Of a stretch of 41,136 nucleotides of DNA, positions 1-41,136 are shown piece by piece. Position 1 is the first letter of the stretch; the number at the start of each line of letters is the position of its first letter. The stretch covers positions 5,009-46,144 of the forward strand of contig MHCL01000002.1 of assembly GCA_001816915.1 (NCBI GenBank). The letters run 5' to 3'. Both the position numbers and the translations under genes were made by a program. Under the pieces are notes generated by a model that was given only the letters and a program-made list of their open reading frames with translations, ran no database searches and had not been told where the DNA came from. The DNA is from Candidatus Chisholmbacteria bacterium RIFCSPLOWO2_01_FULL_49_14 (GTDB lineage Bacteria; Patescibacteriota; Microgenomatia; UBA1400; Chisholmbacteraceae).

Positions 1-277
1 GCCTCCTCCTAGATCACACTGCTCATGTCCGAGGAAGCGCGCACGTGTGAAGTTTCCCGCTCCGTTTTTGAACGCTACCGCAGGCAGCTTTACCTGCAAG
101 CTGGATATAAACCATTCATCATCGCGACGATGATCCTCCTTACGAAATTTGAGAAGCCGGTGCACATTATTCGCGCTGTCTTGCGGAAAAACAAAAAGAG
201 GAATATTTAAGATTCAAGGTTTAAGATTTAATGTTTAAAGATAAAGAATATAAGACTACAGAGAATAGGGAGAAGAT

Positions 278-1537
278 TTAAGATTCACTATTCAATAACT
301 GATGAGTAATGAGTGAAGTGTAGAGGGCGCGAACCTTCGCTTCGATCTTTTTCCATTCATACTTTCCGGCTTCCCGGCAGGCATTGAACCCAAGCTTTTT
401 TCTCAGCACGGGATTTTGAATAAGCGTCTTGATCGCTACCGCCAGCGACCGCGGATCATCAGGTTTGACCAACAATCCGGTTTTACGGTGACTCAGAAGA
501 TACTGCAAACCTCCAACCCTGGCGGCAATGACCGGCGTCCCGCAGGCCATCGATTCGAGCGCCACGAGCCCGAAGGATTCATGGCTTGAGGGAATGATGG
601 TCATATCTGCGGCACAGTAGTAGTTGGGCAGAACCCGCTGATCCCGTGAGCCGAAAAAGCTGGCAACATTGTCCAGCACCAGCTCGGTTGAGAGCGCTTT
701 CACCATGCGCATGTAGCGGTCTTCATGTTCGCCTCCGATGATTGCCAGTTCGAATCTTTTTTCCAGGCCGAATGCTTTTCCTGAAGAAGCTTTGAGGACG
801 GCGATTGCCCTGAGGAGCGTCTCCAGCCCCTTGAGCGGGACGAGACGGCCGACGAAAAGCAACAGATTGCTGTTTTGCCCGATGCCAATCGCCTTTTTGG
901 CTTGGGATTTGGGGATTGGGCGGAAACGCCGAGTGTCAACGCCGGGAGGGATCACAGAGATGTGATCCGGCCGGGCGCCATAGAGTTCGATGAGATTCTT
1001 TCTCTCTTCGCCGGTCGAGGCCGTGAGGTGGTCCGCTTGCCTCACGAGCTTTTCTTCCGCAAGTAAGCGATCGCGCGGCTCGCGATTACCGGGGATAAAA
1101 CGGTTTTTTACTTTCCCCAAGGTATGAAAGGATTGGAGGACCGGTACCTTCCAGTACTTACGCAAATCCAGTGCGACAAGACCTGATAGCCAGTAGTGCG
1201 CGTGAATGAGCTGGTAGTGTGTTCCCATTTTTTCCGAAAAGCGGAGGACGTTCTGCGTAAATTCCTGAAGATAGGGATAGATCTCAAGTGGTGTCAGGGT
1301 TTTCTCCGGGCCGGAAGCAATGTGGATGACCTTGACGTTTTTTCCCAATCGCTTGATATCGTCCGAGTCTTTGGATTCACAACGGGTGAAGATGTCGACT
1401 TTTATTCCCCGGATTCCCAGCTGACGACTCAGCTCACGGATATACACATTCATACCTCCCGTTTTTTTACCGCCCAAGGCGGCAAACGGACAGGTATGCA
1501 CGGAGAGCATTGCCACAGACGAGAGTTTGTTCGGCAT
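278..1537 (-). CDS. Glycosyltransferase family 4 (sucrose-phosphate synthase / MshA-like)
   Basis: ORF 278..1564; GGMNVYIRELSRQLG N-terminus, HAHYWLSG, FVGRLVPLKG, SSHESFGLVALESMACGTPVIA typical of GT4. Start moved to ATG 1537, which lies 7 nt after TATAAT on the minus strand. Confidence 0.9.
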   Translation of the reverse strand: MPNKLSSVAMLSVHTCPFAALGGKKTGGMNVYIRELSRQLGIRGIKVDIFTRCESKDSDDIKRLGKNVKVIHIASGPEKTLTPLEIYPYLQEFTQNVLRFSEKMGTHYQLIHAHYWLSGLVALDLRKYWKVPVLQSFHTLGKVKNRFIPGNREPRDRLLAEEKLVRQADHLTASTGEERKNLIELYGARPDHISVIPPGVDTRRFRPIPKSQAKKAIGIGQNSNLLLFVGRLVPLKGLETLLRAIAVLKASSGKAFGLEKRFELAIIGGEHEDRYMRMVKALSTELVLDNVASFFGSRDQRVLPNYYCAADMTIIPSSHESFGLVALESMACGTPVIAARVGGLQYLLSHRKTGLLVKPDDPRSLAVAIKTLIQNPVLRKKLGFNACREAGKYEWKKIEAKVRALYTSLITHQLLNSES

Positions 1538-1993
1538 CCCTCCGATTATATCCTTCAACTTCAAAGAGATATATCAGGATTATCATCACTGAAACCGACA
1601 GAAGCCTACGCTTGCAGAGGCTGATATCCTGAAGTTTCGCGATCAATCTTAGTTATGTTGATGAAGAATCGGACGGACTTTTAAATTGTGCGCTGATCTG
1701 CCTGGCACGAGCCAAAACCGCTTCCGCACAATGGCTGTCAAGCGGAATATATTTCAGAAGCGTCATGTATTCATTTCCCCGGTCGCGCGCGTCGCGTGTC
1801 TGTCCATCCTGGGAATAGCTGTACCCGTTTGGGCTTCCGAAAACATCTTTCCTCCTTTTTTGATGCCTTTCTTCTGTATTAATGGGCATCAGTTATGTGT
1901 AACTGTTACATATTTTACCATACTGCGCAATACTATGGGGTTTTGATCAGGTGTTGACAGGGGGCTTGCCGGGAACGTACACTATTTATATAT

Positions 1994-2179
1994 ATGCCGA
2001 ATACGAAACTGGCAAAAAAACTCAAAGGAAACCCCGTGCTTTTGTTTTTCTATTTTCTGATTGCAATGGTCGTTGTTGCCAATATCTTTATCTCCGGCTA
2101 TTGGTTCGGACGCACCCGCCAAGTGCTTGATAATTCCCGGTTGCAAAGTTCGGCGTCCGTTCCCGCCAATCAACCCTAG
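1994..2179 (+). CDS. Small single-TM hypothetical protein
   Basis: 61-aa ORF with hydrophobic segment PVLLFFYFLIAMVVVANIFISGYWF; ATG shortly after an AT-rich promoter-like stretch. Confidence 0.5.
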   Translation: MPNTKLAKKLKGNPVLLFFYFLIAMVVVANIFISGYWFGRTRQVLDNSRLQSSASVPANQP

Positions 2180-2266
2180 CTGTTGCTGTTTCTTCCTCTG
2201 ACTTCACTTTTCTGAGATCTTAATCATACTGATTCCGGTTTTCCTCGTGAGGTACAATAGCCATAT

Positions 2267-3133
2267 ATGGCAAAAGACAAATATACTGCCGTTTGGGTGT
2301 CGCATTCTTCAATCAGCGATTTTTTGGCCTGTCCGCGGGCGTACTTCCTCAATAACGTCTATCGTGATCCACACAGCGGACACAAGATCACGCTGATGAG
2401 CCCGCCGCTGGCACTGGGACAAGCGGTGCATGAGGTGATCGAATCGCTCTCCACCGTACCGACCGAGAAGCGCTTTCACGAGCCATTGGCCTCCAAACTT
2501 GAAGAGGTATGGAAGAAAGTGAGCGGAAAACGAGGAGGCTTTTTTGATCCTGACACTGAGGAAACCTATCTTCAGCGCGGGAAAGAGATGCTTGCCCGCG
2601 TTCTCAATCATCCCGGTCCCCTGACGAACCTGGCCGTTAAAATCAAGATGGAGCTGCCCTACTTTTGGCTGTCGGAAGACGATAACATCATCCTCTGCGG
2701 GAAAATCGACTGGCTCGAGTATTTACCGGAAACCAAGAGCGTTCATATCATCGACTTTAAAACCGGCAAGACCGAAGAGGACCCGACTTCCCTGCAGCTG
2801 CCGATTTACCACCTCTTGGCGAGCCGCTGTCAACAACACCCCGTTTCGAAAGTCAGCTACTGGTACCTGATGCGCAGTGATGCGCCGGCTCAACAGAAAC
2901 TCCCGGACATGGAGGAGGCTCAGAAGAAAGTGCTTTCGATCGCCAAGAAAATCAAGCTCGCACGGCAACTGCGACGGTTCAAATGCAAACGTGCAACCGG
3001 CTGCCGTGTTTGCCGGCCGCTTGAGGCGGTCATTGCCGGAGATGCGGAATTCGTCGGTATCGACGAGTACCATCAGGATGTGTACATTCTGCCCCGTCCA
3101 AGTGATGATGACCGGGCAAGCACCATCCTTTGA
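2267..3133 (+). CDS. PD-(D/E)XK nuclease superfamily protein (RecB/Cas4-like)
   Basis: SHSSISDFLACPRAYFLNNVYRD N-terminus, GKIDWLEYL..VHIIDFKTGK catalytic D..(D/E)xK, QLPIYHLLA, C-terminal cysteines CKRATGCRVC. Confidence 0.85.
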   Translation: MAKDKYTAVWVSHSSISDFLACPRAYFLNNVYRDPHSGHKITLMSPPLALGQAVHEVIESLSTVPTEKRFHEPLASKLEEVWKKVSGKRGGFFDPDTEETYLQRGKEMLARVLNHPGPLTNLAVKIKMELPYFWLSEDDNIILCGKIDWLEYLPETKSVHIIDFKTGKTEEDPTSLQLPIYHLLASRCQQHPVSKVSYWYLMRSDAPAQQKLPDMEEAQKKVLSIAKKIKLARQLRRFKCKRATGCRVCRPLEAVIAGDAEFVGIDEYHQDVYILPRPSDDDRASTIL

Positions 3134-3211
3134 TTTGAGAACCCAAACATTCCCCCTTCTTTTCGAGCTACAATCTGGACATCCCCCATTTTTCCCACTA
3201 CACTTGAGTCT

Positions 3212-4033
3212 ATGCCCTCGCCGTTTCTGGAAACGTTCTGGCAATATTCTCTGGCGATTATCCCTTGGTTTCTCATCGGATCGCTCATCGCTTACTTCCT
3301 GGAACTTCGCCTTCACAAGCAGGCGCTTTCCAAGCATCTGCAAACCCTACGCCTTCGCAATATTCTCTCGGCCCAGGCCTTGGGAATGATCTCCCCGTTA
3401 AGCGTCATGTCTGCCCTGCCGGTTGCCGGAGAATTCATCGATCTCGGAGCCAACGCCACGCTTCTGCTTACCTTTTTGGTCGCGGAGCGATCCTATGACC
3501 TGCAGTCATTGTTTATCCTTTCTTCACTCTTCGGCGTTCGTTTTGCCGTCCTCAATATGCTGGCAATTTTCCTCTCACTCACCGCAGCCTCGCTCGTCCT
3601 GAGCCTGCATCCCATTACTTTTACTCAAAAACGGGACGGAAAGGCGTCCGGGTTTTGGACGAGACAGTTGAGAACTTTCCTGGTTGTGCTCGTCGGCATC
3701 GGGGTCGGGGCGCTCCTCCATACTCTGGTGCCGCCGCAGGTATTCCAACACTACGCGCACACAACTTTCGGCGGAATCCTTTCCGGAACGCTCTTCGGAT
3801 TCGTGCTCTATTTCGGAACGATTTTAGGAAATTATCCGGTTGCCAAAGCTTTCTCTGATTTGGGGATGTCTTCTGCCGGCGTGTTTGCCTTCCTCACCGT
3901 TTCTCCGGTTTTTAATTTGGTGATCATTTTCCTCTTTACTTCGGTCATTAAAGCCCGGATCATCCTCAAAATGTTTGCCGTCTACGCGGTGACGGCGTTA
4001 CTATTAAGCTTCCTTTTTCCGGCGTTTTTGTAA
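3212..4033 (+). CDS. Multi-TM permease-like membrane protein (DUF318-like)
   Basis: 8+ hydrophobic segments; PLSVMSALPVAGEFIDLGANATLLLTFL resembles predicted permeases of the DUF318 group. Confidence 0.55.
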   Translation: MPSPFLETFWQYSLAIIPWFLIGSLIAYFLELRLHKQALSKHLQTLRLRNILSAQALGMISPLSVMSALPVAGEFIDLGANATLLLTFLVAERSYDLQSLFILSSLFGVRFAVLNMLAIFLSLTAASLVLSLHPITFTQKRDGKASGFWTRQLRTFLVVLVGIGVGALLHTLVPPQVFQHYAHTTFGGILSGTLFGFVLYFGTILGNYPVAKAFSDLGMSSAGVFAFLTVSPVFNLVIIFLFTSVIKARIILKMFAVYAVTALLLSFLFPAFL

Positions 4034-4051
4034 CGGTGTTTCGTCGAAGCT

Positions 4052-4378
4052 TCAATCGTGAGCGTAATTCGTGAGCGGGAAGCATTGAAGGATAAACGCC
4101 TGGGCGACAGCGTACTTGCGGAGTTTGGCATTGGCCAGAAGATAATGTGAAGCAAAACTCAGCTTCTCGGCCCCCTGGCCTTTCCGCGGATACTTTTTCT
4201 CCGCCAGTTCGATGGCTTTGAAAGCGATTTCCGTTTGCCGGGTCAATAGCTTGGTTTTCCGGTCGCCATTCATGCGGTCAAAAATCTCATTGGTGATATA
4301 GCCGGCGCCGTAGAGAACCAGCGCAGCCAAGAGCTCAATCGGAAGGGCAGATGAAATTGAAGACATGACGTCCGACAT
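4052..4378 (-). CDS. Hypothetical protein
   Basis: 108-aa ORF with one N-terminal hydrophobic helix and charged tail; TATGAT 14 nt upstream on the minus strand. Confidence 0.5.
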   Translation of the reverse strand: MSDVMSSISSALPIELLAALVLYGAGYITNEIFDRMNGDRKTKLLTRQTEIAFKAIELAEKKYPRKGQGAEKLSFASHYLLANAKLRKYAVAQAFILQCFPLTNYAHD

Positions 4379-4906
4379 AACGCACGAAGTTTATCATATC
4401 GCCCGATCGTTTTCCGGGAAAGATCCGACTCCCTCTTGCCTTTCCTTTCCCTCTTGTGAAACAATATCTGTATATGGATGATGTTTCAGCGGAAAAATTC
4501 AACAGATATTCGCCTGATACTCGCGTAAGGCCGCCCAGTGAGCGAGTACACCGACACTCCAGAGGAGAAAAGCAGGGGCATCCAAAAAATCCGGTAGCGG
4601 TTGTAAGAGACGCACGGCTAAGGGAACAGCATGAACAGCACGCTGTTAGAGAAGAAATTGAGGAAGCTTTTGTTGGCGATCATGCGGTAGGGCAGTCTGA
4701 CGGACGAGATATTCACATTGATTCTCAGGCGAGGAGAGAAGCCCAACGCGCCGCACGAGGTGACGACGGGAATCAAGATGGGCGGGGTACCGCTCCTCTT
4801 TCCGGGGAGGCATTGAGACAAGCGAAAGCCGAAGCGCGCAGGGAAAGGACGATGAAATTTTTCGGGCGGGAGAGAAGAAAAGTGAAGCTTTGAGTTTTCC
4901 CCATAC

Positions 4907-5926
4907 TTACTTCAAAGCATAGTAGCTGGATTTGGTGGTGCCTTGGCGCTCGAGAAAGCCTTTATTGACGAGGGCGCTCAAGAGATTGTGCGCCTGCTGG
5001 CGGGATACCTTGAGCTTGCGGGCGAGTTCGGTGGAGGTCATTTCCGGCTGTTCCTGAAAGAGGTCCAAGACTTGGTTTTCCTTTTTTGAAGGGCGATCTT
5101 TGACGGCCAGCGTCCTTGCCGCTTTTTTGGCCCGATCCAAGGCGCCCATGAGCGAATACTTTACCCCGTCGGAAAAGTACTCCAGCCACTCGGTCTTATC
5201 CCCGTCATCGGCGGTGTGCAGCATGTCGGAATAGAGGATTTTATCGATGTCGTAGTAGTCATCCAAAACAAAGTATTGGTTGATGCGGTACCCGTCTTTG
5301 ACAAAGAGAAGCGCGGTGAGCATGCGGCAGACGCGGCCGTTCCCGTCTTCAAAGGGGTGGATAAATACGAACTCGTGATGAAAGATGCCGGCTTTGATGA
5401 TCGTGGGAAGGTTTTTCGTGGCGACAATCCAGGAAATGAGCTGGCGCAGGTCGGCTTCTATCTCATCCCGCTTGTGATGGGGCGGATTGTGCTTGACTTT
5501 GAGGGTCATCGGAGCCGCGCCGCCCTCATATTTGCCGACGACCACCGGCCGGTTGCGGATCTGCCCGGCCGATTCATCGACCCCTTTCATGATCCTGGCG
5601 TGGTTCTCTTTGATGAATTCCAGGGTGATTTCCCGGTCCTTGAACTTCGGCAGTTCGGAGAGGAGCGCAAAGTAATTGACGACTTCTTTCTCATCGCGGT
5701 TGACCGGCACCCGTTCGTCCAAGAGGAGGTTGGTTACTTCCGGCAGGGTCAGCGGATTGCCTTCTATCCGGTTTGAGGCGTAGGTGGATTTTATGAGGTT
5801 GTCGCGCTTGAGGTTTAACTCGAGTTTGCGGGGCAGCCGCAGCCCCTCGATCTGCCCGTAGAGCCGCTCAATCTCGGCAATATTGGTTATGAGCTTATCC
5901 GTGCGTTTGTAGCTTGGCTCGATCAT
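4907..5926 (-). CDS. Fic family protein with C-terminal winged helix
   Basis: Fic motif HPFEDGNGRVCR; N-terminal SNRIEGNPLTLPE; C-terminal TSTELARKLKVSRQQAHNLLSALVNKGFLER; AGGAGG SD upstream. Confidence 0.95.
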   Translation of the reverse strand: MIEPSYKRTDKLITNIAEIERLYGQIEGLRLPRKLELNLKRDNLIKSTYASNRIEGNPLTLPEVTNLLLDERVPVNRDEKEVVNYFALLSELPKFKDREITLEFIKENHARIMKGVDESAGQIRNRPVVVGKYEGGAAPMTLKVKHNPPHHKRDEIEADLRQLISWIVATKNLPTIIKAGIFHHEFVFIHPFEDGNGRVCRMLTALLFVKDGYRINQYFVLDDYYDIDKILYSDMLHTADDGDKTEWLEYFSDGVKYSLMGALDRAKKAARTLAVKDRPSKKENQVLDLFQEQPEMTSTELARKLKVSRQQAHNLLSALVNKGFLERQGTTKSSYYALK

Positions 5927-5951
5927 CTTTCCTCCTTTGAGTTTAAAGAAT

Positions 5952-6027
5952 TGTCAATCTATTTGTCAAGTTTTATGTCAAATACTACCAAATTAATTGT
6001 CAATATAATTGTAAACCTTATTGTCAA
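5952..6027. promoter_or_regulatory. Six TGTCAA-type direct repeats upstream of the Fic gene
   Basis: TGTCAA starts at 5952, 5964, 5976, 5998, (TGTAAA) 6010, 6022: spacing 12,12,22,12,12. On the minus strand these read TTGACA. Confidence 0.7.
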
Positions 6028-6034
6028 GTTATTC

Positions 6035-6107
6035 CAGGTCAGATCGAGTCAAACTCGATTGCCCTGTCGGACCGCGTCGCCGGATGGACTCGACGCCGGC
6101 TGTCTAA
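6035..6107. repeat. Dispersed hairpin repeat (CAGGTC..ATCGAGTcaaACTCGAT variant)
   Basis: Shares caggtcagatcgagtcaaactcgattgccctgtcgga with copies at 18186 and 28298. Confidence 0.75.
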
Positions 6108-6128
6108 GAGGAGTATCATGGAGAGTTT

Positions 6129-6947
6129 ATGAAGAAAACGACGGCAAACGACCAACCCATCATCCGTGTTGAAGGATTGGTCAAACGCTTCGGGACGTTT
6201 ACCGCGGTTGACAACATTTCGTTTTCCGTCCGGCGCGGCGAAATCTTTGCTTTTTTGGGACCCAACGGCGCCGGAAAGACGACCACCATCAACATGCTGA
6301 CGACGCTTTTGGTCCCGACTGCAGGGACCGTCCGCATCAACGGCTATGATCCCGTGTCGCAAAAACATCTGGTGCGCAAATCTTTCGGGATTGTCTTTCA
6401 GGACCCGTCTCTGGATGAGGAGCTGACCGCGCAGGAAAACATGGAATTCCACGGGGTGCTCTATGGCGTTCCCAAAGAAACCAGGAAAAAGCGCATCGAA
6501 GAGCTGTTAACCATCGTTGACCTCTGGGATAGGAAAAACGATTTGGTGAAGACATTCTCCGGCGGGATGCGGCGGCGGCTGGAGATTGCCCGCGGGCTCC
6601 TGCATCACCCCCAGCTGTTTTTCCTCGATGAACCGACCTTGGGGCTTGATCCGCAGACGCGCAATACGATTTGGACCTACATCAAACGCCTGAACCGCAA
6701 GGAGGGAGTCACCGTCTTTTTCACCACCCACTATATGGAAGAGGCTGAACGCATGGCGCAGCGGATCGCCGTCATTGACCACGGACACATCATTGCCCTG
6801 GGGACTTCCGAGGCGTTGGAGAAACAGACGAAAACCTCAAACCTTGAGGACGCGTTTTTGAAGCTCACCGGAAAACACATCCGCGAAGAAGAGGCAACCG
6901 GCATGGAACGCATGCGCATGATCCATAGAAACCGGATGATGAAGTAA
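6129..6947 (+). CDS. ABC transporter ATP-binding protein (DrrA/CcmA-like)
   Basis: Walker A GPNGAGKTT, signature FSGGMRRRLEIARGL, Walker B LFFLDEPTLGLD. Confidence 0.95.
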   Translation: MKKTTANDQPIIRVEGLVKRFGTFTAVDNISFSVRRGEIFAFLGPNGAGKTTTINMLTTLLVPTAGTVRINGYDPVSQKHLVRKSFGIVFQDPSLDEELTAQENMEFHGVLYGVPKETRKKRIEELLTIVDLWDRKNDLVKTFSGGMRRRLEIARGLLHHPQLFFLDEPTLGLDPQTRNTIWTYIKRLNRKEGVTVFFTTHYMEEAERMAQRIAVIDHGHIIALGTSEALEKQTKTSNLEDAFLKLTGKHIREEEATGMERMRMIHRNRMMK

Positions 6948-6951
6948 ACCT

Positions 6952-7698
6952 ATGCATACCATCTATATACTCTGGCTGCGGCAACTCAAACGCTACTGGC
7001 GATCAAAATCCCGCATCATCGGGTCGTTGGGCCAACCGCTCCTGTTCCTGGTGGCTTTGGGGTTCGGATTGGGGCCTATCTTTGAGCGGGCCGGAGGCGG
7101 TAACTACATCCGTTTTCTGTCTCCCGGGATTATCGGGCAAGGGATCCTTTTCATGGCCATTTTTTCCGGAATTGAGCTCATCTGGGACCGACAGTTCGGA
7201 TTTCTTAAAGAGACGCTGGTGGCCCCGGTTTCACGATTTGAAATCATGATCGGACGGACGTTGGGCGGGGCTACCATTGCCCTCGTTCAGGGAGTGATTG
7301 TCTTCCTGCTCACCTTGGCCGTCGGATTCCGCCCTCAACAATGGATCCTCATTCCCATGGCGATTTTTCTCATGCTACTCATCTCATTGTTTTATACCGC
7401 GCTCGGCACGGCGATTGCTTCGACCATGCGGGATTTCCATGGGTTTCAACTGATCATGAATTTTTTGGTCATGCCGACGTTCTTTCTTTCCGGAGCACTC
7501 TTTCCCCTGGATCAAACCCCGGCTTTCATCCGAACCCTCTCAAGCTTTAATCCGTTGACTTACGGCGTCGATGGTCTGCGCAGCACATTGGTCGGCGTGA
7601 GCCACTTCGGATTGGGTGTTGATATCCTGGTCCTCTCGTTTGTTTCGCTTACGGCCCTCATGATCGGAAGCTACCTTTTTTCCAGAATCACCGTGTGA
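6952..7698 (+). CDS. ABC-2 type transporter permease
   Basis: Adjacent to ATPase; six hydrophobic segments; PTFFLSGALFPLDQTP..NPLTYGVDGLR typical of ABC-2 permeases. Confidence 0.93.
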   Translation: MHTIYILWLRQLKRYWRSKSRIIGSLGQPLLFLVALGFGLGPIFERAGGGNYIRFLSPGIIGQGILFMAIFSGIELIWDRQFGFLKETLVAPVSRFEIMIGRTLGGATIALVQGVIVFLLTLAVGFRPQQWILIPMAIFLMLLISLFYTALGTAIASTMRDFHGFQLIMNFLVMPTFFLSGALFPLDQTPAFIRTLSSFNPLTYGVDGLRSTLVGVSHFGLGVDILVLSFVSLTALMIGSYLFSRITV

Positions 7699-7738
7699 TT
7701 TTCTACACTGCAGATCGGAGCTCCAATGCAGAAGCGGA

Positions 7739-8743
7739 TTACTCCTGTTTTTGGAAGGCGAGGAAGTGAGTCGGTTCTTCGAGGCGCATCTCTTTCAATG
7801 ACTTCCAGGTATTGTACTGCGGCGTCGGAGAGCCGTCCTGGTTGGTGAATGAGAAATCCTGAAACGGGCCCGTGTGCGCGGCAAAGACAAAGGGCGTGAC
7901 GGCCTTGATTCGAGCATCGTTCCAAACTTCATCAAGCGCGTAGGTCAAATAGCGGCCCAATTTTTCGGCGTTTTGGGGAGTTTTTTTCCAACCGGTTTCG
8001 GTGATATAGATATCAAATGATCTCTGCGTAAACTGCGAGAGGAGGCGGGTTTCATCCACGAAGCCGTTGATGCTGCTCTTTCCCGACAGATAGGGAGAGG
8101 CGGTAAACCCCGGATTGGGGTAGGCGTGGGAGACCCAGCCGTCAATCTCCTCAGCGAGTTGCGGCTGGTAAGCAAGCATCCTGCGGATGAAGGTAAAGCT
8201 GTCCATGGTCGCCGACCCGTCGGGAGCGGCGGCATCCAGGCCGGCGGGAAGTACCTTGTACTGTTTGGCCTCGGTGTGGAACCAGTTTACGGAAAACTCA
8301 AGCACATGGGCGTAGTGTTCCGGATCTATCGTCCCGCCCCATTCCGCGGCATGATTGGGCTCGTTGAAGGCAACCACCAAGAGTGAATCCCCCGGCCAGT
8401 CGAGGCCGGAGAGGAAGGAGGCGTGGTCGATGACGTCTTTGCGGGTCGGCCGGCGCCAACCGTCCGGCGCCATCTCGGTCGCCAGGCGGATGATGGGGAT
8501 GACATTGTTTTCTTTGGTCAAATCGAGAAAATGCTGCCATTTCTCTTTTTTCCTATCGTCGGCCCGAAGAACGACTGTCACGGAACCGGGATGCTCCGGT
8601 TTGCCGGCGATGAGATCGACCGCCTGGGATAGTTCATCGGGGTCCAAAAGATGGATACCCAACGCCGGTTGAGATGCTTGTGCCGGCCGCGTATGCATCA
8701 GCCCGACGACGGCCAAGGCAAGGATGATAAGAAACTTTTTCAT
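7739..8743 (-). CDS. Secreted glycoside hydrolase-like (TIM-barrel) protein
   Basis: Signal peptide MKKFLIILALAVVGLMHTRPAQA; LLVVAFNEPNHAAEWGG (NEP acid/base-like); YITETGWKK (nucleophile-like). Confidence 0.75.
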   Translation of the reverse strand: MKKFLIILALAVVGLMHTRPAQASQPALGIHLLDPDELSQAVDLIAGKPEHPGSVTVVLRADDRKKEKWQHFLDLTKENNVIPIIRLATEMAPDGWRRPTRKDVIDHASFLSGLDWPGDSLLVVAFNEPNHAAEWGGTIDPEHYAHVLEFSVNWFHTEAKQYKVLPAGLDAAAPDGSATMDSFTFIRRMLAYQPQLAEEIDGWVSHAYPNPGFTASPYLSGKSSINGFVDETRLLSQFTQRSFDIYITETGWKKTPQNAEKLGRYLTYALDEVWNDARIKAVTPFVFAAHTGPFQDFSFTNQDGSPTPQYNTWKSLKEMRLEEPTHFLAFQKQE

Positions 8744-8838
8744 GAGCGACTATCATACCAGGTTTTTTAAAATCTTACCTGAAATTGACATCAACCGAGA
8801 ACTTCAGGGAATTTTTTCTTGCGAACGACTTTGAGCAC

Positions 8839-9342
8839 TCAATTCACGATATTGACGCCGCCGAAGATGGCGACGCCTTTGAGGTTGGCTTCAACGGCTT
8901 TCTTCACAGGAGGTTTTGCTTGATTGGTGAAAGCGCCGATCATCCCCACGCCGTCCGATTTGACCGACCAACTTTTGGGCACCCGCATTTTTAAAGCGCC
9001 GAAGATGGCGACACAATCGAGATCAACCGACGGTTGCTTGGTCTTGACCTCACTCAAATCGACATCAGAGGCGCCGAAGATGATGACCAATTCGGCTTTT
9101 TTAAAATCCTGGCTCAATAGTCTGGTATCGAATTTGGAGAAGAGGATTACCCGTTTGAGCACGTCTTCATGCATTCGTGTTTTTGTTTCTACACTCCATT
9201 TGCCCTGATTGCCGGTCAAGACGCGCACCCCGAGCCAAATCACAAAGAGGGAAAAGAGGATCTTCACGAGCGACAAGTCAAAGAGGATGTTGACGCCCAA
9301 TAAGATAATAATGAGTCCGACGATCAGTCTTGCCTGGCTCAT
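8839..9342 (-). CDS. LiaF-like cell-envelope stress membrane protein
   Basis: Start set at MSQARLIVGL (9342), overlapping the upstream gene by 4 nt; two TM segments then IFGASDVDLSEVK..AIFGALKMRVP..GVAIFGGVNI. Confidence 0.75.
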   Translation of the reverse strand: MSQARLIVGLIIILLGVNILFDLSLVKILFSLFVIWLGVRVLTGNQGKWSVETKTRMHEDVLKRVILFSKFDTRLLSQDFKKAELVIIFGASDVDLSEVKTKQPSVDLDCVAIFGALKMRVPKSWSVKSDGVGMIGAFTNQAKPPVKKAVEANLKGVAIFGGVNIVN

Positions 9343-9743
9343 CTGCGGATCACCTCCCAAACATTTGCCCACTGCAGCCATTGCCGAGGCAGGCTTTCGA
9401 CCAAGAGCGGTGCTTCCTTGCTTAAGACAAAAAGAAAGATTGTGCCGAAGACGAACAGGGAGATGAGGGTCATGAGTAAACGGGAGAGAAGGCTTTTGCC
9501 GAGCATAATGCGGATGCCCACGAGGATTAAAAGCACCGGCCAGAAATCGATGAGTCGGTTCCAGATTTCCCAAGGAAGCGTGCCGAAGCTGTTGAGGAGA
9601 AGCAGGCTACCGGAAAAAATGAGGAAGACACCCCAAACGCCGCCGCCGTGGTAACGGCGGCTCCCGCCTTCAGCAATTTCTTCACCCATGAGGATGACTT
9701 TGGATTCTTCTTCCGCTTCTTTTCGTTCGCTGCGTCTCGGCAT
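9339..9743 (-). CDS. LiaI/LiaF-type TM-region protein (DUF5668-like)
   Basis: GVWGVFLIFSGSLLLLNSFGTLPWEIWNRLIDFWPVLLILVGIRIML; leaderless-type -10 (TATCAT) 8 nt before ATG. Confidence 0.7.
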   Translation of the reverse strand: MPRRSERKEAEEESKVILMGEEIAEGGSRRYHGGGVWGVFLIFSGSLLLLNSFGTLPWEIWNRLIDFWPVLLILVGIRIMLGKSLLSRLLMTLISLFVFGTIFLFVLSKEAPLLVESLPRQWLQWANVWEVIRR

Positions 9744-9840
9744 TCATGCTTATGATATGCAAAATCCATCCGCATTTCAATCTTTCGAGGCTCACATCAA
9801 TCCGGAAAAGAACAAAGGCGGGTATGTTGATCGGCGAAGC

Positions 9841-10191
9841 TTACTCTTCTTCCTGGTGTTCTTCGGGAGGAATCATCTTGAGCGGCAGTACTTCGAGCGG
9901 ATCACCCATGGCTTTGAAATATACATCCTCCAACGTGATTCCGTTTGACATCCCTGCTCCAAAAAAGTAAATTTCTTTGGCATGAATAACCTCATTTTCT
10001 CCAAATGGTCTGTAGCCCTCATCTCCGATGTGAATTTCCGTTCCCGGAGCGTAGCGAACAATCATCGGACCCGAAGGTTGTTCAAGAGATATTTCGACTT
10101 TGACCGTTTGACCTTCGATCTTGGCTTTCATCCGATGCTGCGGCGTACCTTCACCAAACAAACTCTGCGCCCACTCAACGAATTTTGACAT
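9841..10191 (-). CDS. Hypothetical protein
   Basis: 116-aa ORF; TATAAT on the minus strand 6 nt before ATG. Confidence 0.6.
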   Translation of the reverse strand: MSKFVEWAQSLFGEGTPQHRMKAKIEGQTVKVEISLEQPSGPMIVRYAPGTEIHIGDEGYRPFGENEVIHAKEIYFFGAGMSNGITLEDVYFKAMGDPLEVLPLKMIPPEEHQEEE

Positions 10192-10279
10192 GCGGGGATT
10201 ATACTATCGCCAATTTAGTTAAGCAAATTTCGCACTGGCTGTTGAGAAAGTAAGAGATTCTCCTGTACTATATGTATAT

Positions 10280-10966
10280 ATGGGTAAAACGAGTAAAGAA
10301 CAGCGTTTCAAAGGAACGCTTGCGGCGGAAACAGTTGAAGTGCGATTCGCTTTCTCCGGGAAAGTGGTGCAGGTTGCCAAAAAGCCCGGCGACCGGGTTT
10401 CCCGCGGCACGCTTTTGGCTTCACTGGATACCAAGGTTCTGCAAATGGAACTCGACCGAGAGCTTTCCGACTACGAACGGACTCGGGCGGATTTTGAGAT
10501 TTATGGCATCCGCAGTAAAGACCAGCAGTCTGACCTTACTAAATATGAACAAACGCGCGTGCAGGCACTGCTCAATGCTTCCGTGAAGGCCGTCGAGCTC
10601 GTTAAATACCGGATGGACCAGGCACGGCTTTACTCTCCTGTTGACGGGGTGATCCTTACCGACGGCGGGATGCGGGCGGGACTCTTTGTGACTCCGGGAT
10701 CGTACGGCTTTGAGATTCTTGACCGGGAGACCATCCATCTTGCGCTTGAAATCGAATGGGAGAAAACCGGGAAGTTTACGGAAGGCGCGGAAGTTGCACT
10801 GGATATTGCGGGAAAGGAACCGATGAAAGGCACGATCCTACCCCTCATGCCCCATGCGAAAAAGGATGTTTGCCTGGTGCGCGTCAAACCCCAAGCACCC
10901 GACGGTTTGTGGCCGGGTATGAAGGGCGAGGTATTGATCGGGAGCGATGAGAAGCCTTCGGTTTGA
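10280..10966 (+). CDS. HlyD-like periplasmic adaptor / biotinyl-lipoyl domain protein
   Basis: VVQVAKKPGDRVSRGTLLASLDTK and DQARLYSPVDGVILTDGGMRAGLFVTPGSYGFEILD lipoyl halves. Confidence 0.75.
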   Translation: MGKTSKEQRFKGTLAAETVEVRFAFSGKVVQVAKKPGDRVSRGTLLASLDTKVLQMELDRELSDYERTRADFEIYGIRSKDQQSDLTKYEQTRVQALLNASVKAVELVKYRMDQARLYSPVDGVILTDGGMRAGLFVTPGSYGFEILDRETIHLALEIEWEKTGKFTEGAEVALDIAGKEPMKGTILPLMPHAKKDVCLVRVKPQAPDGLWPGMKGEVLIGSDEKPSV

Positions 10967-11003
10967 TTTTCTTGACTTTGCGTGGTACCCTACGCACCAA
11001 ACT

Positions 11004-11474
11004 ATGGGAACTCAAGAGCTATCTTCAGTATCCAGCAAAGAGATCGCGGCCGCTTTTGATCAAATCTGCAAATTGTATACGGCAATCGGAACGCCGGAAC
11101 ACGAAGCGAAAGATGAGGCAAATTTCAGCACGCGGATTTTACCTCTTCTTGACGGCCACCGGTTTTTAATCTCCCGCAATGCAACTGACGAGATACTCAA
11201 CGTCGAACTGGTTTGGGAGAAAGAAAAAGGCCAGTTCGCTTTCTCCGCTGATAAGCAGGGTTTGCGCACCTTCCGGAATGGTGAGAATTCGATCTATGTT
11301 GGAGCCTTGAGACATTTTCCAGGCGACCAAGAAATCTTTCAACACATCATTGTACCGATGACCGATTGGCTTGATCGGTGTGTCGATCAGGGGGAAGTTC
11401 AAACATTTCCGGAGAACATGCTCTTAAACTTGAGGCAACTCGAACTTCTCGTTGACCGGATACCCGAAGAATAG
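11004..11474 (+). CDS. Hypothetical protein
   Basis: In-frame ATG at 11004 after TTGACT..TACCCT promoter-like boxes. Confidence 0.55.
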   Translation: MGTQELSSVSSKEIAAAFDQICKLYTAIGTPEHEAKDEANFSTRILPLLDGHRFLISRNATDEILNVELVWEKEKGQFAFSADKQGLRTFRNGENSIYVGALRHFPGDQEIFQHIIVPMTDWLDRCVDQGEVQTFPENMLLNLRQLELLVDRIPEE

Positions 11475-11498
11475 AGCCTCATTTTTCCTCAGCTCCTT

Positions 11499-11897
11499 TT
11501 GAGCTCAAGCACTTGTTCATTCCGAGACGGCGAAAATAAAGAGGATATCGTCGCCGCTTTGTCTTCAAGCTCGGAGCGTGCCGGCGCGGATTGGCAGGGA
11601 GAACGAGGACATTTTAATGCCGACATGCTGCAACGTCATGTTCCCGATCGTTCGAATTGCGTGTTTTACCTCTCCGGCCCCAACCGGATGGTGCGTTCGG
11701 CAAAGGTCGTGCTTTTGCAGTTGAAAATTTCCAAGCGGCGGATCAAGACCGATTATTTTTCCGGATTTATTCGTTTGTTTCGTGCTTTTGAAAATTCTGC
11801 ACACGTACTCCATTTGCTTTGGGAATCCGACACTATTGTGTTTCTTCCGTCAACTGCGTCGGTTTTTTTACAAACCTTCTATCTCCAAGTCAGTTAA
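11499..11897 (+). pseudogene. Remnant of ferredoxin-NADP reductase-type NAD-binding domain
   Basis: DWQGERGHFNADMLQRHVPDRSNCVFYLSGPNRMVRSAKVVLLQLKISKRRIKTDYFSGF matches the C-terminal pattern of FNR-family oxidoreductases; no FAD-binding half upstream. Confidence 0.55.
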
Positions 11898-12185
11898 AGA
11901 GAGTGGTATGGGAAGATCATCTTTGTTACTCATGAAACGGGTCCCGTTGTCACGCATGCCTTCGATATATGTACAAACCTTGTGATAACTCTGATACGCA
12001 TTGGTGTGCGCATTGACCGTCGTTTTTGCCACTTGATCACTGAACGGGGCATCTTTCGAGGACTGGTAGATCACTGCGTCGCAGGTAACGCAGAAAACTA
12101 CGATTGAGTACCCCTGCTCTATCGAGCCTACGATTTTCGGAAACTCATCAACAAACGATATCGGCTGAATATTTTCTTCACTCAT
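11868..12185 (-). CDS. Hypothetical protein
   Basis: MSEENIQPISFVDEFPKIV; AGGAG SD just upstream of ATG 12185. Confidence 0.55.
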   Translation of the reverse strand: MSEENIQPISFVDEFPKIVGSIEQGYSIVVFCVTCDAVIYQSSKDAPFSDQVAKTTVNAHTNAYQSYHKVCTYIEGMRDNGTRFMSNKDDLPIPLSLTDLEIEGL

Positions 12186-12263
12186 TGGATCTCCTGATAT
12201 TTGTTTTACACGACTTACCGCAAGGCGAATTAGTTTACCACAGGATGCCAACTTTTCGTTTAG

Positions 12264-12731
12264 TTATTCAACACTCACGATACGATACGTTGCGCTACCC
12301 GCCGGAGCGGAAACGATCACTTTTTCTCCCATCCGTTTTCCCACGATGGCTTTGCCGAGCGGGCTATCGACGGAGAGCTTGTGCTTTGCCGGATCGGATT
12401 CAAACTTACCGACCAGCGTGTAGGTGTGGTTTTTTCCATTGCTTGCCAGCGTGACGTTGTTGCCGAAGCCGATGGTTCCTGACGATGATCCCTCAATAAC
12501 CTCTCCAAAGCGCAAGAGGTAGCGCAATTGGCGAAGCCTTCTGTCGGTCGCGCCCAACTCAAAACGGGCGGCGGTATAGGCGCCGTTTTCGGAGAGATCC
12601 CCCATCTCGCGGGCGGTTTGCAGACGGATGAGAATTTCCTGGCGTCCGACGGTTAAGGCTTTAAATTCCTCTTCCAGCTTCGCGAGGCCTTCTTTGGTAA
12701 ATGGGATTGTTTGCGGGGGGTTGGTTTGCAT
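12264..12731 (-). CDS. greA: Transcription elongation factor GreA/GreB family
   Basis: N-terminal coiled coil (REMGDLSENGAYTAARFELGATDRRLRQL) and C-terminal SVDSPLGKAIVGKRMGEKVIVSAPAGSATYRIVSVE. Confidence 0.95.
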   Translation of the reverse strand: MQTNPPQTIPFTKEGLAKLEEEFKALTVGRQEILIRLQTAREMGDLSENGAYTAARFELGATDRRLRQLRYLLRFGEVIEGSSSGTIGFGNNVTLASNGKNHTYTLVGKFESDPAKHKLSVDSPLGKAIVGKRMGEKVIVSAPAGSATYRIVSVE

Positions 12732-12748
12732 AACTCACAGTTTTCGTT

Positions 12749-13417
12749 TTATTTTACTGCTGCTGCGAGTACATGAACGTTAATCTTTTCCCGAAATGCT
12801 CGCTCGTATATTCTTTCCCGTTGTTGATCAGTGGGAGTAATTTCAATCTGGCACGATTGATCTACCGCAAGAATTAACTCTTTCACCTGTCTTAAGAAGC
12901 GAGTTGAGCTTGGAAATAATCCTCGGCCGCCAATTTCCTGTTTGCCAAATTTCTTTTGAAAGGCTTTACTTCTTTTTGTTTCTCCTCTCATCCAATTCTG
13001 AAGATCAAGATAATCATCCTTGAGGATGAAGTCTACTTTGAGTATTTTATTCGGCAGATTTTCTCTTTGCGGCTGATGCTGCGAGGTTTTTAGAAGGTCA
13101 AGAAACACGATCCACTTATCTATCACCATTGCGAACAACGCCTCTCTCATGAATTCTTGTCTCTCATTCGCTATCCCTTTTTCTCTTTTTTCTTGGGTTT
13201 TCCGAGGTATCTCAACGTTTCCTCGCGTCACCATTACTTTCGATCCTTCCTCGGTTGCCATTTGATAGGCTTTCTCTCCGATAAATGCCCGTAATCCATC
13301 CAGCTGCTTTTGGTCCGGCAGTGTGAAATCACTTTCAAAACCCCTGCCTTTCCCCTCTGCTTTCTGTTCACCAGCAACAACGATTCGCAGGAAATCTTCC
13401 ACTAATCCATCTTCCAT
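12749..13417 (-). CDS. Hypothetical protein
   Basis: Start set at MEDGLVEDFLR (13417); minus-strand TATAAT 9 nt upstream. Confidence 0.55.
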   Translation of the reverse strand: MEDGLVEDFLRIVVAGEQKAEGKGRGFESDFTLPDQKQLDGLRAFIGEKAYQMATEEGSKVMVTRGNVEIPRKTQEKREKGIANERQEFMREALFAMVIDKWIVFLDLLKTSQHQPQRENLPNKILKVDFILKDDYLDLQNWMRGETKRSKAFQKKFGKQEIGGRGLFPSSTRFLRQVKELILAVDQSCQIEITPTDQQRERIYERAFREKINVHVLAAAVK

Positions 13418-13541
13418 ATGAACATCATTATATGAAAGCGCCAGTGGGGACACAAGAATAGGCTTGCACCCAAGCACTGAGTTTTGCTGTTCGGAAGCGT
13501 GCAATCGCATTGCGATATCGTTTGGGGGAAAATATGGGTCT

Positions 13542-13817
13542 ATGGCTGAGGCCTTGCGTATTCAGGAAGAAGGACAAACAGAGCCGGTGTTTTTGACGGC
13601 AACCTGCGGAAGCTGTGATTGGTCGGGATATCTCGAGGGTCCTGCGGATTTTGAGCAAGGGAGGGATCGTTTGATCGGCGAGCATCATGATAAGCGGGCC
13701 GGCTGTACGGATATCCCCATGTTTGAAGGGTTTGGGGAAGAAGAGAGGGAAACCGTCCTTGCAAGTTTCAGCCGGGTCGAAATGCACGTAAATCCCGAGA
13801 GTGGTCCGGACATATAG
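13542..13817 (+). CDS. Hypothetical protein with CGSCDWSG motif
   Basis: In-frame ATG at 13542 (MAEALRIQEEGQTEP). Confidence 0.4.
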   Translation: MAEALRIQEEGQTEPVFLTATCGSCDWSGYLEGPADFEQGRDRLIGEHHDKRAGCTDIPMFEGFGEEERETVLASFSRVEMHVNPESGPDI

Positions 13818-13828
13818 CTTTTACCGAT

Positions 13829-14347
13829 ATGGGTGTTGAAGATTCCAGAAAAAGAAGTACACAAGAAGAAGCTGCTGCTTCGCTCTACCTTGAGATTTTA
13901 ACCAAGGTTATGAAAGGTCTTGTCGATTCCGCCAGGGTTCAGCGGTATCGATCTGAATTAGAACCTCTGACACAACTCACGAAGAGCGTTCTGCTTGCCA
14001 GGGCATACCGTGATTTACAGGATCCGCAGGGAAAACTGATCGTGACGACTGCAGAGGGTTCGAAGCAGGATGATTTTGCCATGTTCGGGAAATTCCGGCT
14101 GGAAGGCCAGGATCCCAGTGGTGAACACCTCGTTTTTGACAAACCGGTCATCGGAGTCGTTCTCAATGCAAATGCTCTTTGTTTCAGAAGAGGGAAGCTC
14201 GATTTTGATCTTTCTTCCGAGGACTTTTTCCAAGTATTAGACGCAACCGTACAAGCTTTGGTTGCAATTGAACAGGAGGGCGAGCAGGTAATGACCAGAG
14301 ATGAATATGTAGTTGCGAGGGAACGGATACTCACGCCCCCTCAATAA
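13829..14347 (+). CDS. Hypothetical protein
   Basis: 172-aa ORF in an otherwise gene-sized gap, same strand as neighbours. Confidence 0.55.
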   Translation: MGVEDSRKRSTQEEAAASLYLEILTKVMKGLVDSARVQRYRSELEPLTQLTKSVLLARAYRDLQDPQGKLIVTTAEGSKQDDFAMFGKFRLEGQDPSGEHLVFDKPVIGVVLNANALCFRRGKLDFDLSSEDFFQVLDATVQALVAIEQEGEQVMTRDEYVVARERILTPPQ

Positions 14348-14367
14348 GATCGTCGGTACCACTTCTT

Positions 14368-14392
14368 GCAGGTCGGACCTGTAGGTCGATCG
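14368..14392. repeat. CAGGTCGGACCTG hairpin repeat
   Basis: gcaggtcggacctgtaggtcgatcgg directly upstream of TATAAT 14401. Confidence 0.7.
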
Positions 14393-14414
14393 GATTCTCG
14401 TATAATATGCCTTG

Positions 14415-15626
14415 ATGAAGGATTTTTCACTGTCAGCCGAGCGCAGAAACATCTTCCTCTTCTATCTCCTCACCGCGGTCATGAACTTTTGGTTCATCGC
14501 GAGCAACTGGATCTACTTCTGGACCAAATACATGACATATGGACAGTTGGGTTGGGTAGATGCGCTGGGGTTCGGTTTTGCCCTCCTCTTGGAAGTGCCT
14601 TCCGGAGCCGTTGCCGATCTCATCGGAAGAAGAAAGACCATTCTTGTCGGGATGTTGGCCGGAACAGTCGGGGTGGCAATCATCTCCTTTTCAGGCACAT
14701 TGAGCGGAATCTTTATCGGATGGCTCATCACTCAAATTTGCTATTCCTTTTTCTCCGGAGCAGCAGAGGCGCTCGCCTATGATTCACTCGTAGACCTCCA
14801 CGAGGAAGAGCGGTTTGATGCCGTGATCACGCGGAGCAGTGAGATCGAAGGCTATGTTACCGCCATGACGATACTGATCGGCGGATTCCTCTATTCCGTC
14901 CACTTCCGATTGCCGCATATCCTTTGGGGGTCGGGATTTGCCATTGGGGCTTTCGCTTCTTTTTTCCTCTTCGAGCCGCGGGTCGACAGCGAACGATTTT
15001 CTTTTCGGAAGTATTTCAAACAATTATTTGTCGGAATCAAGGAGTTAACGCAAACCGGCCTACGGCAATTTATCGGTTTCTTCTTCATTCTCGTCGGCGT
15101 GTACTATATGTATTCCTGGGGGTTTATCAGACCGGCCCTTGCCACGAGTTTCGGCTTTTTTGCCAAAGAGCAGGGGCTTATCCTTCCGGCATTGATACTT
15201 CTCGGGGCGATTATTGTGCGCAGCGTTCCCTACCTTAAACGTAAGATTTCCGATATCTGGGGTCTGGTCATTCTGTCGATTCTCATGGCTTGCGGATTTT
15301 TCCTGGCGGGACTTCCGATCGGATACTACGGGATTTTCTCGATGATTCTTATCATGATTGCCGGAAGGCTTGCCACCCCTTGGATTTCGATCATTGTCAA
15401 CAAGAGAATCGATTCGAAAAACAGGGCGACCACGCTTTCAACCGTGGCTTTGCTGACCAAGATCCCTTATGTCCTCGTTGCCGTTGCCGCGGGAAAAATG
15501 ATTGAGGAGGGGAAGATAGGACTTTTTGCCCGATCTACCGGGTTGGTGATCTTCGGAGTGATCCTTTTAAGCATGATGATTATTCTGCTGTACAGATCTC
15601 ATTCTAAGCATGCAGAGGCGTTTTAG
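14415..15626 (+). CDS. MFS transporter
   Basis: ~12 TM segments; LEVPSGAVADLIGRRKTILVG MFS loop 2-3 motif. Confidence 0.92.
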   Translation: MKDFSLSAERRNIFLFYLLTAVMNFWFIASNWIYFWTKYMTYGQLGWVDALGFGFALLLEVPSGAVADLIGRRKTILVGMLAGTVGVAIISFSGTLSGIFIGWLITQICYSFFSGAAEALAYDSLVDLHEEERFDAVITRSSEIEGYVTAMTILIGGFLYSVHFRLPHILWGSGFAIGAFASFFLFEPRVDSERFSFRKYFKQLFVGIKELTQTGLRQFIGFFFILVGVYYMYSWGFIRPALATSFGFFAKEQGLILPALILLGAIIVRSVPYLKRKISDIWGLVILSILMACGFFLAGLPIGYYGIFSMILIMIAGRLATPWISIIVNKRIDSKNRATTLSTVALLTKIPYVLVAVAAGKMIEEGKIGLFARSTGLVIFGVILLSMMIILLYRSHSKHAEAF

Positions 15627-15644
15627 GGATCAAGCTCATATTTC

Positions 15645-15660
15645 TGCAGGTCGGACCTGC
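15645..15660. repeat. GCAGGTCGGACCTGC hairpin repeat
   Basis: Perfect 7-nt arms around a single G. Confidence 0.7.
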
Positions 15661-15665
15661 GGTGC

Positions 15666-15995
15666 ATGGGTACGACGGGTGGGATAGAATATGAAGAAGT
15701 TGCGATTGGACGCACTTCAAAGATGGTCAGGAAGAACTGGTCGAAAGACGTGATGCAAAGAAGCAATGCGCTCGATCTTGAAGCGGTCGTGTTTACCTGG
15801 GATGATCCGAAGACCATCGCCGCCTCGCTCAAGCGTTCGGCGCTTACCAGCACGAGGCGGAAGACCGAGCCTTTTGGATCTGCGATGAGCATGCTTAACT
15901 TCTACATCAACCGAGCCGGCAGAAATTTACCGGAAGACAGAAAGCTGATTCTTATACAAGCTAAGAAGGAACTGCGAACATTGTTCGGAAGATAA
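15666..15995 (+). CDS. DUF3175-like protein
   Basis: KNWSKDVMQRSNALDLEAVVFTWDDPKTIAASLKRSALTSTRRKTEPFGSAMSMLNFYINRAGRNL; true start may be ATG 15723. Confidence 0.8.
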   Translation: MGTTGGIEYEEVAIGRTSKMVRKNWSKDVMQRSNALDLEAVVFTWDDPKTIAASLKRSALTSTRRKTEPFGSAMSMLNFYINRAGRNLPEDRKLILIQAKKELRTLFGR

Positions 15996-15998
15996 ACG

Positions 15999-16463
15999 AT
16001 GACAATCACCGTACGGGTCGCGACGCCGAAGGATTTTGCAGCAATTCAACGAATGAACAACGAGGTGTTTGTCGATAATGCCCCCTATGATGAATACCTG
16101 AATTTGAAGTGGCCGCATTCCGCACAAGGGGAGAAGTATTACCGCAACGCCCTTTCAGATTTGAACTTCCACTGTTTGATTGCCAAAGCTGATGGAGAAC
16201 CCGTCGGCTACCTCATTGGGAAAAAAGGCGGATATGGCTACCGCACAGGAAACGTAGCAGAAATCGACAACATGGGTGTTTCGCCGAGCTTGCGTTCGCA
16301 GGGAATCGGATCACGGCTGGTACGGGAATTCAAAACCTGGTGCAAACAGGAAGGGGTCGAGCGGATTTACGTCAATGTCTACTTCGCCATTACCCGGGCC
16401 ATCAGCTTCTACGAACGCCAGGGTTTAATCCGCATTGACCTGTCTTTGGAAGGGAACATCTAA
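15999..16463 (+). CDS. GNAT family N-acetyltransferase
   Basis: IDNMGVSPSLRSQGIGSRLVREFKTWCKQEGVERIYVNV..AISFYERQGL. Confidence 0.92.
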   Translation: MTITVRVATPKDFAAIQRMNNEVFVDNAPYDEYLNLKWPHSAQGEKYYRNALSDLNFHCLIAKADGEPVGYLIGKKGGYGYRTGNVAEIDNMGVSPSLRSQGIGSRLVREFKTWCKQEGVERIYVNVYFAITRAISFYERQGLIRIDLSLEGNI

Positions 16464-16541
16464 CTCGCGAATCCGGAAATATAGACCAAATCTCTCATGC
16501 TTCTCTCAGTCTTTTCGTGTTACAATTGTCGTTTCTGCCTT

Positions 16542-17395
16542 ATGCCTGAAAAATCCAGATTTCTTTCCGTCAAAGATTCTATTGCCTCATTCCTGAATTA
16601 CGGACTCAAAACCAGACTGCAGGATAGTGAGGATTCTCTGCGCATCTTCGAGCACGATATGGAGATCGCAGGAAAAATCCAACGGAATATTTTACCCGAG
16701 AGCGTGCCGGCTATTGCCGGCTATGACATCGGCGCAGTCTTTAAGCCGGCTAAAGATGTGGGAGGAGATTTTTACGATTTTATTCCGATTCTCTCTCAGC
16801 TACTGACTCAATGGGTATCGTGGTTGCCGATGTCGAGGACAAGGGTTTGCCCGCCGCAATGTACGCGTTGCTTGCCCACGGCATGCTCTATTCCACGCTC
16901 AGTGCCTACAGCAGAGCCACTCCCGTTAAAGCGCTGAGTTTCCTTAATATGGAATTGAGGCACATCGTCCGAGAACAGGTAAGCCTTACGATGTTTTTGG
17001 GCGAGTTGGATCCGAGGAACCACACCTTCAAATACGCGCGGGCCGGACACGAACGGCCGATGGCTTTCGATAGCGCAGGCCATTGGCTTTTAGGAGAAGC
17101 GAGAACTCAAGGCCAGCCACTCAACGTGTTTGACGATCCGGATTTCGATACCGGCTTTTTCTCCTTTCCGCCCGGCGGAACGGTGCTCTTATTTACCGAC
17201 GGAATCGCCGATGAAACCGATCCTGATGATCAAATGTACGGACACGCGAGTATTGCACGAGCGATCATCCAGAATCCCGAGCTTCCGGCGCAAGCGCTTT
17301 GCGATCTCGTCATGGAGGATCTCGAGCTCCATCGAGACGGAACGCCACAGTACGATGACTACACGCTGGTGGCGATCAAAAGAAAAAACCAGTAG
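16542..17395 (+). pseudogene. SpoIIE/RsbU-like PP2C phosphatase, split by a frameshift near 16785-16811
   Basis: Frame A: AGKIQRNILPESVPAIAGYDIGAVFKPAKDVGGDFYDF; frame B: GIVVADVEDKGLPAAMYALL..YARAGHERP..LFTDGIADETD..YDDYTLVAIKRK. Confidence 0.8.
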
Positions 17396-17552
17396 TTCAC
17401 TCTTTCCTCGGTGGGAATATCATGCCGCTTCCGCTTTGGGCCCGATCTGCAGATCAATATAGAATGTCAGAGGCGGCTTCGGATATTCAGCAATGAACGG
17501 ATGCAGGGCTACACTAGAGAATAGTCCTCCCGAAGTGGTACAATTCGCAACT

Positions 17553-18161
17553 GTGAATCTTCACGAACAGCAGCAACTTTCTTCATACCCGCCAATCGCG
17601 GAAGCTTGTGCAGCGCGGCCGTGGATTACGCCACTTTTGCAACAACTGCAGGCAACATATCCCGACGCCTATACCCATTCCCTGCGAGTGGCTCTGCTTG
17701 CCACAAAGCTTGCAGAACGAGAACAACTTTCTGCCGACGATCAACGGCGAATGACCGTAGCCGGGTTAATGCATGACGTCGGGAAAATCGCGCTTGCCCC
17801 GGAAATATTCTCTCAAGAAACATTATCTCCTGAGCAACGCTTGGTCATTCAAACCCACATCCGCCACAGCTATGAACTTGTCAAAGCACATGATGAGACT
17901 ACCGCGCAAATCGTCGTCGGACATCATGAATCTCAACGGAACCCCTATCCACGGGCGCAACAGAGAGCGGACACTCCTTCGCTTTTGCACAAACAGCAAA
18001 AGCTTTTAGCCCTTGCCGATCAGGTTGATTCGCTTCTGTCGGATCAGGCGTACCGGGAAGCTTGGGATCCGGATTCGGTCTTTCAATACCTGACGCAGCA
18101 TTTTACTGATCCGGAATTGATCGACTATGCCATCGGAGTTCGGTCGGAGCTTTCAACATAG
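17553..18161 (+). CDS. HD-GYP/HD domain phosphohydrolase
   Basis: TYPDAYTHSLRVALLATKLA, GLMHDVGKIALAPEIF, GHHE. GTG start 17553 is in frame and 8 nt after TACAAT 17539. Confidence 0.85.
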   Translation: MNLHEQQQLSSYPPIAEACAARPWITPLLQQLQATYPDAYTHSLRVALLATKLAEREQLSADDQRRMTVAGLMHDVGKIALAPEIFSQETLSPEQRLVIQTHIRHSYELVKAHDETTAQIVVGHHESQRNPYPRAQQRADTPSLLHKQQKLLALADQVDSLLSDQAYREAWDPDSVFQYLTQHFTDPELIDYAIGVRSELST

Positions 18162-18185
18162 TTTTTTCCTTTTTTTGCCTCGCTC

Positions 18186-18225
18186 TTGCAGGTCGGATCG
18201 AGTCAAACTCGATTTTGACCTGCAA
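18186..18225. repeat. Nested hairpin repeat: TTGCAGGTC[..ATCGAGTcaaACTCGAT..]GACCTGCAA
   Basis: Outer 9-bp arms with an inner 7-bp hairpin. Confidence 0.85.
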
Positions 18226-18261
18226 ATACGTCCATCGATGGGAACGTGGTAGAATTTTTCC

Positions 18262-18798
18262 ATGAAGCAACAATCCCGAAGATCGACAAAAAGGGTTTTC
18301 GCATTCATTGACAGTCAAAATCTCAATCTCGGAACAAATAAAGACCTCTCAAAAGGAAAAAAACGCATCTATACAGGATGGAAGCTCGACTTTCGGAAGT
18401 TCAGACAGTATCTCACAGATAAATTTCGTGTCTCAAAAGCATTTCTCTTCATCGGTTATATTTCCCAAAATACGTCACTCTATCAACACCTCAAGTCTTT
18501 CGGGTATACCCTAATCTTTAAGCCGACAACCAAAGATCGATTGGGAAAGCCGAAAGGCAACGTTGACGCCGAACTCGTATTGCATGCCGTCCGCATTGAG
18601 TATGACCATTACGATCAGGCGGTGATTGTTTCCGGAGACGGTGATTTCTATTGCCTTCACGAATATCTTGCAAAACAGGGAAAGCTTCTGCGAATCATTA
18701 TTCCGAATACAAAATCAGAATCCTCTCTGCTCAAGAAATTTCACACCTATAAAACGTTTCTTATTCATGAGAAACATAAGCTTGAATTGAAGCCATAA
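18262..18798 (+). CDS. NYN domain (LabA/DUF88-like) protein
   Basis: VFAFIDSQNLNLG, KGNVDAELVLHAV, QAVIVSGDGDFYCLHEYLAKQGKLLRIIIP. Confidence 0.9.
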   Translation: MKQQSRRSTKRVFAFIDSQNLNLGTNKDLSKGKKRIYTGWKLDFRKFRQYLTDKFRVSKAFLFIGYISQNTSLYQHLKSFGYTLIFKPTTKDRLGKPKGNVDAELVLHAVRIEYDHYDQAVIVSGDGDFYCLHEYLAKQGKLLRIIIPNTKSESSLLKKFHTYKTFLIHEKHKLELKP

Positions 18799-18932
18799 AA
18801 AATGGGAGGCGTCGCTCAAAGACACGCAGTCTCTGGTTCGTTTTCTCCCTCGTGATTGCCTTGATTATAACAGCCTCCGTCAATTTTTTCTACACTGAAA
18901 TGCTCCACTCCCAGGCGGAAGAGATTGTCTGG

Positions 18933-18984
18933 TGCCAGGCCCAGTCTGACTGGGTTGTCGAGTTTGACTCGATCGGCCATGGCA
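18933..18984. repeat. Three-way-junction-type repeat (divergent copy)
   Basis: tgccaggcccagtctgactgggttgtcgagtttgactcgatcggccatggca; related to 27488 and 35204 copies. Confidence 0.8.
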
Positions 18985-19011
18985 GGCACGGTATGGGGTA
19001 CAATATGAAAC

Positions 19012-20289
19012 ATGGCCTTCAGACTTCAGACAATTAAACTCCGCCTGAAAAATAAATTTCACCACGTTTATGCTGATCTCAAGCAATATATCAAGAAGCT
19101 GCTTTTTCCACTTTATCTCTTCCCGATCAAACTTTTGACCTACAGCCTTTACTACGCGGTTCGCTTTGCGATCAGCATGTTTGTTAAAACTATCAAGCTC
19201 GCCGGGCTGTCCCTCATCTGGCCGTTTCGCAGTAAACGGAATTTTGCAAAAACCGCATTCTGGTCACTGATCTTCATCTACTTCGCATTTACGGAAATCC
19301 GCTTTGCTTCGCTGGTTGAACGCTACGGCGGATACGGAAAATTCTTCTGCTCCGAGTGGTTGACGTCAAACAAACTGAAGTCTTCCGTGGTCCGGGTCGT
19401 CGGCGGCTATTCAGAAGGATCGGGGTTCTTCGTCAGCGGAGATCAGGTTCTGACCAGTTTCCACGTCATCGCCGATGAACCGAGCCCTAAAATCGTCTTT
19501 CCTGACGGATCATTTCAAACGCCCCGGCTTATTACCGCGAATAAAGATGCCGATCTCGCGCTCCTCCATCTTTCCGAATCATATCCCCAGATGATCCTGC
19601 GCTTTTTCTCCCCGGAATTCTTGCAGACGAATGAACCGCTGCTCTCCGCCGGTTATCCGCTCGGAACTTCCCTACCCGGTGATGTGACCATCAGCAAAGG
19701 ATTCTTCTCCGGTATGCGTCGCCAGAGAGCAGAAACTGCGGAGTTCTTGGAAACAACGATGAGTTTGGTTGACGGTATGAGCGGAGGACCGACAGTTGAC
19801 CAATGCGGCGGTGTCGTCGGGGTCAATACCATGAGCCTCGCAGGGTTGTCGCTGTTTGTAGCCTCCGATTCTGTACAGCGGTTGTGGGCGACGTTTACTG
19901 ATCAGGATATTGCCAAGATTGTGGTCAATCCCTCCGCATCACCTGAGGAAGCGGTGCGCGCCTTCTATACCTATCTTAAGGCCAGGAAAATGGAAGAAGG
20001 ATTCAACCTTTTGAGCCGGGAGTATCTGCAAAAAACCGATTTTTCCGAGTGGTCGGGGAGGTTTACGGATATCCTGGATGTGCAGATTTTTGTTTCCAAA
20101 CCGGTTGAGGGATCTTCGGACACTGTGTTTGTAAAGTTTTCAACGAAAAATTGGATTGACGGTGAGGCTGAGGGCCACTTCTACGAAGGCACCTGGCAGA
20201 CGGCGCTTGAGGACGGGGTATACAAAATGCGCAGGAGCAATATTCAGGAAGTAGCGGAGCCGGGGTGGGAATGGTTTTATGAGGAATAG
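19012..20289 (+). CDS. Membrane-anchored trypsin-like (S1C) serine protease
   Basis: N-terminal TM region; GSGFFVSGDQVLTSFHVI (His), KDADLALLHL (Asp), LVDGMSGGPTVDQCGGVVGVNT (Ser). Confidence 0.88.
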   Translation: MAFRLQTIKLRLKNKFHHVYADLKQYIKKLLFPLYLFPIKLLTYSLYYAVRFAISMFVKTIKLAGLSLIWPFRSKRNFAKTAFWSLIFIYFAFTEIRFASLVERYGGYGKFFCSEWLTSNKLKSSVVRVVGGYSEGSGFFVSGDQVLTSFHVIADEPSPKIVFPDGSFQTPRLITANKDADLALLHLSESYPQMILRFFSPEFLQTNEPLLSAGYPLGTSLPGDVTISKGFFSGMRRQRAETAEFLETTMSLVDGMSGGPTVDQCGGVVGVNTMSLAGLSLFVASDSVQRLWATFTDQDIAKIVVNPSASPEEAVRAFYTYLKARKMEEGFNLLSREYLQKTDFSEWSGRFTDILDVQIFVSKPVEGSSDTVFVKFSTKNWIDGEAEGHFYEGTWQTALEDGVYKMRRSNIQEVAEPGWEWFYEE

Positions 20290-20297
20290 CGCATTCT

Positions 20298-20346
20298 TCT
20301 GCAGGTCTGCCCTGTAAATCATGTACAACATGTACAGGTTTGCCCT
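20298..20346. repeat. Degenerate CAGGTC-family repeat
   Basis: ctgcaggtctgccctgtaaatcatgtacaacatgtacaggtttgccc, including CATGTACaaCATGTAC. Confidence 0.5.
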
Positions 20347-20359
20347 AAACTACCCATTG

Positions 20360-20436
20360 TTGATTCCCTCAGGAAGTCTTGTATAATCTCCTGATATTTA
20401 TTATATATCTGGCGTGCTGACTTGATATTAGTCAGC
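20360..20436 (+). promoter_or_regulatory. Promoter (TTGATT-N16-TATAAT) and 5' leader hairpin for the RNR-like gene
   Basis: TATAAT at 20382; GCTGACT-tgatatt-AGTCAGC at 20416..20436. Confidence 0.55.
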
Positions 20437-20447
20437 TGTTTCAATCT

Positions 20448-22202
20448 ATGCTGAAACAAGAAATTCAACAGTATATATCACACTTTGTTCCCTCAGATTA
20501 TGCTCATCGCTTGATGGTCGAGGGCAGGATTCTTGCGGAAGGAGAGCTTCCTTCTCAAATGATCTCAAGGGTTGTTGAAGAAATCGCATCTCCAGAAAAG
20601 GATCTCGGACACACCCCGGCTGAAACACAAGCTTTTGCTGATGATCTGCTACTTCAGCTTGACCAGAAACGCTGCATTTTGAGTACACCAATACTCACGA
20701 ATGCTGGAAGGTATCCTGATCGTCCCCTTTCAGCCTGCACGATCCCACCGGTCGATCTTCAGGGAGATTTCACACAAGTCAGAAAGCTTGTCGATACATT
20801 CCATCAACATGGGATGGGGACAGGGTTTAATCTCTCAGAGGTCGAAGACCCAGTGTCTGTGCTCAAGTATTTAAATCAAGTAGCAGTCGAAGGAGCAGCC
20901 AGCGGCAGAGAAGATAGACCCGTTGGAAATATGGGAGTTTTGAGTGTCTACCACCCAAAAGTTCTTGAATTCATTGAAGTAAAAAGTGGTGATAACAGAG
21001 ATGAACGATGGATTTTTAATACGTCAATCGATGTTTCTGAAGAGTTCATGCGTGCTGTCATCACTGACCAGAGTTATCAGCTTGACAATGGAATAATGGT
21101 CTCTGCAAGGAAAATCTTCGAGAATATTTGTACCAGTGCCTTTGATTGTGGGGATCCTGGACTTGTTTCCATCGATCGCATGAACCTGGATAATCCTGTT
21201 CCATTTTTGGGCCAGTATGTTGCAACGGCTCCATGTGCTGAGGTTGGACTGGTTCCCGGTGAATCGTGTCAGTTCGGTTATATTAACTTGGCTGCGTTTT
21301 ACGAGAACGGGGAAATCGACCTACCTCAATTACGATATTCAACTGAAGTGATGGTACGCGCTCTGGATAACGCTTTGGAGCTGAGTATTCCTCGTTATGC
21401 TCATCAGCAGAATAGCTCGATGATGTCAGCGAAACGGAAGATAGGCGTTGGGGTTTGCGGTCTGGCAGATCTGCTTGTGAAGATGGATCTTCCCTATTCA
21501 TCTCCGGAGGCAAGGACTTTGGCATTAGATCTTGTCACTTTTATTAACTATTACTCAAAAGTTGCATCCAGCGATCTTGCACGAACCCGAGGGTCATTTA
21601 CTGCCATGCATACTGTTCTCGGAAATCGATATTATGAATCACCGGGATTTATTGAAAATAAATATGGTGATCTTGAAACACAATTCATTACAAAGTCAGA
21701 TTGGAAACTTTTAGGTGAGACTATTCGCCAAACGGGATTATTGCGAAACGTATCAACCATAGCTCTTCCTCCAACTGGACGGAGCGGTTTGTTGATTGAT
21801 GCTTCAACTGGCGTTGAACCTCACTTTTCTCTAGTACAGCCAAGTGGAAGTTTATATGAGTCATTTGTCAGAACACTAAGGGAATACGATCTGCATCAAG
21901 AAGATATCGTTGAACATGTACTGAACACCGGAAGCGTTCATGATATGAAAAGTATTCCTGAGCATGTGAAAGCGTTATACCAAACGGCATTAGACATCTC
22001 CCCACATGATCATGTACTCATGGTTGCAAGTCTTCAACGAGGTGTTGATGAAGCAATCTCCAAGACTATCAACCTTGCAGCTAATAGTACACCTGAAGAT
22101 GTGAAAGATATTTATCTTCAGGCATATAGACTAGGTTTGAAGGGAATCGCCATTTTTCGTGCCGATAGCCGATCATACCAACCACGTACACTGAGAGCAT
22201 GA
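20448..22202 (+). CDS. Ribonucleotide reductase-like (class II NrdJ-like) large subunit, divergent
   Basis: PLSACTIPPVD, GMGTGFNLS, ATAPCAEVGLVPGESCQFGYINLAAF, ALPPTGRSGLLIDASTGVEPHF, C-terminal GLKGIAIFRADSR. Confidence 0.85.
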   Translation: MLKQEIQQYISHFVPSDYAHRLMVEGRILAEGELPSQMISRVVEEIASPEKDLGHTPAETQAFADDLLLQLDQKRCILSTPILTNAGRYPDRPLSACTIPPVDLQGDFTQVRKLVDTFHQHGMGTGFNLSEVEDPVSVLKYLNQVAVEGAASGREDRPVGNMGVLSVYHPKVLEFIEVKSGDNRDERWIFNTSIDVSEEFMRAVITDQSYQLDNGIMVSARKIFENICTSAFDCGDPGLVSIDRMNLDNPVPFLGQYVATAPCAEVGLVPGESCQFGYINLAAFYENGEIDLPQLRYSTEVMVRALDNALELSIPRYAHQQNSSMMSAKRKIGVGVCGLADLLVKMDLPYSSPEARTLALDLVTFINYYSKVASSDLARTRGSFTAMHTVLGNRYYESPGFIENKYGDLETQFITKSDWKLLGETIRQTGLLRNVSTIALPPTGRSGLLIDASTGVEPHFSLVQPSGSLYESFVRTLREYDLHQEDIVEHVLNTGSVHDMKSIPEHVKALYQTALDISPHDHVLMVASLQRGVDEAISKTINLAANSTPEDVKDIYLQAYRLGLKGIAIFRADSRSYQPRTLRA

Positions 22203-22855
22203 AATACACTGATATTGGTAGAACCATCTGTCTGATTGGAGAATCCGGCGCAGGAAAATCCACCGTCGCTCAGATTTTGGTAGAAGTCTACGGATATCAA
22301 TGTCTTAGTCTGTCCGACCAAGTACGGGAACATGCTTCAGAGCAGGGGATTTTTAATCCTTCCCGAAAAGATCTACAAATCCTCGCCAACCAAGCACGAA
22401 AGCTTGATGGAACCGACTATTTCGCTCGACGAGGGATGTTACACATGTCTCCGGATGTGGATTTGGTTGTAGAAGGAATTCGTCACCTTCGTGAATATGA
22501 ACATATTTTGAATTCGCGACACGGAAGATTCCTTACAAGCGGAATCTTAGCTTGTCGAGATACTCGTTATGCACGGGTGCTTGAACGAGCTAGACCATCA
22601 GACCCTATCGATTATAAACAATTCGTAGAAAATGATGAGAGAGAATGGGGTGTTGCCAGAACAGAGTTCTCTCAAAACACCGAGGAATTAATGGAAATGG
22701 TTGACGTTATACTCTTCAACGATGTCAGTATTGACGAGTTGAACGAGGCTGTTGGTTCCATGCTTGAAATGTTCGGCTTCACTATTAAGGAAGAAGGTAT
22801 CCATCCAGATCCGGAATCAAAGCGGGAATATAAAAAAGGACCGGAGCGTGAATAA
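22199..22855 (+). CDS. P-loop nucleotide/dephospho-CoA kinase-like protein
   Basis: ICLIGESGAGKSTVAQIL Walker A, VVEGIRHLREYE; ATGA overlap with RNR-like gene. Confidence 0.75.
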   Translation: MKYTDIGRTICLIGESGAGKSTVAQILVEVYGYQCLSLSDQVREHASEQGIFNPSRKDLQILANQARKLDGTDYFARRGMLHMSPDVDLVVEGIRHLREYEHILNSRHGRFLTSGILACRDTRYARVLERARPSDPIDYKQFVENDEREWGVARTEFSQNTEELMEMVDVILFNDVSIDELNEAVGSMLEMFGFTIKEEGIHPDPESKREYKKGPERE

Positions 22856-23449
22856 TGGAAAGAAAACCGATTCTCATCCTTAACGGTATCCATGGTGCAG
22901 GAAAAACGACTCATGGGAGAATGCTTAAATCTCTCAGGCCGGGTGAATTCTCATATTTTCCAGAGATAGGAGGTCAGCTTCGGAGTGAGGTTGATTACAA
23001 TATGCTGAAATCCGGAGTTGCTTTTGATATGGAAGTAATGAGGAGAGAACTCGATCGTGATCGAGATTTGCAAACATGTTTAAATATGCCGGTTGTGGAA
23101 ACCTGGCATGTCGGTAACTTAGCATACATTTTAGAGCGCTCGCCTACGCTCGCCCAGCCCGCGAAGGAAACGCTTGAAAAACAACTTGAGATCATTTAAA
23201 CCCTTTGCTATTCTTCTTACAATAACTTGGGATGCCTTCAAACAGCGCGCTACAGAACATATTGATCCGGAAGAAATGGATGATCTCATCAGGCTGTGTG
23301 GTGGGATTTTCTCTAATATTCTCAACATCTATGATGAGTTCGATATCCCCAATTCTCAGATACCCAATGATGTTGATGTGGGTAAAAGTTTTCAACTGAT
23401 TCTGCTGAGTCTCGAGGAACACGGCGTTACGAGCGGGGTTTCAGAATGA
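22855..23449 (+). pseudogene. Thymidylate-kinase-like P-loop NTPase, apparently frameshifted near 23190
   Basis: ILNGIHGAGKTTHGRML in ORF 22855..23199; continuation FKPFAILLTITWDAFKQRATEHID in overlapping ORF 23174..23449. Confidence 0.6.
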
Positions 23450-23897
23450 GACGACCGTCTTTTTCAGCGACTTGACTGAATGGTTCTCCGTGTTGAATTT
23501 TTTCCCAAGCATATGTGATGTACTGAATTGTCTTCTTCGGTAGTGTGCTTGCATTGACCCACTTTAGTTGTGCGCACTTAGACGGTTCTTTGTTGACTAT
23601 TTTTCCCTTCCATAGTTTGAAGAGGAAGAAGTAGTCTATATACTCCCTGTCATCCCTCATTCTCAACATAACATGCTTCAAGTTTTTCATGCTCACTTGG
23701 ACGCTGATGCCTATCTCTTCTTTTATCTCTCGCGTCATTGCATCGGTAACGCGCTCTTGAGATTCATTGTGCCCGGCAGGAACACTAAAGTAACCATCCA
23801 TGTATCCAGTTTCTTTTCTCTCCAGAAGAAGGAGTTGATTTTTTTTATTTACGAAGAAACCGTGAACTGCGACGTATTTCATATCATTCGGACGCAT
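23427..23897 (-). CDS. NUDIX hydrolase
   Basis: Nudix box GHNESQERVTDAMTREIKEEIGI; start likely at MRPNDMKYVAVHG. Confidence 0.92.
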   Translation of the reverse strand: MRPNDMKYVAVHGFFVNKKNQLLLLERKETGYMDGYFSVPAGHNESQERVTDAMTREIKEEIGISVQVSMKNLKHVMLRMRDDREYIDYFFLFKLWKGKIVNKEPSKCAQLKWVNASTLPKKTIQYITYAWEKIQHGEPFSQVAEKDGRLILKPRS

Positions 23898-24423
23898 TCC
23901 TGTTGCCTTCGGTGATATTCGGTGGAGAGAATTGTCCTGGAAGAATTTCGAGAAGCTCAACTTGCATACCGCTTGGTAGCTTGACGACTACCCCTCGACT
24001 TTTCCCAATTAATAATTGCGCTAGCGCTGATTCGCAAGAAATCCAATTTGGTTCCGTATTGCTATCTTCCTTCCCTAATATTGTAAAACTCTCAGGATCT
24101 GATTCTCCCTGATATAATACCTCGACTGTATTTCCGATATCTACATGTTCTGTTTCTATTCTCGGGAGAATATATATTACATCCTTCAGCGCGGCCTCCA
24201 ATTTTTGAACTTTACTCCAAGCGAGTTTCACATCTTGGACTAAGTAATCATAGGCTGGATTATCATGCCAATCCTGAGCGCTTTCTTGTGTTTTCCCTAA
24301 GCTCACTTCCAGCTCACTTGCTTTCTCTTTTGCCCGCTGAAGCTCAGCTTGCAAACGCTTAAAGGTCATCTCTGTCATGAAGTTTGTTTCCGGATTGTTT
24401 CTGTATTGCTCGTATTCAACCAT
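23884..24423 (-). CDS. GreA/GreB-family protein (second paralog)
   Basis: N-terminal coiled coil; GNTVEVLYQGESDPESFTILGKEDS..ISCESALAQLLIGKSRGVVVKLPSGMQVELLEI resembles the GreA C-terminal domain. Confidence 0.75.
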   Translation of the reverse strand: MVEYEQYRNNPETNFMTEMTFKRLQAELQRAKEKASELEVSLGKTQESAQDWHDNPAYDYLVQDVKLAWSKVQKLEAALKDVIYILPRIETEHVDIGNTVEVLYQGESDPESFTILGKEDSNTEPNWISCESALAQLLIGKSRGVVVKLPSGMQVELLEILPGQFSPPNITEGNRNASE

Positions 24424-24489
24424 ATAGATAATAAATTATATTTTTCGAGTTGTGATTATACTGCATTTCCGCTTCATTTCAAAAATATC

Positions 24490-24556
24490 TTGCAGGTCGG
24501 AGCTGCACGTCATCTGCAAGCCGCGGAACGCATGGCGCGGGGGAAAGTGGTAATCA
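24490..24556. repeat. Repeat block (degenerate core plus terminal module)
   Basis: gcaggtcggagctgc.. then caagccgcggaacgcatggcgcgggggaaagtggtaat. Confidence 0.7.
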
Positions 24557-24569
24557 TTTGAATCAGTAC

Positions 24570-24610
24570 TTGACATCATACATCTACTAACTATACTAGT
24601 TAGTATAGTT
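24570..24610 (+). promoter_or_regulatory. TA promoter/operator: TTGACA-N16-TATACT overlapped by AACTATACTA-gt-TAGTATAGTT
   Basis: Perfect 10-bp inverted repeat 24589..24610 covers the -10. Confidence 0.85.
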
Positions 24611-24627
24611 ATCATATAGGAGATTCT

Positions 24628-24900
24628 ATGTTACAAAGTATCAATATGTTAGACCTGCGAAGAAAGATCGGTGAAATTATTGATCAGACGCTTTATCGCA
24701 AGGAACGCTTTCTCGTCAAGAGAAAAAATAAGCCGGTCGCAGTTTTAGTGCCGCTTGAGGACTATGAACTCTTCATGGCCAACGATGAGGATATCGAATT
24801 GTACTCCGACAAGCGCATCTCAGCATTCGCTCATCAAGATCGGTTATCGAAAGAGGAACAACAACTCACCGTTCGTCTGCTTCGGAAATCCAAGACATGA
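24628..24900 (+). CDS. Phd/YefM-type antitoxin
   Basis: LRRKIGEIIDQTLYRKERFLVKRKNKPVAVLVPLEDYELF; ATGA overlap with downstream PIN gene. Confidence 0.88.
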   Translation: MLQSINMLDLRRKIGEIIDQTLYRKERFLVKRKNKPVAVLVPLEDYELFMANDEDIELYSDKRISAFAHQDRLSKEEQQLTVRLLRKSKT

Positions 24901-25328
24901 TCCGCATTTTCCTTGATGCAAACGTCTATTTTTCGGCATCCCGATCGAAAAGCGGTGCCTCGGCCGCAATCCTTGAGCTTGCCAAGTCAAAGCAGCTTTG
25001 CGTTTTTGCAACGAGTACCGTTCTACGCGAGGCTGAACGGAATATCCGACTGAAAGAGCCGCAGAATACTCGCCTCCGTTTCTATGAAATCGTCAAGGAA
25101 TGCAAAGCGAAACTCATCACCATAGATAAACGGCAAGCCGAAAAACGTTATCTTAAGCTTATTAATCGAAAAGATACGTATGTGCTGGAAGGAGCGCGTA
25201 AAGCGAACGTGGGCTATCTTCTTACGCTCGATAAGAAACACTTCATGAATACGAAAATAAAAACTGCCGTATTTCCTTTCAAGATCTTGGGTCCGGGACA
25301 GCTCATTCGGACTCTTGCTTCGAAGTAG
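24897..25328 (+). CDS. PIN-domain toxin (VapC-like)
   Basis: MIRIFLDANVYFSASRSKSGASAAIL..EAER..TLDKKHF. Confidence 0.88.
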   Translation: MIRIFLDANVYFSASRSKSGASAAILELAKSKQLCVFATSTVLREAERNIRLKEPQNTRLRFYEIVKECKAKLITIDKRQAEKRYLKLINRKDTYVLEGARKANVGYLLTLDKKHFMNTKIKTAVFPFKILGPGQLIRTLASK

Positions 25329-25340
25329 ATTCAGTAAAAG

Positions 25341-25408
25341 CAGGTCGGACCTGGCAGGCGTATGAACCAGATATAATCTGGTTTTTGCCTGGGGGAAGTG
25401 GTAAAATT
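25341..25408. repeat. Repeat block with terminal GGGGGAAGTGGTAAAATT
   Basis: CAGGTCGGACCTG 25341; CCAGATataATCTGG 25367; terminal motif 25391. Confidence 0.85.
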
Positions 25409-25449
25409 TAACGCGATTTCTACTCTTGTTGTGTTACAATAGTTCAACA

Positions 25450-25689
25450 ATGAAACCGAAAGATTGGACACACCTTCATCCGCAATATGCCGGGAAATGG
25501 GTGGCGTTTGCCGAAGATCGTGAGTCCGTTGTTGCAGATGCTAAAACCCTAAAAACCCTCATGAAAAGAGCTTCAAAAAAGGGGTTCAAGAATCCTATCG
25601 TCTTCAAGGTTCCACAAGAAATGGTCCCGTATGTCGGTCAAGTGAATCATCGATTTCCAATATACTCTCCTTCAGTTTCCAGCATTTAA
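25450..25689 (+). CDS. DUF5678-like small protein
   Basis: YAGKWVAFAEDRESVVADAKTLKTLMKRASKKGFKNPIVFKVP; TACAAT 9 nt before ATG. Confidence 0.65.
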   Translation: MKPKDWTHLHPQYAGKWVAFAEDRESVVADAKTLKTLMKRASKKGFKNPIVFKVPQEMVPYVGQVNHRFPIYSPSVSSI

Positions 25690-25732
25690 CTCTGTCCTTG
25701 ACAGAAAGATAATCTCTAGATAAACTTGTATC

Positions 25733-25984
25733 ATGAAGGTTCAAACCATTTCCACCAAAGAGCTCCGTGAAGATTTTTCCAAGCTGAAGTCTGCAATGGA
25801 GGAAGGAAAATCGCTCCTCTTACTGTATCGCTCCCGGCCGCTTGCGGAAATCAAACCGGTGAAACAGCAAACGCAGAAACTGCGATCGTTTTCCCTGCGC
25901 GAGATGAAGCAATGGATTGCTGATGATCAACTCACGGAAAAACAACAGAGGCGCATCGAGGCGATCATTAACCGTCTTCCTTGA
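25733..25984 (+). CDS. Phd/YefM-type antitoxin
   Basis: MKVQTISTKELREDFSKLKSAMEEGKSLLLLYRSRPLAEIKPV; TTGACA-N17-TAAACT, 6 nt to ATG. Confidence 0.85.
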   Translation: MKVQTISTKELREDFSKLKSAMEEGKSLLLLYRSRPLAEIKPVKQQTQKLRSFSLREMKQWIADDQLTEKQQRRIEAIINRLP

Positions 25985-26396
25985 TTCCTCGGTCATCCTT
26001 TCAGCTCTTGCCTCTCCCAGCGGTGGCTCGAGAAAGATTCTGTACGCCGGAACAAAAGGTAAACTTCGTCTACTCACTTCTCCGTTTGTCATCGAAGAAG
26101 TCGCAAAGCATCTTCATAAGTTAGGTGTGAAGCCCAATGAACTTGAAATTCTTCTGAAGAAGAAAGTGATTCGTGTGATCTCCGATGCTCCTCAACACAT
26201 CATTAAGAAGTTCCACAGCGTGATCGTAGATCCAGATGATGCTCCCATTCTTGCAGGAGCTGTACTATCCGGATCTCATGTCCTTCTTTCTCTTGATAAA
26301 GGCCATATCCTCACAGATCGGGTAAGGAAGGCTCTCAAGCCCCTCCTCGTTTTTTCCCCAAAAGAATTCTGGGAATGGGTAGAAAAGCATCGATAG
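25923..26396 (+). CDS. PIN-domain toxin
   Basis: VFLDSSVILSALASPSGGSRKIL..DPDDAPILAGAVLSGSHVLLSLDKGHIL; start uncertain. Confidence 0.82.
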   Translation: MINSRKNNRGASRRSLTVFLDSSVILSALASPSGGSRKILYAGTKGKLRLLTSPFVIEEVAKHLHKLGVKPNELEILLKKKVIRVISDAPQHIIKKFHSVIVDPDDAPILAGAVLSGSHVLLSLDKGHILTDRVRKALKPLLVFSPKEFWEWVEKHR

Positions 26397-26440
26397 AAGT
26401 CAAAATGTTTGTCGCGCAAAAAACCGAACTGTTTTCTAAA

Positions 26441-26640
26441 TTGCAGGTCGGACCTGCAATAACTATCGGCCGTGTACAGGTCCTATCGAGTCGAACTCGA
26501 TTGTGGCCAAGTCAAACTTGGCTGGCTGGCCTGTACGGGAAATCCGGAGGGATTCCCAGTGGCGTAGAATCCTCCACGGGGTAAGCTTGAGTATTCCACT
26601 CCTGGAGTCCCTGCCTGCGCAGGCAGGGATGAATATTGAA
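26441..26640. repeat. Repeat block: TTGCAGGTCGGACCTGCAA, TCGAGTcgaACTCGA, CCAAGTcaaACTTGG, plus REP-like CCCTGCCTGCGCAGGCAGGG
   Basis: Direct reading of palindromes; REP-like 20-bp palindrome at 26609..26628. Confidence 0.88.
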
Positions 26641-26761
26641 TTTTTCCTTTCTCCTTCTTCCAATGAGATAGGATTACGCGCATCTCAGGGGTTAAAAATA
26701 TCCAGATCCCCGATGAGATAGGCAAGCCATCTCATGGGGCAAACTGATATAATCCATCTCC

Positions 26762-26790
26762 TTGACAAGAATATACAAAGTTTGTATAGT
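26762..26790 (+). promoter_or_regulatory. TA promoter/operator: TTGACA-N17-TATAGT with TATACAAA-g-TTTGTATA
   Basis: Inverted repeat 26772..26788 overlaps the -10 at 26785..26790; ATG 7 nt later. Confidence 0.85.
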
Positions 26791-26797
26791 AGAAGAT

Positions 26798-27022
26798 ATG
26801 ATCAAAACCCTGAATATTTCTCTTCCACAAGCGTTAATACAAGAGATCGATCTTCTTGCTCGAAGGCAGGCAAGTTCACGAAGCGAGCTTATCCGCGATT
26901 CGCTGCGGGCGTACATTGTAAGAGCGAAGATGCTAGAAAAAACTTTCGCGATTGGCAATGAAACCGCAAAGAAGTATGGCCTAAAAACGGAGGGGGATGT
27001 TTATCGCTTCCTCGAACGGTAA
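26798..27022 (+). CDS. Ribbon-helix-helix (CopG-like) antitoxin
   Basis: MIKTLNISLPQALIQEIDLLARRQASSRSELIRDSLRAYI. Confidence 0.88.
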   Translation: MIKTLNISLPQALIQEIDLLARRQASSRSELIRDSLRAYIVRAKMLEKTFAIGNETAKKYGLKTEGDVYRFLER

Positions 27023-27441
27023 TGGGGAAGCCTTCCCGGGTTGTTTTCGATACTAACGTTGTCATTTCCGGTTTTTTGACTCCTGGAAGTTCAAGAAACA
27101 TTTTAGCATTTGCTGCTCAACGAGTCATATTTGTCTTTTCTTCTCCTCTTCTGGAGCAGGAATTAGCGGACATTTTGAGAGGCAAGTTTAAACACGATAG
27201 AAAAACCGTCACCCACGAGTTGGCTACCTATCGGGAACTTGTTCATCGTTTCGTTTATCCGAACCAGAAGCTGAACATCATCAAGGTTGATCCTGCTGAT
27301 AATCGGATACTCGAAGCGGCGGTTGAGGCGGATGTAGAGTTCATTATCACCGGCGATAAACACCTCCTTGCTTTGGGAAAATACAAAACCATCAAAATCG
27401 TACATCCTTCAGATTTTCTGTTTCAACACTTTGGTAAGTGA
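27022..27441 (+). CDS. PIN-domain toxin (COG1569-like)
   Basis: RVVFDTNVVISGFLTPGSSRNIL..DPADNRILEAAVEADVEFIITGDKHLLALG; TAATG junction. Confidence 0.9.
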   Translation: MGKPSRVVFDTNVVISGFLTPGSSRNILAFAAQRVIFVFSSPLLEQELADILRGKFKHDRKTVTHELATYRELVHRFVYPNQKLNIIKVDPADNRILEAAVEADVEFIITGDKHLLALGKYKTIKIVHPSDFLFQHFGK

Positions 27442-27487
27442 CGCCACCTTTTCCTGTCTGCCTTTCAACTTCAGGAGTGAAAGAAGT

Positions 27488-27635
27488 GCCAGGCCCAGTC
27501 TGACTGGGTTGTCGAGGTTGACTCGATCCGACCTGGCAGACGTATGAATCAGATCATATCTGGTTTTAATACTTCAGCTACGTGCAGTACGCGCGCTCAT
27601 TCAACTATGCTTCGCCTGGGGGAAGTGGTAAAATA
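27488..27635. repeat. Repeat block: three-way-junction element plus terminal GGGGGAAGTGGTAAAAT
   Basis: tgccaggcccagtctgactgggttgtcgaggttgactcgatccgacctggca (27488..27539) identical to 35204..35255. Confidence 0.9.
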
Positions 27636-27666
27636 CGCTCTGAATTTTCGTTGGCTATATCAAATT

Positions 27667-28263
27667 ATGCTACCACCCGAATTAGTTTCAAGACGCACAG
27701 TTGAGCGAAGGGGGATATCGGCAACTTCGATTGAAGAGGCACTTCCGCTTTCTCATTACGACGAGTTGCATATTAAGGGGTATCACGAACTCGGGTATCA
27801 AGGTTTCCCCTGTATCGTTCTCGGATTCCGTCTGGATGGCCACAGACGGACTATTCCTCGACCTGTTATTCGAATTGGTGACGATATCCTGCCTGGCAAA
27901 GTAGATCTGAACTTGGAATTGTATTTCACCTACGATGCAAGGCCAATTCCTGGGCCGAGATCTTTCACTCTCATTACTGAACATACGTCGAGACACATTC
28001 TTCATAGAGTGAGAGGAGAAGGTCGGATGGGGTACCATGGTCCTGAACTTACTGATTTGTCGGTGACTGTCGGTGAGGTGAAGTATACACTCGAGAGACA
28101 ACCTTCCCAAGAGAATCATCAAGCATTCGCTCTCACCAGAACCGATCCTGATGGCTTTCAATGCTCTCACCTCATGCTCACGTTTCGTGAATTGGATCGA
28201 GAGGGCGTTCGATTGCTTCCCCACTCCTGGGAAGTTACAGAGAGTAATCTTCTTTCCGAATAA
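27667..28263 (+). CDS. Hypothetical cargo protein
   Basis: In-frame ATG 27667 (MLPPELVSRRTVERRGIS); no family recognised. Confidence 0.6.
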   Translation: MLPPELVSRRTVERRGISATSIEEALPLSHYDELHIKGYHELGYQGFPCIVLGFRLDGHRRTIPRPVIRIGDDILPGKVDLNLELYFTYDARPIPGPRSFTLITEHTSRHILHRVRGEGRMGYHGPELTDLSVTVGEVKYTLERQPSQENHQAFALTRTDPDGFQCSHLMLTFRELDREGVRLLPHSWEVTESNLLSE

Positions 28264-28297
28264 AAAACGTGGAAGATCCCAAGACTTTTTGTAAATT

Positions 28298-28580
28298 GCA
28301 GGTCGGATCGAGTCAAACTCGATTGCCCTTTCGGATCGAGTCGAACTCGACTTTTTCCTGCAGGAATACCCGATTTGTCTAGAGAATACCAAACCCCTGC
28401 CCGCCAATCGCTGCGCTCAAGGCGCTGGCAGGCGGGTGGTTTGGAAGGGCATACAAGTTCGACCTGTACGAAATACCCAAGGTGTGGTCAAGAGTGCACC
28501 TCTAAGGTGAAAGACCGCAACATATCCCTATATCCCTAGGTGTCAAGGCTATTCCACCTCCCAGGTGGAAGACACCGATG
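28298..28580. repeat. Repeat block with two TCGAGT hairpins and several micro-hairpins
   Basis: gcaggtcggatcgagtcaaactcgat..tcgagtcgaactcga..cctgca; CACCTctaAGGTG; CCACCTcccAGGTGG. Confidence 0.85.
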
Positions 28581-28594
28581 GAAGAAACTGAGAT

Positions 28595-29464
28595 TTATTG
28601 AGCCTTCCCGGCTAAGAAGTTTAATACACCTGCGGAGCTTAACATTTCCGTAACATGAGACGCGCTTTCTCCTGATGGACGAGCATACATATTAAAATCA
28701 ATTCTTTTGAGAGGATTGCGATCTCTTGACTGATCCAAGTAATCTGTTGCTCCTTTGAAAAATCCCGCCATACTTTCTTCTAGGCTAAGGCCAACTCCGG
28801 CATCAGCGGCAAATCCGGTCCCGACCGCTGGAACAGTCAAAGAATCTGCTCCCGTCATATTTGCTGCGATAGAGGCGCTGAAAGTAAACTGCGCCATATC
28901 CTCAACGGTCATGCGATCTCCTGGCGGAGTTACATTGGTCAGGATTACGACTCGTATACCTTTTTCGGCTAAATTTCCGGAAGGTGCTGGCATCGACCCG
29001 CCGGAGCATATTGCAACGTGCTCGCCGACTATTTCTAAATCTTGCATTGTAGTCGCAACAAGCGTGTCGTCTCGTATTTCTTGGGGTGTTTTTCCTATTT
29101 TCATTCCAGTTTCTTCTGTTAGAAATTGAGAGAACTGAGCTGCGGCTTCAAGTGCTTCCTTTGTATTCTCCGATCTCATTCTTGTTAACAGTTGTATAAC
29201 TTTCTTGTTGTAGGTGCCGAATAGTTTGTCACCAGCTACCGAGGCAATTCTCCTTTCAACCGCACCGCCACCGAGCCTTAACCAAGGAGTAGTCGGACAC
29301 ATGATGGCTTCCGTGGGAGCAGCAGCGATATCACCCAAGTTCACTCCGATCAAGCTGCCCCGATATGGGTATTCCCAAACGCGCTGGCTTTCGCCGACCC
29401 CAAATCTTGGTTCTCTGGGTTGTAAGCCTTCTCTAAAAGGTAAGGACATCGGATATTCACTCAT
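28595..29464 (-). CDS. Macro-domain-like protein
   Basis: VNLGDIAAAPTEAIMCPTTPWLRLGGGAVERRIASVAG and LTVPAVGTGFAADAGVGLSLEESMAGFFKGATDYL match macro-domain signatures. Confidence 0.65.
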   Translation of the reverse strand: MSEYPMSLPFREGLQPREPRFGVGESQRVWEYPYRGSLIGVNLGDIAAAPTEAIMCPTTPWLRLGGGAVERRIASVAGDKLFGTYNKKVIQLLTRMRSENTKEALEAAAQFSQFLTEETGMKIGKTPQEIRDDTLVATTMQDLEIVGEHVAICSGGSMPAPSGNLAEKGIRVVILTNVTPPGDRMTVEDMAQFTFSASIAANMTGADSLTVPAVGTGFAADAGVGLSLEESMAGFFKGATDYLDQSRDRNPLKRIDFNMYARPSGESASHVTEMLSSAGVLNFLAGKAQ

Positions 29465-29528
29465 GATAGGAGAGGATTATACCAGACTAAAATTAGAAAT
29501 CAATGTTATGGGATATTATTGCGGTTGT

Positions 29529-29800
29529 GCCAGGTCCGGCCTGTACGGGAAATCCCGAGGTGTCAAGGCATTTCCACCCCCGGAGTGGAGGAATTTCCCT
29601 AGGTGTCCCTCCAAAGGCGGGCAGGCTTGAGGTTACCACCTCCCAGGTGGAAGATGTGCCAGGTCCGACCTGGCAGGCGGGATCTGGAAGGCGGATTAGG
29701 GACAGGACGGAGGGGTACGACCCGCCTGCGTTGAAACTACGGCGAGGTAAACAGTATTAACAAATATTCTCTGGAACTGGGCTGGGGGGGAAAAAGTGGT
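29529..29800. repeat. Repeat block (multi-module)
   Basis: CAGGTCCGGCCTG, CGGGAaaTCCCG, CCACCTcccAGGTGG, TGCCAGGTCCGACCTGGCA, gcgttgaaactacggcgaggtaa..attctctggaactgg. Confidence 0.9.
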
Positions 29801-29829
29801 TTTACAGCTCTACTGATGAACTATTGAAA

Positions 29830-30111
29830 TTACTGCACGAAGCGGATTTCTAATTTTTTTCCCAATGCCGAAGCAATTTTTTGCAAGAGCCTTACAGAAG
29901 GACTCACCGACATGTTCTCGATGCGTGAAATTACCGCTTGAGTAGTATTCGCTTTTCTTGCGAGCGTCCTTTGAGAAACGTGTTTGTCAAGCCTGGCTTT
30001 GATGAGTTCTCTTGTGATTTGATATTGGGCTTCGCTTTCATCCCAAGCTTTTTTAAACTTCGGATCTTTAAGCCTTTCCTTGAGATAGTTGTTGAGTGTT
30101 GTATTACTCAT
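29830..30111 (-). CDS. XRE/HigA-type HTH antitoxin
   Basis: HVSQRTLARKANTTQAVISRIENMSVSPSVRLLQKIASALGKKLEI. Confidence 0.92.
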   Translation of the reverse strand: MSNTTLNNYLKERLKDPKFKKAWDESEAQYQITRELIKARLDKHVSQRTLARKANTTQAVISRIENMSVSPSVRLLQKIASALGKKLEIRFVQ

Positions 30112-30140
30112 GTTTCAACTCCATTTGAATAGTGGTAACT

Positions 30141-30169
30141 ATGATATCTAATTAGATATCAATTGTCAA
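30141..30169 (-). promoter_or_regulatory. Antitoxin-proximal promoter/operator between toxin and antitoxin genes
   Basis: Minus strand TTGACA-N17-TATCAT containing the perfect 18-bp palindrome GATATCTAATTAGATATC (30143..30160). Confidence 0.8.
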
Positions 30170-30194
30170 GTCGTTTAATATTCTGTCTCTCAAA

Positions 30195-30533
30195 TCATTG
30201 ATTCACTTCTTCCTGATAACGTCTTCGAGCAAGTGTGAGCTCTCTTTTTGAAGTCTTCATTTTCTTTTTAATAAAGATCTGAAGAACCAGAATCACATCT
30301 TTGCGGATTGGAGCGCAAAGGATTCTTACATTATCTCTTCCCAGAATTCTTAATTCCCACAGTGGTGTTCCCTGCACTTTCTTGAGATTGGGAATCGCTG
30401 GAGTCAGGCCGAATTCTTGAATATATTGAAGTTGTCGGATAATCTTCGTTTCCTGAGCCGGTGTGCAGGTCTTTAAGAATTTTTCGACCGGCTTTTTCCC
30501 GTCCGGAGAAGTATAGTATTCCACTCTTGCCAT
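30195..30533 (-). CDS. RelE/HigB-like (phage Gp49-like) toxin
   Basis: VEYYTSPDGKKPVEKFLKTC..LKKVQGTPLWELRILGRDNVRILCAPIRKDVILVLQIFIKK..ELTLARRRY. Confidence 0.88.
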   Translation of the reverse strand: MARVEYYTSPDGKKPVEKFLKTCTPAQETKIIRQLQYIQEFGLTPAIPNLKKVQGTPLWELRILGRDNVRILCAPIRKDVILVLQIFIKKKMKTSKRELTLARRRYQEEVNQ

Positions 30534-30574
30534 ATTCCCTAGTATACGATTACTTCACACATCACTTGCACACT

Positions 30575-30758
30575 GCGTACAGGTCGGATCTGCAAGAACT
30601 ATCGGTCGTGTACAGGTCCGACCTGTACGGGAAATCCCGAGGTGTTCTCAAGATTGCACCTCTAAGGTGAAAGACCGCACAATGCTCAAGCGAGCACTAC
30701 GACAAGCTCAGTGTGAACAAGCCGCGAAACGCATGGCGAGGGGGGAGTTGTAATAGGG
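30575..30758. repeat. Repeat block (GTACAGGTCCGACCTGTAC, CGGGAaaTCCCG, CACCTctaAGGTG, terminal module)
   Basis: Direct match to blocks at 31427, 32715 and 35074. Confidence 0.9.
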
Positions 30759-30787
30759 GTCTAGGAAAATCGGAAATGAGAAGCCTA

Positions 30788-31027
30788 TCAGAGTTGACGG
30801 AGAATGTTGAGATAATCGTCAACTGACATGCCCAGTGTGCGGAGATTATTGCGAATGATAAATACGGGAACTTCAGCGTCGGCAGTGATTACCACCGGTC
30901 GCTTTAATCCGGGTCTGTCGAAAATCAGATGATCCCCTTTCTGCCGTTTCAATCTGCATCCGATCATCCGTAGGAAAAGTTCGAATATTTTTCGTTTTAT
31001 CGGAGTAAGGGCGGGCATGCAACTCAA
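30788..31027 (-). CDS. HicA-like toxin
   Basis: MIGCRLKRQKGDHLIFDRPGLKRPVVITADAEVPVFIIRNNLRTLGMSVDDYLNIL. Confidence 0.85.
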   Translation of the reverse strand: MSCMPALTPIKRKIFELFLRMIGCRLKRQKGDHLIFDRPGLKRPVVITADAEVPVFIIRNNLRTLGMSVDDYLNILRQL

Positions 31028-31311
31028 TTACTCAGGGGAACAGTGATATCCGTTAATTCATGGAATACCTGCATCGGGGGAGCCCATTGGCGCTGCACAC
31101 GCCTCCATCCCAATCCAGTTAAGACTTCGTTGAGTGTTCCCCGTTCAAGAAGATCGTCAAAGAAGAGCTGCACCACCTCGTTAAAACGACGCTGCACGAT
31201 CTTAAAACTCTTTGCTGAGGTCGAGAGATCTAAGACTGGAGAATAGGCAACAAAAGTCTTGCCTTCCTTAAAGATAGAAACTGGTATTTTTAAATTCATT
31301 GCCGTCTTCAT
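31024..31311 (-). CDS. HicB-like antitoxin
   Basis: FKEGKTFVAYSPVLDLSTSAKSFKIVQRRFNEVVQLFFDDLLERGTL; start set at second ATG, 7 nt after TATAAT. Confidence 0.8.
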   Translation of the reverse strand: MKTAMNLKIPVSIFKEGKTFVAYSPVLDLSTSAKSFKIVQRRFNEVVQLFFDDLLERGTLNEVLTGLGWRRVQRQWAPPMQVFHELTDITVPLSN

Positions 31312-31345
31312 GTGACGCATTATATCACGATTTTATTATTCATCG

Positions 31346-31828
31346 TTTGCAGGTCGGACCTGCAAAGGCGTAAATCCAGAGGTAAACTGGAAAAGCAGGT
31401 CGGACCTGCAATAACTATCGGGTCGTGTACAGGTCCGGCCTGTACGGGAAATCCCGAGGTGTTCTCAAGGCTGCACCTCTAAGGTGCAAGAGGGAAGAGC
31501 GTATCATCCTCGAACGTCAAGGCTTTACCGTTCCCGGAACGTCTAGGCGTAACCCGGAACGTCAGGGCGAAAACTCCCTAGGTGTCCCTCCAGAGGCGGG
31601 CAGGCAAGGCTATTCCACCTCCCAGGTGGAAGACGGGGCTACGAAGGGACAGGGTGGAAGAGGTGCGGCGCGCCTGCGTTGAAACTACGGCGAGGTAAGC
31701 AGTACTAACGCATATTCTCTGGAACTGGCCTGCCTGCCCGCTTGAGTTTCCGGCTGCGAAAACGGCTAGACAGCAGTTTTGAGCAAGCCGCGAAACGCAT
31801 GGCGTGGGGGGGGAAGTGGTAAAATTTG
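31346..31828. repeat. Largest repeat block, ending in GGGGGAAGTGGTAAAATT
   Basis: TTTGCAGGTCGGACCTGCAAA at 31346..31366; GTACAGGTCCGGCCTGTAC; CCGTTCccGGAACG; full ~155-nt terminal module. Confidence 0.92.
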
Positions 31829-31834
31829 GGCGAA

Positions 31835-32638
31835 ATGTCTGAGGAAGAACATCCACCGCAGCCAATTCGAGATAAGCTCAAAGAGGTAAAAGGACGACTT
31901 ACCCAAGATGTTATCGAACAAGTTTTGGGGAGTATCGGAGAAAGATTCAGGAGCGTATATCTTAAACACCAGCAAGACAAAGCGCTGTATTTTGAATCTT
32001 CGGTTCTGCATTCCATTCCCGTAAGACCTCTCGTTTATCTGAATGTACTTGAACGCGCTTCTTTTGTCGCATCAAATGTTCTCAGTGGGGACGAATTTAC
32101 CGATCAGATTGAGGTAAAGCCGCAGGAGAATGCAAGCCATCATGAACGGAAAATTCAAATTCCTTTGCGAAAGGATCAGCTCATGAATGGTGGATATGCC
32201 GTAATGGTCTTGCCCACCGATTATCGATGTTCTAATCCGGATACCGTTTCTCAGATAAAGGCGGGAGCCGGTCAGGATTTTCAAGAAGTTTTTGACGGTA
32301 ACCCATGGAGAGCAATGATGGGAAGAAGTCCTGAGTTATATAAAAGAGATGAGTGGTCAGCAAAAGCAAATGATTTTATCGTCATGCATCGATTAGGAAG
32401 CTCACTCTACCTAAGAAGAATTCGACCTTTTCAGGATGAGATTGAACCTCTTGAGCGAAGGAAATTTGGAGAAGATGGCGAAGATGCAGTCATTCTTCAA
32501 CGACGGATATTTCTGGAATCAGAAACAGAAGTACCCGCCGAGTTGAATATGATGCGAAATTCTGCTCGACTTTACCGACTTCATGAGGTCGATAACTCCT
32601 CGGAGTTGGTAGGCTCGCACTTCGGTCCGGATAAGTAA
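31835..32638 (+). CDS. Hypothetical cargo protein
   Basis: 267-aa ORF directly downstream of the repeat-borne TAAAAT (9 nt gap); no family recognised. Confidence 0.65.
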   Translation: MSEEEHPPQPIRDKLKEVKGRLTQDVIEQVLGSIGERFRSVYLKHQQDKALYFESSVLHSIPVRPLVYLNVLERASFVASNVLSGDEFTDQIEVKPQENASHHERKIQIPLRKDQLMNGGYAVMVLPTDYRCSNPDTVSQIKAGAGQDFQEVFDGNPWRAMMGRSPELYKRDEWSAKANDFIVMHRLGSSLYLRRIRPFQDEIEPLERRKFGEDGEDAVILQRRIFLESETEVPAELNMMRNSARLYRLHEVDNSSELVGSHFGPDK

Positions 32639-32639
32639 A

Positions 32640-32935
32640 TGATCCTCAAACGTCAAGAAAATTCCGTTCTCGGAACGTACTGATGTGCCAGGTCGGACCT
32701 GCAAGAACTGCGTGTACAGGTCCGACCTTTACGGGAAATCCCGAGGTGTTCTCAAGATTGCACCTCTAAGGTGAAAGACCGCAACATATCCCTAGGTCTC
32801 AAGGCTATACCACCTCCAAGGTGGAAGACACTCTCCCCAATTTTTCAGAGAATTTGAACAATCAGAATCCTTTGCAGGTCGGACCTGCAAGAACTATCGG
32901 TCGTGTACAGGTTCTATCGAGTCAAACTCGATATT
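32640..32935. repeat. Repeat block
   Basis: CAGGTCGGACCTG 32690; CAGGTCCGACCT 32716; CACCTctaAGGTG; TTGCAGGTCGGACCTGCAA 32872..32890; TCGAGTcaaACTCGA. Confidence 0.88.
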
Positions 32936-32937
32936 CT

Positions 32938-33234
32938 TCATTTACCGTGCCTGAAGTTCTCTATCGCTCGAAGGAGAAAGAAAAGTAATAGATAAATAAC
33001 AATAAAGAAAAAAAACCAATCAATAATCAAATATAATGTGTTCGTCTGAAAAATTTGAAACGCACCTCCAGTAGAGGTTGTATATTCCAGTGGCCACCCG
33101 CCGCTCGGCGTCTCATAACAATCTACAATATTTGGAGAGCAAATTGGTTTTTCTAATGTTAGAGGTAGAATGACTCTGGCAAGCACTATTGATGCTATCG
33201 CCACTTTCAAGTGAAATGTTTTTCTATCCTTCAT
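32938..33234 (-). CDS. Small membrane protein, two hydrophobic segments
   Basis: VAIASIVLARVILPLTL..LYLIIDWFFFFIVIYLLLFFLLRAI; flanked by repeat blocks on both sides. Confidence 0.5.
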   Translation of the reverse strand: MKDRKTFHLKVAIASIVLARVILPLTLEKPICSPNIVDCYETPSGGWPLEYTTSTGGAFQIFQTNTLYLIIDWFFFFIVIYLLLFFLLRAIENFRHGK

Positions 33235-33286
33235 TTGAAGTCAGTCTACATTTTCACCGATACGGGAGCAAGGAGGGCGATTAACG

Positions 33287-33530
33287 TGCCAGGTCCGACC
33301 TGGCAGTCGCCTGGCAGGCGGAATCTAGAGAGCGCATGCAGGGACAGGACGGAAGGGCGGGGCCCCACTTCTCCGCCAGTGGGCGGATACGCTGGGGGCA
33401 CCGCAGTACTAACGTATATTCTCTGGAACTGGCCTGCCTGCCCGCTTGAGTTTCCGGCTGCGAAAACGGCTAAATAGCAGTCTTGAGCATGCAGCGAAAC
33501 GCATGGCTGGGAGGAAGTGGTAATATTTTG
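33287..33530. repeat. Repeat block with terminal module ending GGAGGAAGTGGTAATATT
   Basis: TGCCAGGTCCGACCTGGCA 33287..33305; gcagtactaacgtatattctctggaactggcctgcctgcccgcttgagtttccggctgcgaaaacggct shared with 31700 block. Confidence 0.92.
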
Positions 33531-33551
33531 AATAAAGATGAAAGATCTCTC

Positions 33552-33580
33552 TTGACTTTATGATAATATTGTCATATACT
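33552..33580 (+). promoter_or_regulatory. TA promoter/operator TTGACT-N17-TATACT with imperfect palindrome ATGATAATATTGTCAT
   Basis: -35 at 33552, -10 at 33575. Confidence 0.7.
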
Positions 33581-33582
33581 CT

Positions 33583-33879
33583 ATGAAGGTCTTTTACTTA
33601 ACACAAGTCGTTAAGTCTCTTGAGCACTTACGAGCTCAGGATCGAGCTCGACTGGAACGAACGCGTACATTCTTTGAAGAATACGGTTTCCGTATTGGCC
33701 AGAAATATATCAAGAAAATCAGTCCACCGAATATTTGGGAGTTGAGGGCGGGCCAGATTCGACTCTTTTTGTGTCTCAAGAGAGAAAAAGCATTCGGTGT
33801 CCATCTCTTGTATAAAAAGACTCAAAAATTACCTAAAGCTGATCTGGAATTAGCTAGAGAACGGTGTAAAAAGATATGA
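33583..33879 (+). CDS. RelE/HigB-like toxin
   Basis: LRAQDRARLERTRTFFEEYGFRIGQKYIKKISPPNIWELRAGQIRLFLCLKREKAFGVHLLYKKTQKLPKADLELARER. Confidence 0.88.
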   Translation: MKVFYLTQVVKSLEHLRAQDRARLERTRTFFEEYGFRIGQKYIKKISPPNIWELRAGQIRLFLCLKREKAFGVHLLYKKTQKLPKADLELARERCKKI

Positions 33880-34172
33880 AAAGCAGAAAAAACAAATCAT
33901 TTATTAGCGCGGAGAGCCTGCATCAAAGGTGGATGAAGGATCCGGACTATCGACGTGAGTATACAAAACTTGAGCCGGAGTTTCAGATCGCGCGGCAAAT
34001 CATCGGCGCCCGGATCAAACAGAAGATGACGCAGGAAGAGTTGGCGGAAAAGGTTGGCACCGGCCAGGCTGTCATTTCCCGACTTGAAGGGATGAACGCG
34101 AAGCCATCCATTTCACTTCTCCAACGCGTCGCCAGGGCTTTGGAGACGAAGATCAAAGTCACCATTGGTTAG
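33876..34172 (+). CDS. XRE/HigA-type HTH antitoxin
   Basis: RIKQKMTQEELAEKVGTGQAVISRLEGMNAKPSISLLQRVARALETKIKV; 4-nt overlap. Confidence 0.92.
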   Translation: MKSRKNKSFISAESLHQRWMKDPDYRREYTKLEPEFQIARQIIGARIKQKMTQEELAEKVGTGQAVISRLEGMNAKPSISLLQRVARALETKIKVTIG

Positions 34173-34252
34173 TCTTTGATTCAATATCCCTCATCATTCA
34201 CTTTTTCAACCTCTCACATTTCTCCATTGAATAAGAGCATAACTGCGCAATT

Positions 34253-34293
34253 GCAGGTCGGACCTGCTACCTCGAGTTCAGGTCGGACCTGTA
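34253..34293. repeat. Two CAGGTCGGACCTG hairpins in tandem
   Basis: GCAGGTCGGACCTGC 34253; CAGGTCGGACCTG 34279. Confidence 0.85.
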
Positions 34294-34356
34294 CGTCACC
34301 ACTTTATTGTACCTTCCCTGAATTTCCATATCCTATAATATGGTATAATTCCGGCC

Positions 34357-35007
34357 GTGTCAAAAGAAAAAAGAAGCGGTAGATTCTTTGATCCCGTGAT
34401 TCGATATCTACTCTACGAATTCGCAAAAGAAAGGCGTCTTGAGATTGCACTCGATCCGGAAGTCTTTCGACCTTTGCGGGAAATCCTCTCGCGTCCCAAT
34501 CCGAAACTCAAAGAATATCCGTTTCTCGGACTGGGTACGCCGGATGCGGTTGATCAATTCCTCCTTCTCGAGGGAGAAAGTTCATCCAGGGGACTTTATT
34601 TCGTTAACAAGTACGTTGCCCGATCAGATGTTGAACAAGCAGAGAGCGCAGAACTCTTCAACATGGTACAGGAGCGAGGCAGACTAGACGATATTGTCAT
34701 GCTGGGTCATACGCATCCCTCTGGTTCATTCCGCTCGCAACACGGTGTCGACGTTGATTTATCTCCCAGTGCCCTGCTCCTGAGTCCATCAATGGGAACC
34801 GGAGATGGAGGACCACAATCCGGAGGAGATCTTGCATACTATCGTTACTTTCGTGAGTACAATCCTCATCTTCAGATCCCATATGCCGGCATCGCGGCGA
34901 ATACGCCGGAAGGACCAAAACTGAGAGTCTATCTTATCGACGAACTTCTGACCATACAAAGATATCGACATATCGATAGCGTTCCTCAGGCGACATTTTT
35001 ACTTTAA
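34357..35007 (+). CDS. JAMM/MPN-like metalloprotease-fold protein
   Basis: LLLEGESSSRGLYFV (Glu), GHTHPSG (HxH), SGGDLAYYR (SxxD) separated by an insertion; GTG start 7 nt after TATAAT. Confidence 0.6.
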   Translation: MSKEKRSGRFFDPVIRYLLYEFAKERRLEIALDPEVFRPLREILSRPNPKLKEYPFLGLGTPDAVDQFLLLEGESSSRGLYFVNKYVARSDVEQAESAELFNMVQERGRLDDIVMLGHTHPSGSFRSQHGVDVDLSPSALLLSPSMGTGDGGPQSGGDLAYYRYFREYNPHLQIPYAGIAANTPEGPKLRVYLIDELLTIQRYRHIDSVPQATFLL

Positions 35008-35073
35008 ACCGGAGAGCTCGATTGGGCACCACTATCTCAGAGTTTGGTGGACTTGGAACATTATATCCAAAGG

Positions 35074-35424
35074 CGTACAGGTTCGACCTGTACGGGAAAT
35101 CCCGAGGTGTCTAGAGAAAGCCACCCCCGGAGTGGAAGAAATTCCCTAGGTGTCCCTCCAGAGGCGGGCAGGCAAGGCTCTTCCACCTCCCAGGTGGAAG
35201 ACGTGCCAGGCCCAGTCTGACTGGGTTGTCGAGGTTGACTCGATCCGACCTGGCAGGCGTGGATACGGCGAGGCGAGGCCCGCCTTCGTTGAAACTATGG
35301 CGAGGCGATGCCCGCCTTCGCCGAGGCTCCGGCGGGCGAGGCCATCCTCCGTCAAGACTACGGAATGGTACAACAGTACTAACACAAATTCTCTGGAACT
35401 AGCCTGGGGGAAGTGGTAAAATTA
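35074..35424. repeat. Repeat block including the three-way-junction element and terminal GGGGGAAGTGGTAAAATT
   Basis: GTACAGGTTCGACCTGTAC; CCACCTcccAGGTGG; 35204..35255 identical to 27488..27539. Confidence 0.92.
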
Positions 35425-35502
35425 CTCTGGAAGAGCTGAATATTGGTTGCATTATTGCAACTTGACTTTTTAGTTCCTATAGTGTACAATATTGAGATTA
35501 AT

Positions 35503-37320
35503 ATGACTGGAGACTATATCACCTATAACGATATTGCTCGACTTTTGGGTATATCTCGCCAAGCAATTCAAAAGCAGCTCAAAGGCAAGATAGCTGCTGG
35601 TAAGGTGAAGGTTAAAGCACAAGGCAGGACAGAACAAATCCTCTATTCATCCCTTCCTATAAAAATGAGAAAGCGGATTACTGCAGTTAAAGAGAAGGTG
35701 GCGGAAAAAGCCAAGAAAATGGTTTCAGTACCCAAAAAAGACATCAATTTCGAAAAAGAGCTCTGGGCGGCTGCGGATAGGCTACGCGGGAATGTTGACC
35801 CTTCAGAATACAAATACATTGTCCTTGGGCTTATCTTCCTCAAGTATGTCTCTGATTCCTTCTATCAACAAAGAACAAAGCTTCAACAGTGGCTGAATGA
35901 TCCATCAAACAAGAAGTATTACATCCGCGATGAAAAGTCCAGAGAAAAAATGCTTGAAGATAAGGAAATGTATAAGCGAGAGAGCATCTTCTATATCCCA
36001 GAAGTCGCTCGATGGGAGTTTCTGAGAAACAAAGCATCGCTTGCAAACATTGCCGAATACATCGAGAAAGCAATGGAAGCTATTGAACGAGATAATCCAG
36101 AGCAACTCAGTGGAGTTCTTCCTAAAAACTTTGTCCGCCTACCTCTTGAACCACACGTAATTGGAGAGTTGGTCAATATTTTCTCACGCATCACATTTGA
36201 TCATACCAAGGAGAAAGAAAAAGACATGCTGGGGAGAGTCTATGAATACTTCATTGGTCAATTCGCTGATGCTGAAGGTAAACGCGGTGGTGCTTTCTTT
36301 ACCCCAAGACCAATCGTCAAGCTCCTGGTCGAGATCCTTGAACCGTTTGAAAACAGCAGGGTTTTTGATCCCTGTGCCGGAAGCGGAGGGATGTTCGTTC
36401 AGTCAAGTAATTTCTTGAAAGAACATCATAAGAACCCCAACAAAATCTCACTCTTTGGACAAGAAAGTAACCGAACGACTCTCCAACTGTGCAAAATGAA
36501 TTTGGCAATCCGCGGAGTATTCGGAAAGATCGAATTTGGGAACTCGTATTATGAGGACAAGTTTTCCGATTTGAAGGCCGATTTTGTACTTGCGAATCCC
36601 CCATTTAATGCTGAATGGGATCCGGATCGCATTACTGAAAAAGATCCACGAATTGCTTATGGTACACCACCCGCAAGCAACGCCAACTTCATGTGGATCC
36701 AACATTTTATCCAACACCTTACACCAAATGGAATGGCCGGGTTTGTGATGGCCAATGGTGACTTGGCTATTGGAGGTAAAGAAGGAAAGATTCGCGAAAA
36801 GATCATCAAAGACGACCTCATCGACGTCGTGATCGCCTGCCCCCCAAAACTCTTTTTCAATGTTTCCCTCCCCGTTTCACTTTGGTTTATCACCAAGAAC
36901 AAAGAGTCCGGAAGGTTTCGAAAGCGCAATGGAGAAACGCTGTTTATTGATGCTCGAGACACATTTGAGCAAATCTCAAGAAAACAGGTCGTCTTTAACG
37001 AAGAACAGATCCAAAAAATCGCCAATACAGTCCGAGCATGGAGAGGGCAATCTTCCTTCGCAGAGGCTACGGAAGGACAAGGAAAGAAGCTGAAGTACGA
37101 AGATATCCCCGGATTTTGCAAGGCCGTAAAACTGGAAGAGATCGAAAAAAACGGTTTCGTCCTCACCCCCGGCCGCTATGTGGGAATCCCCGAGGAAGAA
37201 GACGATGGGGTACCGTTTGAAGAGAAGGTGAAGGCGCTGAAGAAGGATTTGAAAGGCTATTTCAAAGAAAGCGAGAAGGTGGAAAAAGAAATTTTGAAGA
37301 ATTTGAAGAAAATACAATGA
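35503..37320 (+). CDS. hsdM: Type I restriction-modification DNA methyltransferase (HsdM) with N-terminal HTH extension
   Basis: HsdM_N ELWAAADRLRGNVDPSEYKYIVLGLIFLKYVSD; motif I FDPCAGSGGMFVQ; motif IV LANPPF; TTGACT-N17-TACAAT promoter. Confidence 0.95.
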   Translation: MTGDYITYNDIARLLGISRQAIQKQLKGKIAAGKVKVKAQGRTEQILYSSLPIKMRKRITAVKEKVAEKAKKMVSVPKKDINFEKELWAAADRLRGNVDPSEYKYIVLGLIFLKYVSDSFYQQRTKLQQWLNDPSNKKYYIRDEKSREKMLEDKEMYKRESIFYIPEVARWEFLRNKASLANIAEYIEKAMEAIERDNPEQLSGVLPKNFVRLPLEPHVIGELVNIFSRITFDHTKEKEKDMLGRVYEYFIGQFADAEGKRGGAFFTPRPIVKLLVEILEPFENSRVFDPCAGSGGMFVQSSNFLKEHHKNPNKISLFGQESNRTTLQLCKMNLAIRGVFGKIEFGNSYYEDKFSDLKADFVLANPPFNAEWDPDRITEKDPRIAYGTPPASNANFMWIQHFIQHLTPNGMAGFVMANGDLAIGGKEGKIREKIIKDDLIDVVIACPPKLFFNVSLPVSLWFITKNKESGRFRKRNGETLFIDARDTFEQISRKQVVFNEEQIQKIANTVRAWRGQSSFAEATEGQGKKLKYEDIPGFCKAVKLEEIEKNGFVLTPGRYVGIPEEEDDGVPFEEKVKALKKDLKGYFKESEKVEKEILKNLKKIQ

Positions 37321-37970
37321 CTAGCAAAATCGAGCATACAAATGATGAGGTTCGGCATAAGATAATACACTTCTTAGCCCAACAGCGACAGGCTGCGCGA
37401 GGAGTCAGTGGTCTTTCTGCAAGTATTTCAGAGATAAATAAGGCGTTAAAGAAAGAAAATGTCGGCCGAAATGAGGTTGCGAGAAACTTGGATTACCTCA
37501 TTCAACATGGGTGGGTTCTCGAAGATGTAATCAACCGTCCATACACAACACCAAAGGGGTTTCAGGTGCCATCGGAGAAACGCCTCTATAAATTATCTGA
37601 TGTTGGCCTTAGATATGCTGAGGGCGAATCATCATTTGATCGCACCAGCGTTTTTTCAGGAATCAACATCACTAGCATCGGCGGTATTACAGTGGTTGGC
37701 AACAATAATATAGTTCGTAATGAGTTCATGGATTCACTTCGTGCTTTTAATCAGCTTGAAGGTGCGGCTAAGGTGTCTGATCAGTTAACTGAGGAGCAAA
37801 AGCTTAACATCCAAGCTGACATCCAAACCATCAAGAACCAGCTTTCAAAAGCACAACCGAATAAGAGTATTCTCAAGAGCGCAATGGAGGGCATTGCGTT
37901 TATCGGATCTCTTCCAGGTTTTGCAGAAGTCTTTCAAGTGGCGGCTGCTGCAATCGGAAATATTTTATGA
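37317..37970 (+). CDS. wHTH-like plus SGINITSIGGITVVGNNN-motif protein of unknown function
   Basis: ATGA overlap with hsdM; N-terminal winged-helix-like region; C-terminal helical segment. Confidence 0.75.
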   Translation: MTSKIEHTNDEVRHKIIHFLAQQRQAARGVSGLSASISEINKALKKENVGRNEVARNLDYLIQHGWVLEDVINRPYTTPKGFQVPSEKRLYKLSDVGLRYAEGESSFDRTSVFSGINITSIGGITVVGNNNIVRNEFMDSLRAFNQLEGAAKVSDQLTEEQKLNIQADIQTIKNQLSKAQPNKSILKSAMEGIAFIGSLPGFAEVFQVAAAAIGNIL

Positions 37971-38067
37971 CTGGGACTACCGAAGATTTAAGTACTCGGC
38001 GGTGACTGAAGGTAAAGAAAGATCGGACTTAAAATAATAATCAAATATTGAAAGAGACAAATCATAT

Positions 38068-38523
38068 ATGACTACATTAATTATGCAGTGCAAAAATTGT
38101 CTAAGAGTTTTTTCTTCAGGGATAAATATTGGTTCTGGCGCGACAGTAACATTAGTAGGTAATACATCCCAATGTCCTTTCTGTGGCTCTTTCGAGAATA
38201 TTCCAGATGGCACGTTTAGAGGAACGGTTGAGGGCATTGTTCAAGTCTTGGAGCAGTCAGAGAATCCATTAAAAAGAGCGGGAGAATTACTTGATGCGTT
38301 GGAGAGAGTAAAAAGCCAAGAGGATTTGAAAAGAATTAAGAGCTCTCCGAAATGGAGCGCATTCAAAAAGTGGTTACCCGATTCTCCAGAGAAAATTGCC
38401 GCTTATATAGCAATTATTTATACCATTGTTCAACTACTAACTAAGGAACCGAAAATGAGTATTCAATACAATATTTTTATCGAACAATATAACCAAGTGG
38501 TCAATATCAAGAACGGGAAGTAG
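38068..38523 (+). CDS. Zinc-ribbon protein of unknown function with SGINIGSGATVTLVGN motif
   Basis: MQCKNCLRVF..CPFCGSF; motif lies between the two Cys pairs. Confidence 0.7.
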   Translation: MTTLIMQCKNCLRVFSSGINIGSGATVTLVGNTSQCPFCGSFENIPDGTFRGTVEGIVQVLEQSENPLKRAGELLDALERVKSQEDLKRIKSSPKWSAFKKWLPDSPEKIAAYIAIIYTIVQLLTKEPKMSIQYNIFIEQYNQVVNIKNGK

Positions 38524-38524
38524 T

Positions 38525-39754
38525 ATGCAAAATCAATTTCCAAAAAACTGGCGAAAAGTGAAGTTGGGAGAAGTTGTTGATATTAACCCTCGCCAAATAA
38601 ACAAAGATAATTTTCATAAAGAAATTGAATATGTGGACATATCCGCTGTGGGTACGGCAACACTAGAGTCGACTACAACTCATTTGCTATCAGAAGCTCC
38701 AGGAAGAGCCAGAAGGCTTGTCAAAAATGGGGATACAATTATTTCTACTGTCCGCCCAAATCGAAGATCATTTTACTACTTCAAAAACCCAACGGATAAC
38801 TTAGTTGTTTCTACTGGTTTTGCTGTGCTTTCATCTAAACTCAAAATCACAGATTCAAGATTTATATACTATCTCGTTACTCAAAAATCGTTTACACATT
38901 ATTTAACGTCTAATGTAAAAGGCTCCGCATACCCTGCTATTACTACTGATGTTATTGAGAATGCCGAAGTTCTAATACCCGCTTATGAAGAACAAAATCA
39001 AATAGCTTCCATTCTCTCTTCTTTTGATGACAAGATTGAGGTAAATATCAAAATTGCAAAAACACTTGAGGAAACGGCACAGGTGATTTTTAAGGAGTGG
39101 TTTAAAAAATTCAAATTTCCCGGACATGAAAAAGTAAAAATGATTGATTCGGAATTAGGAAAAATTCCGGAAGGGTGGGAAATTAAGAAACTAAGCGATT
39201 TAGTATCCACACAATATGGGTACACAGAATCGGCGTCGGAAAAAGAAATTGGACCGAGGTTTTTACGAGTAATGGATATCAATAAATCTGATTGGATAGA
39301 TTGGTCAAGTGTCCCTTATTGCAAGATAAACGATAAAGACTTATTAAAATATCGGTTAAGTGCTGGGGATGTCGTAATCGCTCGTATGGCAGATCCAGGG
39401 AAGGTAGCAATTATTGAGGAAAATGTAAATGCTGTTTTTGCATCATATTTAATTAGACTAAAACCATTGAATAAAAGTGTAGGAAATTACTTTCTTTACT
39501 TTTATCTAACATCGTCGCAATACCAAGGTTTCATTTTTGGTTCCAGCACAGGCACAACGAGACAAAGCGCTAATGCAAGGGTAATTACTGATTGTTATTT
39601 GGCAGTGCCAAAAGACGAAATTATCAAAGAATTTGAAACCATTGCAAACCTTCTTAGAAAAATGATTCAAACAAAAGTAAAAGAAAACCAAAAACTTGCA
39701 GAAATGCGAGATTTGCTTTTGCCGAAGTTGATGAGAGGAGAGTTAAGAGTATGA
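38525..39754 (+). CDS. hsdS: Type I restriction specificity subunit (HsdS)
   Basis: Two target-recognition repeats: PKNWRKVKLGEVVDI..PAYEEQNQIASILSSFDDKIE and PEGWEIKKLSDLV..MRDLLLPKLMRGELRV. Confidence 0.95.
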   Translation: MQNQFPKNWRKVKLGEVVDINPRQINKDNFHKEIEYVDISAVGTATLESTTTHLLSEAPGRARRLVKNGDTIISTVRPNRRSFYYFKNPTDNLVVSTGFAVLSSKLKITDSRFIYYLVTQKSFTHYLTSNVKGSAYPAITTDVIENAEVLIPAYEEQNQIASILSSFDDKIEVNIKIAKTLEETAQVIFKEWFKKFKFPGHEKVKMIDSELGKIPEGWEIKKLSDLVSTQYGYTESASEKEIGPRFLRVMDINKSDWIDWSSVPYCKINDKDLLKYRLSAGDVVIARMADPGKVAIIEENVNAVFASYLIRLKPLNKSVGNYFLYFYLTSSQYQGFIFGSSTGTTRQSANARVITDCYLAVPKDEIIKEFETIANLLRKMIQTKVKENQKLAEMRDLLLPKLMRGELRV

Positions 39755-40815
39755 AGTATATTTTTATAGATTCAAACCAATATAGACATATATTTTCTTT
39801 ATCGGAAGGCTTTTCTGATAGCGTACATGATTTGTTAATAAGGCTTATCGATTCTAATCATGCAAAACTTCTATTACCCCAACAAACAAGGGAAGAGGTA
39901 GAGCGAAACCGCTATAGACAGTGGCCGGAAAACGAAATAAAAAACATTGAATCAAAAATAACAAATTTAAAAGACTTGCTTGAAAAAAGAGAAAAAGATT
40001 TAGGGTCTTTTAAGGTTTATAAAGACCTTGTTGAAGAGGTAAATTCAGAAATAAATAAGTTAGAGAAAGAAAAAGAAAAGATTATTAGCACCTTTACTAA
40101 TAACAGGAGTAAGGCCAATCAGAAGTTAAAAAAACTATTTGGAAAGGCCGTCACAATAGACGAAACCTCAAAAATTAGGCAACTCGCCGATATAAGATTT
40201 AAGAAGAAAAATCCACCCTATGGAGATAATGTTGGTGATTCTCTAATCTGGGAAAGCCTTCTTTCATTTTTTGAAAATATCAGGACAGTTTATTTAATTT
40301 TTGTTGCTAATGATAAACAGGCTTGGGGAAAGTATGGTTTCGACAGAATTCTACAGGATAAGTTTAAGAAGCAGATAACGGGTCGGAGAATTAAATATAT
40401 AAACAAGCTTTCTGACATTCCTGAAATAACTGTTGAGGAACAAGAAAAAATAAAAGCTGAAGAACAAGATAATTCTAAGAGGAATGCTGTGATTGATTTT
40501 GTAAACAGCCAGAGTTTTATTGACGCAGGAGAGAAAGCAAATAAGTTGCTGTTGTTTAAAAATCTCCTTACAACCGATGACTATCAAGATATTCTACGAG
40601 CAAGTTTATCCAATCATGAAATATACCAATCATTCTTTACTGCGATCCCTCTTAGTAAGTTGGTAATAGGTGATGATGACTATGTCATTAAGGAAATCGA
40701 ATCCATTGATGCTGAATTATGGAATCGTTTTGCAAAAAAGTATGAAGTTTCGTTAAAAAGACAATCGGATCAACAAAATGAGGCAAAAGAAGACGAAGAT
40801 GATATTCCATTTTAG
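39751..40815 (+). CDS. PIN-like (DUF4935-type) domain protein, putative RNase
   Basis: KYIFIDSNQYRHIF, LLPQQTREEVERNR, GDNVGDSLIWESLLSF, IFVANDKQAWG acidic PIN positions; 4-nt overlap with hsdS. Confidence 0.8.
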   Translation: MKYIFIDSNQYRHIFSLSEGFSDSVHDLLIRLIDSNHAKLLLPQQTREEVERNRYRQWPENEIKNIESKITNLKDLLEKREKDLGSFKVYKDLVEEVNSEINKLEKEKEKIISTFTNNRSKANQKLKKLFGKAVTIDETSKIRQLADIRFKKKNPPYGDNVGDSLIWESLLSFFENIRTVYLIFVANDKQAWGKYGFDRILQDKFKKQITGRRIKYINKLSDIPEITVEEQEKIKAEEQDNSKRNAVIDFVNSQSFIDAGEKANKLLLFKNLLTTDDYQDILRASLSNHEIYQSFFTAIPLSKLVIGDDDYVIKEIESIDAELWNRFAKKYEVSLKRQSDQQNEAKEDEDDIPF

Positions 40816-40826
40816 CTTTTACAAAT

Positions 40827-41136
40827 ATGCCAATAATTAACGAAAATACACTAGCAGAACAACCAGTTATCGAGTGGTTGAGAGAACTTGGTTATGAGGT
40901 CCTTTTTAGCCCGGATTTGGCGCCGGGTGGGGCTTTTATGGATAGAAATGATTATCGTGAGGTCGTTTTGGAGGGAAGGCTCAAGCGATCATTGAAACGA
41001 ATCAACCCGAACATTCCAGATTATGCCTTGGATGAGGTGGCTAAGAAGATTATCAAATATGAACATCAAGATATTGAGCTTGGGAATAAAGAAATGTATG
41101 AAATGTTTACCCGTGGAGTAGTTGTTGATGTGAAAG
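40827..41136 (+). CDS. hsdR: Type I restriction endonuclease HsdR, N-terminal part (runs off window)
   Basis: MPIINENTLAEQPVIEWLRELGYEVLFSPDLAPGG..REVVLEGRLKRSLKRINPNIP. Confidence 0.88.
   Translation, partial: MPIINENTLAEQPVIEWLRELGYEVLFSPDLAPGGAFMDRNDYREVVLEGRLKRSLKRINPNIPDYALDEVAKKIIKYEHQDIELGNKEMYEMFTRGVVVDVK

Follow-up and report, generated by a model that had tools for sequence, protein, structure and literature searches.

Introduction

A TA-like signal some 12 bp ahead of the start codon has been described for leaderless genes (PMC3160421), as have -10 elements that adjoin open reading frames in Deinococcus-Thermus (PMC12340547), and genes with such an ORF-adjacent -10 are known from Actinobacteria, Deinococcus-Thermus and other groups (PMC3160421, PMC12340547). 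No report for Patescibacteria was found in a literature search that lay mostly outside subscription journals. The locus analyzed here resembles these genes in having a -10 box about 6–12 nt before the start codon, often with a preceding TG, little Shine-Dalgarno (SD) sequence and a weak or absent -35, and differs from them in that one copy of the box comes from a repeat.

Mobile promoters are repeats that bear outward promoters. As in those, a near-identical promoter sequence precedes a number of unrelated genes in this genome, but it is confined to 11 kb, no homologous copy beyond chance-like matches was found in 53 relatives or in a species-level genome collection, and most of the genes that it precedes have promoters of their own. 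A likeness also exists to REP elements with REP-associated tyrosine (Y1) transposases, since some hairpins of the repeat blocks flank the Y1 genes of contigs C6 and C4, those on one side being inverted relative to those on the other; the terminal motif, however, is not clearly present beside the Y1 genes, and the scores of the Y1 proteins do not reach the NCBIfam cut-off. Integron cassette arrays share the same-orientation repeats between toxin-antitoxin genes, whereas here the genes lie on both strands, the repeats are composite and variable, and no integron integrase was found. The best candidates were two Xer-like recombinases scoring 120 and 73 bits against a TIGR02249 cut-off of 265, in a genome estimated to be 90% complete.

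Genomic setting of the repeat array

The window, a stretch of 41,136 nt, corresponds to positions 5009–46144 of contig C2 in a 1.21-Mb draft genome (G000) of 29 contigs, of which 1.19 Mb were scanned; repeat arrays are prone to misassembly in such a draft. Genome sizes across the order range from about 0.5 to 1.4 Mb. Ribosomal protein L30 was not detected in any of the 28 genomes of the order that were searched, including this one; we take the missing L30 to be a mark of Patescibacteria, and the organism is therefore probably a Patescibacterium.

A toxin-antitoxin island occupies 24.4–35.4 kb of the window and contains Phd/PIN, RelE-like/HTH and HicA-type genes together with orphans; type I restriction-modification genes come next. 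The spaces between the island genes contain composite repeat blocks of short hairpins. Two further proteins were noted in and near the island. A 289-aa protein encoded at 28595–29464 (minus strand) weakly matches a model for ADP-ribosylglutamate hydrolase (macrodomain), at E 0.0004 and far under the cut-off, and a protein of 354 aa that begins with a PIN_12 domain is encoded at 39751–40815, directly 3' of hsdS and beside the type I restriction genes.

Copies and conservation of the terminal motif

The earlier note on this DNA had described the blocks as ending in a conserved motif. This description holds, and eight copies were located, five intact (three exact 21-mers and two near copies) and three decayed, all on the plus strand:

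25387–25407, plus strand, exact 21-mer GCCTGGGGGAAGTGGTAAAAT
27614–27634, plus strand, exact 21-mer GCCTGGGGGAAGTGGTAAAAT
35402–35422, plus strand, exact 21-mer GCCTGGGGGAAGTGGTAAAAT
31810–31825, plus strand, near copy GGGGAAGTGGTAAAAT, with the -10 hexamer TAAAAT at 31820–31825
33511–33526, plus strand, variant GAGGAAGTGGTAATAT, with a weak promoter matrix score of 2.9
about 24537–24556, plus strand, decayed copy GTGGTAATCATT
about 29783–29805, plus strand, decayed copy GTGGTTTTACAG, pointing towards the 3' end of a gene on the minus strand
about 30738–30756, plus strand, decayed copy GTTGTAATAGGGG, pointing towards the 3' end of a gene on the minus strand

Shuffling of the window gave an expectation of 0.00 for GCCTGGGGGAAGTGGTAAAAT at up to three mismatches, while GAAGTGGTAAAAT with up to two mismatches occurs nine times in the window versus 1.17 expected. 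Conservation among the copies breaks off sharply after the final T of TAAAAT. The sequences downstream of the five intact copies are unrelated, as are the 5' flanks of the three exact 21-mers to one another. GCCTGGGGGAA, which lies upstream of the -10, is conserved to the same degree as the -10 itself; this exceeds what promoter function alone would need, and would be accounted for if the copies are recent and share a common origin.

A scan of 1.19 Mb of the genome at up to three mismatches revealed no array module outside the window, all copies falling within the same 11 kb. Of the other matches at this threshold, the one at 18240 has only the -10 in common with the motif, and the rest look like chance. 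Among 53 relatives, two lone one-mismatch matches were found and nothing more, and a species-level genome collection yielded 24 single, chance-like matches across unrelated phyla; the single match in Parcubacteria from this collection looks like coding sequence.

Related versions of the motif had also been claimed at 17531 and 18241, where the following boxes lie:

17539..17544, plus strand, -10 hexamer TACAAT, 8 nt before the in-frame GTG at 17553 of an HD-domain gene, score 9.6
18250..18255, plus strand, -10 hexamer TAGAAT, 6 nt before the ATG at 18262 of an NYN-domain gene, score 10.0

The gaps of 8 and 6 nt and the match to the extended -10 were confirmed, but the 5' part of the module is missing from both sites. 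Gaps of 6–9 nt, as here and before 31835, are the rule in this organism. Judged by sequence, these boxes are ordinary, strong promoters of the leaderless type rather than copies of the module.

Leaderless-type promoter spacing across the genome and the order

A simple dicodon method was used to call genes in 1.19 Mb (1,159 genes, with starts as called by us), and the test set comprised the 533 genes that start with ATG and are preceded by 60 nt or more of intergenic DNA. TATAAT-like hexamers peak sharply at gaps of 6–12 nt before the ATG, with 27 at gap 6 and 20 at gap 9 compared with about 3 elsewhere. A -10 box at these gaps was present in 96 of the 533 genes versus 18.0±4.3 in dinucleotide shuffles, and an extended -10, with TGN in front, in 42 genes versus 1.04. 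When contig C2 was left out, 82 genes with a -10 and 38 with an extended -10 remained among 502. The boxes carry T at -15 in 49% and G at -14 in 63% of cases, neither position having been used for selection, and an SD 5-mer is rarer in genes with a -10 box (5/96) than in the others (68/437; Fisher p 0.005).

The same peak was observed in 200-kb samples of four other genomes of the order (G001, G004, G007 and G012), with 13–31 genes each versus 1.1–3.6 in shuffled sequence. It was absent from 200 kb of E. coli K-12 treated with the identical pipeline, where 0 of 71 genes had such a box and 2.2 were expected. To judge by its position and sequence context, this spacing is a signature of leaderless genes, and leaderless expression therefore looks common in this small-genome group, with a bearing on start-codon annotation and on the design of expression tools. 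Many genes of the lineage seem to need just a 9-nt extended -10 close to the start codon. The order-wide spacing is a wider and better-supported result than the claim that the repeat drives the next gene.

The terminal motif was then set against this background with a promoter matrix trained outside C2. TGGTAAAAT scores 8.0, which 0.013% of coding positions attain, while the decayed copies score at most 3.3. As a sequence signal, the proposal in the earlier note that the motif matches an extended -10 is well supported by this score and by the genome-wide enrichment of -10 boxes. As a sequence-based check of that proposal, it had pointed to sense-orientation enrichment upstream of genes; the proposal passed, because TGGTANAAT occurs there 12 times in sense and twice in antisense, at 0.375 per kb versus 0.014 per kb in coding DNA.

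The gene at 31835 and its repeat block

Only one gene of the window, at 31835, has a repeat copy at leaderless distance:

31675..31835, plus strand, 3' part of the repeat block up to the next start codon, with repeat families D9, D11, D13, D15 and D16
31725..31809, plus strand, REP-like long hairpin inserted ahead of the terminal motif (fold z -2.75), with copies in G000, G001, G002, G005 and G015
31835..32638, plus strand, orphan gene of 267 aa with its ATG 9 nt downstream of the repeat's -10

The distance of 9 nt between TAAAAT and ATG is as previously claimed. The hexamer at 31820–31825 is one position off TATAAT and is the sole sense site near the gene that scores at least 5.5; no convincing -35 was found upstream of it, 2–3 of 6 positions matching. 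A G-run was considered by eye as a ribosome-binding site, and was rejected as lying more than 15 nt from the ATG and not being AGGAGG. No homologue of the encoded protein was found in the 92 other genomes of the order, which places the start codon beyond comparative check.

We consider it fairly likely that the terminal motif (TGgTAAAAT) is an extended -10 promoter element of the leaderless type widespread in this lineage, with which a composite, REP-like repeat ends on its 3' side; the repeat would have been copied or recombined within the toxin-antitoxin/restriction island. RNA polymerase would act at the motif with little or no need for a -35 and would start about 7 nt past the hexamer, so that a start codon 6–12 nt downstream would yield an mRNA almost without a 5' UTR. 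The gene at 31835 is probably expressed from the repeat's -10 in this manner, while the remaining copies would be either redundant beside the next gene's own promoter or decayed. If this is true, a repeat that ends at an extended -10 hands over the whole expression signal in one step, and such a supply would be a cheap route to switching on new genes.

Genes behind the other copies

The earlier note had suggested that the repeat may express whatever gene follows. This generalization is not supported. At three of the five intact copies, the gene behind carries its own promoter, located after the repeat and ahead of the start codon: 25450, behind the 25387 copy, has TGTTACAAT at gap 9; 33583, behind the 33511 variant, has TTGACT-17-TATACT; and 35503 (hsdM), behind the 35402 copy, has TTGACT-17-TACAAT, 12 nt before the ATG. 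The gene at 24628, behind the decayed copy at 24.5 kb, likewise has its own TTGACA-16-TATACT. A competing promoter is therefore missing at no more than two of the five intact copies. The second of these precedes the orphan ORF at 27670, where an exact 21-mer stands 35 nt before the ATG with no nearer promoter-like site; from its position, this ORF may be transcribed from the repeat's box. Its protein has no homologue in the 92 other genomes of the order.

These own promoters at most downstream genes are also what would be expected if the motif were merely where a recently multiplied repeat stops, its likeness to a -10 being functionless at most or all copies. The confinement of all copies to 11 kb and the 21-nt identity, which extends upstream past what a promoter needs, fit this explanation as well. 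We nevertheless regard it as rather unlikely, given that the motif conforms to the genome's own extended -10 consensus with a score in the top 0.013%, and that at 31835 it stands at the preferred spacing and without an alternative promoter.

A different possibility is that the repeat was kept and spread since any gene landing behind it is expressed. The coincidence of the 3' boundary with the -10 would fit such selection, as would the finding that both possible clients, 31835 and 27670, are orphans. A plus-strand gene follows all five intact copies and one of the three decayed ones, the other two facing minus-strand genes; this association is only suggestive (Fisher p 0.11). Against this possibility, three of the five intact copies precede genes that carry promoters themselves, and beyond chance-like single matches no copies were found outside the island in the scanned genome, in 53 relatives or in the genome collection. 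It thus appears improbable. We attach similarly little weight to a related proposal, in which the repeat would turn promoterless ORFs into leaderless genes and the island would grow by orphans added behind it; since the 3' edge is the -10 box, an ORF joined 6–12 nt beyond it would be expressed without a ribosome-binding site.

Composition of the blocks and probable transfer between genera

By sequence comparison, the blocks are mosaics of hairpin repeats, composite and REP-like. In the 31810 and 33511 blocks the long REP-like hairpin separates the AGTACTAAC...CTGGAACTGG module from the terminal motif, while in the 35402 block this module is joined straight to the motif. Relatives of the long hairpin occur as single copies elsewhere in the genome and in other genera. 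The block at 25336–25409 contains a hairpin followed by T's, which the other blocks lack, and no conserved terminator common to all blocks was found. As for the origin of the blocks, Rfam gave no match to a known RNA family even at E 0.5, the terminal motif has no inverted partner of the kind considered for the end of an insertion element, and no match to a plasmid or phage source was found.

Two of the hairpin modules in the blocks recur on either side of genes for Y1 (REP-associated) transposases, at C6:25860–26546 and C4:19713–20402 of the same genome. Upstream of the C6 gene, 38 nt are identical to window positions 29552–29589, and an inverted, less similar copy is located at its 3' end. 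The C4 gene is flanked in opposite orientations by the GAACGTCAAGGC...GTTCCCGGAACG hairpin type. Near the C6 gene, a three-mismatch match to the terminal motif at C6:26592 may be due to chance.

The Phd/PIN pair at 25697–26452 is 88% identical to a pair in G001 (L014, C3), which belongs to another genus, and accompanying block pieces are up to 97% identical. Because these identities are far above those of two neighbouring alignments (72–74%), the pair and its repeats probably moved between the lineages by horizontal transfer. In G001 the block adjoins an hlyD-like gene partway along its length, and the 5' part of this gene was not found next to the block. The unit common to the window and G001 excludes the terminal motif and ends inside hairpin repeats.

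That the motif is instead the site at which an integron-like or site-specific system joins cassettes, with its promoter likeness incidental, would suit the sharp 3' boundary, the uniform orientation of the copies and the toxin-antitoxin cargo, but is very improbable given that no transferred unit was found to end at the motif, that the motif lacks an inverted partner, that genes lie on both strands, and that an integron integrase was not found, both Xer-like recombinases being far under the cut-off.

Among the hairpin repeats at 29549–29595, 31449–31636, 32736–32831 and 35097–35204, the stem sequence varies while the loop, of the TCAAGGCTATTC type, is kept. In the same repeats the arm sequence occurs a third time, behind the stem, as in AGGTG...CACCT...AGGTG and GAACG...CGTTC...GAACG.
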